Below, one piece after another: positions 1 to 64,000 of a stretch of 64,000 nucleotides of DNA. The position numbers were made by a program, and so were the translations under genes. Below the pieces are notes generated by a model, which was given only the letters and a program-made list of their open reading frames with translations, ran no database searches and was not told the DNA's origin. The stretch comes from Pseudacidobacterium ailaaui (lineage in GTDB: Bacteria; Acidobacteriota; Terriglobia; Terriglobales; Acidobacteriaceae): assembly GCF_000688455.1 (NCBI RefSeq), contig NZ_JIAL01000001.1, positions 1,023,001 through 1,087,000 of the forward strand, given 5' to 3'. Within the stretch, counting starts at the first letter, position 1; each line of letters starts with the position of its first letter.

Positions 1-1
1 T

Positions 2-523
2 CTTTCCGTCGGCGAGAAGGCCCCGGAGTTCGCTTTGCCCGACGCTTCCGGCCGCATGGTCCATTCCTCTGACCTGCTGGCGGTGGCACCCCTTGTGGTG
101 AATTTTTTTCGGGGCCGCTGGTGTCCTTATTGCGTTACAGAGCTGGAGGCCTGGCGCGATCTTTATACGGTGGTGCGCGAAAGGGGAGCACTGCTGGTAG
201 GCATCTCGCCCCAGACCGTCCGGCAAAGCGACTTCACCGTCAGCCAGCACGAAATTCCCTTTCCCCTGCTGCATGACTCTCACTGTGACGTGGCCCAGCG
301 CTTCGGACTGGCCTATAAGGTCCCACCATTTCTCCAGAACTACTACCGGAGCATCCTGGTAAACCTTTCGTTTATCAATGGCGATGAAAGCTGGCTGCTC
401 CCTCTACCGGCAACCTACGTCCTGGCACAGGACGGCACGGTGCTCTTCGCAGAAGCCCATGCCGATTTTCGGGTGCGCCCGGAACCTGGAGAGGTCCTGA
501 AATCTCTGCCTGTCCGCAAGTAG
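2..523 (+). CDS. Peroxiredoxin-like (AhpC/TSA, thioredoxin-fold) protein, 5'-truncated by window edge
   Basis: The frame is open from the first bases of the window, so the true start lies upstream and only the last ~173 residues are visible. The readable part begins with the typical GEKAPEFALPDASG strand-turn of AhpC/TSA proteins. It then shows a WCPYC active site (visible Cys41 and Cys44) after FFRGR, and a later APAT-like region (LPLPATYVL) with the cis-Pro expected of thioredoxin folds. This resembles the peroxiredoxin-like family with a vicinal CxxC, which reduces peroxides or disulfides. No signal peptide can be judged because the N terminus is missing. It ends 165 bp before the downstream permease, and that gap carries the permease's putative control region. 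The family is fairly sure; the substrate is unknown. Confidence 0.8.
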   Translation, partial: LSVGEKAPEFALPDASGRMVHSSDLLAVAPLVVNFFRGRWCPYCVTELEAWRDLYTVVRERGALLVGISPQTVRQSDFTVSQHEIPFPLLHDSHCDVAQRFGLAYKVPPFLQNYYRSILVNLSFINGDESWLLPLPATYVLAQDGTVLFAEAHADFRVRPEPGEVLKSLPVRK

Positions 524-538
524 GCGCTGCCGATCCTC

Positions 539-575
539 TGTCCACTTCCGGACACTCGGGTTCCGCAAATGGACA
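539..575 (+). promoter_or_regulatory. Tandem TGT-N10-ACA elements (putative enhancer-binding-protein sites)
   Basis: Two 16-bp elements sit 21 bp apart (two helical turns). Site A at 539-554 is TGTCC-ACTTCC-GGACA, a perfect 5+5 inverted repeat. Site B at 560-575 is GTTCC-GCAAAT-GGACA, degenerate in its left half. The same arrangement with the same 21-bp spacing recurs at 21049-21085. TGT-N10-ACA is the known shape of NifA-type upstream activating sites; assigning these to a sigma-54 activator is inference. Confidence 0.55.
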
Positions 576-648
576 CTGGTTCTGGAAGGCCCCTGGGCGC
601 GGGCCGTTCATCCTGTTCATTCCAAATGGCCTGCTGCCAGTTAGAAAA

Positions 649-664
649 TGGAAGTTCACTTGCC
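649..664 (+). promoter_or_regulatory. Putative sigma-54-like promoter of the ADOP permease
   Basis: TGGAAGTTCACTTGCC has the required GG and GC dinucleotides exactly 10 nt apart and a good TTGC -12 box. It lies 74 bp after the tandem upstream elements. The -24 box is only a partial match. The predicted start site (~675) would fall on the first bases of the Shine-Dalgarno sequence (GGAGAGG, 674-680), which is a caveat. Confidence 0.4.
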
Positions 665-688
665 TGGCACTCAGGAGAGGGCCCCGCC

Positions 689-3109
689 ATGCAATCATTC
701 CTGCAGGATTTTCGATACGCCGTGCGGCAATTGAGAAAGTCACCCGGATTCGGGCTGACGGTCATTGCCACACTGGCCTCAAGCATTGCCATCACTGCGG
801 CAGTCTTCAGTGTGCTGTATGCCATGGTGGTCCGGCCTCTTCCTTATTCGCAGCCGGAAAGGATTACTGTGCTCCAGCCTTACTCCCCCGAGGGATATAC
901 GCAGCCGGCGTCGTATCCGGAGTATCTGGATTGGCGCAGGATGAACCACAGCTTTTCCGCCCTTGCGGCCTATAATCCGTACTACAACGTGAATTTTGAG
1001 GGCCCGGCGGGACCAGCTGCGCTACAGGCGGTGCGGGCAAGTGACAATTTCTTTGATGTCTTTGGCGTGCGTCCGGTCCTGGGCCGCACCTTTGCCCCCG
1101 GAGAAGACCAGGACGGCAAAAATGACGTTGTTGTCCTGAGTTATGAAATCTGGCAGCAGTTTTTTGGCTCACAGAAAAGCGTGATTGGCCAGAAAGTGAA
1201 GCTGGACGGGCGCCCCTACACCATCATCGGCGTCATGCCAGCCGGCTTCCGTTTTCCGATTGGAAAAATCAACGCGATTTACATCCCGCTGCATCTGTCG
1301 CAGCAGCAGCGCGAAGGACGCGGAAGCCACTGGCTGCCTACCGTGGGCCGTCTGAAGCCTGGGGTCTCTCTGAAGCAGGCCCAAGCCGACCTGGACCAGG
1401 TTTTTGCCGACCTGGGACGCTCCTACCCTGACACAAAGGGCAGAAAGGTCAAGCTATTGGAGGTCGCAAACTTCTTCCTGGGCGACACGCAGGATGCGCT
1501 GCGGCTACTCCTTTGCGCGGTGCTTGCGTTGCTCGCCATTGGTTGCGTGAATGTAGCAGGTCTGCTGCTGGTGCGCGGCGTCAAACGCGAGCGGGAGATG
1601 GCGCTGCGTTCCGCAGTGGGTGCAGACCGCCTGCGGATCGTCCGGCAGATGCTGACCGAGGCCCTGCTCTTTGCCCTCTGCGGAGCGCTCGGCGGTGTTC
1701 TGCTCGCTTATGCCCTGCTGCGCGGAATCCAGATGCTGCTGATTGCGGCTTTGTCTCGTGGCGCAGAGGTTGAGCTGAATCTGCCTGTATTGCTGGCGGC
1801 CTTGTTCGTCTCGATCCTCGTTACCATTCTGGCCTCCCTTGCCCCTGCTCTGCGCCTGTCCCGGACCTCCCCAGGGCTGGCCCTGCGATCTGGGGGAAAT
1901 ACCGGAACTTCCCGTGGGCAGCACCGCCTGCGGGCCGGATTTGTCATCACCCAGGTGGCCCTCGCACTGGCCCTGCTGGTGGTTTCCGGATTACTTCTCC
2001 ATATGCTTGGCGGACTGAAAAATACGGACCTCGGATTCTCTCCGGACCGCATCCTCACTGCAGAAATTGACCTTTCTCCCGGAAGATACGGGGGCCGGGA
2101 CGTCATGACTGATTTCTACAACCCGCTCTTTGAGAAGGTCCGCGCCATCCCCGGAGTCCGGGCCGTCGGCGTCATCCAGGTACTTCCCATCCAGGACTGG
2201 GGATGGAATTCTGAAATCCATGTTGCCGGCACGCCGGTCCCTCCGCCAAACGTAAACACGTTGGCCGAGCTGCGCATCGTGTCTCCGGGTTATTTTGACG
2301 TCTTTCAGGTCCCGCTACTGCGGGGCCGCCTGCTCGATGCTGGCCTGGACACGCCGGCATCCAAGCCAGTCATTGTCGTGAATGAAGCTTTTGTAAAAAA
2401 GTTCATCCCCGCAGGGCAGGACCCGATTGGCATGCATCTGGATACTGACGAAAAGCCAGTCATCATCGGAGTGGTGAAAAATATCCGCCAAAATCTCACC
2501 GAACCACCGCTGGCAGAAATGGACTATATCACCTCTCAGGTCCCCCGAGAGGAAAGCCTGCGTGTACTGGGAAATATGACGCTGGTCATCCGTACGGGCG
2601 TGCCTCCGGAAAGCATCATTCCCGCACTGCGCAGGGCCTATCACGAGGTAGATCCGGCACTCCCGTTCCGCACTCCTGTAACCATGCGCACCGTCATCGC
2701 TGATCGGTTGATTTTTGAGCGGCTGGAAAACTGGCTGTTTGGTGCCTTCGCCGCTCTGGCCGTTCTTCTCGCCGTCATTGGACTTTATGGCCTCATCTGC
2801 CATGAAGTTGAATTGGAGACCCGAGACATTGGCATTCGGATGGCGCTGGGGGCCAGTCGTCGCCATGTGATGGCTGACGTCTACCGTCGCGTAGGCTGGA
2901 TGCTCAGCAGCGGGGTGATCATTGGTCTTGTCCTCACCTGGTCCATGCGCCGGTATATCAGCTCCGTGGTGACTCTGCGCCTGGAACAAGACCTGCTCCG
3001 GATCATGGCCCTGGCCGCTTTGCTGGCCGCAACAGGCCTTCTGGCTGCGATCTTCCCGGCTCGCCGCGCAGCTTCCATAGAACCTGTGGAAGCCCTCCGC
3101 GACGAGTAG
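689..3109 (+). CDS. ADOP-family ABC transporter permease (MacB/FtsX-like, duplicated)
   Basis: An 806-residue inner-membrane protein with two MacB-periplasmic-core plus FtsX modules in tandem, the length and design of the acidobacterial duplicated orphan permease family. The start at 689 (MQSFLQDFRYAVRQLRKSPGF) is the family's characteristic N terminus and follows GGAGAGG by 8 nt; the upstream in-frame extension looks non-coding. One TM helix lies near residues 20-45, then a periplasmic domain, a three-helix FtsX block around 265-395, a further TM near 425-445, a second periplasmic domain, and a final FtsX block ending RRAASIEPVEALRDE. No ATPase gene is adjacent, as usual for 'orphan' members, so the energising partner and substrate are unknown. 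Two shared regulatory elements and a possible sigma-54 promoter lie upstream. ADOPs often occur as large paralogous sets in acidobacterial genomes. Confidence 0.9.
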   Translation: MQSFLQDFRYAVRQLRKSPGFGLTVIATLASSIAITAAVFSVLYAMVVRPLPYSQPERITVLQPYSPEGYTQPASYPEYLDWRRMNHSFSALAAYNPYYNVNFEGPAGPAALQAVRASDNFFDVFGVRPVLGRTFAPGEDQDGKNDVVVLSYEIWQQFFGSQKSVIGQKVKLDGRPYTIIGVMPAGFRFPIGKINAIYIPLHLSQQQREGRGSHWLPTVGRLKPGVSLKQAQADLDQVFADLGRSYPDTKGRKVKLLEVANFFLGDTQDALRLLLCAVLALLAIGCVNVAGLLLVRGVKREREMALRSAVGADRLRIVRQMLTEALLFALCGALGGVLLAYALLRGIQMLLIAALSRGAEVELNLPVLLAALFVSILVTILASLAPALRLSRTSPGLALRSGGNTGTSRGQHRLRAGFVITQVALALALLVVSGLLLHMLGGLKNTDLGFSPDRILTAEIDLSPGRYGGRDVMTDFYNPLFEKVRAIPGVRAVGVIQVLPIQDWGWNSEIHVAGTPVPPPNVNTLAELRIVSPGYFDVFQVPLLRGRLLDAGLDTPASKPVIVVNEAFVKKFIPAGQDPIGMHLDTDEKPVIIGVVKNIRQNLTEPPLAEMDYITSQVPREESLRVLGNMTLVIRTGVPPESIIPALRRAYHEVDPALPFRTPVTMRTVIADRLIFERLENWLFGAFAALAVLLAVIGLYGLICHEVELETRDIGIRMALGASRRHVMADVYRRVGWMLSSGVIIGLVLTWSMRRYISSVVTLRLEQDLLRIMALAALLAATGLLAAIFPARRAASIEPVEALRDE

Positions 3110-3199
3110 TGCTCGGCTGCTTCTGCTCATGCGGCATTGGCTCCAGCCCAACATCGGCCTGATAGCATGGATGGAGAAACAGAAATTCTCTTTTCAGCT

Positions 3200-5251
3200 A
3201 TGAGTTCATCTGCAGGTTTTATCCGTATTCAGTTTCCTGACGGCTCTCAAAAGGAAATGCCGGCCGGTTCAACGCCGCTGGACATTGCAAAAAGCATCTC
3301 ACCCCGGCTCGCATCTGCCGCCGTGGTCGCACGCATCCGCCCATTGCATGGATTGGCCGCCTCCGATGCGGCCGCTTCTGCGCAGGAGGCCGAGGCTGAG
3401 GCAGCAATGTACAGCGCGGAAAACCCTCAGGGAGAGCGGCTGGTAGACCTGGACGCTCCGCTGCAGGAAGATGTGGCCATTGAACTCCTCACTGAAAAAG
3501 ATCCGGAAGCACTCAAGGTGCTGCGCCACTCTGCGGCGCACGTGCTGGCGACCGCAGTACTGGAGCTGTTCCCGGAGACCAAGCTGGGACATGGTCCGGC
3601 AACCGACACAGGCTTCTTCTATGACTTTTACCGCCCGACGCCCTTTACTCCCGAAGACCTGAAGAAGATTGAAGAGAAGATGGCCGAGGTGGTGGCGCGC
3701 GATGAAAAGTTCGTCCGCGAGTGGGAGCCGCGCGAGGCAGGACTGGCCCGATTCAAGGCGGACAACGACTTCATGAAGGTCCATTTTATTGAGCGCTTCA
3801 CAAAACCAGGCGAGCAGATCTCCCTTTATCGCAATGGCGCATTTGTGGACTTTTGCCGCGGGCCCCATGTCCCTTCCACCGGGCGCGTGAAAGCGTTTAA
3901 GGTCACGAACCTTGCCGGGGCCTACTGGCTGGGCGATGAAAAAAACCCACAGCTGCAGCGCGTCTATGGTACGGCTTTCTTTTCCAAAAAAGAACTGGAT
4001 GAGCATTTTGCACGCCTGGAAGAAGCGGCCCGGCGCGACCATCGCCTGCTGGGCAAGCAGCTTGACCTGTTCTCGATCCAGGAACTGGCCGGTGCCGGAC
4101 TCATCTTCTGGCATCCGAAGGGCGCCATCATCCGCAAGGTGATGGAAGACTGGATGCGCGAAGAATGTATCCGCCGTGGTTACGATCTGGTATACACGCC
4201 TCACGTCATGCGGACGGAATTATGGAAAGTCAGCGGCCACGAGGGGTTCTACGCGCAAAACATGTTTACTCCCATGGAGCTGGACGATGCAGACTATCGT
4301 CTGAAGCCGATGAATTGTCCCGGCCATATTTTGATCTACAAAAACTCGCCCAAAAGCTACCGCGACCTGCCGGTACGTCTGGCCGAGCTAGGAAATGTCT
4401 ATCGCTACGAACGCTCCGGCACCATGCACGGCCTGCTGCGCGTACGTGGCTTTACCCAGGACGATGCGCATATCTTCTGCACGCCAGAGCAGATTGAAGA
4501 TGAGGTGGTGGCCTGCATTGATTTTGCCCAGGCTGTCCTGAAGACCTTTGGCTTCAGCGAATTTAAGGTGGAGCTTTCCACCTGGGACCCGAAAGACCGT
4601 AAAAGCTATGCCGGTTCAGACGACAAGTGGGAACTGGCCATCCGGTCTCTGGAAAAAGCGCTGCAACGCAAAGGAATCACCTACAAAACCATCCCCGGTG
4701 AAGCAGCGTTTTACGGGCCAAAAATTGACGTAAAGCTGGTGGACGTTCTGGGGCGTCTGTGGCAGCTTTCGACCGTGCAGTTTGATTTTAATCTGCCTGC
4801 AAGGTTCGAGCTGGAATATGTAGGTGAGGACGGAGAGCGGCATCAGCCCGTCATGGTGCATCGTGCCTTGTTCGGCTCCGTAGAGCGTTTTTTTGGCGTC
4901 CTGATTGAGCACTATGCCGGGGCATTTCCACTGTGGCTTGCTCCCGTGCAGGTTGGCCTGGTGCCTATCAGTGAGCGGCATGTGGAGTATGCAAAAAAAG
5001 TGCAGCTACAGTTACAAAATGCCGGACTTCGAGTGGAGCTCGATGCGCGCAACGAGAAGATGAACGCCAAGATTCGGGACTTCACTCTGCAAAAAGTCCC
5101 CTACGTCCTGGTGATGGGCGACAAAGAAGCCGAGGCAGGCGCAGTAAGTGTACGTACACGCGGCAAAGGCGACCAGGGACAGATGCCAGTGGATGCATTT
5201 CTCACCCAGGCCGCCAGGCTGATTACGGAAAGGTCTACAGATCTGACATGA
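3200..5251 (+). CDS. thrS: Threonyl-tRNA synthetase
   Basis: This class II synthetase charges tRNA-Thr in the cytoplasm. From N to C it shows a TGS domain (IRIQFPDGSQKE from residue ~8) and the N2 editing domain with HSAAH (His110, His114) and a later CRGPH. The catalytic core has zinc-ligand Cys373 in MNCPGHILIY, a motif 2 region RYERSGTMHGLLRVRGF and motif 3 HRALFGSVERFFGVLIEHY. An anticodon-binding domain lies near the C terminus (VPISERHVEYAKKV). At 683 residues it is slightly longer than the E. coli enzyme. The start at 3200 was chosen because the TGS domain begins immediately after it; an ATG at 3167 is possible. The stop overlaps the start of the next gene by 4 nt (ATGA), suggesting translational coupling. 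No T-box leader is visible. Confidence 0.97.
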   Translation: MSSSAGFIRIQFPDGSQKEMPAGSTPLDIAKSISPRLASAAVVARIRPLHGLAASDAAASAQEAEAEAAMYSAENPQGERLVDLDAPLQEDVAIELLTEKDPEALKVLRHSAAHVLATAVLELFPETKLGHGPATDTGFFYDFYRPTPFTPEDLKKIEEKMAEVVARDEKFVREWEPREAGLARFKADNDFMKVHFIERFTKPGEQISLYRNGAFVDFCRGPHVPSTGRVKAFKVTNLAGAYWLGDEKNPQLQRVYGTAFFSKKELDEHFARLEEAARRDHRLLGKQLDLFSIQELAGAGLIFWHPKGAIIRKVMEDWMREECIRRGYDLVYTPHVMRTELWKVSGHEGFYAQNMFTPMELDDADYRLKPMNCPGHILIYKNSPKSYRDLPVRLAELGNVYRYERSGTMHGLLRVRGFTQDDAHIFCTPEQIEDEVVACIDFAQAVLKTFGFSEFKVELSTWDPKDRKSYAGSDDKWELAIRSLEKALQRKGITYKTIPGEAAFYGPKIDVKLVDVLGRLWQLSTVQFDFNLPARFELEYVGEDGERHQPVMVHRALFGSVERFFGVLIEHYAGAFPLWLAPVQVGLVPISERHVEYAKKVQLQLQNAGLRVELDARNEKMNAKIRDFTLQKVPYVLVMGDKEAEAGAVSVRTRGKGDQGQMPVDAFLTQAARLITERSTDLT

Positions 5252-6333
5252 CGCTGAACAATCTCCGCGTTCTGTTCATTGCTGAAATTGGTTATGGCAC
5301 AGCAAGCGTGGGTCGATGGAACGCTTTACAGCGTCTTGGGCTGGATGAAGCCCAATGCATCAATGTAGAGGAGCACCTTCCCCTCTCAAGCACACTGGAC
5401 AAGGTCCGCTATCGCACACAGTTCGGCCCAAAGATATGGAAATTCAACCGGCTTGTCTTAGACACGGTTGAAAAATACAGAATCAATGTTCTGCTCGCCG
5501 ACAAGCCGCTCTCACTGACTCCCGGAACGTTGCGCAGACTTCGAAGCAGGGGCGTGTTTCTCATTGACCTGTTCATTGACAATCCCTTCGGCCCGCGCAA
5601 AGACCCGGGGAACCGCCTTTTTAAGAAGGCCCTCCCGGAATTTGACTTAAACGCCGTGCAGAGGAAAGTCAGCATCGAGGCATTTAAGGCCCACGGGGCA
5701 AGAGAGGTCATGCTGACACTCGTCGGCTTTGATCGCGACATACACTTTCCACCTCCATGTCCACTTACAGACAACGACAGGGTCAGGAATGTTTCCTTCA
5801 TCGGGACGCCCTATGATCATCGGGCCGAATGGTTTACCGCCCTATGGCGTGATGGAATTCCCCTCGACATCTCGGGACCTCGCAACCGCTGGGAAAAAAA
5901 ACTTGCACCTGAAGTGATGCAGGCCATCTTCAGAGATGGCCTGTTGCTAGGCAAGGAATATCGTGAAGCACTTTGGAAATCGAAGATCAATCTTAGCTTC
6001 GTGACCAAATCCAATCAGGATGAAGCTGCCGCGCGATCTTATGAAATCGCCGCCTGCGGAGCGTTTATGCTGGCGGAGCGGACACCAAAACATCTTGAGC
6101 TGTTCAAGGAGGACGAAGAGGCTGTCTTCTTCTCTTCCAGAGAAGAGTGCATCGCCAAAATCCAGCGCTATCTGCCCGATGAAGCTGCTCGCAATCGTAT
6201 TGCAGCTGCCGGATGCCGGCGTGCGTGGTCCTCCGGATACGACCATGACTCGCTGATGAAGGAAATCCTGCAGAAAGCCATCGAAATCATGGGACGCAGC
6301 AAGGTATCCTCTACGGATGAAGCACAGGCCTGA
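5248..6333 (+). CDS. CgeB-like glycosyltransferase (GT group 1, Glyco_trans_1_2 type)
   Basis: A 361-residue protein with a Rossmann-like start (LRVLFIAEIGYGTASVGRWNAL). Its C-terminal half is typical of spore-maturation CgeB/Glyco_trans_1_2 proteins: a NLSF... segment, then a YEIAACGAFML motif, an EAVFFSSREECIAKI motif and an RNRIAAAGCRRA motif. These regions bind the nucleotide sugar in GT-B enzymes. It probably transfers a sugar to a cell-surface or exported molecule; donor and acceptor cannot be read from sequence. It starts inside the thrS stop codon (ATGA overlap), so it is likely co-translated, though the functional link is not obvious. The protein looks soluble, with no signal peptide. 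It converges on the lipoprotein gene to the right. Confidence 0.75.
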   Translation: MTLNNLRVLFIAEIGYGTASVGRWNALQRLGLDEAQCINVEEHLPLSSTLDKVRYRTQFGPKIWKFNRLVLDTVEKYRINVLLADKPLSLTPGTLRRLRSRGVFLIDLFIDNPFGPRKDPGNRLFKKALPEFDLNAVQRKVSIEAFKAHGAREVMLTLVGFDRDIHFPPPCPLTDNDRVRNVSFIGTPYDHRAEWFTALWRDGIPLDISGPRNRWEKKLAPEVMQAIFRDGLLLGKEYREALWKSKINLSFVTKSNQDEAAARSYEIAACGAFMLAERTPKHLELFKEDEEAVFFSSREECIAKIQRYLPDEAARNRIAAAGCRRAWSSGYDHDSLMKEILQKAIEIMGRSKVSSTDEAQA

Positions 6334-6391
6334 TTACGGCCCCGATGCTCCCGGCGTGCTGCGCACTTTGTTTCTCTTGGAACACCCGTCC

Positions 6392-7996
6392 TCATCGTCC
6401 ATGACCATCCTCTCCATGCGCCTGCGGATGGTTTTCCGCGCGCATGGGAGAAGGCTTCTGCATCTGGGCGTGAGGATGTTCCTCCTGGGGACGCATTGGT
6501 TCCTGATGCTGCGGCTGGGCACGCATCGGCTCCGGACGCTGCTGTGGTTGTGGACGCATCTGTTCCGGGCGCTGCTCCTGCGGCCTCACTTCCTGCCGCG
6601 GTTGAGGAGCAGGCTGCGGACGGGGCTGCTGCTCGGCAGGTCTTGCCTGTTGCGGATGGACTTCAGGCCGAGGCTGGGCCTCTGGGCGGTTTACCGGCGA
6701 TTGCGGACGGTACATCTGTTCCGGCCGCTGCTGCACTGGCTGCGGGTGCGCCTGTATCTGTCCTGTCTCCGGATGGACTCCCGGCCGTATCAAGTTAGGA
6801 CGGCCCTGCTGCTCAGGATGGATCTGGCTGACGGGCGCCGGCTGCGGTGACTCCGGACGATGGATATTTTCCGGTCGCGCCTGCTGCTCGGCGCGATTGA
6901 ACTGCGGTGTAGACATCCCACGCTGCGTCCGCACAAATCCCGGGTTCGCCACGCCACGCACGGGCGGCTGCGTGGCCGGTGCATGGTACGGCGTGGCCAG
7001 CGGATGGTCCAATGCCACCATCTGCGGACGACCACGGTTGGCTTGAAAGAACTGCGCACGGTTCTGTGCCGCCTCCCGGACAAGCTGCGTCTGCGCGCGC
7101 AGGGGAGGAAGATGACGCTCGCGCATCGCAATCTGCTCTGATGGCGTGGGACGCGCCTGAATGCCTCCAGGACCACCGTTATAGCTTATGCGGGTGACGT
7201 TGTAGTTATTGATGGTGACATTGTGCACATACACATTTCGGACAATGGTCATGTTTACGTTCGTCACAGCACGGTTGTAGAAGAAATTGCCGCGGTTCCA
7301 GTATCCGCCGTAATAGCCGTGTCCAATGTATCCGTTCCCGTAATTGATTCCACCGTAGTAACCAATGTGCGGGCCCCAGTATCCGGGATGCCACAGGAAG
7401 TGTCCCAGGGAGACAAACAACCAGAAGCCCGGCGTCCACAAAGCTCCGGTATAGGGAGCCAGGACCCATGTCCCCGGCACCCAATAGTATCCTGCTGGCG
7501 ACCACGCCCAATATCCTGGCGTCCAGATATAGTTCGGGCCTGGGCACGGCGGCTGCACATACTCAGGAATGGGAGGCGGCGCTTCTGAGGCATATACGGG
7601 CTGCGCATATGCCGACTCATCGTAATATCCGCTCTGGTCCGGACTGATTTCGCTGTCAGGCACCGTGTTGTCTGCCGGATAAGGATTGCTTTCCGGATAA
7701 GAAGCAGAGGACGCCGACTCATCTGGCGGCGGGGGCGGTGTGCTGTCTGTGTCCGTACTGTAGGAGGGCTGCGCAGCCTGCCTCGACGTGCTGCTCGTCT
7801 GGGCCGGTACGCTCGAAGACGCTGCCCCTGCGTCGTTCGAATCAACCGGAGCCATATTGGCTGCCGCCGGGTCCGTACCCTGGTCCTGGGTCTGGTCCGG
7901 GACCTGCTGGTCACTCTGTTTATGACACCCTGCTGCCCCCAGAATGAGCCCGACCGTCAACGCAGGTGCCGCCATCTTCCTGAAAATTCGTTCCAT
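6392..7996 (-). CDS. YXWGXW-repeat lipoprotein with Pro/Gln/Arg-rich tail
   Basis: The 534-residue product begins MERIFRKMAAPALTVGLILGAAGC, a lipoprotein signal peptide ending in an LGAAGC lipobox (Cys24), so it should be lipid-anchored. A GGAG lies ~8 nt before this start. After a Ser/Asp/Pro-rich linker come aromatic repeats of the YXWGXW type (W-x-P-G-Y/F/T-W units in about residues 145-210). A Gly/Tyr-rich stretch follows, then a roughly 200-residue tail made almost entirely of Pro, Gln, Arg, His and Glu. The family is known from many soil bacteria but has no established function; surface exposure and a structural role are inference. The 3' coding part is repetitive, which produces long spurious frames on the opposite strand. 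It is divergent from rsmI. Confidence 0.8.
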   Translation of the reverse strand: MERIFRKMAAPALTVGLILGAAGCHKQSDQQVPDQTQDQGTDPAAANMAPVDSNDAGAASSSVPAQTSSTSRQAAQPSYSTDTDSTPPPPPDESASSASYPESNPYPADNTVPDSEISPDQSGYYDESAYAQPVYASEAPPPIPEYVQPPCPGPNYIWTPGYWAWSPAGYYWVPGTWVLAPYTGALWTPGFWLFVSLGHFLWHPGYWGPHIGYYGGINYGNGYIGHGYYGGYWNRGNFFYNRAVTNVNMTIVRNVYVHNVTINNYNVTRISYNGGPGGIQARPTPSEQIAMRERHLPPLRAQTQLVREAAQNRAQFFQANRGRPQMVALDHPLATPYHAPATQPPVRGVANPGFVRTQRGMSTPQFNRAEQQARPENIHRPESPQPAPVSQIHPEQQGRPNLIRPGVHPETGQIQAHPQPVQQRPEQMYRPQSPVNRPEAQPRPEVHPQQARPAEQQPRPQPAPQPRQEVRPQEQRPEQMRPQPQQRPEPMRAQPQHQEPMRPQEEHPHAQMQKPSPMRAENHPQAHGEDGHGR

Positions 7997-8038
7997 CTCC
8001 CTGCTCCGAAGGCTTAGATGCAATCCTGGACGAAAAGT

Positions 8039-8075
8039 CGTGGTGTCCCACAAAAAAGCCCCTTTTTGCACCACG
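8039..8075. repeat. Inverted repeat in the lipoprotein/rsmI divergent gap
   Basis: Arms CGTGGTG (8039-8045) and CACCACG (8069-8075) enclose a second inner pair CAAAAA (8051-8056) and TTTTTG (8063-8068). It sits 34 bp before the rsmI start and about 43 bp from the divergent lipoprotein start, so it could be an operator or a leader hairpin. Confidence 0.5.
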
Positions 8076-8109
8076 CCATGAATGGATATACCGTAGGCAA
8101 AGAACAGCT

Positions 8110-8997
8110 ATGCCAGAAGAAGAACAAAACTCCAATCCAGCCACTCTGGCCCCGGGTCTGTATCTGGTAGGCACACCGATCGGCAATCTTGAGGACATTA
8201 CTCTGCGCGCCCTGCGTGTCTTACGCTCAGCCAGCCTAATTGCATGTGAAGACACGCGCCAGACGCAGAAGCTCCTGAACCACTTCGGCATTCAAACCCC
8301 CGTCATCAGCTGCCACGAACATAACGAAGGCCAGCGAATCCCGGAACTGATTGCCGCCCTGCTGCGGGGTGAGCGCATTGCCGTTGTATCCGATGCGGGA
8401 ATGCCCGGAATCTCTGACCCTGGAATGCGCCTGGCGGAGGCTGCCATCCGCGAAGGCATCCGGGTCTATCCGGTGCCGGGACCCAATGCTGCGCTCAGCG
8501 CGCTGGTTGCTTCTGGGCTCAACACCGAATGTTTCCTCTTTTGCGGATTTCTTCCCGCCAAAGCGGGTGCGCGCCGGTCCGAACTGGAGCGCCTGGCCGC
8601 AGGCACCGCGGAGGGCACCACACTCATCTTCTACGAGGCCCCACACCGCATTCTGGAAACGCTCGGCGACATGAAAGCCATCTGGGGGCCCGGCTGCCGG
8701 GTCGTGATTGCCCGCGAACTTACCAAGATGCATGAGGAGTTCCTGCGCGGCCCCATCGAAGAGGTCGCAGCCACGCTGAAAGGACGCGAGCGTATCCGGG
8801 GCGAGATGACCCTGTTGATCGAAGCGCGCCCGCCGCAGAAAAAGTCAGAACAATCGAGCATTTCCGACCGCATCGCGGCTTTACAGAACAGCGAGAACCT
8901 CGACGAGAAGGCCGCACTCAAGCGGATTGCGCGCGAGCGGGGCCTTTCCCGCAGTGAGGTTTACCGTGAACTGCAACGGGAACGCGGCAGATCGTAG
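8110..8997 (+). CDS. rsmI: 16S rRNA (cytidine(1402)-2'-O)-methyltransferase
   Basis: A 295-residue SAM-dependent methyltransferase of the tetrapyrrole-methylase fold that 2'-O-methylates C1402 in the ribosomal decoding centre. The diagnostic N terminus GLYLVGTPIGNLEDITLRA is present. It is followed by ACEDTRQTQKLL, the glycine-rich VVSDAGMPGISDPG cofactor region, PGPNAALSALVASG, FYEAPHRI and RELTKMHEE. Length matches the family. The C terminus (residues ~240-295) carries the small helical extension ending ERGLSRSEVYRELQRERG. The ATG at 8110 is in the correct place relative to the domain. It converges on the beta-helix gene, with a strong hairpin between the two stops. Confidence 0.97.
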   Translation: MPEEEQNSNPATLAPGLYLVGTPIGNLEDITLRALRVLRSASLIACEDTRQTQKLLNHFGIQTPVISCHEHNEGQRIPELIAALLRGERIAVVSDAGMPGISDPGMRLAEAAIREGIRVYPVPGPNAALSALVASGLNTECFLFCGFLPAKAGARRSELERLAAGTAEGTTLIFYEAPHRILETLGDMKAIWGPGCRVVIARELTKMHEEFLRGPIEEVAATLKGRERIRGEMTLLIEARPPQKKSEQSSISDRIAALQNSENLDEKAALKRIARERGLSRSEVYRELQRERGRS

Positions 8998-9020
8998 TCC
9001 CCAGCAGTTCCCTGCATAGC

Positions 9021-9061
9021 GGGCCTGACCTGTCAGATAAACATACAGACAGGACAGGCCC
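9021..9061. repeat. Strong hairpin between convergent rsmI and the beta-helix gene
   Basis: Arms GGGCCTG-A-CCTGTC (9021-9034) and GACAGG-A-CAGGCCC (9048-9061) pair over 13 bp with one A-A mismatch, around a 13-nt loop. There is no T-run on either side, so it is terminator-like but not a canonical intrinsic terminator. Confidence 0.6.
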
Positions 9062-9078
9062 ACATGCGCTTCCGCCTT

Positions 9079-12000
9079 TTATTGCGCCTTGAATGCCGCC
9101 ATCAGCGCTACCCATGTGTCCGAACCAGGGTCCGTGAAGGTCGCCGCCGTGCTCGTCGCATAGACAGCCAAGGCATCTTCTGAGATCGCAGAGAAGCCGC
9201 TGCTCCCCCGCAAACGGAAACCCGACCCTGCAGCGACCTGGTTCGATACGGCATCCGCATAACCAAAGACAAGATCATACGGAGCTGTAAGGGTCGCCGA
9301 GCCGCTGTTGAAGCTGCCCGAACTGGTCCCGGCCGATGAGCTGACCACATCCAGCGGTTTTGAAGTGTTCACACCGTGGTATTCGTGGATGTAGAGGACC
9401 GGATATTGCACCGAGGCGCTGAAGGTGAGCGTCACTGTGTCTGCGCCGGCCTTCGGGGCCACAGCATAGTAGATCCTGGAGGTAGAGGCAGAATTGTTCC
9501 AGGTCTTGCTCACTGCATCGTCCCAGGCAGAGGCCAGCGAGTCACCCACTGTAACAGTGCCGCCACCGCTCCAGCTCATGCCGATCACCAGCAGGTCCCC
9601 TGCCGCAACATTTGTCGGGAAGGTGCACCGCAGCGTCGTTCCTGAGCCTGCAATGCAGCTCTGGGACTGCACATAGGCAATTTTTGTGGAAGAAGCTGGG
9701 GCGAAGTTGGCCGTAACCGTGGTCGAGGCCGACAGGGTGACCGAGCAGGTGCCTGTGCCACTGCAAGCGCCACTCCATCCCGTAAAGGTAGACCCGCTTG
9801 CCGGGCTCGCCGTCAGTACCACCTTTGTCCCGGATGCAAAGGTCGCCGAACACTGGCTCCCGCAAGAGATGCCGCTGGGCAGACTTGTGACGGTGCCACT
9901 GCCAGTTCCATTCTTGGTCACGGTGAGCACAGGGGCAGCTGTTGCCGGCTTAAAGGATGCCAGCAGCGCCACCCAGCTCGTATTTCCCGGCAGGCCAAAG
10001 GTCGCCCCATAAGTGCCGCTCTTTGAGACAATGGCGTCTTCCGAAGCCGCCGAGAATGAGCTGGTCATACGCAGGGCGAATCCGCTGCCCGCGGTCATGT
10101 TATAGTTCACGCTGTCACCATAGGCAAACAGCAGCTCGCCGGAACTCGAAGCGCTTGTATTTCCGGTAACCGGGCTGGCTGAGGCCACTCCGGAGCTCCC
10201 GGTCGCGCCGTCCAGCGGGGAATTCGGCGCTACGCCTTTGTACTCATGCACGTAGACCGTTGGATAGCTGACCGTACCTCCAAATGAAACGTTCAGCGTA
10301 TCTGTGCCGCCCGCAGGAGCAACCGCATAATACAGGCCGGAAGTGGCTCCGCCGTTGTTCCACGAGCGGGTCACGGCTTGCGTGAACTTGCTGTGCAGTG
10401 AATCAGAAATCGTTGGCGAGCCGCTGCCTGTCCATGACATGCCCACCACGATCAGGTCGCTCGCCGTCACCGGACTTGAAAAGGCGCAGGAAACGGAAGA
10501 TGCAGAGTTGGAAACACAGGACTTTCCCTGCACCCAGGTGATTTTATTTCCTGACCCGGAACCAGAGCCGGTACCCGAGCTGGAGCCGCCGCTGGAGGTC
10601 CCACTCGATCCGCTGCTGCTCGATGACTGGTTAAACGTGGCTGAAACGGAAGCATTGCTGGTCATGCTGATCGTGCAGGCTCCTGTGCCCGTGCACGACC
10701 CGCTCCATCCGGCAAACGTGGAGTTTGAGCTGGGCGTGGCCGTCAGCGTGACTGATGTTCCGGTCGCATAAGTTGTACTGCATGTTGTACCGCAGGAAAT
10801 TCCCGCCGGCGAACTGGTCACAGTCCCGGATCCGGAACCACTGGTACCCACACTCAGCGTATAGCTTGTCGTCGTCGTCCCCGTCGCTTGATAGGCACCC
10901 AACGTCCATCCTCCGGAAGAGGGACGTGTCGCCCCGGTGATGTCTATCGAAAAGTAAGAGGTAAGGTTCTGGCCAGCCGCAGTCAAAGGAGAACCCGCCA
11001 GGGGAGCCAGCAACGCTGACAGCAGCGGATTGGCCGTAACCATGTGAGCATCTCCCTGGGAAGGAGTGTTCCAGTAGGCCGTGTAATCATGCGACATGGA
11101 CCCGGTACCGTCATCATTGGCAAAGGCCGTACCGCAGTTCACAAAGACATTGTTGATGGCCTTGCTGGCCGAGCCCAGTTCCCAGTGGATCGCATTTCCT
11201 CCAGCGCTCTCGCAATCCAGCGTGTTGTTATATACCTGACCGGAAGTGATGTTCTCCTTCATCTCCACGAGTCCATTGGTTGGGCCATACGGACCAGTAT
11301 TGTTCAGCAGGTTGTTGTAGACCATCGGCGAAGGCATCGGGCCCTGGTCAGCTTCCATAAAAATGAAGGCCGTTGTGTGCGCGCCCCAGCTGCCATCAAT
11401 GGTGTTGCCATAGACTCTGGGTGCATTCTGCTGGCCTCCGGACGACGTCCACACATGGATGCCATCGTTGTGGTTCCATACTGAGCAGCCACTCCAACAG
11501 CCGTCCCAGTTTGCACCGTCATGGATGTGGTTGCCGTGTATCTGCACATTGCTGATCGTGGTCCCGCTGCCTCCATCACCCAACACAATGCCGGTGGAGC
11601 AGTTGTACACATCGTTGTTGTAAACGTTCAGTCCGCTGGCATTGGGTCCACCCGTGTCAATGCAATAGTAGGCATCATGAAATTTTGAATTGCGGATGGT
11701 AAGGTTCGGTCCGCTCTCGGACGAAACACCAGAAGCAAGCTGGTTGCTGTCGCTGCTGCTGGTCCTTACATACAGTGGACCGCATTCTATGTTTTCGATG
11801 GTCACATTTGCAGCGTTCGAGTCGGTCCGGATGCAAACGCTGTCCTGTGCGATCTTGCCCGTACCCGAGTTTGTATCGAAAATCTGGCCATTTGCCCCGC
11901 CGTTGATCACAATCCAGCTCTGACCGTTCAGTGTGATCGCAGCCGGGTTCCAGACCGGCGCCTGCATGGAAGCACCGCTTTCAAAAAGCAGCGTGATCGG

Positions 12001-12264
12001 CGCCGAGCTGGTGCCAGAACCATAAAACGTAATCGGCGAACTAATGACTCCGCACAGATGCACCGTGTCTCCCGGTCCCACCTGCGCCGATCCCGTACCC
12101 CAGTTGGACGAGGAATTGAGCCATCCTACCGAATGCGCGTTGGAGCAGCTCGACCCAGAGTTGGCGCCCGCGGCGCTTTGTGCGATGTAGATGTCGTTCG
12201 CATGGGCCAGAGAGACTGCTGTGAAGACAAAACACAAAACAAAAATTACTTTTTTAAATGACAT
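9079..12264 (-). CDS. Secreted right-handed beta-helix protein with duplicated C-terminal modules
   Basis: A 1061-residue exported protein. The signal peptide is MSFKKVIFVLCFVFTAVSLAHA. Residues ~25-450 form a parallel beta-helix (repeated N-x-V/I ladders such as NVTIENIECG, NLTIRNSKFH, VYNNDVYNC, THIND-like turns) of the kind found in polysaccharide lyases and adhesins. Then come two InlB/GG-type beta repeats (TLTATPSSNSTFAGWSG near 515 and VLTASPASGSTFTGWSG near 835), a Ser/Gly linker, and two copies of a ~190-residue module (from KITWVQGKSCV and from KIAYVQSQSCI). The two modules align over their whole length, so they arose by duplication. GTG at 12270 is an alternative start. It probably acts outside the cell on or with polysaccharide; catalytic residues are not recognised. 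Confidence 0.75.
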   Translation of the reverse strand: MSFKKVIFVLCFVFTAVSLAHANDIYIAQSAAGANSGSSCSNAHSVGWLNSSSNWGTGSAQVGPGDTVHLCGVISSPITFYGSGTSSAPITLLFESGASMQAPVWNPAAITLNGQSWIVINGGANGQIFDTNSGTGKIAQDSVCIRTDSNAANVTIENIECGPLYVRTSSSDSNQLASGVSSESGPNLTIRNSKFHDAYYCIDTGGPNASGLNVYNNDVYNCSTGIVLGDGGSGTTISNVQIHGNHIHDGANWDGCWSGCSVWNHNDGIHVWTSSGGQQNAPRVYGNTIDGSWGAHTTAFIFMEADQGPMPSPMVYNNLLNNTGPYGPTNGLVEMKENITSGQVYNNTLDCESAGGNAIHWELGSASKAINNVFVNCGTAFANDDGTGSMSHDYTAYWNTPSQGDAHMVTANPLLSALLAPLAGSPLTAAGQNLTSYFSIDITGATRPSSGGWTLGAYQATGTTTTSYTLSVGTSGSGSGTVTSSPAGISCGTTCSTTYATGTSVTLTATPSSNSTFAGWSGSCTGTGACTISMTSNASVSATFNQSSSSSGSSGTSSGGSSSGTGSGSGSGNKITWVQGKSCVSNSASSVSCAFSSPVTASDLIVVGMSWTGSGSPTISDSLHSKFTQAVTRSWNNGGATSGLYYAVAPAGGTDTLNVSFGGTVSYPTVYVHEYKGVAPNSPLDGATGSSGVASASPVTGNTSASSSGELLFAYGDSVNYNMTAGSGFALRMTSSFSAASEDAIVSKSGTYGATFGLPGNTSWVALLASFKPATAAPVLTVTKNGTGSGTVTSLPSGISCGSQCSATFASGTKVVLTASPASGSTFTGWSGACSGTGTCSVTLSASTTVTANFAPASSTKIAYVQSQSCIAGSGTTLRCTFPTNVAAGDLLVIGMSWSGGGTVTVGDSLASAWDDAVSKTWNNSASTSRIYYAVAPKAGADTVTLTFSASVQYPVLYIHEYHGVNTSKPLDVVSSSAGTSSGSFNSGSATLTAPYDLVFGYADAVSNQVAAGSGFRLRGSSGFSAISEDALAVYATSTAATFTDPGSDTWVALMAAFKAQ

Positions 12265-12833
12265 GAGCACTGCAAACCCTAATGCCTGAACCAGTCACAC
12301 TTCGCCTCAAGGCGCAGCAGAGCTGTCCAGACCGAAACTTAGGTTGAAACTTTACAGATGGAGGAGAGGCAGCAGGAGCAGTCGAGCGTATGAAGAGGAT
12401 TTCTCCCTGTCCACCCGGTATACCGGTGAGCGGTAAGAAACAAAATTACATGTGCTTCCATGCGGGCGGACCCGCGCCGGACATGAGCAGTACGAGGTTC
12501 ATGGGGGAGGACCTTTCTGCCTTTCTATAAAATTAAGGATTTTGCAGAGCGGCAGTGCAAACGATTTACCATTTCACACTGTCCACCTCTGCCGAAAGAA
12601 TTCAATTACTTACAAATACCCGCACTTTAGACACCCGTGTATCTATTACAAAGGGCGGTAAAAACTGCACTCCTGGACTAAGAAATTATTTCTTATTCGT
12701 AGATAAGAAAAACCCCATCCCTCAGGCAACGCTTTTTTGCGTTTGGGTTTACCCAAGCACATGACCAAAGTCATCGAATCCACTGTGGATTTTTGAGTTT
12801 TTTCTTGACTTTTTACAAAATTTATTATGTTTG
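12265..12833. other. AT-rich 569-bp intergenic region between two leftward genes
   Basis: The base composition is visibly more AT-rich than the flanks, and no convincing gene is seen; open frames of up to 69 codons lack ribosome sites and protein-like composition. It contains a 12-bp palindrome CCGGTATACCGG (12415-12426) and an 8-bp inverted repeat TTTCTTAT / ATAAGAAA (12689-12696 and 12703-12710). It must hold the promoter of the beta-helix gene and the 3' end of the ABC ATPase transcript, which runs leftward into it. Confidence 0.5.
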
Positions 12834-13613
12834 CTAAAGCTCAATCCGCGGCGTCGAGGCGATCAGCGTCCGGGTGTATTCCTGCTGCGGAGAGCTGCAG
12901 ATTTTGTCAGACGGCCCGTATTCCACGATCCGGCCCCGATGCAGCACGGCAATGCTGGTCGAAAGATAGCGGACCAGCGGCATGGAATGGCTGATAAACA
13001 GATATGTCAGTTGAAATTCGCGTTGGAGGCTGCGCAGAAGATTCATGACCTGCGCACCCACGCTTACGTCCAGCGCCGAAACAGGCTCATCCAGCACCAG
13101 CATCTCCGGCCGCAGCGCCAGCGCCCGGGCCAGATTGATGCGCTGTCGCTGCCCGCCTGAAAATTCGTGCGGCCAGCGGCTGAGCGCCGATTCCTCCAGC
13201 CCGACGGCCCGCAGCAAATCTGCCGCCCGATTGCGCAGATCCCTTCTGGGAACAGTGCGATGGATGACCATCGGCTCGGTAAGAATTTCCAATACCCGCA
13301 TTCTTGGGTTGAGCGCAGCAAAGGGGTCCTGAAAGACCGGCTGCATCCGCCGCCGGATGTCATGCAAACTGCGCTGGGTTCTTCCGCTGATGGGCTGACC
13401 GTCGAAGCATACCCGTCCCGCTGTAGGTTCGACCAACCCCAGTACCATGCGTGCAATCGTGCTCTTGCCGGAGCCAGACTCGCCAACCAAGCCGAGTGTT
13501 TCGCCGCGTTCAATGTGGAAGGAGACACTGTCTACCGCGAGCACCTGCCGGGAGCGCAGGCCAACCCGCCGGGGGTAGCTCTTGGAGAGGTGCTCGACAG
13601 TAACCAGAGGCAC
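12834..13613 (-). CDS. Oligopeptide/dipeptide-type ABC transporter ATP-binding protein
   Basis: A 259-residue ATPase resembling DppF/OppF. It has Walker [10 protein letters not shown], a Q-loop [11 protein letters not shown] (diagnostic of the peptide/nickel subfamily), signature FSGGQRQR, Walker [13 protein letters not shown], and H-loop [12 protein letters not shown]. The C terminus is shorter than in DppF, lacking most of the oligopeptide-transport extension. It follows gatA by only 3 bp on the same strand, so it is probably co-transcribed with gatCA. No permease or binding-protein gene is in the window, so it must serve components encoded elsewhere or have another role. ATPase identity is sure; the transported substrate is not. 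Confidence 0.88.
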
Positions 13614-13616
13614 GGT

Positions 13617-15074
13617 TTACGTTTCGCTCTGTAAAGACTCAACCGCCTGGGCCACGCGGAGAATCATGGCTTCCTGAAAATGGCCGCCAAGGACCTGCAA
13701 TCCGATAGGCAGCCCCTCAGAGGATTTTCCGCAGGGCACGGAAACCCCGCAGATGCCCGCCAGACTCGCCGTTACCGTGTAAATATCGGCCAGATACATC
13801 GAGACAGGGTCATCGGTCTTCTCGCCCAGTCTGAAAGCAGGCGTAGGCGCTGTAGGAGTAAGAATGGCATCCACTTCCGCAAATGCTCTCAGAAAATCGT
13901 CCGTCAACAGGCGGCGTACCTGCTGCGCCTTCTTGTAATACGCATCGTAGTAGCCGGCACTCAGGGCATACGTGCCCAGCATGATGCGGCGCTTCACCTC
14001 CGGCCCGAAGCCCAGATCGCGCGAGCGGCGGTACATGGCGGAAAGGGTGTTCGCCTCCGCGGCACGGAAGCCGTATCGCACGCCATCAAACCGCGCCAGA
14101 TTGGCGCTGGCCTCGGCCGTGGCAATCAGGTAATAGGTGGGAATCGCATAGCGCGTGTGCGGCAGTGAGATCGGCCGTATCTCTGCGCCAGCAGCACGAA
14201 GCTCATCCATGGTCCGCTCCACCACCGCCCGCACCTCAGGGTCAAGCCCCTCGGCAAAATACTCGGAGGGAACTCCAAGCTTCAGTCCGGCAACCCCCTG
14301 GTCCAGACCAGCGGCATAGTCTGGAACTGGCAGCGGAGAGGAGGTCGCATCCATCGGATCATGTCCTACCAGCACGCCCAGCACCGTCGCGGCATCGCGC
14401 ACATTGGCAGCAAAGGGCCCCACACGGTCCAGCGAGGATGCAAAGGCAATCAGTCCATAGCGTGAAACGCGACCGTAGGTGGGCAGGAGGCCAACCACAC
14501 CGCAGAAGGATGCCGGCTGGCGGATCGATCCTCCAGTATCCGTGCCCAGGGCCGCCACCGCCATGCCCGCCGCCACAGCTGCTGCCGATCCGCCGCTGGA
14601 ACCACCCGGCACGCGGTCCAGCGCATGCGGGTTGCGTACCGGACCATAGGCTGAGTTCTCATTCGAAGAGCCCATGGCAAATTCATCGCAGTTGATCTTT
14701 CCCAGAATCACAGCACCCGCCTCTTCCAGCCTGCGGACAGAGGTCGCCGTGTAAGGAGCGATGTAGCCTTCCAGGATCTTCGATCCGGCCGTCGCCGGCA
14801 ACCCTTCAATCGTGAGTACATCTTTGATTCCCACTGGCACCCCCGCCAGTGGAGGCAGTGGATCTCCTTTCGCCGCCATTTCATCGATTCGGCGCGCCTG
14901 CGCCAATGCACGCTCAGGGTGCAGCGAAAGATAGGCGTGGATCTGCGGATCGCGCAGACGGATCTGCTCGAAAACGGCCTCCGTCCATTCGACGGCCTTC
15001 CTGCTGCCAGATTCAATGGCGCGACGCACTTCACCAATGGAAGGCGGCCTGGAAACTGCTGTTTCAACTGTCAT
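13617..15074 (-). CDS. gatA: Asp-tRNA(Asn)/Glu-tRNA(Gln) amidotransferase subunit A
   Basis: The 485-residue amidase-signature subunit of GatCAB releases ammonia from glutamine to convert Glu-tRNA(Gln) and/or Asp-tRNA(Asn). The Ser-cis-Ser-Lys triad is visible as Lys84 (GIKDV), Ser159 in PGGSSGGSAAAVAAG and Ser183 in TDTGGSIRQPA. Length is normal. Its ATG lies within the gatC stop (TAATG, 1-nt overlap), which implies translational coupling to gatC. gatB lies about 33 kb away, at 48-49.6 kb. An ABC ATPase gene follows at 3 bp. Confidence 0.97.
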   Translation of the reverse strand: MTVETAVSRPPSIGEVRRAIESGSRKAVEWTEAVFEQIRLRDPQIHAYLSLHPERALAQARRIDEMAAKGDPLPPLAGVPVGIKDVLTIEGLPATAGSKILEGYIAPYTATSVRRLEEAGAVILGKINCDEFAMGSSNENSAYGPVRNPHALDRVPGGSSGGSAAAVAAGMAVAALGTDTGGSIRQPASFCGVVGLLPTYGRVSRYGLIAFASSLDRVGPFAANVRDAATVLGVLVGHDPMDATSSPLPVPDYAAGLDQGVAGLKLGVPSEYFAEGLDPEVRAVVERTMDELRAAGAEIRPISLPHTRYAIPTYYLIATAEASANLARFDGVRYGFRAAEANTLSAMYRRSRDLGFGPEVKRRIMLGTYALSAGYYDAYYKKAQQVRRLLTDDFLRAFAEVDAILTPTAPTPAFRLGEKTDDPVSMYLADIYTVTASLAGICGVSVPCGKSSEGLPIGLQVLGGHFQEAMILRVAQAVESLQSET

Positions 15075-15382
15075 TACCGTTCAATCACTTTCGGAACTTT
15101 GAAGAAGGTCCCATCGGTCTCCGGGGCCGAAGCCATCACCTGCACTCGGTCCAGCGAGGAGCGCACCTCGTCCTTACGCAGAAAGGTGTCTGCCTGGGCC
15201 TGCTGCACAACTTCGCTGACCTGCGCCATCGGCTCTACATCCGATGTATCCAGTTCATTCATCTGCGCAACGTGGGCAAGAATGGCATTCAAATCACGTA
15301 ACATGCGGCCTTCTTCTTCCGCTGTCAGTTCCAGGTTTGCAAGTTCGGCCACGTGGCGAACATCGTCAAGAGACACGCTCAT
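15074..15382 (-). CDS. gatC: Asp-tRNA(Asn)/Glu-tRNA(Gln) amidotransferase subunit C
   Basis: The 102-residue small subunit stabilises the GatA-GatB complex. The start at 15382 (MSVSLDDVRHVAELANLEL) matches the conserved GatC N terminus; an in-frame upstream extension of 32 codons has no family counterpart and is rejected. The central ILAHVAQMNELDTSDVEPMAQV region and the C-terminal LRKDEV...APETDGTFFKVPKVIE are both typical. The stop overlaps the gatA ATG by one base. The promoter probably lies in the short gap to the sugar transferase gene. Confidence 0.95.
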   Translation of the reverse strand: MSVSLDDVRHVAELANLELTAEEEGRMLRDLNAILAHVAQMNELDTSDVEPMAQVSEVVQQAQADTFLRKDEVRSSLDRVQVMASAPETDGTFFKVPKVIER

Positions 15383-15455
15383 GGATAGGCACTTTCCAGG
15401 GGACAACCAACCCCTTCTCCAAAGTATAGCGGGAAAGGGCTGGATGGAAGACGGG

Positions 15456-16220
15456 CTAATCGGCGCCAGGAAATTCAATTACAGGAACAGGGACGGTCTG
15501 CCGGGAAAGGCAGGCGGTGAGCGTTGACCACAGAAGAGCAAAGTCACTCCGCCAGGTTGCGCGCTGCATATATTCCCAATCCAACTTGGCCTTCAGAGGC
15601 TTGATCGTGCGTGCGTAGAAGTAATCCAGCTCATGTTGCGGGATTTTTTGCAGAATCTCCTCCTCGCAACGGAATGCAAGGGTCGCCGCTCCGGTGATTC
15701 CTGGACGGAAAGGCATGTGCAGGCTTTCATGGTGCGGCAGCTTGGGCCGTGGCCCCACAAAGCTCATATCGCCCTTGAGGACATTGATCAACTGGGGCAG
15801 TTCATCCAGTTTGAATTTCCGCAAAATGGCCCCGACTCGGGTAATGCGTGTATCCCCCTGCACCGTAATGGAAGGACCGTTTTCTGCCCCGTTTACCATC
15901 GTGCGGAATTTATAAATCGTAAACAGGCTTCCTCGCCTGCCCATGCGCTTCTGGCGGAACAACACCGGTCCCGGCGAGGTCAGAGCAATCGCAGCAGCAA
16001 TGACCACCATGAGTGGAGAAAAGACAATCAGCCCCAGTGTCGCTGCCACCAGATCAAACATGCGCTTGCCATCGGAAAGACTCCAGGCGTTCCTGTGCAG
16101 TTGCGGGTGTGCGGCCGCCCGGCCCTGCGGGAAAGCAGGCGTGATTTGCACCTTTACAACTTCTTGCGATTCCAGATGAGACACAGAATTGGGCTTCAGA
16201 ACAACGGGGGTAAAGTTCAT
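15456..16220 (-). CDS. Bacterial sugar transferase (monotopic phosphoglycosyl transferase, EPS initiation)
   Basis: A 254-residue enzyme of the WcaJ/PglC superfamily that moves a sugar-1-phosphate from a nucleotide sugar onto undecaprenyl phosphate, starting polysaccharide repeat-unit synthesis. After an unusual ~50-residue N-terminal extension comes KRMFDLVAATLGLIVFSPLMV, the re-entrant membrane helix. It is followed by SPGPVLFRQKRMGRRGSLFTIYKFRTM, RKFKLDELPQLINVLKGDMSFVGPRP (the DE dyad) and RPGITG. It lacks the large multi-spanning N-terminal half of full WcaJ. The SLBB export gene lies upstream on the same strand across a 350-bp gap. galU and the CgeB-like gene in this window could serve the same pathway. 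Confidence 0.88.
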   Translation of the reverse strand: MNFTPVVLKPNSVSHLESQEVVKVQITPAFPQGRAAAHPQLHRNAWSLSDGKRMFDLVAATLGLIVFSPLMVVIAAAIALTSPGPVLFRQKRMGRRGSLFTIYKFRTMVNGAENGPSITVQGDTRITRVGAILRKFKLDELPQLINVLKGDMSFVGPRPKLPHHESLHMPFRPGITGAATLAFRCEEEILQKIPQHELDYFYARTIKPLKAKLDWEYMQRATWRSDFALLWSTLTACLSRQTVPVPVIEFPGAD

Positions 16221-16570
16221 AGCTCGATTCCTGATAGGGCAAAAATTACACTGCGCTTCTGCTTTTCTGAAACTCTGGTCTAGAAACTAAAACTCCAATT
16301 GTTGGACTTTGTTGTGGGCAAACTGTAAGTCTTTAATTTCTCAAACCAACCTCTTGTTTCTCAGAAAGGTGGCAACACCAGATGTCTGTCTACCACCTCG
16401 GCATCAAAAGCAAATCTTAAGGGATGGAGTACGATTGATTTTTTTAAAGTAGTGAAAATGTAGCTAACATCGTTTCAATTCGGGAACTGCATCCCGAAAT
16501 TGCCTTTTTGATTATAAATTTTCTTTGGCATTCACTGGGTTGAGACGCTTCCACAAACCATCTGGGTTTT
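16221..16570. other. 350-bp AT-rich gap upstream of the sugar transferase gene
   Basis: No gene is visible. It presumably contains the leftward promoter of the sugar transferase. A hairpin with arms TTCGGGA (16479-16485) and TCCCGAA (16492-16498), extendable by CAA/TTG with a bulged A, is followed on the plus strand by CCTTTTTG. Both flanking genes run leftward, so this T-run points the wrong way to end either of them. Confidence 0.45.
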
Positions 16571-19354
16571 CTAAATAACGCTGATGGCGGCAGCACCTAA
16601 CGCCAGCTGCGAAAAGAGCTGTGACCAGTCCAGGATACCGCGCAAAATCGTCGGCCGGAAGGTCTTCTCCGGGACCACAATCGTATCTCCCGGATAAATC
16701 TTTGCCGATTCAAACGTATTTCCCCAAAGTCCGCTGTTCACTGTGCGGCTCACCACTGACCCATCCGCACGAATGATGAACATGTGCTTTTTGTCCGCAT
16801 CGCGGTTGGGACCACCTGCCATCTTCAGATAATCGCCCACCCGACGTCCGGGCATGAACATGAACGAATTCTGGTCATAAACTGCGCCTACAACGTTGAC
16901 CGTGGAGGGCTTCGGAGGCACCACGAAGACATCGCCATCTTCCAGAGGCAGATCGGGAAGGCTGTCTACGCCTCTGGCATCGGGCCGGATCTGCAGAACA
17001 ATCCGGCCGGTCGCACGTAGCTGGTGCAGGCGGGAGAGCAGGTCGCGGGCGCTGGCCTGCGCGGAAGTTGCACTGGCCACATCCTGCGCGGATGCGGCCG
17101 AAGCCGTTCCGGCAAGTACGCCGCGCTGTGTCTCCAGCTCCACACTCTGTACATACTCATCCAGACGCTGCTGCTGCAGTACACGGGTGGATTCGCGGGT
17201 AAATTCCGAGCCGTAAAGATAGGCCCCAGGGGTCAGGCCTCCGGCACGGACCACAAGCTGCCGCAGTGTTTCTCCCGGACGCACGCTGTAGATTCCAGCA
17301 CTGACAAATTCTCCTTCCAGACGTACAAATTTCGTCTGCTGTTCCTGAGGCACCCGCAGATCGGCCTGCGAGAAGACCGTCACCACGTCTCCCGGCTGCA
17401 ACGCCAGGTCTTGTGTGGGATCGTGTTCCAGCACCAGCTTGCCAAGATCAAAAGGGACCAGGGAGGTCTTCAGGGTCTGCGGGTCCATGCGCTCGATGAC
17501 AGCATAATGCCAGTCAATCTCTGGCGCTGAAAGCTGCACATCATTCCGTCGCGTCGCCGAAGCTGTGTTCTGGGTTATCACCCGCCGGAATCCCAGGCTT
17601 CCGCTGCCCGTCAGTTGCGAGGGGTTCAGGGTGCTGCCGGACGACTGCATCGGGGAGGAAGAAGAACTCCCGGATTGCTGAAGCTGCAGGTTTTGAAAAA
17701 GATCAGTCCCCGTGCCGGAGGATGGTGCACCATTGGCCTGCGTTGGCGGGAGCAGCCCCTCATACTGTTGCGGCTGCTGGAGATACACGCTCCCCTGCGC
17801 ATAAGGATATTCATTGGCGCCCGCTCGCCCCTGGCCGGTCTGACCATTCTGGTTTTGCTCATCAGGTCCGGGAGCAACCAGAGCATACTGTCCGTTCGGC
17901 AGCTTCTGGAAGCGGTTCTGCATCTGCCACTGCTGGTAGGCCTGCCGCGATTGCAGGTCCACCGGATGCGAAGGCTGATACTGCACCGGCCCGGAAACAT
18001 AAGGCTGAAACTCCGGAGTCGGCAGCCCTAACTGGGCGCGCTTCCAGTAATAATCGCGCGTGATGAGGGAGTCCTTGTCCGGGATGAGGTCGCTCAACTT
18101 CATCCCCTCGTGCCAGGCAAAGCGCCCGGGATTGGCCGTATTGCCGCGAAGCGTCACCGTCTTTTCAAATCTTGCAGGGATCGAAAGGATGCGCAGCACA
18201 TCTCCATCCCGCAGCACAGTGCCCAGACCAGCAGCGTTATAGGCAACTTCCATGGCCTCCCGCGCCTGGTGCCCATCGTTGCGCTCGATGGAAATGCGGG
18301 CGTCTGCCGCAAGGGAGGAAGCCCCTCCGGCATAGGCCAGCACTTGCTCGATCGTGGTCTTCGCATCCAGCAGCTCATAGATGCCCGGGTGGCGCACACT
18401 TCCGGTAAGCGCTACCTGCGGCCCGGCAGGTGGAATAAAGATGACATCGCCGGCAAGAAGCTGCACGTCCCTCGATTTGTCGCCATTCACAAGCAAGTCA
18501 TAAAGATCAAAGTGCGTCACCGTCTGGCCATTGCGCTTCAGTTGAATGTCGCGCAAAGACCCCTGGCTCGATGGCCCTCCGGAGGAAAACAGCGCATTCA
18601 CCAGCGTACTGAGTGCGCTGACGGTATACATGCCCGGACGCCTCGCCTGCCCCACCACATACACCTGGATCGAGCGGGTCTGTCCAATGTCCACGGTCAG
18701 ATCAAAATTGCGGTAGACCCGTCCGATTTCCGTACGCAGATGCTGGTCCAGCGCCGAAAAAGGAAGCCCCGCGACATGGATGCTCCCCACCTGCGGAAGA
18801 TAAATGGACCCCGTGCGGTCCACACGCACATCTGCATTGAAATTGACCTGCCCCCAGACCCGGATACGCAGCACATCGCCTGCGCCAATGACATAATCCG
18901 CCGTGACCGGCGCCTGTTCCAGCGGAGTAAACGTGGTGGGCACGTAGCGGAACAGGTCAGCCCCGAAAATCGGCAGCACTTCTCCTGTGGTTCCGGCCAC
19001 AAACTTCTGGAACTCGGTCAGCGGTTCGGGAGGAGCAGGAACCGTTGTTGGCAGGATGCTTCTTTGCTGTTGATTACCGGAGGTCCCCAGGTCCGTGTAT
19101 GTCCGCGTGCCCAGGGGTGCGCCCAGAGGAACATTTCTCTCTCCCGTCCCGGCGCCAAGGCCCAGTCCAAGGGACCCTTGGCCCGCTATGTCCACTGCTC
19201 CGCACGCTGCGGAGGCAGCATTGACCGGATCGGAACAGTCTACCTGCCCCTGGTTCTGGCTTTGCGCATCCATGTCCATAGCGCTTTGGGAGTGGACCTG
19301 CGTTGTGGCCGCCAGCAGGAACACCGCGAGAGGAAAGACCAGTTGCTTACGCAT
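16571..19354 (-). CDS. Large polysaccharide export protein (Wza-like, multiple SLBB domains)
   Basis: A 927-residue exported protein. The signal peptide MRKQLVFPLAVFLLAATTQVHS supports the start at 19354; there is no lipobox, unlike Wza. A polysaccharide-export domain (YVIGAGDVLRIRVWGQVNFN, then DRTGSIYLPQVG) lies at about residues 155-235. SLBB-type domains follow (VYVVGQARRPGMYTV; VALTGSVRHPGIYEL; VTLRGNTANPGRF; VRLEGEFVSAGIYSV; VNVVGAVYDQNSFMF). Between the third and fourth is a low-complexity Gln/Ser/Gly-rich insert of ~150 residues. The C terminus (GILDWSQLFSQLALGAAAISVI) is hydrophobic. At over twice the size of Wza, it resembles the long SLBB outer-membrane channels for exopolysaccharide. 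It should form the export pore for a polymer begun by the adjacent sugar transferase. Confidence 0.88.
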   Translation of the reverse strand: MRKQLVFPLAVFLLAATTQVHSQSAMDMDAQSQNQGQVDCSDPVNAASAACGAVDIAGQGSLGLGLGAGTGERNVPLGAPLGTRTYTDLGTSGNQQQRSILPTTVPAPPEPLTEFQKFVAGTTGEVLPIFGADLFRYVPTTFTPLEQAPVTADYVIGAGDVLRIRVWGQVNFNADVRVDRTGSIYLPQVGSIHVAGLPFSALDQHLRTEIGRVYRNFDLTVDIGQTRSIQVYVVGQARRPGMYTVSALSTLVNALFSSGGPSSQGSLRDIQLKRNGQTVTHFDLYDLLVNGDKSRDVQLLAGDVIFIPPAGPQVALTGSVRHPGIYELLDAKTTIEQVLAYAGGASSLAADARISIERNDGHQAREAMEVAYNAAGLGTVLRDGDVLRILSIPARFEKTVTLRGNTANPGRFAWHEGMKLSDLIPDKDSLITRDYYWKRAQLGLPTPEFQPYVSGPVQYQPSHPVDLQSRQAYQQWQMQNRFQKLPNGQYALVAPGPDEQNQNGQTGQGRAGANEYPYAQGSVYLQQPQQYEGLLPPTQANGAPSSGTGTDLFQNLQLQQSGSSSSSPMQSSGSTLNPSQLTGSGSLGFRRVITQNTASATRRNDVQLSAPEIDWHYAVIERMDPQTLKTSLVPFDLGKLVLEHDPTQDLALQPGDVVTVFSQADLRVPQEQQTKFVRLEGEFVSAGIYSVRPGETLRQLVVRAGGLTPGAYLYGSEFTRESTRVLQQQRLDEYVQSVELETQRGVLAGTASAASAQDVASATSAQASARDLLSRLHQLRATGRIVLQIRPDARGVDSLPDLPLEDGDVFVVPPKPSTVNVVGAVYDQNSFMFMPGRRVGDYLKMAGGPNRDADKKHMFIIRADGSVVSRTVNSGLWGNTFESAKIYPGDTIVVPEKTFRPTILRGILDWSQLFSQLALGAAAISVI

Positions 19355-19491
19355 AACACATGCAGCACGCCTCTGAGGCCGGCCGCGTATTGACTCCTTG
19401 AAACAGCGTGTCGTTTTCAATCCCACGTGCAGGGGCCTTGCGCTGCTGCAACTCTACAGGCGGCCCCGGTGCGCCATCGTGCGCTCTTGCA

Positions 19492-19851
19492 TCACTGCTT
19501 TTCGACTACATGGACGATAAACTTCATTTCCGCATGGCCCGCACCGCAAAACCGCGAGCAGCTTCCCGGAAAATCTCCTGTCTGCTCGGGAGTGACCTCT
19601 ACTTCCACGGTCTTGTGCTTCGGCATCTCCTCACGGATACCAAGCCCTTTGACGGCCAGTCCATGATCCACATCATCTGAGATCAGCACCAGCCGCACAG
19701 GCTCGCCCTTCACCAACGTGATCTCTCCGGGGACAAACTGATACCGCTTGGCATGAATGGTGATGGTGCGTTCCGCCTGCGCCCCCAGAAAAGCAGGCAC
19801 AACCCATACCATCATCAGAAAGACAAAGAAACAGCGCCGGACCTGGTTCAC
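19492..19851 (-). CDS. Stand-alone exported CuA-type cupredoxin (COX2-like domain)
   Basis: A 119-residue protein with an N-terminal signal or anchor (RRCFFVFLMMVWVVPAFLGAQA) and one cupredoxin domain. All dinuclear copper-centre ligands of cytochrome oxidase subunit II are in place: His63 in DDVDHGLAV, Cys98 and Cys102 in CSRFCGAGH, His106 and Met109. The second transmembrane helix of true COX2 is missing, and no oxidase subunit is nearby. It probably transfers electrons or carries copper in the periplasm. The GTG at 19851 was chosen because AAAGGA lies just before it and the signal peptide begins there; longer in-frame extensions lack sense. The ends of the coding region are clear. Confidence 0.75.
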   Translation of the reverse strand: MNQVRRCFFVFLMMVWVVPAFLGAQAERTITIHAKRYQFVPGEITLVKGEPVRLVLISDDVDHGLAVKGLGIREEMPKHKTVEVEVTPEQTGDFPGSCSRFCGAGHAEMKFIVHVVEKQ

Positions 19852-20045
19852 GAATCCTTTACCCTTGACTTCTTTTGAATCCCTAACCCTGACTTCCTTT
19901 ATTGTACAGACGGGCGGGGGAAACAAAGGCGCTCCACGGCGGGGAGGATAAAACTGCTCAACCCTCTGCATCTTCAGGACCGCCGGCGAATCTTATCCTT
20001 GACATAGTACAAGCAGACTCCATGCAGCACAGAGGAGGACCAGAC

Positions 20046-21044
<999 letters not shown>

Positions 21045-21048
21045 TCCT

Positions 21049-21085
21049 TGTCCGGAAATGGACAGGCCATGCCCATTTCCGGACA
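21049..21085 (+). promoter_or_regulatory. Tandem TGT-N10-ACA elements upstream of the winged-helix/ATPase gene
   Basis: Site A at 21049-21064 is TGTCC-GGAAAT-GGACA. Site B at 21070-21085 is TGCCC-ATTTCC-GGACA. They are 21 bp apart, exactly as at 539-575. Their asymmetric cores are reverse complements, so the pair also reads as a perfect 12-bp inverted repeat (21050-21061 / 21073-21084). They begin only 4 bp after the aldo/keto reductase stop. Confidence 0.6.
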
Positions 21086-21105
21086 GCATCGGGACAACGA
21101 TGCTG
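21084..21105. repeat. Inverted repeat CAGCATCG / CGATGCTG
   Basis: Arms at 21084-21091 and 21098-21105 surround a 6-nt loop. It directly abuts the second TGT-N10-ACA element and may be a 3' hairpin of the aldo/keto reductase transcript; no T-run follows. Confidence 0.45.
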
Positions 21106-21153
21106 GAAACGAAACCCTTATCCTTGCAACAATGGCCATGTCTTCTCGTGCGT

Positions 21154-21169
21154 TGGCCCATGGTTTGCT
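21154..21169 (+). promoter_or_regulatory. Putative sigma-54 promoter of the winged-helix/ATPase gene
   Basis: TGGCCCATGGTTTGCT fits the -24/-12 consensus (TGGCACG-N4-TTGCW) at 10 of 12 fixed positions, with GG and GC exactly 10 nt apart. It lies 69 bp after the tandem upstream elements and predicts a start near 21180, giving a ~45-nt leader before the ATG at 21225. Confidence 0.55.
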
Positions 21170-21224
21170 AACAGTTACAGAAAAAACAAGTCTTAGCTGA
21201 CAAGGTTGCTGAAGAATTTTCCTT

Positions 21225-22979
21225 ATGAAGCAGTTTGGTTGCTTCCGGATCGATGCTCAGAACGAATTGCTTTGGCGTGACGGCAAACCGGTGCCGCTCG
21301 CACCCAAGCCATTTGCCGTCCTGCGCTATCTGGTGGAGAGCCCCCAGCGCCTGATTACCCATGACGAGCTTCTTGATGCGCTCTGGCCGGAAACCTATGT
21401 TCAGCCTCAGGTACTGCGCACTTATATCCTGGAGCTGCGCAAGGTCCTCGGCGATGACCCTGACCGTCCGCAATATATTCTGACCGTTCCCAAGCGGGGA
21501 TATCGCTTTGTATGCGGAGTTGAGGAGGTCCACGGTTCCTCACCGTCCGGCGCATCCGCAACCGAAGCAGGAGTGGGCCTTGTTGGACGTGAAGCCGAAC
21601 TGGCAAAGCTTGAAAGCGATTTTGCCCGGGCCCTCCGGGGACAGCGCCAGATGGTCTTTCTCTGCGGCGATGCGGGCATGGGGAAGACCTTCCTTGTGGA
21701 CGCCTTTTGTGAGCGTGTCGGTCACAGCAGCCATCTGCGGATTGCCCGGGGCCAGTCGATGGAGGGTTTCGGCGGCAAGGAGGCGCTCTACCCCGTCCGC
21801 GAGGCACTGGGGCAACTGCTAGCCTATGAAAGGCCCAGCCAGGTCCTGGCCAGACTGGTCCCGGGCTGGTTTGGCAAAAAGGCCGAGGACCCAGGCAGGC
21901 CTCCTTCCCTGGGAGAATTGTGCGAGGCAGTCGAAGCACTGGCACAGGAGGAACCGCTTTTACTGGTCTTTGAAGATCTGCATTGGGCCGACGCTTCCAC
22001 GCTCGACTTCATCTCTGCTCTGGCCCGCAGGCGCGGGCAGGCCCGTCTGATGCTGCTGGCAAGCTGCCGTCCGGGAGAATTGGATGGGCAGCATCCGCTG
22101 AAGCGCCTGAAAGAGGACCTGACCACGCACCGCCTCTGTTGCGTCATCCCTCTTCTGGCCCTCGACCGCGAAGCCGTCGCCGGATATCTCAAGCGTCAGC
22201 TTCAGACCAGTTGCCTGCCCTCCGGCCTGGCCAGTTTCGTCCATCAGCACTCTGAAGGCAATCCGCTGTTCATGGCCGCCATTCTTGACCATTTGCAAAG
22301 AGAGCGTCTCATGGAGAACCAAAATGGCACCTGGCAGCTGTCGCTCCCTCTGTCAGAGATCGAACTGGGAATCCCCCAGGGCCTGCTCGGCATGATGGAC
22401 CTCCAACTGGAGCGCCTGTCTGAGGCGGACCGGCGGCTGCTTGAAGCTGGCAGTATCGTCGGCGCCATTTTTCCTGCCTGGGCCGCAGCCGCTGCCTTAA
22501 AGACCGGCGTACCGGATGTGGAAGATGAGTTTGCCTCGCTTGCCAGGCGGACGCGCCTGCTGAATCCGGCCGGGCAGGATGAGCTGCCGGACGGTACGCG
22601 CTCCACGTTTTATGTGTTCGCGCATGGACTGTTTCGTGAAGCCCTCTACTCGCGACAGCCAGCGGCCCGCCGCGCAGAGCGGCACCGCCGCGTCGCAGAA
22701 CATCTGAAGACCATGTTTGCCGGAAGTGAGGCAAATATTGCCTCGGAGCTGGCCCGTCACTATGAAGCCGCAGGCTGCTGGCAACAAGCCATTGAAGCGC
22801 TGCATCTGGCCGCCGACACCGCCGGAAACCGTGAAGCACAACACGCCGCCTGCGAGATGCTCCGCCACGCGCTGGACCTGTGTACCCATCTGAAGGCGCA
22901 GGAGCGCAAGGCCCTTGAACCGGTCCTCAAGAAAAAGCTGAAAAAATACTCCGAATGGACCTCGATGGAGATCGCCTGA
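21225..22979 (+). CDS. Winged-helix (OmpR/CadC-type) - AAA/NACHT-like ATPase fusion regulator
   Basis: A 584-residue cytoplasmic protein. Residues 1-97 are a C-terminal-type response-regulator DNA-binding domain placed at the N terminus (FRIDAQNELLWRDG, PKPFAVLRYLVESP, LRTYILELRKVLGDD, ILTVPKRGYRFV). A P-loop ATPase follows, with Walker A GDAGMGKT at 148-155 and Walker B LLLVFEDLHWAD. Winged-helix-like and helical segments then end in an amphipathic basic tail. The layout resembles the signal-integrating STAND/AfsR-like 'predicted ATPase' regulators, but the long TPR tail of many of these is absent or short. The ligand and target genes are unknown. The upstream region carries paired enhancer-like sites and a sigma-54-like promoter. 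Confidence 0.85.
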   Translation: MKQFGCFRIDAQNELLWRDGKPVPLAPKPFAVLRYLVESPQRLITHDELLDALWPETYVQPQVLRTYILELRKVLGDDPDRPQYILTVPKRGYRFVCGVEEVHGSSPSGASATEAGVGLVGREAELAKLESDFARALRGQRQMVFLCGDAGMGKTFLVDAFCERVGHSSHLRIARGQSMEGFGGKEALYPVREALGQLLAYERPSQVLARLVPGWFGKKAEDPGRPPSLGELCEAVEALAQEEPLLLVFEDLHWADASTLDFISALARRRGQARLMLLASCRPGELDGQHPLKRLKEDLTTHRLCCVIPLLALDREAVAGYLKRQLQTSCLPSGLASFVHQHSEGNPLFMAAILDHLQRERLMENQNGTWQLSLPLSEIELGIPQGLLGMMDLQLERLSEADRRLLEAGSIVGAIFPAWAAAAALKTGVPDVEDEFASLARRTRLLNPAGQDELPDGTRSTFYVFAHGLFREALYSRQPAARRAERHRRVAEHLKTMFAGSEANIASELARHYEAAGCWQQAIEALHLAADTAGNREAQHAACEMLRHALDLCTHLKAQERKALEPVLKKKLKKYSEWTSMEIA

Positions 22980-23034
22980 CGGCTTGGGCGGTACGTCTGC
23001 AGGTTGAGCGGGTGGGCTATGGCTGAACTTTGCC

Positions 23035-23694
23035 TCAGCGCGTGGGAATCGCAGTAGGCCGCACCGGCCCCATTTCTTTGGTCATCTGATAGGTGTAGCG
23101 GATACGATGGATGACGGTGATCGTGGAAAGAACGGCCAGCACCCAGAGCACAGGCGCCATCACCCCCCAGCGATTGAAGAGCGCGCCCAGAATGATCAGC
23201 ACAATGCGCTCGGGACGCTCCATGAAACCCACTTTGCATTGCCCGATAAGCGCTTCGGCCCGCGCCCGCGTATAGCTGACCATCAATGAAGTGACCATGA
23301 CAAAGGCGGCCAGCACCACGTAAAAGAAGCGGTTGCCCCGGGCATAAAACACGAGCAGCCCGAAGAACAGCACCACGTCCGAATAGCGGTCGATCACGGA
23401 ATCAAAAAACGCCCCGAAGACCGTCACCTGGTCAGTCTGCCGGGCGACCCGACCATCCACCATGTCAAAGATTCCTGCGCCAATGATCACCAGGCCGGCA
23501 TAGAGAAACATCCGCACGTAGTTGTGTTCGTTGGCGTAACCAAACAGAATGGCGGCAATCGTGTTGATCAGAAGCCCAATAAAGGTCAGGACATTCGGCG
23601 AAATGCGGGTCAGCGCCAGGCCATTCACGATGGCCTGGAGCAACACTCCACAGGCCCGCCCAAAGGCATTCGTCCAGCTTTTATTGGAGGCCAT
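23035..23694 (-). CDS. CDP-alcohol phosphatidyltransferase family protein
   Basis: A 219-residue integral membrane enzyme with about six TM helices. The diagnostic motif D-G-x2-A-R-x8-G-x3-D-x3-D is present in MVDGRVARQTDQVTVFGAFFDSVIDR. It joins a CDP-activated lipid to an alcohol; candidates are phosphatidylglycerophosphate synthase or phosphatidylinositol-phosphate synthase, which cannot be separated by eye. It lies 6 bp after greA and probably shares its transcript (ruvX-greA-this gene). It converges on the winged-helix/ATPase gene. Confidence 0.88.
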   Translation of the reverse strand: MASNKSWTNAFGRACGVLLQAIVNGLALTRISPNVLTFIGLLINTIAAILFGYANEHNYVRMFLYAGLVIIGAGIFDMVDGRVARQTDQVTVFGAFFDSVIDRYSDVVLFFGLLVFYARGNRFFYVVLAAFVMVTSLMVSYTRARAEALIGQCKVGFMERPERIVLIILGALFNRWGVMAPVLWVLAVLSTITVIHRIRYTYQMTKEMGPVRPTAIPTR

Positions 23695-23700
23695 GACAGC

Positions 23701-24186
23701 TTATTCCGCTTTTGCTTCCACTTCATCGTGGATGGTCGTCAGCTTCAGGATCTCAAGCTGGCGCTTTCCATTGGGCGTGACTACGGTGACTTCATCGCCC
23801 ACCTGTTTGCCGACCAGGGCCCGACCGATGGGAGAGGTGGTTGAAATCAGCCCCTTGCTCACATCAGACTCCTCACTGGTCACCAGCTTGTACTCAATTT
23901 CCTCGTCCTTGGAAGGATCATAGACGACCACTGTGGAGCCGAATGCCACGCGGTCTTTGGGAATATTGGCTAGATTGACCAGAGACAGCTCCGCCATGCG
24001 CTTTTTCAGCTGGCCCAGGCGCGCATTCACAAATTCCTGGCGCTGTTTGGCCATGTGATATTCGGCGTTTTCGCTCAGGTCCCCCAGCGCTGCCGCTTTC
24101 TTGATCTCCTGAGGAAGCTCGTGAGCAAGTTCATGCTCAAGCTGCTTGATTTCTTCGAGCAGTTTTTTCTTGATATGTTCAGGCAT
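23701..24186 (-). CDS. greA: Transcription elongation factor GreA
   Basis: A 161-residue factor that rescues backtracked RNA polymerase by stimulating transcript cleavage. The N-terminal coiled coil (residues ~1-75) includes the tip motif GDLSENAEYHMAK, whose acidic residues enter the polymerase secondary channel. The C-terminal FKBP-like domain includes VVVYDPSKDEE, TTSPIGRALVGKQVGDEV and the final region. The start at 24186 (MPEHIKKKL) matches the family; an upstream extension of 33 codons is rejected. A TATAAT box and a hairpin occur in its leader, so it likely has its own promoter within the ruvX-greA gap. Confidence 0.95.
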   Translation of the reverse strand: MPEHIKKKLLEEIKQLEHELAHELPQEIKKAAALGDLSENAEYHMAKQRQEFVNARLGQLKKRMAELSLVNLANIPKDRVAFGSTVVVYDPSKDEEIEYKLVTSEESDVSKGLISTTSPIGRALVGKQVGDEVTVVTPNGKRQLEILKLTTIHDEVEAKAE

Positions 24187-24202
24187 GGAAAATAGTCCGT
24201 CG

Positions 24203-24227
24203 CGGCCCTGGAGTTTAGGCAGGGCCG
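24203..24227 (-). promoter_or_regulatory. Hairpin in the greA leader
   Basis: Perfect 8-bp arms CGGCCCTG (24203-24210) and CAGGGCCG (24220-24227) flank a 9-nt loop. It lies 16 nt upstream of the greA ATG and downstream of the -10-like box, so it would be in the 5' leader. It could act in attenuation or ribosome access. Confidence 0.5.
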
Positions 24228-24264
24228 TTCCAGCACGGCCAAACCAGATCACCGCTGAACTTTT

Positions 24265-24270
24265 ATTATA
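24265..24270 (-). promoter_or_regulatory. Consensus -10 box (TATAAT) upstream of greA
   Basis: The minus strand reads TATAAT here, 78 nt upstream of the greA start. A good -35 at 16-18 bp is not obvious (the best is TTGTGA at 15 bp), so strength is uncertain. Confidence 0.4.
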
Positions 24271-24285
24271 CCGTCCCGGCGGCAA

Positions 24286-24756
24286 TCACAAAGAGGGACC
24301 GCTCGTCTCTGGCCCCGGGGCATCTTGCCTTCTCGTCTCCAGGAACTCCTGGAGGACCAGCACAGCGGCCACCTGGTCCACTACACGGCCGTGCTCAGCA
24401 CGATGACGTCCGGCCTCATACAGAATACGGTGCGCCTCGGCCGTTGTAAGCCGCTCGTCCCACAGATGGACCGGAAGCGCGGCCACCTCGGCCAGTGCCT
24501 GCGCAAATTTCTGGACTTTCTCTGCCTGCCGGCCCCTTTCTCCTGAAAGGTGGAGCGGGTGGCCCACGACAATCTCCTGGCAGCCATATTTTCTTGCCAG
24601 CCGCGCTAAAGAACGCAGGTCGGCCCGTGGGTTCTTACGCTCCAGTGTCAGCACCGGCTGCGCCGTCAGGCCCAGAGCATCGGAGACAGCCACGCCGATG
24701 CGGCGGTTTCCCACGTCCAGTCCCAGGATGCGCGGCACCTCTTCCATAAGAGTCAT
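24286..24756 (-). CDS. ruvX: Putative pre-16S rRNA nuclease / Holliday junction resolvase-like protein
   Basis: A 156-residue YqgF-family RNase H-fold nuclease, implicated in 16S rRNA 5'-end maturation. It has the N-terminal LGLDVGNRRIGVAVSD motif (catalytic Asp14), IVVGHPLHLSGERG, the second acidic motif LWDERLTTAEAHR, and the terminal VVDQVAAVLVLQEFLE. The start at 24756 is preferred; ATG 24747 would also give an intact domain. It is divergent from mltG, a neighbour pairing common in bacteria, with about 95 bp between the starts. The C terminus is a short disordered Pro/Gly/Ser tail. Confidence 0.92.
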   Translation of the reverse strand: MTLMEEVPRILGLDVGNRRIGVAVSDALGLTAQPVLTLERKNPRADLRSLARLARKYGCQEIVVGHPLHLSGERGRQAEKVQKFAQALAEVAALPVHLWDERLTTAEAHRILYEAGRHRAEHGRVVDQVAAVLVLQEFLETRRQDAPGPETSGPSL

Positions 24757-24851
24757 CTTACGCGCAGAATGGCCCGTCTCGATCTGGCGAAAAATACCCG
24801 CATCATACAATTCAGATAGGGAATCAAAACAACTTACAGGTCACTCTGGAA

Positions 24852-25841
24852 TTGCGACGTCTATTACTTCTTGCAGTCATTGCAGTCCTGCTCTTCATCG
24901 GGTTTTCCCTTGATGTGCCTCGCGGGCCACGGTCGGAGACGTTTTTAGACATCCCGCCACGTACAGGATCCAGCCAGATCGCCGCGCTCTTGCAGTCTCG
25001 CGGCCTCATCTGGAACCGGTATGTGTTCGACGCCATGCGTCTCATCAAGGGTGGGACCCTGAAGGCCGGAGAGTATCGCTTTGATCACCCGGCGCGTATG
25101 TCTGAGGTGTACGCGCGTCTGGAAAGAGGAGACGTCTATACCGTGGCCTTCACCATCCCGGAAGGGGCCAATATTTTTGATGTGGCCCAGCGGGTGGAAA
25201 CTGCCAGACTGGGCAGCAGAGAGGCATTTCTCCAGGCGGCACACAAGGACGTGAATTTGATCGCGGACATGGAGCCAAATGCACAGACCGTGGAAGGATA
25301 CCTCTTTCCCGACACTTATCACTTTTCCCGTCACGCCACACCGGACCAGATGATCGCCGCCATGGTCCATCGCTTCCGGCAGGCGGCAGACAGCATTGAC
25401 CTGCTGGGGAATTATCATGCAGTGGTGACCCTGGCCTCTCTGGTCGAGCGCGAAACCCCCATCCAGAGCGAGCGCCCGCTGGTGGCCAGCGTCTTCGTCA
25501 ATCGCATGAACAAGGGGATGCCTTTGATGACAGACCCTTCTGTGATTTATGCCGATCTGTTAGAAGGGAAGTACAGGGGCACCATTTTCCGCTCCGACCT
25601 GGACGGCGATTCGCCCTATAACACGTATAAACATACGGGACTGCCGCCGGGTCCCATCTGCAATCCCGGTATCGTATCGCTCCAGGCCGCGATGCATCCG
25701 GCAAAGACCGAGTTTTTATACTTTGTCGCCGCAAGCGCGGACCCATCCGGCAACTCCCGCTTTGCCAAGACACTCGAAGAACACGAGAAAAATGTTCAGG
25801 CTTATAGAGAGTCCCAGAGGATGGCGGGACTGAAAAAATAA
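24852..25841 (+). CDS. mltG: Endolytic murein transglycosylase
   Basis: A 329-residue YceG/MltG enzyme that cleaves nascent peptidoglycan and thereby sets glycan strand length. It has one N-terminal TM helix (LLLLAVIAVLLFIGFSL) anchoring it in the inner membrane. A LysM-like region follows (TVAFTIPEGANIFDVAQRV), then the catalytic domain with EGYLFPDTYHF, LASLVERETP (presumed catalytic Glu199), VFVNRMNKGMPLMTDPSVIYA, SPYNTYKHTGLPPGPICNPG and YFVAASADPSG. Length is typical. It starts with TTG at 24852 with only weak ribosome-site complementarity. Transcribed divergently from ruvX. Confidence 0.95.
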   Translation: MRRLLLLAVIAVLLFIGFSLDVPRGPRSETFLDIPPRTGSSQIAALLQSRGLIWNRYVFDAMRLIKGGTLKAGEYRFDHPARMSEVYARLERGDVYTVAFTIPEGANIFDVAQRVETARLGSREAFLQAAHKDVNLIADMEPNAQTVEGYLFPDTYHFSRHATPDQMIAAMVHRFRQAADSIDLLGNYHAVVTLASLVERETPIQSERPLVASVFVNRMNKGMPLMTDPSVIYADLLEGKYRGTIFRSDLDGDSPYNTYKHTGLPPGPICNPGIVSLQAAMHPAKTEFLYFVAASADPSGNSRFAKTLEEHEKNVQAYRESQRMAGLKK

Positions 25842-25971
25842 GGGAGCAATCGAGGAAACCTGCTCGGTTGGCGCTCGGAAATCGACCGCTGCCACCAGAC
25901 TGGACGCCCCTCGTTTTTCCCTCGGAATCAAAAGCACAAAGACCTCTGTGAATATGGACCTTAAGGCCAGG

Positions 25972-26859
25972 ATGAGAAGACTCTGGATTCAAGCATGTGC
26001 GACGACCTGTTTGCTGCCGGTCCTCACCGGATGCCTGATCCATACCCGCAAGGTCCCTCAGCCCAAGATGCCCAGCGTGGTCCTTTCCGCCGATGCTCAG
26101 CAGCTTGTCAGCAACATCAACCGGCAGTACGACTCTATCCAGACGCTGAACGCCACTGTCGAGTTCCAGGCCACCGTAGGGGGTGAGAAAAAAGGAAAGA
26201 TCACCGACTACACCTCGATCCGAGGCTATATCCTTCTGCGCAAGCCCGAGATGCTGCGCGTGCTGGGGATGCTGCCCGTCATCAGTACACGGGCCTTTGA
26301 TCTGGCCAGCGATGGTGACACTTTCAAGCTCTGGATCCCGCATGAGAACAAGGCCATCGTCGGCACCAATACAGTGACCAAGCCTTCGCCGAATGCTCTT
26401 GAGAACATGCGTCCTTACATTTTCTTTGATTCCCTGCTGATTCACAGCATCGGGCCCGATGATCTGCTCTCGCTCACCACAGACACCCGCACCATCACCG
26501 ACCCCAGGCGAAAGGAGCTCCTGCTCCAGCCTGAATACAATCTGAATGTCTTTAAGCAGGACAGCGGCCAGAGCAATCTACTCATCCCGGCCCGGATCAT
26601 CCATGTGGACCGCACCACCCTGCTGCCCAGCGGCGAAGACATTTACGACAAGGACGGCAACATCCAGACCCAGGCCATCTATGGACCCTACCAGAATTTC
26701 GGCAGCTTCCGTTTCCCCGGCAGTATCACCATCCGGAGGCCGCTTGAGGAATATCAGATTGTGATTACCTTCCAGAAGGTGACCGTCAACCAGCCTCTGC
26801 CAGACGACCAGTTCCAGTTGAAGATTCCCGAGGGCACAAAAATCCAGAAGCTGCCCTAG
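25972..26859 (+). CDS. Lipoprotein with LolA/LolB-like (DUF4292-type) fold
   Basis: A 295-residue lipoprotein. The start at 25972 gives a textbook signal MRRLWIQACATTCLLPVLTGC with lipobox LTGC, and an AAGGCCAGG lies just before it; upstream GTG/ATG codons lack this. The body has a repetitive amphipathic beta pattern (LNATVEFQAT, DYTSIRGYILLRKPEMLRVLG, FDLASDGDTFKLWIP) typical of the LolA/LolB/DUF4292 half-barrel that holds lipids, so an outer-membrane biogenesis role is plausible. That assignment is by fold pattern only. Its stop is directly adjacent (0 bp) to the stop of the convergent XRE-cupin gene. Confidence 0.75.
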   Translation: MRRLWIQACATTCLLPVLTGCLIHTRKVPQPKMPSVVLSADAQQLVSNINRQYDSIQTLNATVEFQATVGGEKKGKITDYTSIRGYILLRKPEMLRVLGMLPVISTRAFDLASDGDTFKLWIPHENKAIVGTNTVTKPSPNALENMRPYIFFDSLLIHSIGPDDLLSLTTDTRTITDPRRKELLLQPEYNLNVFKQDSGQSNLLIPARIIHVDRTTLLPSGEDIYDKDGNIQTQAIYGPYQNFGSFRFPGSITIRRPLEEYQIVITFQKVTVNQPLPDDQFQLKIPEGTKIQKLP

Positions 26860-27636
26860 CTAAATCTTGGCCCGCATCTCCTGCCCAGCGCCAGAAGACG
26901 TCGGCACCACCGGCCTTGTCGCGGCCACCCCGGTGGTCTTTCCACCTTGCGACGCCGCGCTTCCGACCGGAGCACCCATCGGCCGCAGATGCACCGCCGG
27001 TTGATGCACGGTGGGCTGGTGCATACTCACGATAATGGCTTTGGCGGGGTCCTTTCCCGCACATCGATAAGAGTGAGGGGTACTGGCGTCAAAATAAACG
27101 CCGTCGCCTGCTTCGAGTACGTGGAGCTTTTCTCCGTGTCGGATCTCCAGCTCACCTTCGAGCACATAAAGAAATTCATATCCCGGATGCACATGGGACT
27201 GAATCGGAACCGGCTTCTTTACCGGGATAAACTCCGCATAGTATGGATCCAGCTGCCGGTCTGGCACCATATAGCCCATGCTTTCAAAGTAATAAGTGGG
27301 GTCATCTACGCCTGTCTGAGGAAGGCGCACACGATCACTCTTTTTGTGGATGCGGAAGACGGTATGCGGCTCGCTTTCAAAGAAGTAAGAAAGGTCTTTG
27401 CCAAAGACCATCGCAATGCGCGCAAGGTTGCGCAGCGTCGGCACCACCCGTCCGGTTTCAAGCTGGGACAGAAAGCTGGCAGACAGGCCCGTGTGCCGGC
27501 CCAGCTCCACCAGTCCCATGGACTTTTTCAGCCGCAGCCTCTTGATCCGCTCGCCGATATGCTTTTCGGCAATAAAGGATTCCGCACTTCCGGGGTCAAT
27601 CGAAGACCGTTCTGCTTCCGGCCGTTTGCTTTTCAT
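26860..27636 (-). CDS. XRE-family transcriptional regulator with cupin sensor domain
   Basis: A 258-residue regulator. Residues ~30-90 are a helix-turn-helix (IGERIKRLRLKKSMGLVELGRHTGLSASFLSQLE...PTLRNLARIAMVFG). Residues ~140-215 form a cupin barrel (VPIQSHVHPGYEFLYVLEGELEIRHG, GDGVYFDASTPHSYRC) with the usual His and Glu metal ligands. Such proteins (PuuR/HipB-cupin type) sense a small molecule and repress metabolic genes. The C-terminal ~40 residues are a low-complexity His/Pro/Gly tail, unusual for the family. The start at 27636 follows a G-rich stretch. It is divergent from the TIGR01777 epimerase, so one of its targets could be that operon; this is inference. Confidence 0.88.
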   Translation of the reverse strand: MKSKRPEAERSSIDPGSAESFIAEKHIGERIKRLRLKKSMGLVELGRHTGLSASFLSQLETGRVVPTLRNLARIAMVFGKDLSYFFESEPHTVFRIHKKSDRVRLPQTGVDDPTYYFESMGYMVPDRQLDPYYAEFIPVKKPVPIQSHVHPGYEFLYVLEGELEIRHGEKLHVLEAGDGVYFDASTPHSYRCAGKDPAKAIIVSMHQPTVHQPAVHLRPMGAPVGSAASQGGKTTGVAATRPVVPTSSGAGQEMRAKI

Positions 27637-27835
27637 CTGACACCCCCACCCTCTAAGCACATGGATGCCGGGAAATCCCTGGATATGTTGCCTGCATGAA
27701 AAACTGTTTCAGGCATACACAATCGATGAATTTCCGTCAAGCCCGTCTTTATACGCATCTTACGTAGCATTACGCAACTTTCTCGTCTTCTGGATGTCAT
27801 TTCAATGTCATTTCTCTGTCCCTAGGGAAGGAAAC

Positions 27836-28726
27836 ATGCATGTACTCGTCAGTGGCGCTTCCGGACTCATTGGTTCAGCACTCGTGCGTCGTCTGGAGTC
27901 GCGCGGTTCCAGTGTGCTGCGCCTCGTCCGTCGACAGCAGGGTAAACCGGGAGAGCTCTCCTTCCCTGAAGAGGGCAAAGCACCGCAAATCAGTGGTTTA
28001 ACGGCGGCCATCCATCTTGCTGGAGCAGGGATTGCCTCCCACCGCTGGACCGCTGCCTATAAGCAAGAGATCCTGGAGAGCCGGGTCCGGCCAACGCGCA
28101 GGCTGGCCGAGTGGCTGGCAAGCCAGCAGGACCTCCCGCAGTTGCTGATCTGCGCCTCCGCCATAGGTATTTACGGAGACCGCGGCGAAGAGGTCCTTAC
28201 CGAGGACGCTGCCGCGGGAGATGGCTTCCTGGCCGAGACCTGCCAGGCCTGGGAGGCTGCAGCCCAACCGGCGCGCGATGCCGGAATCCGCACCGTGCAT
28301 CTTCGTTTTGGGATTGTCCTGGCGGCGCAAGGTGGTGCTTTGGCCAAAATGCTCCCGGCCTTTCGCCTGGGACTCGGCGGCAGACTGGGGAGCGGGAAAC
28401 AGTGGATGAGTTGGGTTGCGCTGGAAGATGTTCTCCGTACCATTACTTTCGTCATGGAAAATAGCGCCATCTCCGGGCCTGTAAACACAACAGCCCCTCA
28501 TCCGGTCATCAATGCGGCATTTACTCATGCCCTGGCCAGCGTCCTGCACCGGCCCGCTCTGCTCCCCGTCCCAGCCTTTGCCCTGCGCATGGCCCTGGGC
28601 GAAATGGCAGACGAGGGCCTGCTCGCAAGCACCCGCGCCGTCCCGCAAAAACTTGAACAGGCTGGTTTTCTCTTCGCCTGTCCGCATCTGCACGACGCGC
28701 TCTCTGCTACGCTGAAAAGGGAATGA
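27836..28726 (+). CDS. TIGR01777-family NAD(P)-dependent epimerase/dehydratase
   Basis: A 296-residue extended SDR protein related to E. coli YfcH and the SulA-like family. It has the N-terminal nucleotide site VLVSGASGLIGSALVRRLESRG, AAIHLAGAGIASHRWTAAYK, ICASAIGIYGDRGEE, TVHLRFGIVLAAQGGALAKMLPAF and the WMSWVALEDVL segment. The DUF1731-like C terminus is also present (RPALLPVPAFALRMALGEMADEGLLASTRAVPQKLEQAGF). The start at 27836 is preceded by GGGAAGGA. The stop overlaps the next start by 4 nt (ATGA), so the downstream lipoprotein is translationally coupled. The substrate is unknown for the whole family. Confidence 0.92.
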   Translation: MHVLVSGASGLIGSALVRRLESRGSSVLRLVRRQQGKPGELSFPEEGKAPQISGLTAAIHLAGAGIASHRWTAAYKQEILESRVRPTRRLAEWLASQQDLPQLLICASAIGIYGDRGEEVLTEDAAAGDGFLAETCQAWEAAAQPARDAGIRTVHLRFGIVLAAQGGALAKMLPAFRLGLGGRLGSGKQWMSWVALEDVLRTITFVMENSAISGPVNTTAPHPVINAAFTHALASVLHRPALLPVPAFALRMALGEMADEGLLASTRAVPQKLEQAGFLFACPHLHDALSATLKRE

Positions 28727-29814
28727 GACTGAGGGCGAGTACATTTTCTGGCGAATTCATCCTGCTCGCCCTGCTTCTGCTGCTGACCTCCTGCGGACTG
28801 GAGTCCGCCCCTCACCCGCCCAGTCTCTATCTGCCCCAACCTGTCACAGACCTGACCGCCGAACGCATCGGCAATGAGGTCCACCTGCACTGGACCATGC
28901 CCAAGCGCTCCACGGACCGCGTCAAGCTGGAGGGCCTTCAGCAGGCGGTCCTGTGCCGCGGCCTCGCCGGCACCCCCTGCGAACGAGTAGGAAAAGCGGC
29001 CTATGCGCCCGGAGCGGCAGCCGACTTCACAGACCATCTCCCGACCAGCCTGGTCTCTGGCCCGCCGCAACTGCTTGTCTACACCGTCGAGCTGACCAAT
29101 AGGAAGGGACATTCCGCCGGCGCTTCCAATCCCGCTTACACCGCCGCCGGAGCAGCTCCGGAAAGCATCACCGGTCTTTCAGCCGAGGTCCATGCCGACG
29201 GCATTCTGCTTCGCTGGCAGCCAGCTCAAGGAGCGGGAAACTTCGTCCGCCTGGATCGTGTCCTGACCAACCCGCACCAGACCTCCTCTGACTCCATGGC
29301 CGGCGTTCCCCCGCCGGTGGAACAGAAACTCGAAACTGCTTATGCGGCCAACCATGACCCCGGGGGCACGCTGGACGAAGATGCGGCATTGGATTTTATC
29401 TACCGCTACACCGCGCAGCGCGTGGCAACGTTTGAATCCGGCAGCCACAAGGTGGAAGTGGCCAGCACTCCGAGTGGACCGATTGTGGTCAACGCCCGCG
29501 ATGTTTTTCCTCCTGCCGTACCGACAGGACTGGCCACTGTCGCCAATCCTGAAGGCCATTCGATTGACCTTTCGTGGACGCCGGACCAGGAAAGCGATCT
29601 TGCCGGATACATCGTCTACCGTCGCGAAGCCGGGTCCAATGCCGCTCCGGTGCGCATTTCGCCCGCACAGCCCATCACCGCACCTGCATTCTCTGACACA
29701 CCCGTAAAATCCGGCCTGCGCTACGCATATTCTGTGAGCGCCATCGATAAAGACCATAACGAAAGCGCCCGCTCGGCAGAAGTAGAAGAGACCCTGCCGC
29801 AGCAGCAAGAATGA
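28723..29814 (+). CDS. Lipoprotein with fibronectin type III-like domains
   Basis: A 363-residue lipoprotein with signal peptide and lipobox (FILLALLLLLTSC, Cys ~25). Two or three beta-sandwich segments resemble FnIII repeats: VTDLTAERIGNEVHLHWTMP, SITGLSAEVHADGILLRWQPA and PTGLATVANPEGHSIDLSWTPDQESDLAGYIVYRREAG, the last followed by YAYSVSAIDKDHNESARSAEV. Such domains mediate protein or carbohydrate contacts on the cell surface; no enzyme motif is seen. It overlaps the epimerase gene by 4 nt and is followed after 7 bp by the FAH-family gene, so this looks like a four-gene operon with transaldolase. Confidence 0.82.
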   Translation: MRLRASTFSGEFILLALLLLLTSCGLESAPHPPSLYLPQPVTDLTAERIGNEVHLHWTMPKRSTDRVKLEGLQQAVLCRGLAGTPCERVGKAAYAPGAAADFTDHLPTSLVSGPPQLLVYTVELTNRKGHSAGASNPAYTAAGAAPESITGLSAEVHADGILLRWQPAQGAGNFVRLDRVLTNPHQTSSDSMAGVPPPVEQKLETAYAANHDPGGTLDEDAALDFIYRYTAQRVATFESGSHKVEVASTPSGPIVVNARDVFPPAVPTGLATVANPEGHSIDLSWTPDQESDLAGYIVYRREAGSNAAPVRISPAQPITAPAFSDTPVKSGLRYAYSVSAIDKDHNESARSAEVEETLPQQQE

Positions 29815-29821
29815 TGACACG

Positions 29822-30613
29822 ATGAAATACTGCCGTTTTCTCCTGGATTCCTACCCTCAATATGGCGAAGTGATAGACCGCGACGGGACGCCCTGGATTG
29901 TGCGGCTTCTTCCGCCGTTTGAAGAAGACCCGTGGACAAAACCTTCCAGCTCGCGTTTTACGCCCCTCCCGCTCGACCAGGCAAAGCTGCTGCCACCCAC
30001 CCTGCCCTCCAAAATCGTTTGCGTGGGCAGAAACTACCGTGAGCACGCGGCCGAGCTGGGCAATGAAGTCCCGAAAGAGCCGCTGATTTTTCTCAAGGCC
30101 CCCTCCTCACTCATCGGCCATCAACAGGAAATCCGCCTTCCTTCCCTTTCTCAGCGTGTGGATTTTGAGGGCGAGCTGGCCCTCGTCATCGGCAAACGAT
30201 GCTCCAAACTCGGCCCGGATGACGATGTGCGCTCTTTCATTCGCGGATACACCATCGTCAATGACGTGACCGCTCGCGACCTGCAAAAGCCTGACGGCCA
30301 GTGGTGGCGCGCCAAAGGCTTTGATACCTTCTGCCCCGTGGGGCCGATTGTGACCGATGAGGTTGATCCGGAAGCAGGCCTCACCGTCCAGACACGTTTG
30401 AACGGCGAGCTGAAGCAGAGCGGAAATACCCGTGATTTCATCTTCCCCATCGCGCATCTGCTGCGCCACATTACCGCTGCAATGACGTTGTACCCCGGCG
30501 ACCTGGTCCCGACCGGGACCCCTTCCGGTGTCTCTGCCATGCAGCCCGGCGATACGGTAGAGGTCACGATTGACGGCATCGCAACACTCTCCAACCCCGT
30601 AATCATGGGATAA
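29822..30613 (+). CDS. Fumarylacetoacetate hydrolase family protein
   Basis: A 263-residue FAH-superfamily enzyme that hydrolyses or decarboxylates beta-diketo or related acids using a divalent metal. Diagnostic segments are [31 protein letters not shown], the metal-binding [46 protein letters not shown], and [23 protein letters not shown]. The length and order are complete. It fits in the operon with the upstream epimerase and lipoprotein and the downstream transaldolase (62 bp). The exact substrate (acylpyruvate, oxaloacetate or a homoprotocatechuate intermediate) cannot be decided from sequence. Confidence 0.92.
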
Positions 30614-30675
30614 TGAAAGAGACCGCGATTCGCTCTGCGGCATCCAAACAAGAGAGACCCGCGCCAGGAGGAACC

Positions 30676-31680
30676 ATGCCGAAGACCCTGCTTGAACAAC
30701 TCCGCGCAATGACCACCGTCGTTGCTGATACCGGAGACATTGAAGCCATTGAGAAAGTCAAGCCGCAGGATGCGACCACCAACCCGTCCCTGATTACCGC
30801 CGCCGCGCAGATGCCGCAGTATCAATCCATTGTGGATGGGGTGCTGCTGGATGCCCATAAGCAGCTCGGCGAAGGGGCCAGCGACAAGGACGTGGCGAAC
30901 CTTGCCTTCAAACATCTGGCCATCGAGTTTGGCAAGCGGATCCTGCAGATCATCCCAGGGCGCGTTTCCACCGAAGTAGATGCTCGCCTCTCCTATGACA
31001 CCGAAGGCACCATCAAGACTGCCCGCGAGATCATCTCCCTCTATGAGAAGGCCGGAATTTCCCGCGAACGCATCCTGATCAAGATTGCTTCCACCTGGGA
31101 AGGCATTCGCGCCGCTGAGCAACTGGAAAAAGAAGGAATCCACTGCAACCTGACCCTTCTTTTCGGACTCCATCAGGCCATTGCCTGTGCGGAAGCCGGT
31201 GTGACCCTGATTTCCCCCTTCGTCGGACGCATTCTCGACTGGTACAAGAAAAACACGGGCAAGGACTACAAGGGCGCGGAAGACCCTGGAGTCCAGTCCG
31301 TTACCCGCATCTACAACTACTTCAAAAAGTTTGGTTACAAAACCCAGGTCATGGGCGCCAGCTTCCGCAACACGGGTGAAATCATCGAGCTGGCCGGCTG
31401 CGACCTGCTGACCATCTCTCCGCAGCTGCTGCATGAGCTTGACTCTACCCAGGGAGAACTGCCGCGGAAGCTGGATCCGGAAAAGGCCAAAGCTGCGGAC
31501 ATTCAGAAGATCCCCATGGACAAGGCGACCTTCGATAAAATGCACGCCGAAGACAAGATGGCCTCGGACAAGCTGTCGGAAGGCATCGAAGGCTTCAGCA
31601 AGGCCCTTGAAAATCTTGAGCAGCTGCTGGCCAAGCGGCTGGCTGAGATCGAATCACGCCAGACCGTCAGTGCAGACTGA
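30676..31680 (+). CDS. tal: Transaldolase
   Basis: A 334-residue pentose-phosphate enzyme that transfers a dihydroxyacetone unit between sugar phosphates in the cytoplasm. The start at 30676 ([20 protein letters not shown]) is supported by AGGAGGA 6 nt upstream and by family alignment; an upstream in-frame ATG is rejected. The Schiff-base Lys136 lies in [23 protein letters not shown] and [15 protein letters not shown] are also conserved. It is of the TalB (long) type. A strong terminator follows at 31703. It is the last gene of the likely epimerase-lipoprotein-FAH-tal run. Confidence 0.96.
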
Positions 31681-31702
31681 ATCTCCCTTGAGCACTTCAA
31701 AC

Positions 31703-31732
31703 AAAGGCGGCCCTCCGGCCGCCTTTTCCCTT
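31703..31732. terminator. Intrinsic terminator, probably bidirectional (tal / ICMT-like gene)
   Basis: Perfect 10-bp arms AAAGGCGGCC (31703-31712) and GGCCGCCTTT (31717-31726), with a CTCC loop, are followed by T/C-rich sequence on the plus strand. The minus strand also runs into TTTGTTTG, so it can end the convergent gene too. Confidence 0.85.
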
Positions 31733-31733
31733 T

Positions 31734-32480
31734 TCAACCCGGCTCGGAAAGGACCAGTTTCTCCGCCGGAAGCATCGCCCGGACTACCAGCGACACACCA
31801 AAGCAGATCAGTACACACTTCAACAGAAGCCAGGCATTGTAGCGCCAAGCCAGGACCGCAAAGCAGATGGTGGTGGAAAGGTAGTAGCCCTCCGCCACGA
31901 CTGCCCTGCCCCATTGCGGCCGCCTTCCATGCCCTGGGACACGTGCGTGCAGACTCCACCCCAGGCGCGGCACGCGCTCCCGGTAGGCGCGATATGGCTC
32001 GCCCTGCTGCGCGAGAAGGTGGGCCTCCTCGGCCAGAATGAGACGAAAAAAGAAGACCATCTCCGCCAAGAGAAAGAAAATGGCCCCGCTCGGAGGCATG
32101 AGCAGCGCAACTGCCACGGAAAACAGCAGGCTGCCCAGATACAGTGGGTTCCGTGTGTGACGATAGGGGCCGTCCGCAAGAACGCTTCCTGCATACAGCG
32201 CTGGGCTTAACACCACCCCCGCACCCAGGTACGCCGTCCCCCACACGCGCAGAAAGGTCCCTGCGCAGGCCGCCGCCAGGGCCACTCCGGTAACCCCTAG
32301 CGTCGCAGTATCTAAAGAGAACCAGTGCGCGCTGGCCAGTGCTCCGGAAAGCTCCAGCCAGGCCGTGGTCGTAGGAGACGGACTTCCCGTATAACGCGAC
32401 CAGGGTGACCAGAAGCCCAGCGTGTAGATGGCAAAGACAATCGCCACGCGGTGGCGAAATTCAAAGGAGGTGGCCTTCAT
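31734..32480 (-). CDS. Isoprenylcysteine carboxyl methyltransferase (ICMT/PEMT)-like membrane protein
   Basis: A 248-residue polytopic membrane protein with about six to seven hydrophobic segments. The ICMT/PEMT core is visible: a GPYRHTRNPLYLGSLLFSVAVALL helix region, then AEEAHLLAQQGEPYRAYRERVPRL, the SAM-binding signature of this family. Bacterial members methylate unknown membrane or small substrates; none has prenylated CaaX proteins as a known target. The start at 32480 follows AAGGA; an upstream 16-codon extension is rejected. It is divergent from a PadR regulator whose palindromic operator has a half-site copy facing this gene (32528-32539), so PadR control is plausible. Confidence 0.82.
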   Translation of the reverse strand: MKATSFEFRHRVAIVFAIYTLGFWSPWSRYTGSPSPTTTAWLELSGALASAHWFSLDTATLGVTGVALAAACAGTFLRVWGTAYLGAGVVLSPALYAGSVLADGPYRHTRNPLYLGSLLFSVAVALLMPPSGAIFFLLAEMVFFFRLILAEEAHLLAQQGEPYRAYRERVPRLGWSLHARVPGHGRRPQWGRAVVAEGYYLSTTICFAVLAWRYNAWLLLKCVLICFGVSLVVRAMLPAEKLVLSEPG

Positions 32481-32527
32481 TGGGGAATCCTTGAGGTCCA
32501 GCCTACAGCAAGAGCGTCGCGCTCCCA

Positions 32528-32539
32528 AGATATATCGGG
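32528..32539 (-). promoter_or_regulatory. Half-site copy of the PadR palindrome, facing the ICMT-like gene
   Basis: Read on the minus strand this is CCGATATATCTT, matching 11 of 12 bases of the palindrome half TCGATATATCTT at 32564-32575. It sits 47 bp upstream of the ICMT-like start. Confidence 0.5.
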
Positions 32540-32562
32540 AGCATTTGCTTTTTCGACTGTTT

Positions 32563-32588
32563 TTCGATATATCTTAAGTTATATCGAA
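32563..32588. promoter_or_regulatory. 26-bp palindrome upstream of padR (putative PadR operator)
   Basis: Arms TTCGATATA (32563-32571) and TATATCGAA (32580-32588) surround TCTTAAGT; 12 of 13 base pairs across the dyad match. It overlaps the ribosome-binding site GAAGGAG (32586-32592), 7 nt before the ATG at 32600. This placement suggests autorepression. Confidence 0.7.
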
Positions 32589-32599
32589 GGAGTATTTTT

Positions 32600-33193
32600 A
32601 TGTTTGAATCTTTTTCTCACCCCGAAGGTGGATCATGCAGCCCCTGGAAACACTTCCGTCGTCGCCGCGGCTGGTTTGCTGAGGCCGGTGAGTTCTGGGG
32701 ACGGCATGGTCACCGCTTTGGCGGGGACTTCGGCGGCCGCCTCTTTGATCACGGCGAGCTGCGCTATGTCATCCTGCAGATGATCGCCGAAAAACCCAGC
32801 TACGGGTATGAGCTGATCAAGGCCATTGGCGAGCGCCTCTCCGGGGTCTACTCCCCCAGCGCTGGAGTTGTCTATCCCACCCTGACCCTGCTTGAAGAGG
32901 AAGGGCTGGCGACGGTCACTTTCGCCGAGGGTGGCAAAAAGCTCTACAGCATTACCGAGGCCGGACGACAGGAGCTGAAGGCCAACCAGGCGCTGGTGGA
33001 TGCCATCTTCCACCGCATGGACAAAGTGGGCGCGGCCTTTGGGCGCGGTCGCTCGCCGCAGCTCATGCGCGCCATGCAGAACTTCAAGCTGGCCCTCAAA
33101 CTGCGCTTTGCCAAAGGCGACCTTACTCCAGAAAAGATCAGCAAAATTGCGGAGATCATGGATGCAGCCGCAAAGCAAATCGAATCGCTCTGA
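32600..33193 (+). CDS. PadR-family transcriptional regulator
   Basis: A 197-residue winged-helix regulator. After an unusual ~50-residue His/Gly/Arg/Trp-rich N-terminal extension comes the PadR core: HGELRYVILQMIAEKPSYGYELIKAIGERLSGVYSPSAGVVYPTLTLLEEEGLA, then VTFAEGGKKLYSITEAGRQEL (the wing). A helical dimerisation region follows to the C terminus. The ATG at 32600 has GAAGGAG 7 nt upstream. A near-perfect palindrome directly before the start indicates autoregulation. The likely second target is the divergent ICMT-like gene. A 53-codon coiled-coil gene overlaps its 3' end. Confidence 0.92.
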   Translation: MFESFSHPEGGSCSPWKHFRRRRGWFAEAGEFWGRHGHRFGGDFGGRLFDHGELRYVILQMIAEKPSYGYELIKAIGERLSGVYSPSAGVVYPTLTLLEEEGLATVTFAEGGKKLYSITEAGRQELKANQALVDAIFHRMDKVGAAFGRGRSPQLMRAMQNFKLALKLRFAKGDLTPEKISKIAEIMDAAAKQIESL

Positions 33194-33323
33194 AGAAGAT
33201 GCACTGCTTGAGCGCCTTTATGAGCTTGAGGTGAAAAATGCTCAGCTCCAGACGCTCGTTGTCGAGCTGCTGGACAAAAACGAACGTCTGCGCATGGCGC
33301 TGGAGCAGACGGCTTCCTTTTAA
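33162..33323 (+). CDS. Small coiled-coil protein overlapping padR
   Basis: The 53-codon frame starts 32 bp inside padR with a GGAG 8 nt before its ATG. From residue ~10 it is a clean heptad-type helix (EEDALLERLYELEVKN, LQTLVVELLDKNERLRMAL) with Leu/Val at a and d positions, about 40 residues long. It is not recognised as a named family. It could be a dimerisation partner or modulator co-translated with PadR. The protein-like part extends about 130 nt beyond the padR stop, so it is not simply a shadow frame. Confidence 0.5.
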   Translation: MQPQSKSNRSEEDALLERLYELEVKNAQLQTLVVELLDKNERLRMALEQTASF

Positions 33324-33360
33324 AAAAAAACAAGACCCGGAGAGTGGCCGTCCCCGGGTC
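33322..33360 (-). terminator. Intrinsic terminator of clpB
   Basis: On the minus strand the arms GACCCGG and CCGGGTC (33354-33360 and 33334-33340) are followed by TTG and a run of nine T (complement of the A-tract at 33322-33330). Confidence 0.8.
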
Positions 33361-33376
33361 GATCGGGTGCCGCGGT

Positions 33377-36034
33377 TTATGCCCGCCCGATTGCCATGTG
33401 ATGGCCCTCCAGCGAGACACCCGCGCGGCGCGTGACCTCAAAAGTGAGCCTGTTGGAGCGTGGATCCGCGTCGACCTTCACTTCGTCACCATGCAGGATC
33501 TCACCGTCGAGGATTTTGATCGCCAGTGGGTCCTGCACCAGCTTCTGCATCGCGCGCTTCAGCGGACGCGCCCCATACGCGCGGTCAAATCCCTGCGTAA
33601 AGAGCAGATGTTTTGCCGCATCGGTGAGCGTGATGAGTATATTGCGGTCGGCCAGCAGCTGCTTCAGGTCGTTGAGCCGCAGATCAATAATGTGTGTCAA
33701 CTGCTCTTCGCCCAGCGGACGGAAGATCACAATATCGTCCACCCGGTTCAGAAACTCGGGACGGAAGTGTTGCCGCAGTACCTCCATGACCTGCTGCCGC
33801 GCCTTCTCAAAACCAACTTCGTCCTGCAGCGACTCGGCATTGAGAATGTGCGCACCCAGGTTTGAGGTCATGATGATGACCGTGTTCTTGAAGTCGACCG
33901 TGCGCCCCTTGGAATCGGTCAGACGCCCATCATCGAGTACCTGCAGCAGGACGTTGAAGACGTCCGGATGCGCCTTCTCAATCTCATCGAAAAGCACCAC
34001 GGAGTAGGGCCGCCGCCGCACTGCCTCCGTCAGCTGACCGCCCTCATCAAAGCCCACGTAGCCCGGAGGCGCACCAATCAGCCGTGCGACGGCGTGCTTC
34101 TCCATGTACTCCGACATATCGATGCGCACCATCGCCTGCTCATCGTCAAAAAGGAACTCGGCCAGAGCGCGCGCCGTCTCCGTCTTACCGACTCCAGTCG
34201 GCCCCAGAAAGAGGAATGATCCAATCGGGCGCTTGGGATCGCTCAGCCCTGCCCGGGAACGCCGGATGGCATTCGCCACAATCGAGAGGGCCTCGTCCTG
34301 CCCGATGACGCGTTCGCGCAGCCTTGCTTCCATCTGGATGAGCTTCTTGACCTCGCCCTCCAGCATCTTGGCCACCGGGATTCCGGTCCACTTCGAGACG
34401 ATGCGGGCAATGTCTTCCTCGTCCACCTCTTCCTTCAACATGCGCTGCGCATTCGCGTTGCCGTCCTGCGCGGCGTTCAGCTGCTTCAACTCCGCTTCGA
34501 GACGGGGCAGTTCGCCGTACTGGATTTGGGCGGCGCGCTCCAGATTGCCCTGACGTGTCTGCTCTTCGGCCTCAAAGCGCAGGGCCTCCACCTTCTTCTT
34601 CAATTCCGCAAGCCGCGTGATCGCATCGCGCTCTTTCTGCCAGCGCGCGCGCAGCCCGGTAATCTTCTCGCGCAGTGCCGCAAGTTCTCGTTCTACCTCC
34701 TGCAAACGTTTCTTGGAGTTCTCGTCGCTCTCGCGCTTCAGCGCCGCCTTCTCAATTTCGAGCGAAGTGGCCTCACGCTCCAGCTGGTCAATCTCGGTCG
34801 GCACAGAGCCAATCTGGATGGCCAGCGACGCCGCGGCTTCATCGACCAGGTCAATGGCCTTGTCGGGCAAAAAGCGGTCTGAAATGTAGCGGTGCGACAG
34901 CTCCGCCGCCGCGATGATGGCCGAATCTTTGATACGGACATTGTGATGCGCCTCGTAGCGCTCTTTCAGTCCGCGCAAGATGGCGATGGTGTCCTCCACG
35001 CTTGGCTCGCCCACATATACCGGCTGGAAGCGCCGCTCCAGTGCAGCATCTTTCTCAATGTACTTGCGATATTCGTTCAGCGTGGTAGCGCCTATGGCGC
35101 GCAGTTCACCGCGTGCCAGGGCCGGCTTTAGCATATTGGAGGCGTCAATTGCGCCTTCCGCCGCGCCTGCACCTACCAGCGTGTGCAGCTCGTCAATAAA
35201 AAGAATGATCTGCCCCTCTGACTCTTCGATCTCTTTCAGGACGGCCTTCAGGCGGTCTTCAAACTCGCCGCGATATTTTGCCCCAGCCAGCATCGAACCC
35301 AGGTCCAGCGAGATGACGCGCTTGCTACGCAACACCTCCGGCACGTCGCCTGAGACAATGCGCCGCGCCAGCCCTTCCACAATCGCTGTCTTGCCCACGC
35401 CAGGCTCGCCAATGAGCACCGGATTGTTCTTCGTGCGCCGCGAGAGCACCTGCACCACGCGACGGATCTCCTCATCGCGCCCAATCACTGGATCCAGCTT
35501 GCCCCGCCGCGCCAGTTCCGTCAGGTCCTTGGCGTATTTTTCCAAGGCCTGGTATTTGGCCTCAGGATTCTGGTCTGTGACGCGCTGATTGCCGCGCACT
35601 GCAGTCAGGCTCTTCAAAATTGCATCATGCGTTGCGCCGAAGGAAGCCAACAGCAACTGTGCGCCATCGTTCTTTTGCTGCGCCAGCGCCAGCAGCAGAT
35701 GCTCCGTGGAAACGTACTCGTCCTTGAAGTTGTCTGCTTCTTTGAAGGCCTGCTCCAGGACCTTGTGCAATGCCGCAGACATGCCCGGCTGCGCTGCCGC
35801 CCCGGAAACCTTCGGCAGGCGGCTGATGGCTTCCTGCGCTTTCAACAGAAGCTGCGCTGTGGGCAAGCCAACCTTTTCAAGGACCGGCACAATAATGCCT
35901 TCCTTGTCCTGCAGCAGGGCGGCAAGCAGATGCAGGGGTAACAGCTCCGGATTCCCGTGTTCGGCTGCCAGAGAGCTTGCGGCCTGCACCGCTTCCTGCG
36001 ATTTCACCGTGAATTTGTCCCAACGTATCGCCAT
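33377..36034 (-). CDS. clpB: ATP-dependent disaggregase chaperone ClpB
   Basis: The 885-residue Hsp100 protein extracts polypeptides from aggregates together with DnaK. Domains in order are a Clp-N repeat pair (residues ~1-145, from [19 protein letters not shown]), first AAA module with Walker A GEPGVGKT (~205), and the middle coiled-coil region (~410-530) characteristic of ClpB rather than ClpA. A second AAA module follows, with Walker A GPTGVGKT and Walker [15 protein letters not shown], then the D2 small domain. Length is slightly above E. coli ClpB (857). hsp20 lies upstream on the same strand, separated by 223 bp including a terminator. A terminator also follows clpB. Confidence 0.97.
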
Positions 36035-36209
36035 AATTCAGTTCTCGATTCTGTGGTCTGTTGCTGGCCTTGGGTCCCCCCGAAATCCTGAGCGCCGCAA
36101 ACAAGCCAGACAGAGCCAGACGGAGATGGATGGGCTTTTCCCCTTTCCATAGGACCCGGTCGAATCGGATAGGAAAAGCCGGGACCGGAAAGAGCCAACC
36201 TACAAAAGC

Positions 36210-36229
36210 GGCGGGGAAGTTACCCCGCC
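36210..36229 (-). terminator. Probable terminator of hsp20
   Basis: Arms GGCGGGG (36210-36216) and CCCCGCC (36223-36229) have a 6-nt loop. On the minus strand the stem is followed by GCTTTTG, a short T-tract. Confidence 0.55.
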
Positions 36230-36257
36230 CCCATCATCGTTCGATGATCGTTCCAGC

Positions 36258-36752
36258 TTACGCGGCAGGTTTCTCACTCTTGCCTGCCTCAATCGGTTTG
36301 GGCGAAGAGCCAACATTTACCTTGATCTGCTTCGGCTTGGACTCAGCCTTCTTCTGCATCTCGATCTTCAGGACGCCGTCCTCATAGCTGGCCTGTACCG
36401 ACTCAGTGTCCACCGTGCTCGGCACTGTGAAGGCACGATAAAAGCTGCCATAGCGCCGCTCAATGCGATGGAAGTTTTCCTGCTTCTCTTCTTTCTCAAA
36501 TTTGCGCTCACCCCGGACCGTCAGAGTGTTGTTTTCCACACGAATGTCCAACTCCTCCTGTTTGATCCCAGGGACTTCCAGCTTCAGGACAACCTTATGT
36601 TCGTCCTCATAGATGTCCACCGGCGGAACAAAGGCGGCCGTCGTCAGAGCGTCCTGCTCACCCTGTCCACGCGTAAAGTCCTCAAAGAGCGAGTTCAGAC
36701 GGCTCTGGAGAGCGAGTACGTCACGGAATGGGTCCCAACGAGTAATGGCCAT
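36258..36752 (-). CDS. Small heat-shock protein, Hsp20/alpha-crystallin family
   Basis: A 164-residue holdase chaperone that binds unfolding proteins and passes them to ClpB/DnaK. The N terminus MAITRWDPFRDVLALQSRLNSLF is typical. The alpha-crystallin domain (residues ~42-140) runs from PPVDIYEDEHKVVLKLEVPGIKQEEL through GERKFEKEEKQENFHRIERRYGSFYRAF to YEDGVLKIEMQKK. The C-terminal I-x-I/V anchor is IKVNV. AGGAGG lies 11 nt before the ATG. It sits just upstream of clpB on the same strand and 2 kb from dnaK, forming a proteostasis cluster. No CIRCE element was found upstream. Confidence 0.95.
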   Translation of the reverse strand: MAITRWDPFRDVLALQSRLNSLFEDFTRGQGEQDALTTAAFVPPVDIYEDEHKVVLKLEVPGIKQEELDIRVENNTLTVRGERKFEKEEKQENFHRIERRYGSFYRAFTVPSTVDTESVQASYEDGVLKIEMQKKAESKPKQIKVNVGSSPKPIEAGKSEKPAA

Positions 36753-37012
36753 AAGAGATTTTCCTCCTGCGTTTCTCAGGTTTTTCTGACTTACACCTCA
36801 TCTGATTCAGACTATAGCATAACGGTTGCATAAAATATGAGTGATTTATTATCAATTTTGAGGGAAAAATATAAACTGCTATAAATCAATGGCTTACATG
36901 GAATGGGAAATGCCTCCCCATAGGCATTGCAGAATTTCCTTGGCGTGTGGAGGGGAAAAGAGGGCCGCTTTAAGTGGTAAGAAGACGCTGCTCGCCTTGG
37001 AGGCAATGGCCC

Positions 37013-38563
37013 TCAGTGGGCGGCAATGGGCGGTTTTCTTCCCGACTGCACTTTGCGGAACATCCACACCAGCAGCGTGCAGCCAAAACAGGTGAGAGCA
37101 ATGTATCGGAAGACGTCCACGAAGGCCCAAAGCAGAGACTGGTGTCCGAGCTGCTGATAGAGCTGCATCTGGCTTGCTGCAACAGCGTTGGCGGGCGAGG
37201 TCTGGTGCCCCAGATAGCTGCTCAGGCCGGCCAGGCGCTGCTGCAACCAGTAATTTGAGCGCGCAATGGCAGCAGCCAGATCGTGTTGGTGCACATCAGC
37301 GCGCCGCGTCAGCATGGTCTGGGCCAGAGAGATCCCCACCGACCCGCCGATATTGCGGACCAGGTTAAAAATACCGCTCGCATTTCCAATCTGCTCATTT
37401 TTCAGCGTGGAATAGGCCTGCGTGGTAATCGGCACAAACACAAAACTCATGGCGAAACCGGTAATGATGATGGGCCATAGCAGCGTGGTGGGACTGGTAT
37501 CCGGAGTCACGCTGCCAAAGATGAGCGAGGTGACGCCGAAGACACAAAACCCAAAGGTAAGCAGAAACCGGGCGTCGATCCTGCTTCCCAGAGTACCTAC
37601 AATCGGCATGGCGGCAATGGCGCCAAACCCGCGCGGTCCCACCACCAGTCCCGCGGTAAAGGCGGTGTATCCCAGCACCTCCTGGTAGAAGAGCGGCAGG
37701 ACGGTGATGGTAGAGTACACACTCAACCCCAGCAACAGCATCAGGGAGCACCCGATGGCGAAGTTCCAGTCCTTGAGCGTGCGCAGGTTGACCAGAGGGT
37801 CCTTTTTCCGCCAGGAATGGACAATAAACCAGACGAAGGCCACCACCACGGCCAGCACCGCCCAGCGGATCCAAACCGCCCCAAACCAGTCATCCTCCTG
37901 GCCCTTGTCCAGGACCACCTGCAGGCAGCCGGTCCATACGGCAAGCAGGCCAAAACCCAGGTTGTCAAAGGGACTGGCCTTCGCATTCCGGATGTAGGGC
38001 GGGTCGTGCACAAAGCGGCTGATCATGTAGATCGCCAGTGCCCCCACCGGAATATTGATATAAAACGCATACCGCCAACTGAAGGTGTCCGTCAGCCAGC
38101 CTCCGAGCGTAGGCCCCAGAATGGGGGCCACGACCACTCCAAAAGCAAAAACAGACATGGCCGCGGCCCTCTTCTTTGGAGGAAAACTCTCCAGCAGAAT
38201 CGCCTGGGAAAGCGGCTGCAACGCCCCTCCGCCTGCCCCCTGCACCACGCGGGCAATCAGAATAAACGCCAACGATGGGGCCGCCCCACAGAAAAACGAT
38301 GCGATGGTAAAAATCACCACACAGCTCAACAGGAAGCGTTTGCGCCCGAAGCGCAGCGAAAACCAGTGACTCGCCGGCAGAATGACGGCATTGGCCACCA
38401 GATAACTGGTCAATACCCATGTGGCTTCGTCGGTTGAGGCCGACAAAGACCCGGCAATGTATGGCAACGCAACCGAAGCGATGGCCGTGTCCAGAACCTC
38501 CATAAACGTGGCCAGCATCACGGACACGGCAATCAGCCAGGGATTGACCTCTTTTTCCGGCAT
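37013..38563 (-). CDS. DHA2-family MFS multidrug exporter (EmrB-like)
   Basis: A 516-residue membrane protein with about 14 TM helices that expels drugs by proton antiport. Motif A-like FSLRFGRKRF follows TM2. Motif C-type APILGPTLGGWLTD lies in TM5, preceded by VQGAGGGALQPLSQAIL. The early MEVLDTAIASVALPYIAGSL is the DHA2 motif D1. ATG 38563 (MPEKEVNPW) was chosen over an upstream TTG. No HlyD-type adaptor gene lies next to it, so it may act alone or with a partner elsewhere. It is divergent from dnaK with about 215 bp between the starts. Confidence 0.9.
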   Translation of the reverse strand: MPEKEVNPWLIAVSVMLATFMEVLDTAIASVALPYIAGSLSASTDEATWVLTSYLVANAVILPASHWFSLRFGRKRFLLSCVVIFTIASFFCGAAPSLAFILIARVVQGAGGGALQPLSQAILLESFPPKKRAAAMSVFAFGVVVAPILGPTLGGWLTDTFSWRYAFYINIPVGALAIYMISRFVHDPPYIRNAKASPFDNLGFGLLAVWTGCLQVVLDKGQEDDWFGAVWIRWAVLAVVVAFVWFIVHSWRKKDPLVNLRTLKDWNFAIGCSLMLLLGLSVYSTITVLPLFYQEVLGYTAFTAGLVVGPRGFGAIAAMPIVGTLGSRIDARFLLTFGFCVFGVTSLIFGSVTPDTSPTTLLWPIIITGFAMSFVFVPITTQAYSTLKNEQIGNASGIFNLVRNIGGSVGISLAQTMLTRRADVHQHDLAAAIARSNYWLQQRLAGLSSYLGHQTSPANAVAASQMQLYQQLGHQSLLWAFVDVFRYIALTCFGCTLLVWMFRKVQSGRKPPIAAH

Positions 38564-38778
38564 AGGAGCAACAAAAAGGAACGGATTCCTTCTTAGATAC
38601 AAAAAACTGCGAGAGCGATTCAGGATGCAGAATCAATTACTTACATTTTTTCTGCTCCCTCTGCATCCAGGTTTCTGAATTCCGCATCAGATAAGTTGAC
38701 AATAAATGACTCAAGTGCGAAGCTGGAATAAAAGCAAGCGAACTCCAGCCGCGCACAAAGGCAGTGGGGCACAAGTTT

Positions 38779-40701
38779 ATGGCAAAAATTATCGGAATCG
38801 ATCTGGGTACAACCAACTCTGTGGTTGCCGTCATGGAAGGCGGCGAACCGAAGGTCATCGCCAACGAGGAAGGTGGCCGCACAACCCCTTCTGTTGTCGG
38901 TTTTACCAAAAGCGGGGAGCGTCTGGTAGGACAGGTGGCCAAACGTCAGGCCATCACCAATCCGCAAAACACCATTTATTCCATTAAGCGGTTCATGGGA
39001 CGCCGCTACAACGAAGTCAATGACGAGATGAAGATGGTCCCCTACAAGGTGGTCCAGCAGGGAGACCATGTGGCGGTGGACGTTGAGGGCAAACTCTACA
39101 CCCCACCGGAAATCTCGGCCATGATTTTGCAGAAACTGAAGAAGGCGGCCGAAGATTATCTGGGCACCACGGTGACCGAGGCCGTCATTACAGTCCCGGC
39201 CTACTTTAACGACGCCCAGCGTCAGGCCACAAAAGATGCTGGCAGAATTGCCGGTCTGGACGTAAAGCGCATTGTGAATGAGCCGACAGCGGCAGCGCTG
39301 GCCTATGGCCTGGACAAGAAGAAGGACGAGACCATTGCGGTTTACGACTTCGGCGGCGGCACCTTCGACATTTCCATTCTTGAGGTCGGCGACGGCGTGA
39401 TTGAGGTCAAGTCCACCAATGGCGACACGCACCTGGGTGGCGACAACATCGACCAGCGCATTGTGGACTGGCTGATTGACGAGTTTAAAAAGGATGAGGG
39501 CCTCGACCTGCGCTCGAAGGGCAATGAAATGGCGCTGCAGCGTCTGAAGGACGCGGCGGAACGCGCCAAGATCGAGCTTTCGACTGCGCTGGAGACCGAG
39601 ATCAATCTGCCCTTCATCACGGCCGACGCAACCGGCCCCAAGCATCTGGTCAAGAAGCTCTCGCGCGCCAAACTGGAGCAGCTGGTGGAAGACATCATCC
39701 AGCGCTCGGTGGAGCCCTGCAAAAAGGCCATGGCCGATGCTGGAGTGGATGCCAGCAAGATTGATGAAGTCGTGCTGGTTGGCGGCCAGACGCGCATGCC
39801 GCGCATCCAGCAGGTGGTCAAAGAGCTGTTTGGCAAAGAGCCGCACAAGGGCGTCAATCCCGATGAAGTCGTTGCCGTAGGTGCTGCTGTGCAGGCCGGT
39901 GTTCTTTCCGGTGAGGTGAAGGACCTGCTGCTGCTCGACGTCACTCCGCTGACGCTCTCGATTGAAACGCTGGGTGGTGTGGCCACGCCGATGATCCCGC
40001 GCAACACAACCATTCCGACCAAGAAGACAGAGGTCTTCTCGACGGCGGCCGACAATCAGACCGAGGTCGAAGTGCATGTGCTGCAGGGTGAGCGGCCGAT
40101 GGCAGCGCAGAACCGCACGCTGGGCAAATTCAAGCTGGGCGGCATTCCTCCGGCCCCGCGCGGTGTGCCGCAGATCGAGGTGACGTTTGATATTGACGCC
40201 AACGGCATTCTCAATGTGACGGCAAAGGACCGCGCCACCGGCAAAGACCAGAAGATCACCATTACCTCGTCTTCTGGCCTGAGCAAGGAAGAGGTGGAGC
40301 GCATGGCCAAAGAGGCCGAGGCCCATGCCGCAGAGGACAAGGCCAAGCGCGAGGAGATCGAGGCCCGCAACCAGCTCGATAACCTGGTCTACAACATCGA
40401 AAAGATGCTGAAGGAGAGTGGCGACAAGGTCTCCGGCAGCGATAAAGCCGATGTGGAATCTGCGCTCGCCGAAGCCAAAAAGACGCTGGAGGGCACGCCT
40501 TCTGCCAGCGAGCTGAACGCGGCGCGCGAAAAACTCACGTCCGCATCTCACAAGCTGGCCGAGGCCATGTACAAGGCCAACGCTGCCGGTGCGGCCACGG
40601 CCCCATCCGATGGCCCCCAGGCCGCCGCGGGCACCACAGAGGAAAAGAAAGACGAAGGCGTGATTGACGCCGAATATGTAGACGTCGAAGACAAAAAATA
40701 A
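38779..40701 (+). CDS. dnaK: Molecular chaperone DnaK (Hsp70)
   Basis: A 640-residue Hsp70 chaperone. The ATPase domain starts [19 protein letters not shown] and shows [31 protein letters not shown], the phosphate loop [16 protein letters not shown] and [21 protein letters not shown]. The substrate domain follows ([18 protein letters not shown]) with the lid helices and a disordered tail ending [20 protein letters not shown]. The start at 38779 excludes five extra upstream codons. grpE and dnaJ are not adjacent. A TTGACA hexamer at 38696-38701 may be part of the promoter. A strong hairpin lies downstream, before a small gene. A long antisense frame here is a coding shadow. Confidence 0.98.
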
Positions 40702-40729
40702 ACGGGCGTTTTGCTCGCATCTCAATCAA

Positions 40730-40760
40730 GGGCGCGCCCGCGCGAAACGTTGGCGCGCCC
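40730..40760. repeat. Inverted repeat between dnaK and the downstream small gene
   Basis: Perfect 9-bp arms GGGCGCGCC (40730-40738) and GGCGCGCCC (40752-40760) with a 13-nt loop. It lacks a T-run, so it may be a partial terminator, a processing site or an mRNA 3' stabiliser for dnaK. Confidence 0.6.
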
Positions 40761-40799
40761 CACGTGTTTATCAGAATGAAGAATGGAGTATTGGACACC

Positions 40800-40970
40800 A
40801 TGACTGAAACCGTTTGGAAATGCGAACAGCTACGGGCAGGACAGGTGTACACGACCATGCTGTTTCAGACACGCGAAGAAGCTGAAAAATTCAAAGCGCA
40901 ACTGCTGCGGGTGTCTCCAGACATGTTCTGCCGCATCGAACCTGTCCCGGTGAAGATGGTCTGGAACTAA
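40800..40970 (+). CDS. Small protein of unknown function (56 aa) downstream of dnaK
   Basis: The 56-residue frame starts at ATG 40800 (MTETVWKCEQL) 98 bp after dnaK. It is compact and protein-like: Trp-Lys-Cys-Glu near the N terminus, an amphipathic segment TREEAEKFKAQLLRVSP, then DMFCRIEPVPVKMVWN. There are two cysteines and no TM or signal. I do not recognise a named family. A terminator-like hairpin follows at once, which supports a real small gene. It may be co-transcribed with dnaK despite the hairpin between them, but a role in protein folding is only guilt by location. Confidence 0.6.
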   Translation: MTETVWKCEQLRAGQVYTTMLFQTREEAEKFKAQLLRVSPDMFCRIEPVPVKMVWN

Positions 40971-40979
40971 GACCCTGAC

Positions 40980-41016
40980 CTCCCGCTGCAGCATTCGTGG
41001 CGGGAGCTTCCTCTTT
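40980..41016 (+). terminator. Probable terminator after the 56-aa gene
   Basis: Arms CTCCCGC (40980-40986) and GCGGGAG (41000-41006), with a 13-nt loop, are followed by CTTCCTCTTT, a moderately T-rich tail. Confidence 0.5.
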
Positions 41017-41045
41017 GTCCTACTGGTCATACCTCGAAATCACCC

Positions 41046-41070
41046 GCGTGTCCCATCCTGCGGGACACGC
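41046..41070. repeat. Perfect inverted repeat GCGTGTCCC / GGGACACGC
   Basis: 9-bp arms at 41046-41054 and 41062-41070 with a 7-nt loop, about 236 bp before the receptor start. It could be an operator or a hairpin; no T-run follows. Confidence 0.5.
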
Positions 41071-41305
41071 CCTGCCCAAGCGGTCGCAAGACCCCTTGCA
41101 ATCCTGCACTCTTGTCCTCCCGGCCCCTCATTCCGGGTCAGTTTTTGCTTGACAATCGTATCTTCGCGCGAGCACACTCCAAAGTTCTGGAAGTGGTCTG
41201 ACCTCATAGGAAGACGATTTCCCGAATGAAATTCTTTGTAGCAGTTACCAGAAAGAAGAGCCTGGAGCTCTCAAAGAACGCAAATTTCCTTCAGCGGAGG
41301 CGGAA

Positions 41306-44300
41306 GTGAAGCAAACAGCAGTGATTTCCAGGCTGTTCGCCTGTCTTGTACTTCTGGTCAGCACGGCCTTTGGCCAGTTGGCCGGAAAAGGCTCCATTCA
41401 GGGTACAGTCACCGATTCCACCGGCGCAGTCGTCAGCGGCGCCACAGTCACGGTCATCAATCAGGCCACCAACGTCAGGTCTGAGACGCGAAGCACGGGC
41501 GCAGGCGATTTCCAGTTCTCTCTCGACCCTGGCATTTACACGGTTACCGTCACAGCCACAGGCTTTAAGTCGGTGACCCAGGAACACGTCCCCGTGAACG
41601 CGCTGGAGACAGTCACCGTCAATACAACACTACCGGCCGGTTCTACGGCAGAGACCGTCACCGTAACCGCAGCGCCTCCGGTGATTGAGACCTCCAACGC
41701 CATGGTGGGCGCCACCATGCAGCAGGAGATTTACTCCTCCCTGCCCGTCCTGCAGAACGGGACGCAGCGACGCGCAACGGACTTCATCGCGCTTATGCCC
41801 GGCGTCAATGCGCAGCCCACCAATGGCGGCCTGGATACGAATGTCGGCGTAGTCAACGGATCAGGCAGCCGCGGGGCCGTTTCCGGTGTTTACATCAATG
41901 GAGTGCCCATCACCTCTGTGGCCGGAGAAGGTGACCCGCGTTTTATCTGGACCGCGATGCCGCTGGACTCCATCAACCAGTTCCAGGTATATACAGCTGC
42001 CTATCCGGCCATCTATGAGGGCCAGGGCGTCATTAACTACGACGTGAAGAGCGGCAGCAATCAAATCCACGGCAGCCTTTTTGAATTTTTCCGCAATACT
42101 GCGCTCGACACCTGGGGGTATCTTGCACCTGCTGCTGTAAACCCCGCCACCGGAGTGGCCACGAAACCTGCCGAACACCAGAACGAGTACGGCTTTACCC
42201 TTGGCTTCCCCGTGCTCAAAGACAAGCTCTTTCTCTTTGGAAGCTATGACGGCTACCGCTACATTGCGCCGCCGAACTACCAGTATGAAACCATTCCAAC
42301 GCTGGCCATGCGTCAGGGGGACTTTACCGCAGCCGGATACAACATCTACGACCCGACCTCGACCGTCTGCACCTCGGCCAACGTCTGCACCCGCAAGCAG
42401 TTTATGGGTGTGCAGAATGGAGTGGCGACACCCAACGTCATTCCGTCCAATATGTTCTCCGCAGCTGCGCAGTACATGCAGAAGTTTCTGCCCACGCCCA
42501 CCAATGATGCGGTAACGAACAATTACCTCACCGGTCCGGTCACCGGCCGCAGCAACTGGTCTACCGCCAACCGCATTGACTGGCACATCTCACCCTCGCA
42601 CACAGTCTCCGGCGTGATTGCCTTCGGACGGCAGTCCACAACGGGAGCAGGCGGCGGCATTTCTGGCGCCCTGAGCACAAGCCAGAACCAGGCCGCGCCA
42701 CCGTTCATCTCCTACCAGCAGTTTTTCGTCAAGACAAAAGTCTTCATTTTTGAAGACGACTATGTCATTTCGCCGCACGTAGTCAACCAGTTCAAATATG
42801 CCTTTGGCCGTTATGATTCCACCGGCCTGAACCAGGACATCAGTTCTGTATGGGCCGCATCGGCGGCAGGCATCACCGGACTGCCTGCTGGTCAGGCCTC
42901 CAGTTCCTTCCCGACAGTCAGCTTCAGCGGCAACTCCCAGAACATGAACCGCTGGGCCGGATACTCCGGCAATCGCAACGTCGCCAATGGCTATGTCGCG
43001 ATTGATAACGTGCAGTGGCAGGTCGGCAAGCATACGCTTACCCTGGGCGGCCAGATCGCCTGGATGCAGTACAACTTCACCAACAACTCTACCGGGACCA
43101 ACCCGCTCCAGTTGACCTTCAGCTCTTCGGAAACGGCAAAGTTTAAATCTGGCAGCACGCTGGACACGACCACTGGCTTTGCCTATGCCAGCTATCTTCT
43201 GGGAGCGGTCAACAGCGGCACCTTCACCCAGAGCGCCGCTCCGGAAACCGGAGCGCGTTTCCGCCCCATCTCACCTTATGTGCAGGATGATTGGAAGGTC
43301 TCTCCGAGGCTGACGGTCAACCTTGGCCTCCGTTGGGACTACTTTCCAAGCTACCGTGAAGCGGAAGACCGTCTCTCCTGGATGGATCCCGGCGTCACCA
43401 ACACCCTGGTCAATTATCCCGGCGCCCTGGTTTTTGCCGGCCACGGCAGCGGCAAATGCAACTGCCGCACCAACGTAAACAACTACTATAAGAACTTTGG
43501 TCCGCGCATCGGCTTTGCCTTCCAGAGCGATCCCAAGATGGTGTGGCGGGGAAGCTGGGGCGTTTTCTACACCCACGGGAACAACGTCGGCGGCAGTGCG
43601 CTCTCCCGTCAGGGTGCCGGACTGCAGGGTTACAGCACCTCACCTAAGACGACGGTGACACAGCCTTCTCCCGGACAGGTGGGCACGCAATACTGGCAGC
43701 TGGACACTCCATTCCCCAGCTATCAGGCACCGCCGGTCTTTGATCCGACCCTCGGCACCTACTACACCACGGCCAGCACCGCCTCTTCACAGACGGTCAC
43801 CTATGCTGACCCATACTATGGCGGACGCGCACCGCAATACATCAACTGGACCTTCGGTTTCCAGCGTCAGCTTACCGACAATATGGCCCTCACCATGACC
43901 TATGTCGGCTCGGAAGGACACTTCACCTATCTGGATTCCAACAACGCCCGCGGATACGCCTCCAACCAGCTCAATCCCAAATATCTTTATCTGGGAAATC
44001 AGCTCAGTAATAAGGCGACGGCCGCCAATCTGGCCGCTGCCGGAGTCACCGCGCCCTTCCCCACCTTCAGTCCCAGCACCGGAACCGTCGCCCAGGCGCT
44101 CAAACCCTTCCCGCAGTACAGCGGGGTCTCCGACGCTTACGGCGAAGTGGGCAACACTTCCTATCATGCGCTCCAGATCATGGTGCAGCAGCGTCTGAGC
44201 CGCGGATTTACCTTCATGGCCAACTACACCTGGTCCCGCAGCATCGACAATGCCGGCAGTTTCCGCTCCGGCTATGACATCCCCGCTGCCTTTGCCATGG

Positions 44301-44947
44301 ACGGACAGTTCCACAAAGCGCGCTCTCTCGACCGCAGCCTCTCACTCAGTGACCAGCCGCAGAAGTTCGTCTTTACCGGAACATACGACCTTCCCTTGGG
44401 CCGTGGTCACATCGGCGATGGAAACGCTCTGGTCCGCGCCCTGGCCGGAGGCTGGCGGCTCTCGGCCATCTACCAGGCATACTCCGGCTCGCCTCTTGGC
44501 GTGGTCATGAGTTCCTGCAATACAAACCCCTCACAGACCACCTGCGAGCCGATCCTCAACCCTGGCTTTACCGGACCGGTGCGCATCAATGGCAATTATG
44601 GGCATGGTGCGACAGCACAGACGCTGAGCAAGATCCCCTACATCAACACAAATGCCTTTGCCAAAACTCCGGACTACATGTTCAGCACCCTGGCCCGTAC
44701 CGCCCCGCTCAATCTTCGCAACTCTGGCAACTATGACCTGGATGCCAGCCTGCGGCGCAGCTTCCCGCTCTTTACTGAACGGGCAAAACTGAGTATCCAG
44801 GCCGACATGTTTAATGTGACTAACCACACCCGCTTTGGCTTCGCCACCAGCGGCACCACCATCAACTGGGGCACCTCCAGCTTTGGGACCGTGGGTGTTC
44901 TTAATAACTCAAGAGATGTGCAGCTTGCCGCGCATATTGACTTCTGA
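41306..44947 (+). CDS. TonB-dependent receptor, Oar-like, with carboxypeptidase regulatory-like domain
   Basis: A 1213-residue outer-membrane beta-barrel. The signal peptide is MKQTAVISRLFACLVLLVSTAFG. Residues ~25-110 are a carboxypeptidase regulatory-like domain (GSIQGTVTDSTGAVVSGATVTV...TGFKSVTQEHV). A plug follows (VIETSNAMVGATMQQEIYSSLPV... GVYINGVPITS), then the Oar-like barrel with many Tyr/Asn/Trp-rich strands (WKVSPRLTVNLGLRWDYFPSY, YTWSRSIDNAGSF) ending in an aromatic terminal residue (VQLAAHIDF) as outer-membrane barrels do. The GTG start has GGAGG 5 nt upstream. This family is highly expanded in acidobacteria; substrates are mostly unknown but probably glycans or organic ligands. 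A strong terminator follows. Confidence 0.93.
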   Translation: MKQTAVISRLFACLVLLVSTAFGQLAGKGSIQGTVTDSTGAVVSGATVTVINQATNVRSETRSTGAGDFQFSLDPGIYTVTVTATGFKSVTQEHVPVNALETVTVNTTLPAGSTAETVTVTAAPPVIETSNAMVGATMQQEIYSSLPVLQNGTQRRATDFIALMPGVNAQPTNGGLDTNVGVVNGSGSRGAVSGVYINGVPITSVAGEGDPRFIWTAMPLDSINQFQVYTAAYPAIYEGQGVINYDVKSGSNQIHGSLFEFFRNTALDTWGYLAPAAVNPATGVATKPAEHQNEYGFTLGFPVLKDKLFLFGSYDGYRYIAPPNYQYETIPTLAMRQGDFTAAGYNIYDPTSTVCTSANVCTRKQFMGVQNGVATPNVIPSNMFSAAAQYMQKFLPTPTNDAVTNNYLTGPVTGRSNWSTANRIDWHISPSHTVSGVIAFGRQSTTGAGGGISGALSTSQNQAAPPFISYQQFFVKTKVFIFEDDYVISPHVVNQFKYAFGRYDSTGLNQDISSVWAASAAGITGLPAGQASSSFPTVSFSGNSQNMNRWAGYSGNRNVANGYVAIDNVQWQVGKHTLTLGGQIAWMQYNFTNNSTGTNPLQLTFSSSETAKFKSGSTLDTTTGFAYASYLLGAVNSGTFTQSAAPETGARFRPISPYVQDDWKVSPRLTVNLGLRWDYFPSYREAEDRLSWMDPGVTNTLVNYPGALVFAGHGSGKCNCRTNVNNYYKNFGPRIGFAFQSDPKMVWRGSWGVFYTHGNNVGGSALSRQGAGLQGYSTSPKTTVTQPSPGQVGTQYWQLDTPFPSYQAPPVFDPTLGTYYTTASTASSQTVTYADPYYGGRAPQYINWTFGFQRQLTDNMALTMTYVGSEGHFTYLDSNNARGYASNQLNPKYLYLGNQLSNKATAANLAAAGVTAPFPTFSPSTGTVAQALKPFPQYSGVSDAYGEVGNTSYHALQIMVQQRLSRGFTFMANYTWSRSIDNAGSFRSGYDIPAAFAMDGQFHKARSLDRSLSLSDQPQKFVFTGTYDLPLGRGHIGDGNALVRALAGGWRLSAIYQAYSGSPLGVVMSSCNTNPSQTTCEPILNPGFTGPVRINGNYGHGATAQTLSKIPYINTNAFAKTPDYMFSTLARTAPLNLRNSGNYDLDASLRRSFPLFTERAKLSIQADMFNVTNHTRFGFATSGTTINWGTSSFGTVGVLNNSRDVQLAAHIDF

Positions 44948-44970
44948 TGGGGACAAAACCTGAGATGGCG

Positions 44971-44996
44971 GGCCGGTCTTCGGACCGGCCTTTTTT
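44971..44996 (+). terminator. Intrinsic terminator of the TonB-dependent receptor
   Basis: Perfect 8-bp arms GGCCGGTC (44971-44978) and GACCGGCC (44983-44990) close a TTCG tetraloop and are followed by TTTTTT (44991-44996). Confidence 0.95.
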
Positions 44997-45032
44997 ATGC
45001 TCGGGACAAGGACACGACGCCGGCTGCTCCCA

Positions 45033-46355
45033 TCAGCCCTGCCCGCTCAGCGTCTGCCAGAGCAGAAATCCATTCAACGCTACGATGATGCTGACGGCAA
45101 ACCAGCCCACGCTGCGAATCAGCCTGTTGTTGACGAAGGCGCCCATGACGTCGGGATTGCCAGTGAGCACCAGCAGCGGAATCAGCGCAAAGGGCAGGGT
45201 AAAGCTCAGGCACACCTGCGAGAGAATCAGGATCTTCAGCGGGTCCAGCCCCATAGCAATGACCACGATGGCCGGCACAAGGGTCAGCAGACGGCGCAGA
45301 AAGATGCTGAATTTCACATCCAGAAAGCCTTCCAGCACCACCTGGCCCGCCATGGTCCCTACGGTTGAGGAAGAAAGCCCGGAACAGAGCAGCGCAATCG
45401 CAAACACAGTGGCGGAAGTAGGCCCGAGCAGCGGTCCCAGCGTACGATGGGCTTCCTCAATGGACATCCCGTTCTGCCACTGGCGTCCTGCAAAGGCGGC
45501 GGCAGAAACGACGATCATGGCCGAATTGACCAGCCATGCTCCATTCATGGCGGCAAAAACGTCAATGGTCTCAAAGCGCAGGTGGCGAAGCCGTGCCAGA
45601 TACTGGCGGCGCGGCGTATCGGACTTCTCTTCCTGGACGCGCGGCTGCACCAGCGCCGAATGCAGGTAGACAACATGCGGCATGACCGTCGCGCCCAGCA
45701 TTCCTACGGCGATGTAGATGCTTTTGCTGTCGATCGTAGGAATGAGCGTGTGATAAGCGATGGCCTTCCAGTCCGGGTGAACGAAAAAAATCTCCACTGC
45801 GTAACAGAGGCCGATGACGCAGACGAAGCCCATGATGGCCATTTCCAGCTTGCGGAAGCCATACAGCTCAAGGGCAAGAATGGCGAAGACGCAAACGGCT
45901 GAAACCAGCGCAGCGGCCAGCAGGACCTGGGTCCGACTCCAACCAAGGCCCTCCAGCCAGGGGCCAAAAAGCAGATAGAAGCCCAGCGCAGCGCCCAGAA
46001 ACTCCGCCAGATCGGTCGCCAGCGCCGAAATCTCCGCCGCGATCCAGAGACCAATCGTTGACCGCCGGGAAAAACGGTTGCGGCAGTTTTGTGGCAGGGT
46101 CTGGCCAGTCGCAATCCCCAGTTTGGCCGAAAGATATTGGATGAGGATGGCCATCGCATTGGACCACAGCAGCACCCACAGCAGCCGGTAGCCAAAACGC
46201 GCGCCGCCGTCGAAGTTTGTGGCGAAATTTCCCGGGTCAATATAGGCTATGCTGGCCACAAAGGCCGGTCCAAAGTAATACCAAAGCTCCGACGAGCGCA
46301 TCCGTGGCAGCTTTTGCCGCTCCGTTTCCACCGATTGTGTCGGTATAGGGGCCAT
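45033..46355 (-). CDS. mntH: Nramp-family divalent metal (Mn2+/Fe2+) transporter
   Basis: A 440-residue proton-coupled metal importer with 11 predicted TM helices. The metal-site motif in TM1 (IAYIDPGNFATNF) and the TM6 motif (MLGATVMPHVVYLHSALVQ) are both intact, giving the conserved Asp, Asn and Met ligands. The start at 46355 is an ATG with a weak AAGAG before it. A TATACT -10-like box 17 nt upstream (46373-46378) and an 18-bp palindrome at 46408-46425 suggest metal-responsive control. The gene is transcribed leftward, converging on the receptor gene. Confidence 0.92.
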   Translation of the reverse strand: MAPIPTQSVETERQKLPRMRSSELWYYFGPAFVASIAYIDPGNFATNFDGGARFGYRLLWVLLWSNAMAILIQYLSAKLGIATGQTLPQNCRNRFSRRSTIGLWIAAEISALATDLAEFLGAALGFYLLFGPWLEGLGWSRTQVLLAAALVSAVCVFAILALELYGFRKLEMAIMGFVCVIGLCYAVEIFFVHPDWKAIAYHTLIPTIDSKSIYIAVGMLGATVMPHVVYLHSALVQPRVQEEKSDTPRRQYLARLRHLRFETIDVFAAMNGAWLVNSAMIVVSAAAFAGRQWQNGMSIEEAHRTLGPLLGPTSATVFAIALLCSGLSSSTVGTMAGQVVLEGFLDVKFSIFLRRLLTLVPAIVVIAMGLDPLKILILSQVCLSFTLPFALIPLLVLTGNPDVMGAFVNNRLIRSVGWFAVSIIVALNGFLLWQTLSGQG

Positions 46356-46372
46356 CGCTCTTGTGTGTTTTG

Positions 46373-46378
46373 AGTATA
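46373..46378 (-). promoter_or_regulatory. -10-like box of mntH
   Basis: The minus strand reads TATACT, one mismatch from consensus, 17 nt before the mntH ATG; this would leave a leader of only about 10 nt. The -35 is weak, consistent with an activated or repressed promoter. Confidence 0.35.
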
Positions 46379-46407
46379 GGACGATTTTGCCTGGAAATAA
46401 ACCATAG

Positions 46408-46425
46408 TTAACAAATTTTTGTTAA
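46408..46425. promoter_or_regulatory. 18-bp palindrome upstream of mntH
   Basis: Arms TTAACAAA and TTTGTTAA around two central T's give 8 of 8 matched arm pairs. The element lies 52 bp upstream of the mntH start, just upstream of the presumed -35, where an MntR/Fur/DtxR-type metalloregulator could bind. The regulator is not encoded in the window. Confidence 0.5.
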
Positions 46426-46790
46426 TAATTATTCATGCATAACCTCTTCTGATTTCGAATCCAGCGGGTGTCAGGGAATTTCCCTTCATCCTGATAAAAT
46501 AAAAATTGAAGGTCTGAAAAAGCACATCCGACGGGACGACGGACAAGTTTCTTCTTTTCTGATTGCTCCTGCTTAACCCATGCAGAATGAGGAATTTACA
46601 AATAACTCCTTGTCCATCAAGAATTTAGCTCTTTTTCTTTTTAGCAAGGTCCCGCACCCCGCTGAGAAAAATCCGAGGACCCAGGTCTCGCAACCCATTT
46701 TGTTTGAAGAATTTACAAAAATTGATGCTACAGAGGACGACTTCCCCTCGCGCCAAAGGCCGCTTCTTTGGGCCTGTAAAATAAAAGCGC

Positions 46791-48068
46791 ATGAAGGTCC
46801 TCGTCATTGGTTCCGGAGGCCGCGAGCACGCGCTCGCATGGTCCCTTAGCAAATCGCCCCGAGTCAACGAAGTCGTATGCGCGCCAGGGAACGGCGGCAT
46901 CGCGCAGGTAGCACGGCTGGCCCCGGCCAGCCAGAAAGACCTGAACGATCTGCTGCGCGTGGTCGCGGCTGAGGGCCCGGACCTGACGGTAGTCGGCCCT
47001 GAGGCCCCGCTGGCGCTCGGCCTGGTGGATGAGTTGCGGCGCCGCGGCCTCCTGGTCTTTGGCCCGACACGCGCCGCCGCCATGCTGGAAACCAGCAAGT
47101 CCTTTGCAAAAAGATTTATGCAGCGGCACAAGGTCCCTACGGCAAACTATGCCGTCTGTACGACGCAGGAAGAGGCCCTGGCCTCGCTGGACCTCTTCCA
47201 CTTACCGGTAGTGATCAAGGCCGATGGACTCGCCGCGGGCAAAGGCGTCCTGATCTGCCAGACAAAAAAAGAAGCGCAGGAGGGCATTCAGGGGCTCTTC
47301 AATGGAAAGCTGCTGGGCACGATGGAAACCAGCGTGGTGATTGAGGAATTCCTTGAAGGGGAGGAACTTTCCTTTCTCGTCCTGAGTGACGGAAAGCATG
47401 TCGCACCGCTCGTCCCCGCGCAGGACCACAAGCGGATCGGGGAAGGCGATACCGGCCCGAACACCGGCGGAATGGGCGTTTATTCTACGGACGCCATGCT
47501 GGACCCGCAAATGCGCGACTGGATCCTGCACCACATTGTGCAGCCTACGATTGACGGCATGGCCGCCGAGGACACTCCCTTTGCTGGCGTGCTCTATTGT
47601 GGCCTGATGATGACCGCACGCGGGCCGATGGTGCTTGAATACAATGCGCGCTTTGGCGACCCGGAGACACAGGCAATTCTGGTGCGCCTGGAAAGTGACC
47701 TGGTGGAGGCCCTGGAAGCCAGCGCCAAGGGCCAGTTGAGCGACACCGAACTCCGCTGGAAACCGGGCGCTTCCGCTTGCGTGGTGGCAGCATCGGAGGG
47801 CTATCCCGGCAGCTATACGACTGGACACCGGATTACAGGGCTGGAAGAAGCCGCTCAAATTCCGGGGGTCCAGGTCTTCCACGCCGGGACAACATTTTCA
47901 GAGGGAAGGTATCTGACGAATGGCGGACGCGTGCTGGCCGTGACCGCTGCCGCGGACACATTGGAAAATGCGCTGGGGCTGGCTTATGAAGGCATTGAAA
48001 AGATCCATTTCGAAGGCATGTATTATCGGCGCGACATCGGACACCGCGCATTGAAAAACAAGAAGTGA
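46791..48068 (+). CDS. purD: Phosphoribosylamine-glycine ligase (GAR synthetase)
   Basis: A 425-residue ATP-grasp enzyme that joins glycine to phosphoribosylamine, the second step of purine synthesis. The N terminus MKVLVIGSGGREHALAWSLSKSP is diagnostic. VVGPEAPLALGLVDELRRRGLLVFGP, then KADGLAAGKGVLIC, VPAQDHKRIGEGDTGPNTGGMGVYS and VLEYNARFGDPETQAIL follow in order. Length and C terminus are normal. The region before it is AT-rich; no purine riboswitch was recognised. It is the only purine gene in the window. Confidence 0.97.
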   Translation: MKVLVIGSGGREHALAWSLSKSPRVNEVVCAPGNGGIAQVARLAPASQKDLNDLLRVVAAEGPDLTVVGPEAPLALGLVDELRRRGLLVFGPTRAAAMLETSKSFAKRFMQRHKVPTANYAVCTTQEEALASLDLFHLPVVIKADGLAAGKGVLICQTKKEAQEGIQGLFNGKLLGTMETSVVIEEFLEGEELSFLVLSDGKHVAPLVPAQDHKRIGEGDTGPNTGGMGVYSTDAMLDPQMRDWILHHIVQPTIDGMAAEDTPFAGVLYCGLMMTARGPMVLEYNARFGDPETQAILVRLESDLVEALEASAKGQLSDTELRWKPGASACVVAASEGYPGSYTTGHRITGLEEAAQIPGVQVFHAGTTFSEGRYLTNGGRVLAVTAAADTLENALGLAYEGIEKIHFEGMYYRRDIGHRALKNKK

Positions 48069-48126
48069 TTCGCGCCCCATACTGCGCTTGACCTCGAACC
48101 ATCGCTCGCAAGCAGGCAAGGAACGC

Positions 48127-49602
48127 TCAGCTGTCCAGCTTCTTGGTCACGAGTTCATTCAGCAGAGCTGGATTCGCCTGTCCTTTTGACAACTTCATCA
48201 CCTGGCCAACAAAGAAGGCTGCGACGGTCTTTTTCCCGCCGCGATACTGCTCTACCTGCTTCGGATTGGCGGCGATGACCTCGTCAATCATCTTTTCAAG
48301 GGCGGCGGGGTCGGTAATCTGTTGTGGCTTTTCCCGTTCGTAAACCACGGGAAAGTCCTCGCCCTTCTCAAAGGCGATATCGAAGAGCTGCTTCAACTGC
48401 TTGCTTGAGAGTTTGCCCTCTTCGGCAAGATCGGCGGCCATGGCAATGCCCTTCATACTGATGGGCGATTGCTCAAGCTCCAGTCCTTTGGCCTTCAGGC
48501 GGCTGGTCAGCTCGCTTTGTACAAGGTTGGCCACGCGTTTCGGGTTCTTTGCAGCGCGGGCCGCGGCCTCGAACTGGTCAGCAAAGGCACGGGTTGCGGT
48601 AAGCGTCTGCGCATCCTGCTCGCTGATCTCGTATTCGGCGACCATGCGCTTGCGGCGTGCCTCCGGCAGCTCCGGCATGAGTTTTGCCACTTCTTCTTTC
48701 AGCCGGGGAGTGAGTATGAGAGGCGGCAGGTCCGGTTCAGGGAAATAACGGTAGTCATGCGCCTGCTCTTTCGAGCGCATGGAGTAGGTACGACCTTCGT
48801 TCGCGTTCCAGAGCCGAGTTTCCTGCACAACGCGGCCGCCGCTTTCAATCACTTCAATCTGCCGCTCAATCTCATACTGGAGTGCAGCCCGGATGAAGCG
48901 GAAGCTGTTGACATTCTTGACCTCGGCCTTGGTACCGAACTTCTGGGCTCCGCGCAGGCGCACGCTCACGTTGGCATCGCAACGCAATGAGCCCTCTTCC
49001 ATATTGCAGTCGCTCACGCCGGTAAAGAGCAGGATCTCCTTGAGCCGCGTGAGATACTCATAGGCTTCATCGGGTGTGCGGATATCAGGCTCGCTGACGA
49101 TTTCAATTAACGGAGTGCCGCAGCGGTTCAGGTCCACGTAAGTGCGTGTGGCCGAATCGGGGAAGCCATCATGCAGGCTCTTGCCTGCATCCTCTTCCAT
49201 GTGCAGGCGCGTAATGCCGATGCGTTTCGGACCGTCAGAGGCGGGGACTTCAATCCATCCATGCTCGGCGAGCGGTTTGTCGTACTGGGAAATCTGATAG
49301 CCCTTGGGAAGGTCGGGATAGAAGTAGTTTTTGCGTGCGAAAACCGAGCGGTCGCGCACCTGGCAATTCAGCGCCAATGCGGCCAGTGTGGCGTACTCCA
49401 CGGCCTTTTCGTTCAGAACAGGAAGGGCACCGGGCAGTCCCAGGCAGACCGGGCAGATATTTGTATTCGGCGGCGCGCCGAACTGGTTGGCGCACCCGCA
49501 AAAGGCCTTGGTTGCCGTCAGAAGCTGGACGTGGACTTCAAGCCCGATGACTGCCTCGTACTTCGCCAGAACGTCTGGCGACACGCTCGCTGTTGTAGCC
49601 AT
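48127..49602 (-). CDS. gatB: Asp-tRNA(Asn)/Glu-tRNA(Gln) amidotransferase subunit B
   Basis: The 491-residue GatB kinase/tRNA-binding subunit of GatCAB phosphorylates the misacylated tRNA and channels ammonia from GatA. It has YEAVIGLEVHVQLLTATKAFCGC, NTNICPVCLGLPGALPVLN (zinc-binding cysteines), KNYFYPDLPKGYQISQYD, the EEDAGKSLHD signature, the central LRCDANVSVR, and a C-terminal YqeY/tail domain from about residue 340 that holds tRNA. Length is typical. It is separated from gatCA by ~33 kb, unlike organisms with a gatCAB operon. It converges on purD. Confidence 0.97.
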   Translation of the reverse strand: MATTASVSPDVLAKYEAVIGLEVHVQLLTATKAFCGCANQFGAPPNTNICPVCLGLPGALPVLNEKAVEYATLAALALNCQVRDRSVFARKNYFYPDLPKGYQISQYDKPLAEHGWIEVPASDGPKRIGITRLHMEEDAGKSLHDGFPDSATRTYVDLNRCGTPLIEIVSEPDIRTPDEAYEYLTRLKEILLFTGVSDCNMEEGSLRCDANVSVRLRGAQKFGTKAEVKNVNSFRFIRAALQYEIERQIEVIESGGRVVQETRLWNANEGRTYSMRSKEQAHDYRYFPEPDLPPLILTPRLKEEVAKLMPELPEARRKRMVAEYEISEQDAQTLTATRAFADQFEAAARAAKNPKRVANLVQSELTSRLKAKGLELEQSPISMKGIAMAADLAEEGKLSSKQLKQLFDIAFEKGEDFPVVYEREKPQQITDPAALEKMIDEVIAANPKQVEQYRGGKKTVAAFFVGQVMKLSKGQANPALLNELVTKKLDS

Positions 49603-49814
49603 AGATAGGTTGATTTTAGCAAGCGAAGATGACCTTCGCTGCGATCTGGCGGCATCGGCACCGCAGCATGCAGGATTTACTTTGTAAAAGAACTTTCCTA
49701 CTTTTTGTCATACGTTGGAGAAAAGATGGCAGTGCGCCCAGAGTCCAGGGGCTGAAACGCCCTCGGGAACCCAATCATCGTGGCCGGTGGAACCCTTGTT
49801 AAACTAGTCCTTGC

Positions 49815-52800
49815 ATGGTCCTCCCGTTCGTCCGTGAGCTGCTCGCGGACCTGGAGCATTCCTCAGCATTTGAACAGGCGCGAAGGCATCTGGCCCTTGC
49901 CCGTGGGCGCCGTCGTGTCTCCGGACTGACTGCAACGGCCCGCGCCCTCTATCTTCCTCTGTTTGCCAAGGCCGCAAATGTTCCGGTGGTTGTGGTTGTG
50001 GCGGACAATAAGGCCGCCGAAGCACTTGAAACGACCCTCCGCGCCGGATGCGAGCTGACCGGGGCCATTGCGCCGGAGCGTGTTTTGCGGCTGCCCGCGC
50101 ATGATGTTCTGCCCTTTGAGAACCTGTCTCCGCACCCGGACATTCAGGAACAGCGCGCAGCCACTCTCTGGAAGATGGCCACCGGAGGGGCATCCATCAC
50201 CATCGCACCGGTAGAGACCGCGGCGATGAAGTTCTTCCCGGCCGAGTACTACTCGGGGCTGGCGCAGACGCTAAGGCGCGGCGAAGAGATGGACCTGGAT
50301 ACGCTGATGGCGCACCTGAGCAGCGTGGGCTACAGTACCGCGGACATTGTTGAGATGCCTGGACAGTTCTCGCGGCGCGGCGGCATTCTGGATGTCTATT
50401 CGCCAGAGGCCGACCGGCCGGTGCGCGTCGAGTTCTTCGGCGATGAGATTGACTCCATCCGCAAGTTTGACCCTGAATCGCAGCGCTCTTCTACGGCGCT
50501 TGAGGAAGCAACACTGCTTCCTCTTACTGAAACGCCGATTACAGAGCGACTGCTGGCCGCAGTCCATGCGCGGTTAAGCGGAGCACGCATCGAAGCGACG
50601 GAAGACCCAGAGCTTGTGGCAGAAGCCGTGGCGGCTGGCGGCGTCAGCGTATTTCCAGGATGGGAGTTTTTTGCTGCAGTTGCTGGTGCTGATAAGACCC
50701 TGCTGGATCTGTTTCCACGCTGTGTCCTGTTTGTGGAAGAGCCGGCGATGGTCCGCAACCAGATAGACCGGTGGTGGAACAAGGTGGAACAGCGGCACGA
50801 CCGCAGCGGTATTGGCTCACTGATCCAGCCACAGGACATCTACATGCGGCCTGAGAAGTTACAGGCATTGCTCCACTCGCATCCGGGGCTTGATCTCGAC
50901 CAGCTCGGTGCGGTGGATGTTCTGGAAGACGACGCAACGCTGGGTGAAATTGAATTTGCCTCGCGGCCCACACTGCGCTTTCATGGCTCGATCCCTGCTT
51001 TCATCGAACAGATTCGCACGCTCATGCAGCAGGAAACGCGCATGTTGCTGGCTGTGCCCAACCAGGGCGAAGTCGAGCGACTGGCAAACCTTCTGCGCGA
51101 GTATGAGATCCCATACCGGTTGGGAAGCCGTATCCATCATTCGGGAAGCGAGACGGTCTACGATGAATCGAGCTATCTTGCCGGCGACCTGCGCACACCG
51201 ATTCTGGTGCGCACGCAACTGGCGACAGGGGTCAGCCTGCCGGATGCCAACCTTGTCATCTTTGGCGCGAACGATTTTTCAGACGAGGCCGATGTTACGG
51301 CACGCCCGGCCCCCAAGAAATCGAAGACCTCAGCATTTGTCTCTGACTTCCGGGACCTGGCCGTGGGCGATTATGTTGTACACGTCGAACATGGCATCGC
51401 CCGCTACATGGGTCTCAAGGAGATCGCGCAGGACGGGGTCAACATCGAGTTCATGATTCTGGAGTTCGCGGAGCAGGCGCGTCTGTATGTTCCGCTTACA
51501 AGGCTGGACCTCATCCAGAAATACCGATCGAGCGAAGCCGGCACAGCGCCTGTGCTGCATAAACTGGGCTCGCAGCAATGGGCCAAAACCAAGGCCCGCG
51601 TGCGCAAGGCCATGCAGGACATGGCCGATGAGCTGCTGAAGCTCTACGCCCAGCGCAAAGCGGCGCAGGGCTATGCTTTTTCGCCGGACAACGAGTTTCA
51701 GCGCGAGTTTGAAGACGCCTTCGACTACAACGAAACAGAAGACCAACTTTCGGCCATTGCGGACATTAAACATGACATGGAATCCAACATGCCCATGGAC
51801 CGCCTGTTGGTAGGGGATGTGGGCTACGGCAAGACCGAAGTGGCCATGCGCGCGGCCTTCAAGGCTGTGCAGGACGGCAAGCAGGTCGCAGTGCTGACGC
51901 CGACAACAGTCCTTAGCTTTCAGCACTTTGAGACGTTCAAGCGGCGCTTCCAGCAGTTCCCCATCACAATTGAGATGATCTCGCGCTTCCGCACGGCAAA
52001 GGAGCAGAAACAGATCATCGAGAGGGTCGAAGCAGGCAAGGTAGACATTCTGATTGGTACACACCGGCTGCTTTCAAAAGACATTCAATTTCATGATCTT
52101 GGACTGCTGATTGTTGACGAAGAGCAGCGCTTCGGCGTGCGCCACAAGGAACGGCTGAAGCAGATGCGGCAATCCATTGATGTACTGGCCATGTCGGCCA
52201 CACCGATCCCGCGCACGCTGCACATGTCCCTGGTGGGCCTGCGCGACATGAGTGTGATTGAGACACCGCCCAAAGACCGCATGGCCATCCAGACGGTGGT
52301 GGCCAAATTTGATGAGAAACTGATCCGCTCTGCCATCGAGCTTGAGCTTGAGCGCGGCGGGCAGGTGTATTTTGTCCACAATCGCGTAGAGACGATTTAC
52401 GAAATCGCAGCCAAAATCCAGGAACTGGTGCCAGCGGCGCGAATCACCGTAGGCCATGGTCAGATGAGCGAGGGCGAGCTGGAAAAGGTGATGCTCTCCT
52501 TTATGCACCATGAACACGATGTTCTGGTGGCGACGACCATCATCGAAAACGGGCTTGATATTCCGCTGGCCAACACCATAATCATTAATCGGGCCGATCG
52601 GCATGGATTGTCCGAGCTTTATCAGTTGCGAGGGCGTGTGGGCCGATCCAACCGTCGCGCCTATGCGTATCTGCTGATTCCGCCAGAGCAGGAACTGACC
52701 GACATTGCGCGGCGCAGACTGGCAGCCCTTAAGGAATTTTCTGACCTCGGCGCGGGATTCAAGATTGCAGCGCTCGACCTTGAGCTGCGCGGCGCAGGCA

Positions 52801-53372
52801 ACATGCTGGGCGGCGAACAGAGCGGACATATTGAAGCAGTTGGTTTTGAGCTGTACACCACGATGCTCGAAGAGGCAGTGGCCAAGCTCAAAGGCGAGGA
52901 GCGAGTGGAGGTCCCGGTCACGCAGCTCAATCTGGGCATCAGCTTGCGTATTGACGAGAACTACATCAAGGAAGAAAACCAGCGTCTGCGGATCTACAAG
53001 CGCATCGCAGGAGCGCAGACCGAAACCGCGGTGGCCGATGTACGCGCCGAACTCGAAGACCGCTATGGTCCGCTCCCAGACGGGGTGAAGCTATTGCTGG
53101 AAGCAGCCTTATTGCGCGCTGAATGCGAACGCATTGGGATAGCGCAGATAGACCGTAAGCGTGACCAGTTGCACATCCGTTTTACGGAAAAGGCCCAGGT
53201 GGACACAGGCCGCCTGATGAAACTGGTGGCCCAGAATGCCAAACGCGGCGCACAATTCACGCCGCAGGGAATTTTGCACTACCCGCTAACGCAAACCAGG
53301 CCGGATGAGATACTCATGGAAATACGCTTGTTGCTGGATGATTTGACGCCGGAAGCTGTGGGTGCAAATTAA
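49815..53372 (+). CDS. mfd: Transcription-repair coupling factor
   Basis: A 1185-residue ATP-dependent DNA translocase that removes stalled RNA polymerase and recruits UvrA. The N-terminal UvrB-homology region is complete (PAHDVLPFENLSPHPDIQ; GQFSRRGGILDVYSPEADRPVRVEFFGDEIDSIR). The CarD-like RNA-polymerase interaction domain begins near residue 517 (GDYVVHVEHGIARYMGLKEI). The RecG-type motor has Walker A GDVGYGKT (~667), the DEEQ box (~768, VDEEQRFGVRHKE), SATPIPRTLHMS and GRVGRSNRRAYAYL. The C-terminal TRCF domain follows. The ATG at 49815 gives a normal N terminus. It is followed by a DUF885 gene after about 54 bp. Confidence 0.97.
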   Translation: MVLPFVRELLADLEHSSAFEQARRHLALARGRRRVSGLTATARALYLPLFAKAANVPVVVVVADNKAAEALETTLRAGCELTGAIAPERVLRLPAHDVLPFENLSPHPDIQEQRAATLWKMATGGASITIAPVETAAMKFFPAEYYSGLAQTLRRGEEMDLDTLMAHLSSVGYSTADIVEMPGQFSRRGGILDVYSPEADRPVRVEFFGDEIDSIRKFDPESQRSSTALEEATLLPLTETPITERLLAAVHARLSGARIEATEDPELVAEAVAAGGVSVFPGWEFFAAVAGADKTLLDLFPRCVLFVEEPAMVRNQIDRWWNKVEQRHDRSGIGSLIQPQDIYMRPEKLQALLHSHPGLDLDQLGAVDVLEDDATLGEIEFASRPTLRFHGSIPAFIEQIRTLMQQETRMLLAVPNQGEVERLANLLREYEIPYRLGSRIHHSGSETVYDESSYLAGDLRTPILVRTQLATGVSLPDANLVIFGANDFSDEADVTARPAPKKSKTSAFVSDFRDLAVGDYVVHVEHGIARYMGLKEIAQDGVNIEFMILEFAEQARLYVPLTRLDLIQKYRSSEAGTAPVLHKLGSQQWAKTKARVRKAMQDMADELLKLYAQRKAAQGYAFSPDNEFQREFEDAFDYNETEDQLSAIADIKHDMESNMPMDRLLVGDVGYGKTEVAMRAAFKAVQDGKQVAVLTPTTVLSFQHFETFKRRFQQFPITIEMISRFRTAKEQKQIIERVEAGKVDILIGTHRLLSKDIQFHDLGLLIVDEEQRFGVRHKERLKQMRQSIDVLAMSATPIPRTLHMSLVGLRDMSVIETPPKDRMAIQTVVAKFDEKLIRSAIELELERGGQVYFVHNRVETIYEIAAKIQELVPAARITVGHGQMSEGELEKVMLSFMHHEHDVLVATTIIENGLDIPLANTIIINRADRHGLSELYQLRGRVGRSNRRAYAYLLIPPEQELTDIARRRLAALKEFSDLGAGFKIAALDLELRGAGNMLGGEQSGHIEAVGFELYTTMLEEAVAKLKGEERVEVPVTQLNLGISLRIDENYIKEENQRLRIYKRIAGAQTETAVADVRAELEDRYGPLPDGVKLLLEAALLRAECERIGIAQIDRKRDQLHIRFTEKAQVDTGRLMKLVAQNAKRGAQFTPQGILHYPLTQTRPDEILMEIRLLLDDLTPEAVGAN

Positions 53373-53426
53373 GGAGAGTGGGTTTTCTACACTCCGAGTA
53401 AGAATTCAACAGTGAAAGGGGGCCTT

Positions 53427-55178
53427 TTGAAAACAGCACAGATTTTTCTTGCTCTTGCTTTTGGGGGAATGATGACAGCCACTGCTGCACATGCCGACGC
53501 AAACGCGGACTTTCGCACGCTGGCCGACCAGTATTTTGACCAGGTGACATTTGCTTTCAGCCCATCCCAAGGCACGTCGGTGGGCTTTCACCAGTACGAT
53601 GCGAAGCTGGAGGACTACAGCCGCCGCAGTATCGAGGCCGAGATCGCGGCACTGCACAACTTTGAGAAAAAATTCGAGGACCTTCGCCCAACCCAGCTCG
53701 ACCTGTCCACGCGCGGCGATTATGAGATGGTCCTCAATGACATCCGCAGTAAACTGCTGACACTGGAGGTCATCCGTCCGTGGGAGAAAAACCCGGACAC
53801 CTATTCAAGCGGGATCACGGCCAGCGCATTCACGCTGATGGAGCGCAAATTTGCCCCCGCCAATGACCGCCTGCGCTCTCTGGTCTCGCGGGAAAAACAG
53901 ATGCCTGCCGCCCTGAAGGCTGCGCGGGAAAACCTGAAGAATCCACCGCGTATCTATACGGAAATTGCGCTCGAACAGATCCCGGGCCTCATCAGTTTTT
54001 TTGAGACCGACGTCCCGTCGGCATTTCAGGATGCCACCGACGCGAAGACGATTGCTGAATTTCATCAGACCAACGCTGAAGTCATCGCCGCGCTGCGCGA
54101 GTACGAATCCTGGCTGAAACAGGAAGTCCTTCCGCGATCCAATGGCGACTTCCGACTGGGTGCAGAAACTTTCTCCAAAAAGCTCCAGTATGACGAGATG
54201 GTAGACACGCCTCTGCCCAAGCTGCTCGATATCGCCTATGCTGACCTCCGCAAGAACCAGGCTGAGTTTGCGAGAATCGCGAAAGAAGTGGACCCCTCGA
54301 AAACACCTCAGGAAGTGCTGGCAGAGCTGGCAACGATCCACCCTGCACCGGACCAGCTTTTGCAGACCTTCCAGAACACATTCAGCAGCCTGATTTCTTT
54401 CATCAACTCTCACCACATCATCACGATTCCATCCGATGTGCGTCCTACTCTGGAAGAGACACCGCCTTTTATGCGTGCCACGACGCAGGCATCGATGGAC
54501 CCGCCAGGGCCGTTTGAGACGCACTCGACAACGGCGTACTTCAACGTGACTTTGCCGGAAAAAAGCTGGTCGAAGGAGCACATTGCCGAGCACATGGCTG
54601 CTTTCAATGACGGCACCATTATCAGCACCTCGGTGCATGAAGCGTATCCGGGACACTATGTGCAATTTCTCTGGACCAGATATGCCAATCTGAGCAAGGT
54701 CCGCAAACTCATCGGTTCGAACACCAACATCGAAGGCTGGGCGCACTACTGCGAGCAGATGATGCTGGACGAAGGATACGGCCAGCCAGGCACAGGTGCG
54801 AAAGACGAGCGGGAAGCGAAACTTATCCGCCTGGGGCAGTTGCAGGATGCCTTGCTGCGCGATGCACGGTTTATCGTCGGTATCAAAATGCACACGGAAG
54901 GGATGTCTCTGGATGAAGCGCGCGCCTTCTTTGTAAAGGAAGGCTATCAATCGCCTTCGATTGCCGATGTTGAAACCAAGCGCGGCACCTCGGACCCGAC
55001 GTATCTTTACTACACTCTGGGCAAGCTGGAGATCATGAAGTTACGTTCTGACCTGCAGAAGAAGGAAGGCAGTAGCTTTTCTCTGCAGAAGTTTCACGAT
55101 GACTTTATGCGGCAGGGTGGCGCGCCGATTCAGATTGTCCGACAGGCGATGCTGGGGGACAACTCGCCTGCACTCTGA
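53427..55178 (+). CDS. Secreted DUF885-family metallopeptidase-like protein
   Basis: A 583-residue exported protein. The signal peptide MKTAQIFLALAFGGMMTATAAHA is best produced from TTG 53427, preceded by AAAGGGGG; GTG 53412 is an in-frame alternative without a ribosome site. The DUF885 C-terminal half has the conserved STSVHEAYPGHYVQF (His404, Glu405, His410) and NIEGWAHYCEQMMLDEGY, the zinc site of a peptidase superfamily. The N-terminal part is helical. Family members are thought to be periplasmic or outer-membrane zinc peptidases; the substrate is unknown. A terminator-like hairpin follows before galU. Confidence 0.88.
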   Translation: MKTAQIFLALAFGGMMTATAAHADANADFRTLADQYFDQVTFAFSPSQGTSVGFHQYDAKLEDYSRRSIEAEIAALHNFEKKFEDLRPTQLDLSTRGDYEMVLNDIRSKLLTLEVIRPWEKNPDTYSSGITASAFTLMERKFAPANDRLRSLVSREKQMPAALKAARENLKNPPRIYTEIALEQIPGLISFFETDVPSAFQDATDAKTIAEFHQTNAEVIAALREYESWLKQEVLPRSNGDFRLGAETFSKKLQYDEMVDTPLPKLLDIAYADLRKNQAEFARIAKEVDPSKTPQEVLAELATIHPAPDQLLQTFQNTFSSLISFINSHHIITIPSDVRPTLEETPPFMRATTQASMDPPGPFETHSTTAYFNVTLPEKSWSKEHIAEHMAAFNDGTIISTSVHEAYPGHYVQFLWTRYANLSKVRKLIGSNTNIEGWAHYCEQMMLDEGYGQPGTGAKDEREAKLIRLGQLQDALLRDARFIVGIKMHTEGMSLDEARAFFVKEGYQSPSIADVETKRGTSDPTYLYYTLGKLEIMKLRSDLQKKEGSSFSLQKFHDDFMRQGGAPIQIVRQAMLGDNSPAL

Positions 55179-55200
55179 ACAGAAAATCTGCATCCTATCC

Positions 55201-55232
55201 GGAGGGCAGTCACTGCCCTCCTGTACTTTTCT
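55201..55232 (+). terminator. Probable terminator of the DUF885 gene
   Basis: Arms GGAGGGCA (55201-55208) and TGCCCTCC (55214-55221), with a 5-nt loop, are followed by TGTACTTTTCTG, a moderate T-tract. Confidence 0.65.
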
Positions 55233-55285
55233 GCGGTACAATCCTCTGTCACGTGAGGGACCATCACTTCAGGTAAGGACATCGA

Positions 55286-56161
55286 ATGAACAAAAAAGTG
55301 CGTAAAGCAGTATTTCCTGCAGCTGGACTCGGCACCCGGTTTCTTCCCGCCACCAAATCCATTCCGAAAGAAATGCTTGCCCTCGTAGACAAGCCCATCA
55401 TCCAATACGGAGTGGAAGAGGCGCTCGCCGCGGGAATTGAGCAGATCATCATCGTCACGGGGCGCGGCAAGAGCGCCATTGAAGACCACTTTGATGTGAG
55501 CTTTGAGCTCGAAACCACACTGGAGCGCCGGGGCAAAAAGGAACTGCTCGCCATTACCCGCAATGTGTCAAACATGGTCGAGCTTTCGTATGTCCGACAG
55601 AAAGAGGCCCGGGGCCTGGGCCATGCTGTGCTGATGGCGCGCGACCTGGTGGGCGATGAGCCTTTCGCGGTCATTCTTCCTGATGATGTGATTGATGCGC
55701 CGGTCCCTTGCCTAAAGCAGATGCTGGAGGTCTTCAATCAGCACCACGGTTCCGTGCTGGCCACGCAGATTGTCGAGGGGCCGGCAATCTCTGCTTACGG
55801 CGTGCTGGATGGCAAACCGATCTCCGGAAATCCCCGTGTCATGGAAGTCAGAGGCATGGTGGAAAAACCAAAACCGTCCGAGGCCCCCTCAAAGAATGCC
55901 ATCATTGGCCGCTATATTCTCACACCAAAGATCTTTGACCTGCTCGAAAAGACCCCGCTGGGTGCAGGCGGCGAACTGCAACTGACAGATGGTATCAAGG
56001 GCCTGCTTGAAACTGAAAAAGTCTACGGCTACACCTTCGAGGGCATCCGGCATGATGCCGGTGACAAACTGGGAATGCTGAAGGCGACCGTTGACTTTGC
56101 CTTAAAGCGGGACGACCTGGGACCGGCGTTTCGTGAATATCTGAAGTCGCTGTCTCTGTGA
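55286..56161 (+). CDS. galU: UTP-glucose-1-phosphate uridylyltransferase
   Basis: A 291-residue nucleotidyltransferase making UDP-glucose for exopolysaccharide, LPS and trehalose or glycogen pathways. The N terminus is AVFPAAGLGTRFLPATKSIPKEMLALVDKPIIQYGVEEALAAGI. It is followed by VTGRGKSAIEDHFD, RQKEARGLGHAVLMA, DDVIDAPVPCLKQM, VEKPKPSEAPSKNAIIGRYIL and ELQLTDGIKGLL. This is the standard GalU pattern. It can supply UDP-sugar to the SLBB/sugar-transferase polysaccharide system in this window. Its transcript likely ends in a long hairpin between the convergent stops. Confidence 0.96.
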   Translation: MNKKVRKAVFPAAGLGTRFLPATKSIPKEMLALVDKPIIQYGVEEALAAGIEQIIIVTGRGKSAIEDHFDVSFELETTLERRGKKELLAITRNVSNMVELSYVRQKEARGLGHAVLMARDLVGDEPFAVILPDDVIDAPVPCLKQMLEVFNQHHGSVLATQIVEGPAISAYGVLDGKPISGNPRVMEVRGMVEKPKPSEAPSKNAIIGRYILTPKIFDLLEKTPLGAGGELQLTDGIKGLLETEKVYGYTFEGIRHDAGDKLGMLKATVDFALKRDDLGPAFREYLKSLSL

Positions 56162-56183
56162 AGGAAACGCTCACCGGGGCTTC

Positions 56184-56236
56184 GCATGTTCCCGTCCTGA
56201 ATGCGCAAAGCAGTGCGGTCCAGGATGGGAACATGC
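56184..56236. repeat. Long hairpin between convergent galU and thioredoxin-fold gene
   Basis: 16-nt arms GCATGTTCCCGTCCTG (56184-56199) and CAGGATGGGAACATGC (56221-56236) pair fully except for one G-T, with a 21-nt loop. An outer pair CCGGG (56174-56178) / CCCGG (56245-56249) continues the symmetry. The plus strand then runs into CCTTTTC, so it may act as the galU terminator. Confidence 0.65.
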
Positions 56237-56286
56237 CATCGCTTCCCGGGCCTTTTCTATAAATTTTCTTGCCTGGATGCCCAGTG

Positions 56287-56841
56287 CTACTTCCACTTAA
56301 TATTGCAGCCAATGCTTGGCTTTTGCACTGGATGAATGGGCTGCTCTGACAACAAAGCATCCATCGCGGCGCGGAGGTCCTTGCCTGTGACAGGAACATC
56401 GTTCCCCGGACGGCTGTCGTCAAACTGTCCGCGATACACCAGCTTCAGGTTTTGATCGAAGAGGAAGAAGTCCGGCGTGCAGGTTGCATCGTAAGCGCGG
56501 GCGATTTCCTGTGATTCGTCATAAAGATACGGGAAGACAAAGCCCAGCTCACGGGCCTGCACCGCGAGGCTGTCAGGAGCATCGTCGGGATAATTGACCG
56601 CGTCATTGCTGCTGATGGCCACAATGCCGATACCTTTGTTCTGGTAGTCCCGCCCCATCTGGGCCAGGGCCTTTTCCAGATGCTTGACAAAGGGACAATG
56701 ACGGCAGATAAACATCACCAGCAGTCCTTTCGGCCCTGCGGCAGATTTCAAATCCACCGTCCTTCCGCTGACCACATCAGGAAGCGAAAATTCGGGTGCA
56801 GGTGTTCCTAATGGAAGCATGGCCGATTCCGTGCGTGCCAT
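56287..56841 (-). CDS. AhpC/TSA-type thioredoxin family protein
   Basis: A 184-residue thioredoxin-fold protein. It starts with TPAPEFSLPDVVSGRTVDLKS. It carries FICRHCPFVKHLEKALAQM, a CxxC-type active site (CRHC) in the redoxin position, followed by IVAISSNDAVNYPDDAP. The conserved TPDFFLFDQNLKLVYRGQFDDSRPG carries the cis-Pro. Relatives are annotated as peroxiredoxin/redoxin or thioredoxin-family proteins of unknown partner. No signal peptide is visible, so it is probably cytoplasmic. A strong purine-rich ribosome site (GGAGGAG) precedes the ATG. It lies 34 bp after ruvB on the same strand, so they may share a transcript. Confidence 0.88.
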   Translation of the reverse strand: MARTESAMLPLGTPAPEFSLPDVVSGRTVDLKSAAGPKGLLVMFICRHCPFVKHLEKALAQMGRDYQNKGIGIVAISSNDAVNYPDDAPDSLAVQARELGFVFPYLYDESQEIARAYDATCTPDFFLFDQNLKLVYRGQFDDSRPGNDVPVTGKDLRAAMDALLSEQPIHPVQKPSIGCNIKWK

Positions 56842-56875
56842 GGCAGTCTCTCCTCCTTTTTGGATTCAGTTCCAG

Positions 56876-57913
56876 TTAAAAAAGCGTCGGGTTCTGCCTG
56901 CGCGGCAGTGGCAATCCGAAATGTTCATAGGCAAGCCGGGTCGCCACGCGTCCGCGGGGCGTGCGTTCGAGGAAACCAATCTGGATCAGGAACGGCTCAT
57001 AGACCTCTTCCAGGGCATCCTCTTCTTCGGCCAGAGTTGCTGCTAACGTGCCCAGTCCTACGGGGCCCCCATCATATTTTTCGATGATGGTTTTCATTAG
57101 ACGGCGGTCCAGTTCATCAAAGCCATGCGCATCGACTTCAAGCAGCTTCAGCGCCTGCTCTGCAGTAGGCCGGTCAATGATGCCCGAACCACGCACCTGG
57201 GCAAAGTCGCGCACGCGCCGCAGCAACCTGTTGGCAATGCGTGGAGTACCTCGGGAACGCATGGCGATCTCCGCAGCGCCGTCCGGATCAATGGGGATAT
57301 TCAGCACCTCAGCCGAGCGCTCGATGATGTAGCGCAGCTCATCATCGGTATAAAACTCAAGCCGCAAAAGAATCCCGAAGCGGGAGCGCAGCGGAGAGGA
57401 AAGCAGACCGGGACGGGTCGTAGCAGCAACAAAGGTAAATGGCTTGATGTCCATCACATGCGTACGGGCCGCCGGACCCTGTCCAATAATGATGTCCAGT
57501 TTGTAATCTTCGAGTGCCGTATAGAGCTTTTCCTCAAGCACGGGTTGCAAGCGGTGGATCTCGTCCAGAAACAGCACCTGCCGCTCACGCAGATTGGTCA
57601 GGATGGCCGTCAGGTCACCCTGGATCTGCAAGGCCGGCCCGGAGGTCTGCTGGAACCCGACATCGAGTTCATTGGCAATGATCGTGGCCAGGGTGGTTTT
57701 CCCCAGTCCGGGGGGGCCAAAAAGCAGCACATGGTCCAGCGCCTCGCCACGATTCTTGGCGGCCTCAAGCGCAATTGCAAGCTGCTCCTTGATCTTTGTC
57801 TGGCCGATGAATTCCCTGAGCCAGCGTGGACGCAGTTTCAGCTCAAAGGAGCTTTCGTCCTCTGCCCGCGCGGCACTGACCAGCCGTTCCGGATCCTCTT
57901 TTCCTGCCATCAC
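56876..57913 (-). CDS. ruvB: Holliday junction branch migration ATPase RuvB
   Basis: A 345-residue AAA+ motor that drives Holliday junction migration with RuvA. Hallmarks are [19 protein letters not shown], Walker [12 protein letters not shown], Walker [10 protein letters not shown], sensor [18 protein letters not shown] with the arginine finger, [22 protein letters not shown], and the C-terminal winged helix with [15 protein letters not shown] and [15 protein letters not shown] 57913 or 57910 may be used. ruvA and ruvC are not in the window; only the related ruvX is. The polytopic membrane protein gene lies 15 bp upstream on the same strand. Confidence 0.97.
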
Positions 57914-57928
57914 TTCGGAGTGTAGCAG

Positions 57929-59086
57929 CTACAGGCTGCTCATGCAGAGGACGGCCTGGGTGAGGAGGATTCCACCTGTAATCCAGAAAAAAAGCCTTTG
58001 ATATCGGGTCTCAAGTATGTCGGCAAAGACACCGCCAACAAACGTCAGCAGAAAGGGCACCGCCCAGAGCCAGGTTTCCGACTGCACGCCAGTAGTCATC
58101 AGCACCAGCAGCAAGGCAGAAACCAACAGCGGTGTAGTATTTCCAAAATAGCGGGAGCGCCGGAAGATGAGGTACAGCCCTAAAGACGCGGCGACGGCAA
58201 TCGTGATTCCGGCATTCTGCAAAGGTAGAAACAAATCGCGTGCCGACCCCAAAGAAAACCACATCTTGCCTGCGGCACTGCGGAAAACATAGCTGAAGGC
58301 GTCAGGACGGAAAGCATAGGAAGCGAACAGCAGGAAGAAAGCGCCCAACACCCAGAGAATCAGCAAAGTTGGCAGATACGAACGGCGACCTTCGGCCACA
58401 TACGCCATAAAGAGAATGGCGAGAACCAGCCCCACGATGAAGGCCGAAATATGGGCGGCGGCCGTAAATCCGAAAGCAAGCGTCAACAGCAGGATGCGCG
58501 GCCGCCACTTCTGCTTCGGGCCCTGCATCGCATGCGCTACGCCAATCGCAAGGTACACGGCCGAATAAAGCCCCAGCGCTGCGAGAATTTCGTTATTCGG
58601 TGAGGTGCAGGCATGGATGATGGGCGGGGCAAAGCAGTAGAGCCCTAGTGCGATGTATCCGCCAGTGTTGCCGTATAGCCTTCGCGTTACCCACCAGAGA
58701 CATGCACCCAGGGCCAGCCCCGCGGCGATGAATGGTAAGCGCAGCAGCAGTAATACATAGCTAATCTCATGCCGCATCTCCCAGGTCGAGGTGGAGGACG
58801 CCTGTCCGGCAAAGATCCGCTGGATGGTCAGCGGCAGCCCGGCTGCGCGATAGGCCAGCGTGCCGTCATGAATGTTGCCGCAAGTCGTGAAATATCCGGC
58901 AAGCGGAGAGGGTCTTTCCCACATCTCTCGCCCGCAGCGGGCAAATTCATAATCTGTCTGACTCAGGACCTGGCGCCGCACCACCCAAAGACACTGTCCC
59001 AAAAGAACGAGCAGCAGAACTGCGGCAATCTGTTGCGGGCGGTTGAAGCGAAATTTGCGCAGGCTGTGTGCTGTCGAAGGTGGCAT
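57929..59086 (-). CDS. Polytopic membrane protein, possibly GT-C-like glycosyltransferase
   Basis: A 385-residue integral membrane protein with about ten TM helices. After the first TM (QQIAAVLLLVLLGQCLWVVRRQ) there is a long soluble loop of ~90 residues with acidic residues (DYEFARCGREMWER; GNIHDGTLAYR). Then many helices follow, including GLYCFAPPIIHACTSPNNEILAALGLYSAVYLAIG. The topology of a long first periplasmic loop plus multiple helices resembles ArnT/PMT-type GT-C enzymes or DUF2029 proteins, but a clear catalytic motif is not seen, so this is tentative. The start at 59086 (MPPSTAHSLRKF) removes a poorly conserved-looking N-terminal extension. It lies 15 bp upstream of ruvB on the same strand. 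Confidence 0.65.
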   Translation of the reverse strand: MPPSTAHSLRKFRFNRPQQIAAVLLLVLLGQCLWVVRRQVLSQTDYEFARCGREMWERPSPLAGYFTTCGNIHDGTLAYRAAGLPLTIQRIFAGQASSTSTWEMRHEISYVLLLLRLPFIAAGLALGACLWWVTRRLYGNTGGYIALGLYCFAPPIIHACTSPNNEILAALGLYSAVYLAIGVAHAMQGPKQKWRPRILLLTLAFGFTAAAHISAFIVGLVLAILFMAYVAEGRRSYLPTLLILWVLGAFFLLFASYAFRPDAFSYVFRSAAGKMWFSLGSARDLFLPLQNAGITIAVAASLGLYLIFRRSRYFGNTTPLLVSALLLVLMTTGVQSETWLWAVPFLLTFVGGVFADILETRYQRLFFWITGGILLTQAVLCMSSL

Positions 59087-59150
59087 CGTATCGTGAAATG
59101 CCAGTGTACAGGAGAAACATGGATCTCCAGCGCAGGGCCAGGCTAGGCGC

Positions 59151-59489
59151 CTATTTGTCCTGGGCTGCAAGAATGACGCATCCCACTGTCAACGCTACAA
59201 CGATGATCACTAAGTTGCGCAGATGATGGCTGTGATGCGTAGATGGGGACTGGTTCTGTGTATTGGTCGGAGATGTTTGCCCGGCAAGAGGAGGCGCGAT
59301 GTCCTTGCTTGCTACCGTCATGCTTACTTCCATCTGGGTCCCACATTGACAGTTTCCGGTCCTAAGAATGGAAGGACCTGCCGCTTTAAGGCTTATGGGA
59401 ATTTGGTCCTTGAGGACAGAAGCCGTTGCGCTTTGTACAGAAGCAGCGACCATGATGACCATCATGAAAATTGTTGCTCGTGTTTTCAC
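59151..59489 (-). CDS. Small exported protein with C-terminal membrane anchor, unknown function
   Basis: A 112-residue frame starting GTG 59489 (AAGGA ~11 nt upstream). It has a clear signal peptide (TIFMMVIMVAASVQSATASV) and a second hydrophobic helix at the C terminus (NLVIIVVALTVGCVILAAQDK). The middle is short and polar, with a Cys-x-Cys (GNCQCGTQ) and a His/Ser/Pro-rich stretch just before the anchor. This suggests a small periplasm-facing, membrane-anchored protein. I do not recognise the family. It lies upstream of the polytopic membrane protein gene on the same strand with a 64-bp gap. Confidence 0.55.
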   Translation of the reverse strand: MKTRATIFMMVIMVAASVQSATASVLKDQIPISLKAAGPSILRTGNCQCGTQMEVSMTVASKDIAPPLAGQTSPTNTQNQSPSTHHSHHLRNLVIIVVALTVGCVILAAQDK

Positions 59490-59892
59490 TCCAGTTTTCC
59501 TTGCTGAATTTTATCCTGAGGTTGCTGGTGATCTGGTCGGACTTCACAACTGTGGACTTGTATGCCCTTCGCTCTGCGGAACTGCCTTGTGTGCTCCGTC
59601 TGCAATTTGCCGAAAACCAGCAAACAGACGGATGCCCACCATTGTTCGCAACGCCCGGGGCAAACCTCTCAGCTGCTAAAATCAACTTTAGCAATTGCAA
59701 CTAAAATCCGTCACGAGAGAAATTCAAAGAAGCCTCCCAAGTCAGTTCCTGCAAACCCCTGAATCCAATAGACTAAGCCCGGATTGCTGACCTGTAACTA
59801 TTTTAGTATCATAGAGATAGATTCATTTCATCCGGCTATTGTCCTGTCTCTGCTGACGTGATGGCTGTGTGAAATTTTCGTGACATCTATCT
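59490..59892. other. 403-bp gap upstream of gyrA
   Basis: No gene is supported. It contains an inverted repeat TGCTAAA (59674-59680) / TTTAGCA (59687-59693) and AT-rich sequence near 59790-59830 (TTAGTATCATAGAG), where the gyrA promoter probably lies. No tRNA is seen. Confidence 0.45.
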
Positions 59893-62544
59893 ATGGCAGA
59901 CGAACAAAACCCACAACTTCCTCTTGGCGATGGCGGTAATGGCGACATCGGCCCCGGCGCAGCCAATATCCTCCCGATCAACGTGGAAGAGGAGATGCGG
60001 CGCTCGTATCTCGACTATTCGATGTCAGTCATTATCGGGCGCGCTTTGCCGGATGTGCGTGATGGCTTTAAGCCTGTGCATCGCCGCATCCTGTACACGA
60101 TGCACGAAATGGGGCTCCAGTACAACAAGAAGTACACGAAGTGCGCCAAGGTCGTCGGGCAAGCGATGGGCCAGTACCACCCGCACGGCGACTCAGCCAT
60201 TTATGACGCACTGGTGCGTTTGGCGCAGCCCTTCAGCATGAGATATCCGCTGGTAGACGGCCAGGGAAATTTTGGGTCTGTGGATGGCGACCCTCCAGCG
60301 GCCATGCGTTACACCGAGTGCCGCATGATGCGCGTTGCTGGCGAACTGCTGGCCGACATTGACCAGGAGACCGTAGATTTTGTCCCCAACTATGACGAGT
60401 CGACTTACGAGCCTTCTGTTCTGCCTACCCGCATTCCAAATCTGATTATTAACGGCGCAAACGGCATCGCCGTAGGTATGGCGACCAACATTCCGCCGCA
60501 TAATCTGACGGAAGTCGTCAACGCCGCCATCGAGATGGTCAACAATCCTCATGCCGGGCTGGCCGAGGTCCTTAAGCACGTACAAGGACCAGACTTCCCA
60601 ACCGGCGGCTTCATCTATGGTCGCAGCGGCATTGCACAGGCTTATAAAACCGGCCGAGGACGGTTCCTGATGCGCGCCAAATGCGCCATTGAGAACCTGA
60701 CGCAGGGCCGTCAGGCGATCATCGTCAGCGAGATTCCGTATCAGGTCAACAAGAACACGCTCATCAAGCGCATTGCTGAACTGGTCAACGATAAGACCAT
60801 CGACGACATTTCGGACGTTCGCGATGAAAGCGACCGCGATGGAATGCGCATCGTGATTGAGCTGAAACGCGGGGCCGAACCACAGATTGTCCTGAACCAG
60901 CTTTACAAGCACACGCAGATGCAGGAAAGCTTCTCGATGATCTTCCTGGCCGTCGTCAATGGCCAGCCGCGCGAGCTTTCCCTGCCTGACGCTATACGCC
61001 ATTTCATTGATCATCGAATCGATGTTGTCCGTCGCCGCACCGCATTTCTCTTGCGCAAAGCGCGCGAACGCGAACACATTCTCATTGGCTACCAAATCGC
61101 GCTGGACCATCTGGACCAGGTCATCCGGATCATTCGCGGATCCAATTCCCGAGCCGATGCCCGCGAAAATCTGTTCCAGTTCTTTTCCGGCAAAACAATT
61201 ACCGTCGGTGACCAAGCGCTCAAGGGCGTCACGCTCGATCCGGCAAAGTATGCCATTGATCCGGCAACGCTGATCGCGCCTACGCTCACCCTGAGCTACC
61301 GCCAGATTGATGCCATCCTTGAACTGCAGCTCTACCGCCTGACGCAGCTTTCCATTGACGAGCTGCTGAAGGAACTAGCCGACGTGCGCGACCGGATTGC
61401 TGAATATGAGTCCATCCTGGCCTCAGAAAAGAAGCTGCGTTCTGTGATTGTGAAGGAGCTGGAAGCCATCCGCAAAGACTACGGGGATGAGCGCCGCACT
61501 GAAATCATCGACGAGGCGGCAGAGCTGAAACTGGAAGACCTTATCGCTGACGAACAGGTTGCTGTCACAGTTTCCCACCAGGGTTATCTCAAGCGGACAC
61601 CAATTTCCACCTATCGCCAGCAGCGGCGCGGCGGCCAGGGCCGCACCGGCATGAAAACGCGCGACGAGGATTTTGTTTCACAACTCATCGTCGAATCCAC
61701 ACATGCCTATCTGCTCTGCTTCACCAATACAGGGCGCGTCTATTGGCTCAAAGTCTATGAGATCCCCGATGTAGGCGCAGCAGGCAAGGGCAAATCGATT
61801 CAGAGCCTGCTCAGCCTGCAGCCAGGTGAGACTGTCCGTACCATTCTTGGCGTACGAAACCTTGAAGAAGAAGGCAAGTACATCTTCTTTGCCACGCGCA
61901 ATGGTACGGTCAAGAAGACGCCGCTCAAGGACTTCTCCAACGTAATGTCTCGCGGCATCATCGCCATCGGGCTGGACGAAGAAGATGAGCTGGTGGGTGC
62001 ACGCATCACGGACGGCAAGCAGATTGTGTTTCTCGCCACACATGAAGGTATGGCCATCCGCTTTGATGAGGAGGACGTCCGCTCTATGGGCCGTCCGGCA
62101 CGTGGCGTGCGCGGTATCGAACTGGGTAAGAACGATTATGTCGTCGGCATTGCCGTCACTCCCAAGGAGCGCAAAAACGAAAACGGCGTAAGCTGCCCCT
62201 GCCTCATTCTCAGCGTGACGGAAAATGGCTATGGCAAACGCACCGACGTAGACGAATACCGTTTGCAGTCGCGCGGCGGCAAGGGCGTCATTAACGTTAA
62301 AACAACAGCGCGAAACGGCAAGGTCTCCTCCATCCAGCTCGTGGATGAAACATCAGAGCTGATGATCATCAGCCAGTACGGCAAGATTATCCGTATTGAT
62401 ACCAAGACCATCCGCGAAGCCGGCCGCTCTACCCAGGGTGTAAAGCTTCTGACCCTTGAGGAAGATGACAAAGTGGCTGCCGCAGTTGTCATCCCTCCGG
62501 AAGAAGCCAAGCAGGAACAAGAAAACGGCACCTTGCTCCAATAG
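59893..62544 (+). CDS. gyrA: DNA gyrase subunit A
   Basis: The 883-residue type IIA topoisomerase subunit cuts and religates DNA to introduce negative supercoils with GyrB. The N terminus shows [37 protein letters not shown]. The quinolone-resistance region [17 protein letters not shown] has Ser101 and Asp105, the sensitive-type residues. The catalytic Tyr140 lies in AMRYTECRM. The C-terminal domain carries the GyrA box-type [11 protein letters not shown] (~residue 575-586), distinguishing it from ParC. Length is typical. A terminator follows at 62572. gyrB is not in the window. Confidence 0.97.
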
Positions 62545-62571
62545 CTGTGCCTTCTGCAATCTCTTCGTCCA

Positions 62572-62597
62572 GGCACCGCTAATGCGGTGCCTTTTTT
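62572..62597 (+). terminator. Intrinsic terminator of gyrA
   Basis: Perfect 8-bp arms GGCACCGC (62572-62579) and GCGGTGCC (62584-62591), with a TAAT loop, are followed by TTTTTT (62592-62597). Confidence 0.95.
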
Positions 62598-62727
62598 GCT
62601 GCACCGGACCGGGCAGGTCGTGATATCAGCTTTGCCGAAACGGCCGCGCTCTGCGTATACTCCCAATGCCAATCGAGAGAGGATTTCTTGTGCGGCGAAA
62701 TGTTATCCCCGGGGGCCCCGGTTCTTT

Positions 62728-63795
62728 ATGGACCTCGTTCTTGTACGCATTCTTTTTGCCTTGATTTTTGCCGCTGCCTGCTACTATTTCAGGCCCTTCG
62801 GGCTGTCAGAGATTGTTTCAGCATCGCTTGGAGTTGCCATCGCCGCTGTGGTCATCGTCTTTGAGGTGCGCGTGCGGGCCCTGAGCCTGCGGCGTCTGAT
62901 TGGCGCAGTTGCCGGAAGTGTTCCGGGTATCTTTGGGGCCTTTCTCTTCTGCCTGGTGCTGTCCAGCAGCCTGCCCGCGGGGAGCGCACGCAGTATTCTA
63001 CAGATTTTCGTCCTCCTACTCATGTCCTATGTTGGACTCGTTGTAGGAGCCAGTAAAGGTGACCTGCTGGACCTGACGGCACTTGGCGGCCTGTTCAGCA
63101 GCGAACGGCAGATAAAACATGCGGTAAAACTGCTGGACACCAGCGCCATTATTGATGGACGCATTGCCGACATGGCCGAAACTGGTTTTGTAGATGGCAC
63201 CCTGGTGGTCCCCGAATTTGTACTGCATGAATTACAAATGGTGGCTGATTCCGCTGATGCTTCCAAACGGCAGCGTGGACGCCGCGGTCTGGACGTGCTG
63301 CAACGCATGCAGGGAAATTCCCTGTTGAATGTACAGATCGTCAAAGATGATTTTCCCCAGGTACGCGAAGTAGACCTGAAGCTGATTGAACTGGCCAGGA
63401 AATTGGAGGCCAAAATCATCACCAATGATTTCAACCTGAACAAAGTGGCGCAGCTACACCGCGTTCAGGCATTAAATATCAATGATCTGGCCAATTCGCT
63501 CAAGCCCGTTGTCCTGCCAGGAGAAAAGATGCACGTGGCCATTCTGAAAGAAGGCAAAGAGTATGACCAGGGCGTAGGATACCTTGACGATGGAACAATG
63601 GTGGTGGTGGACCATGCGCGGCGCATGATTGGGCGATCGGTAGAAATCTCTGTGACCTCTGTTCTGCAGACGGCTTCAGGCAAAATGATCTTTGGCAGGG
63701 TGGAAGAAGTCCCGCAAAGATCGGAAGCCATGCGCAATGTACCGGATGTCCGGGGAGTGTCCGGCGAATCGGAATACCAGCCGTCTACAAAGTAA
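62728..63795 (+). CDS. PIN-TRAM domain membrane protein (YacL-like)
   Basis: A 355-residue protein with four N-terminal TM helices (residues ~3-105), then a PIN ribonuclease domain (LLDTSAIIDGRIADM with Asp137, VVPEFVLHELQMVADS, KIITNDFNLNKVAQL). A C-terminal TRAM RNA-binding domain follows (VLPGEKMHVAILKEGKEYDQGVGYLDDGTMVVV). This is the Bacillus YacL architecture, and such proteins are thought to be membrane-tethered RNases. The start at 62728 gives the first TM directly; a 47-codon upstream extension lacks sense. The tail after ~340 is disordered. It follows the gyrA terminator, so it has its own promoter. Confidence 0.9.
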   Translation: MDLVLVRILFALIFAAACYYFRPFGLSEIVSASLGVAIAAVVIVFEVRVRALSLRRLIGAVAGSVPGIFGAFLFCLVLSSSLPAGSARSILQIFVLLLMSYVGLVVGASKGDLLDLTALGGLFSSERQIKHAVKLLDTSAIIDGRIADMAETGFVDGTLVVPEFVLHELQMVADSADASKRQRGRRGLDVLQRMQGNSLLNVQIVKDDFPQVREVDLKLIELARKLEAKIITNDFNLNKVAQLHRVQALNINDLANSLKPVVLPGEKMHVAILKEGKEYDQGVGYLDDGTMVVVDHARRMIGRSVEISVTSVLQTASGKMIFGRVEEVPQRSEAMRNVPDVRGVSGESEYQPSTK

Positions 63796-63809
63796 GCCCA
63801 GAAATCTTT

Positions 63810-64000
63810 TCAGTCTTCCCGCTTCAATCTGCGGTGTTCGGCCAGCATCCCCATGCTATGCATCAGGTTCTGGAGAGTCACGATTCCAATCACTTTGCCA
63901 CCCTCGGTGACAGGCACGAGCGACATTTTGCCGCCTGCCATGCGGCGGATCATGGCCCCCAGAGAATCATCGGGCTGGGCGGCGAGAAGGGCGCGCGACA
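63810..64000 (-). CDS. CBS-domain protein, 3' end only (5' end outside window)
   Basis: The minus-strand frame remains open to the window edge. The visible ~63 residues read ...LLAAQPDDSLGAMIRRM, KMSLVPVTEGGKVIGIVTLQNL and HRRLKRED before the TGA at 63810-63812, the second half of a CBS domain. CBS domains bind adenosyl ligands and regulate attached enzymes or channels. A CBS-bearing site-2 protease is one common candidate in this lineage, but the catalytic part is off the window and this cannot be confirmed. Confidence 0.75.
   Translation of the reverse strand, partial: SRALLAAQPDDSLGAMIRRMAGGKMSLVPVTEGGKVIGIVTLQNLMHSMGMLAEHRRLKRED

Follow-up and report, generated by a model that had tools for sequence, protein, structure and literature searches.

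Which protein reads the paired dyad elements in front of a putative regulator gene of Pseudacidobacterium ailaaui, and which other genes are placed under the same control? The elements lie in a window of 64 000 nucleotides (the whole stretch of DNA analysed here), which corresponds to positions 1023001-1087000 of one 3.69-Mb contig. A preliminary description, made from the sequence alone, had taken them for NifA-type activator sites upstream of a sigma-54 promoter. NtrC-type activators work through phosphorylation, binding to upstream sites and activation of sigma-54 RNA polymerase. Here, we report that the dyads and promoters of the window look like a regulon, but not that of NifA. As activator of the dyads, the best candidate is a response regulator of the NtrC family that has a histidine kinase of its own. 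Judging from the sequences of this genome and its relatives, we give a probability of roughly 0.8 to the reading that this regulator activates its own exporter operon, some dispersed permease genes of the ADOP (acidobacterial duplicated orphan permease) family and the putative regulator gene.

Results

Two loci with paired dyads and a predicted sigma-54 promoter

The features of the first locus, named after its predicted STAND-type product, are as follows.

21049..21064, no strand: enhancer dyad 1, TGTCCGGAAATGGACA, exact TGTCC-N6-GGACA, fitting TGTCCR-N4-YGGACA
21070..21085, no strand: enhancer dyad 2, TGCCCATTTCCGGACA, one mismatch, core orientation opposite to that of dyad 1
21154..21169, + strand: predicted sigma-54 -24/-12 promoter, TGGCCCATGGTTTGCT, GG-N10-GC, 69 bp past dyad 2
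21225..22979, + strand: gene of a putative STAND-type regulator, with a ToxR/OmpR-like winged helix (PF00486), an AAA_16 ATPase and a helical C-terminal part

The second locus lies near the start of the window.

539..554, no strand: enhancer dyad 1, TGTCCACTTCCGGACA
560..575, no strand: enhancer dyad 2, GTTCCGCAAATGGACA, two mismatches, again 21 bp on
649..664, + strand: predicted sigma-54 promoter, TGGAAGTTCACTTGCC
689..3109, + strand: ADOP-family duplicated ABC permease (TIGR03434, 831.1 bits against a cut-off of 622.3)

Direct reading confirmed the paired 16-bp elements starting 21 bp apart (21049 and 21070) and the promoter 69 bp further on, and the next gene has its ATG at 21225. The second locus at 539-664, described as having the same architecture, was also confirmed, and it would drive the ADOP-family permease. 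The dyads of each pair have the common core TGTCCATTTCCGGACA in opposite orientations, which makes each pair an inverted, not a direct, repeat; both dyads of the STAND locus fit a purine at position 6 and a pyrimidine at position 11 (R6/Y11). Both promoters are of the GG-N10-GC type with TGG and TGC boxes, and rpoN is encoded in the genome (Sigma54_AID match, 51.7 bits against a cut-off of 23.8). At the second locus the long open reading frame opens at 569, inside dyad 2 and before the promoter; the true ADOP start is most likely the ATG at 689. Dyads and promoter are also present at the STAND orthologue of a same-genus genome. Elsewhere in the window, a polysaccharide export protein with several SLBB domains is encoded at 16571-19426 (- strand).

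The product of 21225-22979 had been regarded as a winged-helix/P-loop fusion regulator. Both parts were found, and the description that now fits the protein best is a STAND-type transcription regulator whose winged helix is ToxR/OmpR-like. Its AlphaFold2 model (mean pLDDT 84.5, 17 sequences) matched Apaf-1, MalT and a STAND-TPR protein in Foldseek with modest TM-scores of 0.26-0.32 on the query, and a ToxR winged helix was matched over about 108 columns. The ADOP protein of the window has only MacB_PCD and FtsX domains in Pfam, with no fused ATPase, and its model (mean pLDDT 83.6) matched YbbAP, MacB, LolC/E and, lower, BceB. ADOP copies over the family cut-off number seven to 14 per genome in the three genomes searched.

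The pair pattern against chance

Allowing up to three mismatches, the pair pattern was matched twice in the window, whereas 100 dinucleotide shuffles of it and 20 Mb of sequence simulated with a first-order Markov model gave no match. The whole 3.69-Mb genome gave three matches at this stringency against one for the reversed-pattern control; with up to two mismatches there were two, both in the window, and none for the control. The third match, at 3075574 with three mismatches, lies upstream of an ADOP gene and is followed 64 bp on by a promoter match. That ADOP (G000:C1:3075724-3078278) is in two pieces, covering profile positions 1-311 and 311-803, and is apparently frameshifted.

The expectation that the pairs exceed background genome-wide held for pairs with up to two mismatches but not for exact single dyads, which showed no enrichment in this genome (five against four in the reversed control) and failed as proof. 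With single dyads at background, the signal resides only in their pairing, in the R/Y-extended form or in the context of a promoter. In a scan of relatives for pairs 21 bp apart, as the preliminary description proposed, the strict search of 150 genomes of the family found a match in 14 and its control in one. Several of the 14 are probably chance matches, and the regulator introduced below is present in 13 of them. As a definition of the regulon the 21-bp pair proved too narrow, because the operon promoters described in the next section mostly use 20 bp.

An exporter operon with the same sites and a candidate activator

The pair search of the 150 family genomes singled out one relative, G039, with five dyad pairs. 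One of these, without mismatch, stands upstream of an operon of the order HlyD adaptor-ABC ATPase-ABC ATPase-TolC-response regulator-histidine kinase, and the other four stand upstream of ADOP genes, of which one, behind the fifth pair, is split like that of the third site above. The orthologue of this response regulator in the window's genome, P0004 (G000:C1:3299886-3301286), has a receiver (PF00072), a sigma-54 AAA+ domain (PF00158) and a Fis-type HTH (PF02954), which places it in the NtrC family, with the P0004-type regulator scoring below the cut-off of the NtrC model TIGR01818 itself (399.2 against 558.6 bits). Of the 150 family genomes, 78 hold an orthologue (E 1e-140 or better). In place of GAFTGA, the loop of the orthologues has GAFTDA in 77 and GAYTDA in three of 80 sequences; both variants, found in Desulfovibrio vulgaris activators, are given as compatible with activation in passages of PMC4641369. 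The kinase has two hydrophobic segments with very few residues between them (judged by hydropathy only, in 14 kinases and P0005), so that it probably receives its signal within the membrane or through a partner protein.

In the relatives, the operon has the order HlyD adaptor-ABC ATPase 1-ADOP (none to three or more)-ABC ATPase 2-TolC-response regulator-histidine kinase. HlyD was seen at 17 of 20 loci around regulator orthologues, and the remaining gene order was constant within the stretches examined. In ten of these loci, one to three ADOP genes within the stretch examined separate the ATPase genes or precede the second, the other ten having none; ATPase and permease are separate genes here, unlike the fused MacB. 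The adaptor passes TIGR01730 (RND-type periplasmic adaptors). Neither the ATPases nor the channel reach a cut-off, the closest models being DarD, MacB and LolD for the ATPases and TolC for the channel.

The operon promoter carries the sites of the window. A dyad with at most one mismatch was found upstream of HlyD at 16 of 16 loci (15 of the twenty regulator loci with an HlyD start, plus G039), 14 of which had a promoter match scoring at least 8. A second set of 36 operon windows was counted from 82 loci by keeping only HlyD matches of at least 50% identity that start within the first 60 residues and have 150 bp upstream; it combines the named genome collection with G000 and G039, includes one genome twice and overlaps the first set, so that the two are not independent. 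A dyad with at most one mismatch was present in 34 of these windows (exact in 28) and in none for the reversed control, and a GG-N10-GC match (score at least 7 of 12) lay at -28 to -39 in all 36. Counted as 35 distinct loci, 34 had a dyad with up to two mismatches and all 35 a promoter match. Outside the positions of the search pattern, R6 and Y11 held in 34 of 34 operon dyads, and A or T was found at position 9 in 34 and at position 8 in 33; the conserved R6/Y11 gives the refined site TGTCCR-N4-YGGACA.

These results bear on two alternatives. The first is that the GG-N10-GC matches are incidental and that the dyads control a sigma-70-type promoter. Promoter-like matches are weak when taken alone (about 2% of 16-bp slots score at least 8 by chance), but all 36 operon windows have one in a nearly constant position. 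Together with the phased spacing and the presence of rpoN, this makes the alternative very improbable, and a sigma-54 promoter with tandem enhancer-type sites, as originally claimed, is supported. The second alternative, that the dyads are bound by NifA or by a one-component activator similar to it, drew on their fit to the shape TGT-N10-ACA. The sites are, however, more specific than this shape and follow the operon of the response regulator. Moreover, this genome encodes ten sigma-54 activators with a strong AAA+ match; all nine that were scanned score below the NifA cut-off (528.85 bits), and the one left is a near copy (99.8% identity) of a scanned one. Binding by NifA is thus hardly credible, and we prefer the NtrC-family response regulator as the candidate. 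Two of the sigma-54 activators (G000:C1:290657-291157 and 2960291-2960791) are 99.8% identical over 478 residues and represent a recent duplication.

In the window's genome, the HlyD-ABC-ABC-TolC operon (3307205-3312023) has a dyad pair with zero and two mismatches, 20 bp apart, and a promoter. The genes of regulator and kinase do not adjoin it, an oppositely oriented gene lying between, unlike in the relatives examined, and a dyad with at most one mismatch was not found in the 12-kb stretch around them. Self-amplification may therefore have been lost in this genome, for which autoregulation as such is unsupported.

Co-occurrence and helical phasing

For comparison across genomes we defined a composite site, an exact dyad-N68-98-TGG-N10-GC, and searched it in the 150 family genomes. 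It was found in 57 of the 78 genomes with the regulator (126 hits against 12 for the reversed control) and in 16 of the 72 without (21 hits against eight); in both totals, a few dyads enter twice because they pair with alternative promoter matches. The association has a Fisher p of 3e-10, which is optimistic as related genomes and promoters are not independent. With one genome per genus, the composite was present in 25 of 37 genomes with and six of 42 without the regulator (p 2e-6, still inflated by kinship). The exact composite was absent from 21 of the 78 regulator-holding genomes. Base 6 was not a purine in 14 of the 126 hits with the regulator and in nine of the 21 without, which is what one would see if many hits of the second group arose by chance.

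The distances between dyad and promoter peak near 71, 82 and 93-94 bp among 112 hits with R6 in regulator-holding genomes, as predicted for sites on one helix face; the 12 hits in genomes without the regulator showed no pattern. Co-occurrence was computed for the P0004 orthologue only, one of the ten activators. With so many strong AAA+ activators encoded in this genome, the dyads might belong to another of them, or to a repressor, the link to P0004 being indirect. We consider this unlikely: of the 35 distinct loci of the P0004 operon, 34 have the dyads upstream, the occurrence of the dyads across genomes follows that of the P0004 orthologue, and they are phased to the promoter like activator sites. 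P0004 accordingly remains our candidate, and a regulon including both loci of the window, as had been suspected, is supported by the same dyads and promoter at the exporter operons and by their co-occurrence with the regulator.

Predicted members of the regulon

Besides the operon, we inspected 57 further composite sites in regulator-holding genomes, from which sites taken as adjoining the regulator's own operon, already seen, lacking R6/Y11 or near contig ends had been omitted. The first gene past these sites encodes an ADOP in 27 cases, HlyD in nine, a receiver-SpoIIE phosphatase in seven and none of the expected products in 14, which speaks against the reading. Among the nine HlyD sites, some probably belong to the operon of the regulator itself, which extra permease genes have lengthened or a contig end has cut. 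Three more sites were inspected in genomes counted as regulator-less, one being at an HlyD operon of an incomplete genome and two at other genes. Both domains of the receiver-SpoIIE proteins were identified by Pfam in the two that were run, the other five being judged from their translations; in all seven, the receiver is 42-62% identical to that of the activator. One composite site lies upstream of a DUF4097 ('toastrack') protein (L342:364-1209).

Membership in the window's genome would comprise the HlyD operon, two ADOP genes (1023 and 3075 kb) and the STAND gene. Dyads and promoter accompany two of eight ADOPs in this genome, three of 14 in G039 and three of 13 in G017 (in the last two, of those over the family cut-off). 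A single regulon of all ADOPs was rejected, as the sites are absent from six of eight, 11 of 14 and ten of 13, respectively.

STAND orthologues (E 1e-60 or better) occur in 27 of the 150 family genomes, 24 of these being among the 78 that hold the regulator. Among the orthologues of at least 48% identity, including the gene of the window, a dyad with at most one mismatch was found in ten of 18, with a promoter match downstream in all ten; it was absent from the other eight and from all ten of the more distant orthologues.

Discussion

Proposed mechanism

The sites, the promoters, the operon, the co-occurrence and the phasing are properties of the sequences themselves, and from them we infer binding, activation and pump assembly as follows. 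Both dyads of a pair would be upstream activator sites for one response regulator, P0004. Its partner histidine kinase would phosphorylate it, and the phosphorylated regulator, as an oligomer, would bind the dyad pair on one face of the DNA and drive sigma-54 RNA polymerase at the promoter, which at the STAND locus lies 69 bp further on. As the operon promoter of the relatives carries the same sites, the regulator should amplify itself there. It would also switch on some ADOP permeases encoded elsewhere and, in some species, the receiver-SpoIIE phosphatase, a possible branch to partner-switching control. The STAND regulator would form a second tier under P0004. The signal is probably envelope stress.

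The shared regulation, together with the relatives encoded inside the operon, leads us to hypothesize that the dispersed ADOPs use the ATPases of the operon. They would borrow its two ATPases, adaptor and outer-membrane channel to make up a MacAB-TolC-like exporter with exchangeable permeases, and a duplicated single-chain permease would suit two different ATPases.

Relation to known systems

NtrC-type systems with tandem upstream sites are alike in the paired dyads phased upstream of GG-N10-GC and in an activator composed of receiver, AAA+ domain and Fis-type HTH. Nevertheless, there are distinct differences. The site sequence is another one, all 80 sequences have a GAFTDA or GAYTDA loop in place of GAFTGA, and the targets are parts of an exporter, whereas NtrC-type systems target nitrogen genes.

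The export machinery resembles MacAB-TolC, and also the darobactin system DarBCD, in its periplasmic adaptor, its ATPases nearest to DarD, MacB and LolD, its TolC-like channel and its MacB_PCD/FtsX permease. At the level of genes only, a MacAB-TolC-like unit of adaptor, ATPase, MacB-like permease and TolC is found together in the ten of 20 loci with ADOP. It differs in that the ATPase is separate from the permease, two different ATPases are present and the permease is a duplicated single chain, often encoded elsewhere. The best Foldseek match of the ADOP model is YbbAP of E. coli (9ge6_A, E 2.8e-17), with a low TM-score of 0.44 and 13% identity, a likeness that concerns the permease only.

The Bce modules (BceRS-BceAB) use a response regulator of the OmpR type; here it is an NtrC-family sigma-54 regulator, HlyD and TolC are present and the organism is Gram-negative. 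The two are alike in an ABC permease standing beside a kinase with almost no extracytoplasmic part, as parts of PMC10314905 describe for Bce. More tentatively, and with the odds against it, the system may be a sigma-54-run Gram-negative analogue of Bce, in which a kinase that lacks a periplasmic domain senses how a MacAB-like exporter is working (a fixed adaptor, two different ATPases and a channel with many interchangeable, dispersed ADOPs), and the regulator expands the permease set, the operon and the STAND second tier together.

The name ADOP records the absence of an adjoining ATPase gene. For a subset of these permeases, a common promoter code provides the link to a pair of ATPases, an adaptor, an outer-membrane channel and a two-component system, which is a testable answer for that subset. 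It also defines a sigma-54 regulon in a phylum for which our literature search found none described. This search returned no description of the site, the activator or a link of orphan permeases to an ATPase operon, and did not find TIGR03434 in any of the papers searched; the term 'duplicated orphan permease' was met in one, on Dyadobacter (PMC11573002). A link of sigma-54 to FtsX-like (COG0577) permeases is described for gamma-Proteobacteria, Opitutia and Bacteroidia in PMC12316311, whose main text lacks the word stem 'acidobacteri' and whose pertinent sections present no comparable activator, site or operon. It looks as if the general link between sigma-54 and FtsX-like permeases is known and the regulon itself is newly recognised. 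In Granulicella, the MacA and MacB proteins are raised at high sugar according to excerpts of PMC7074687, a loose hint only.
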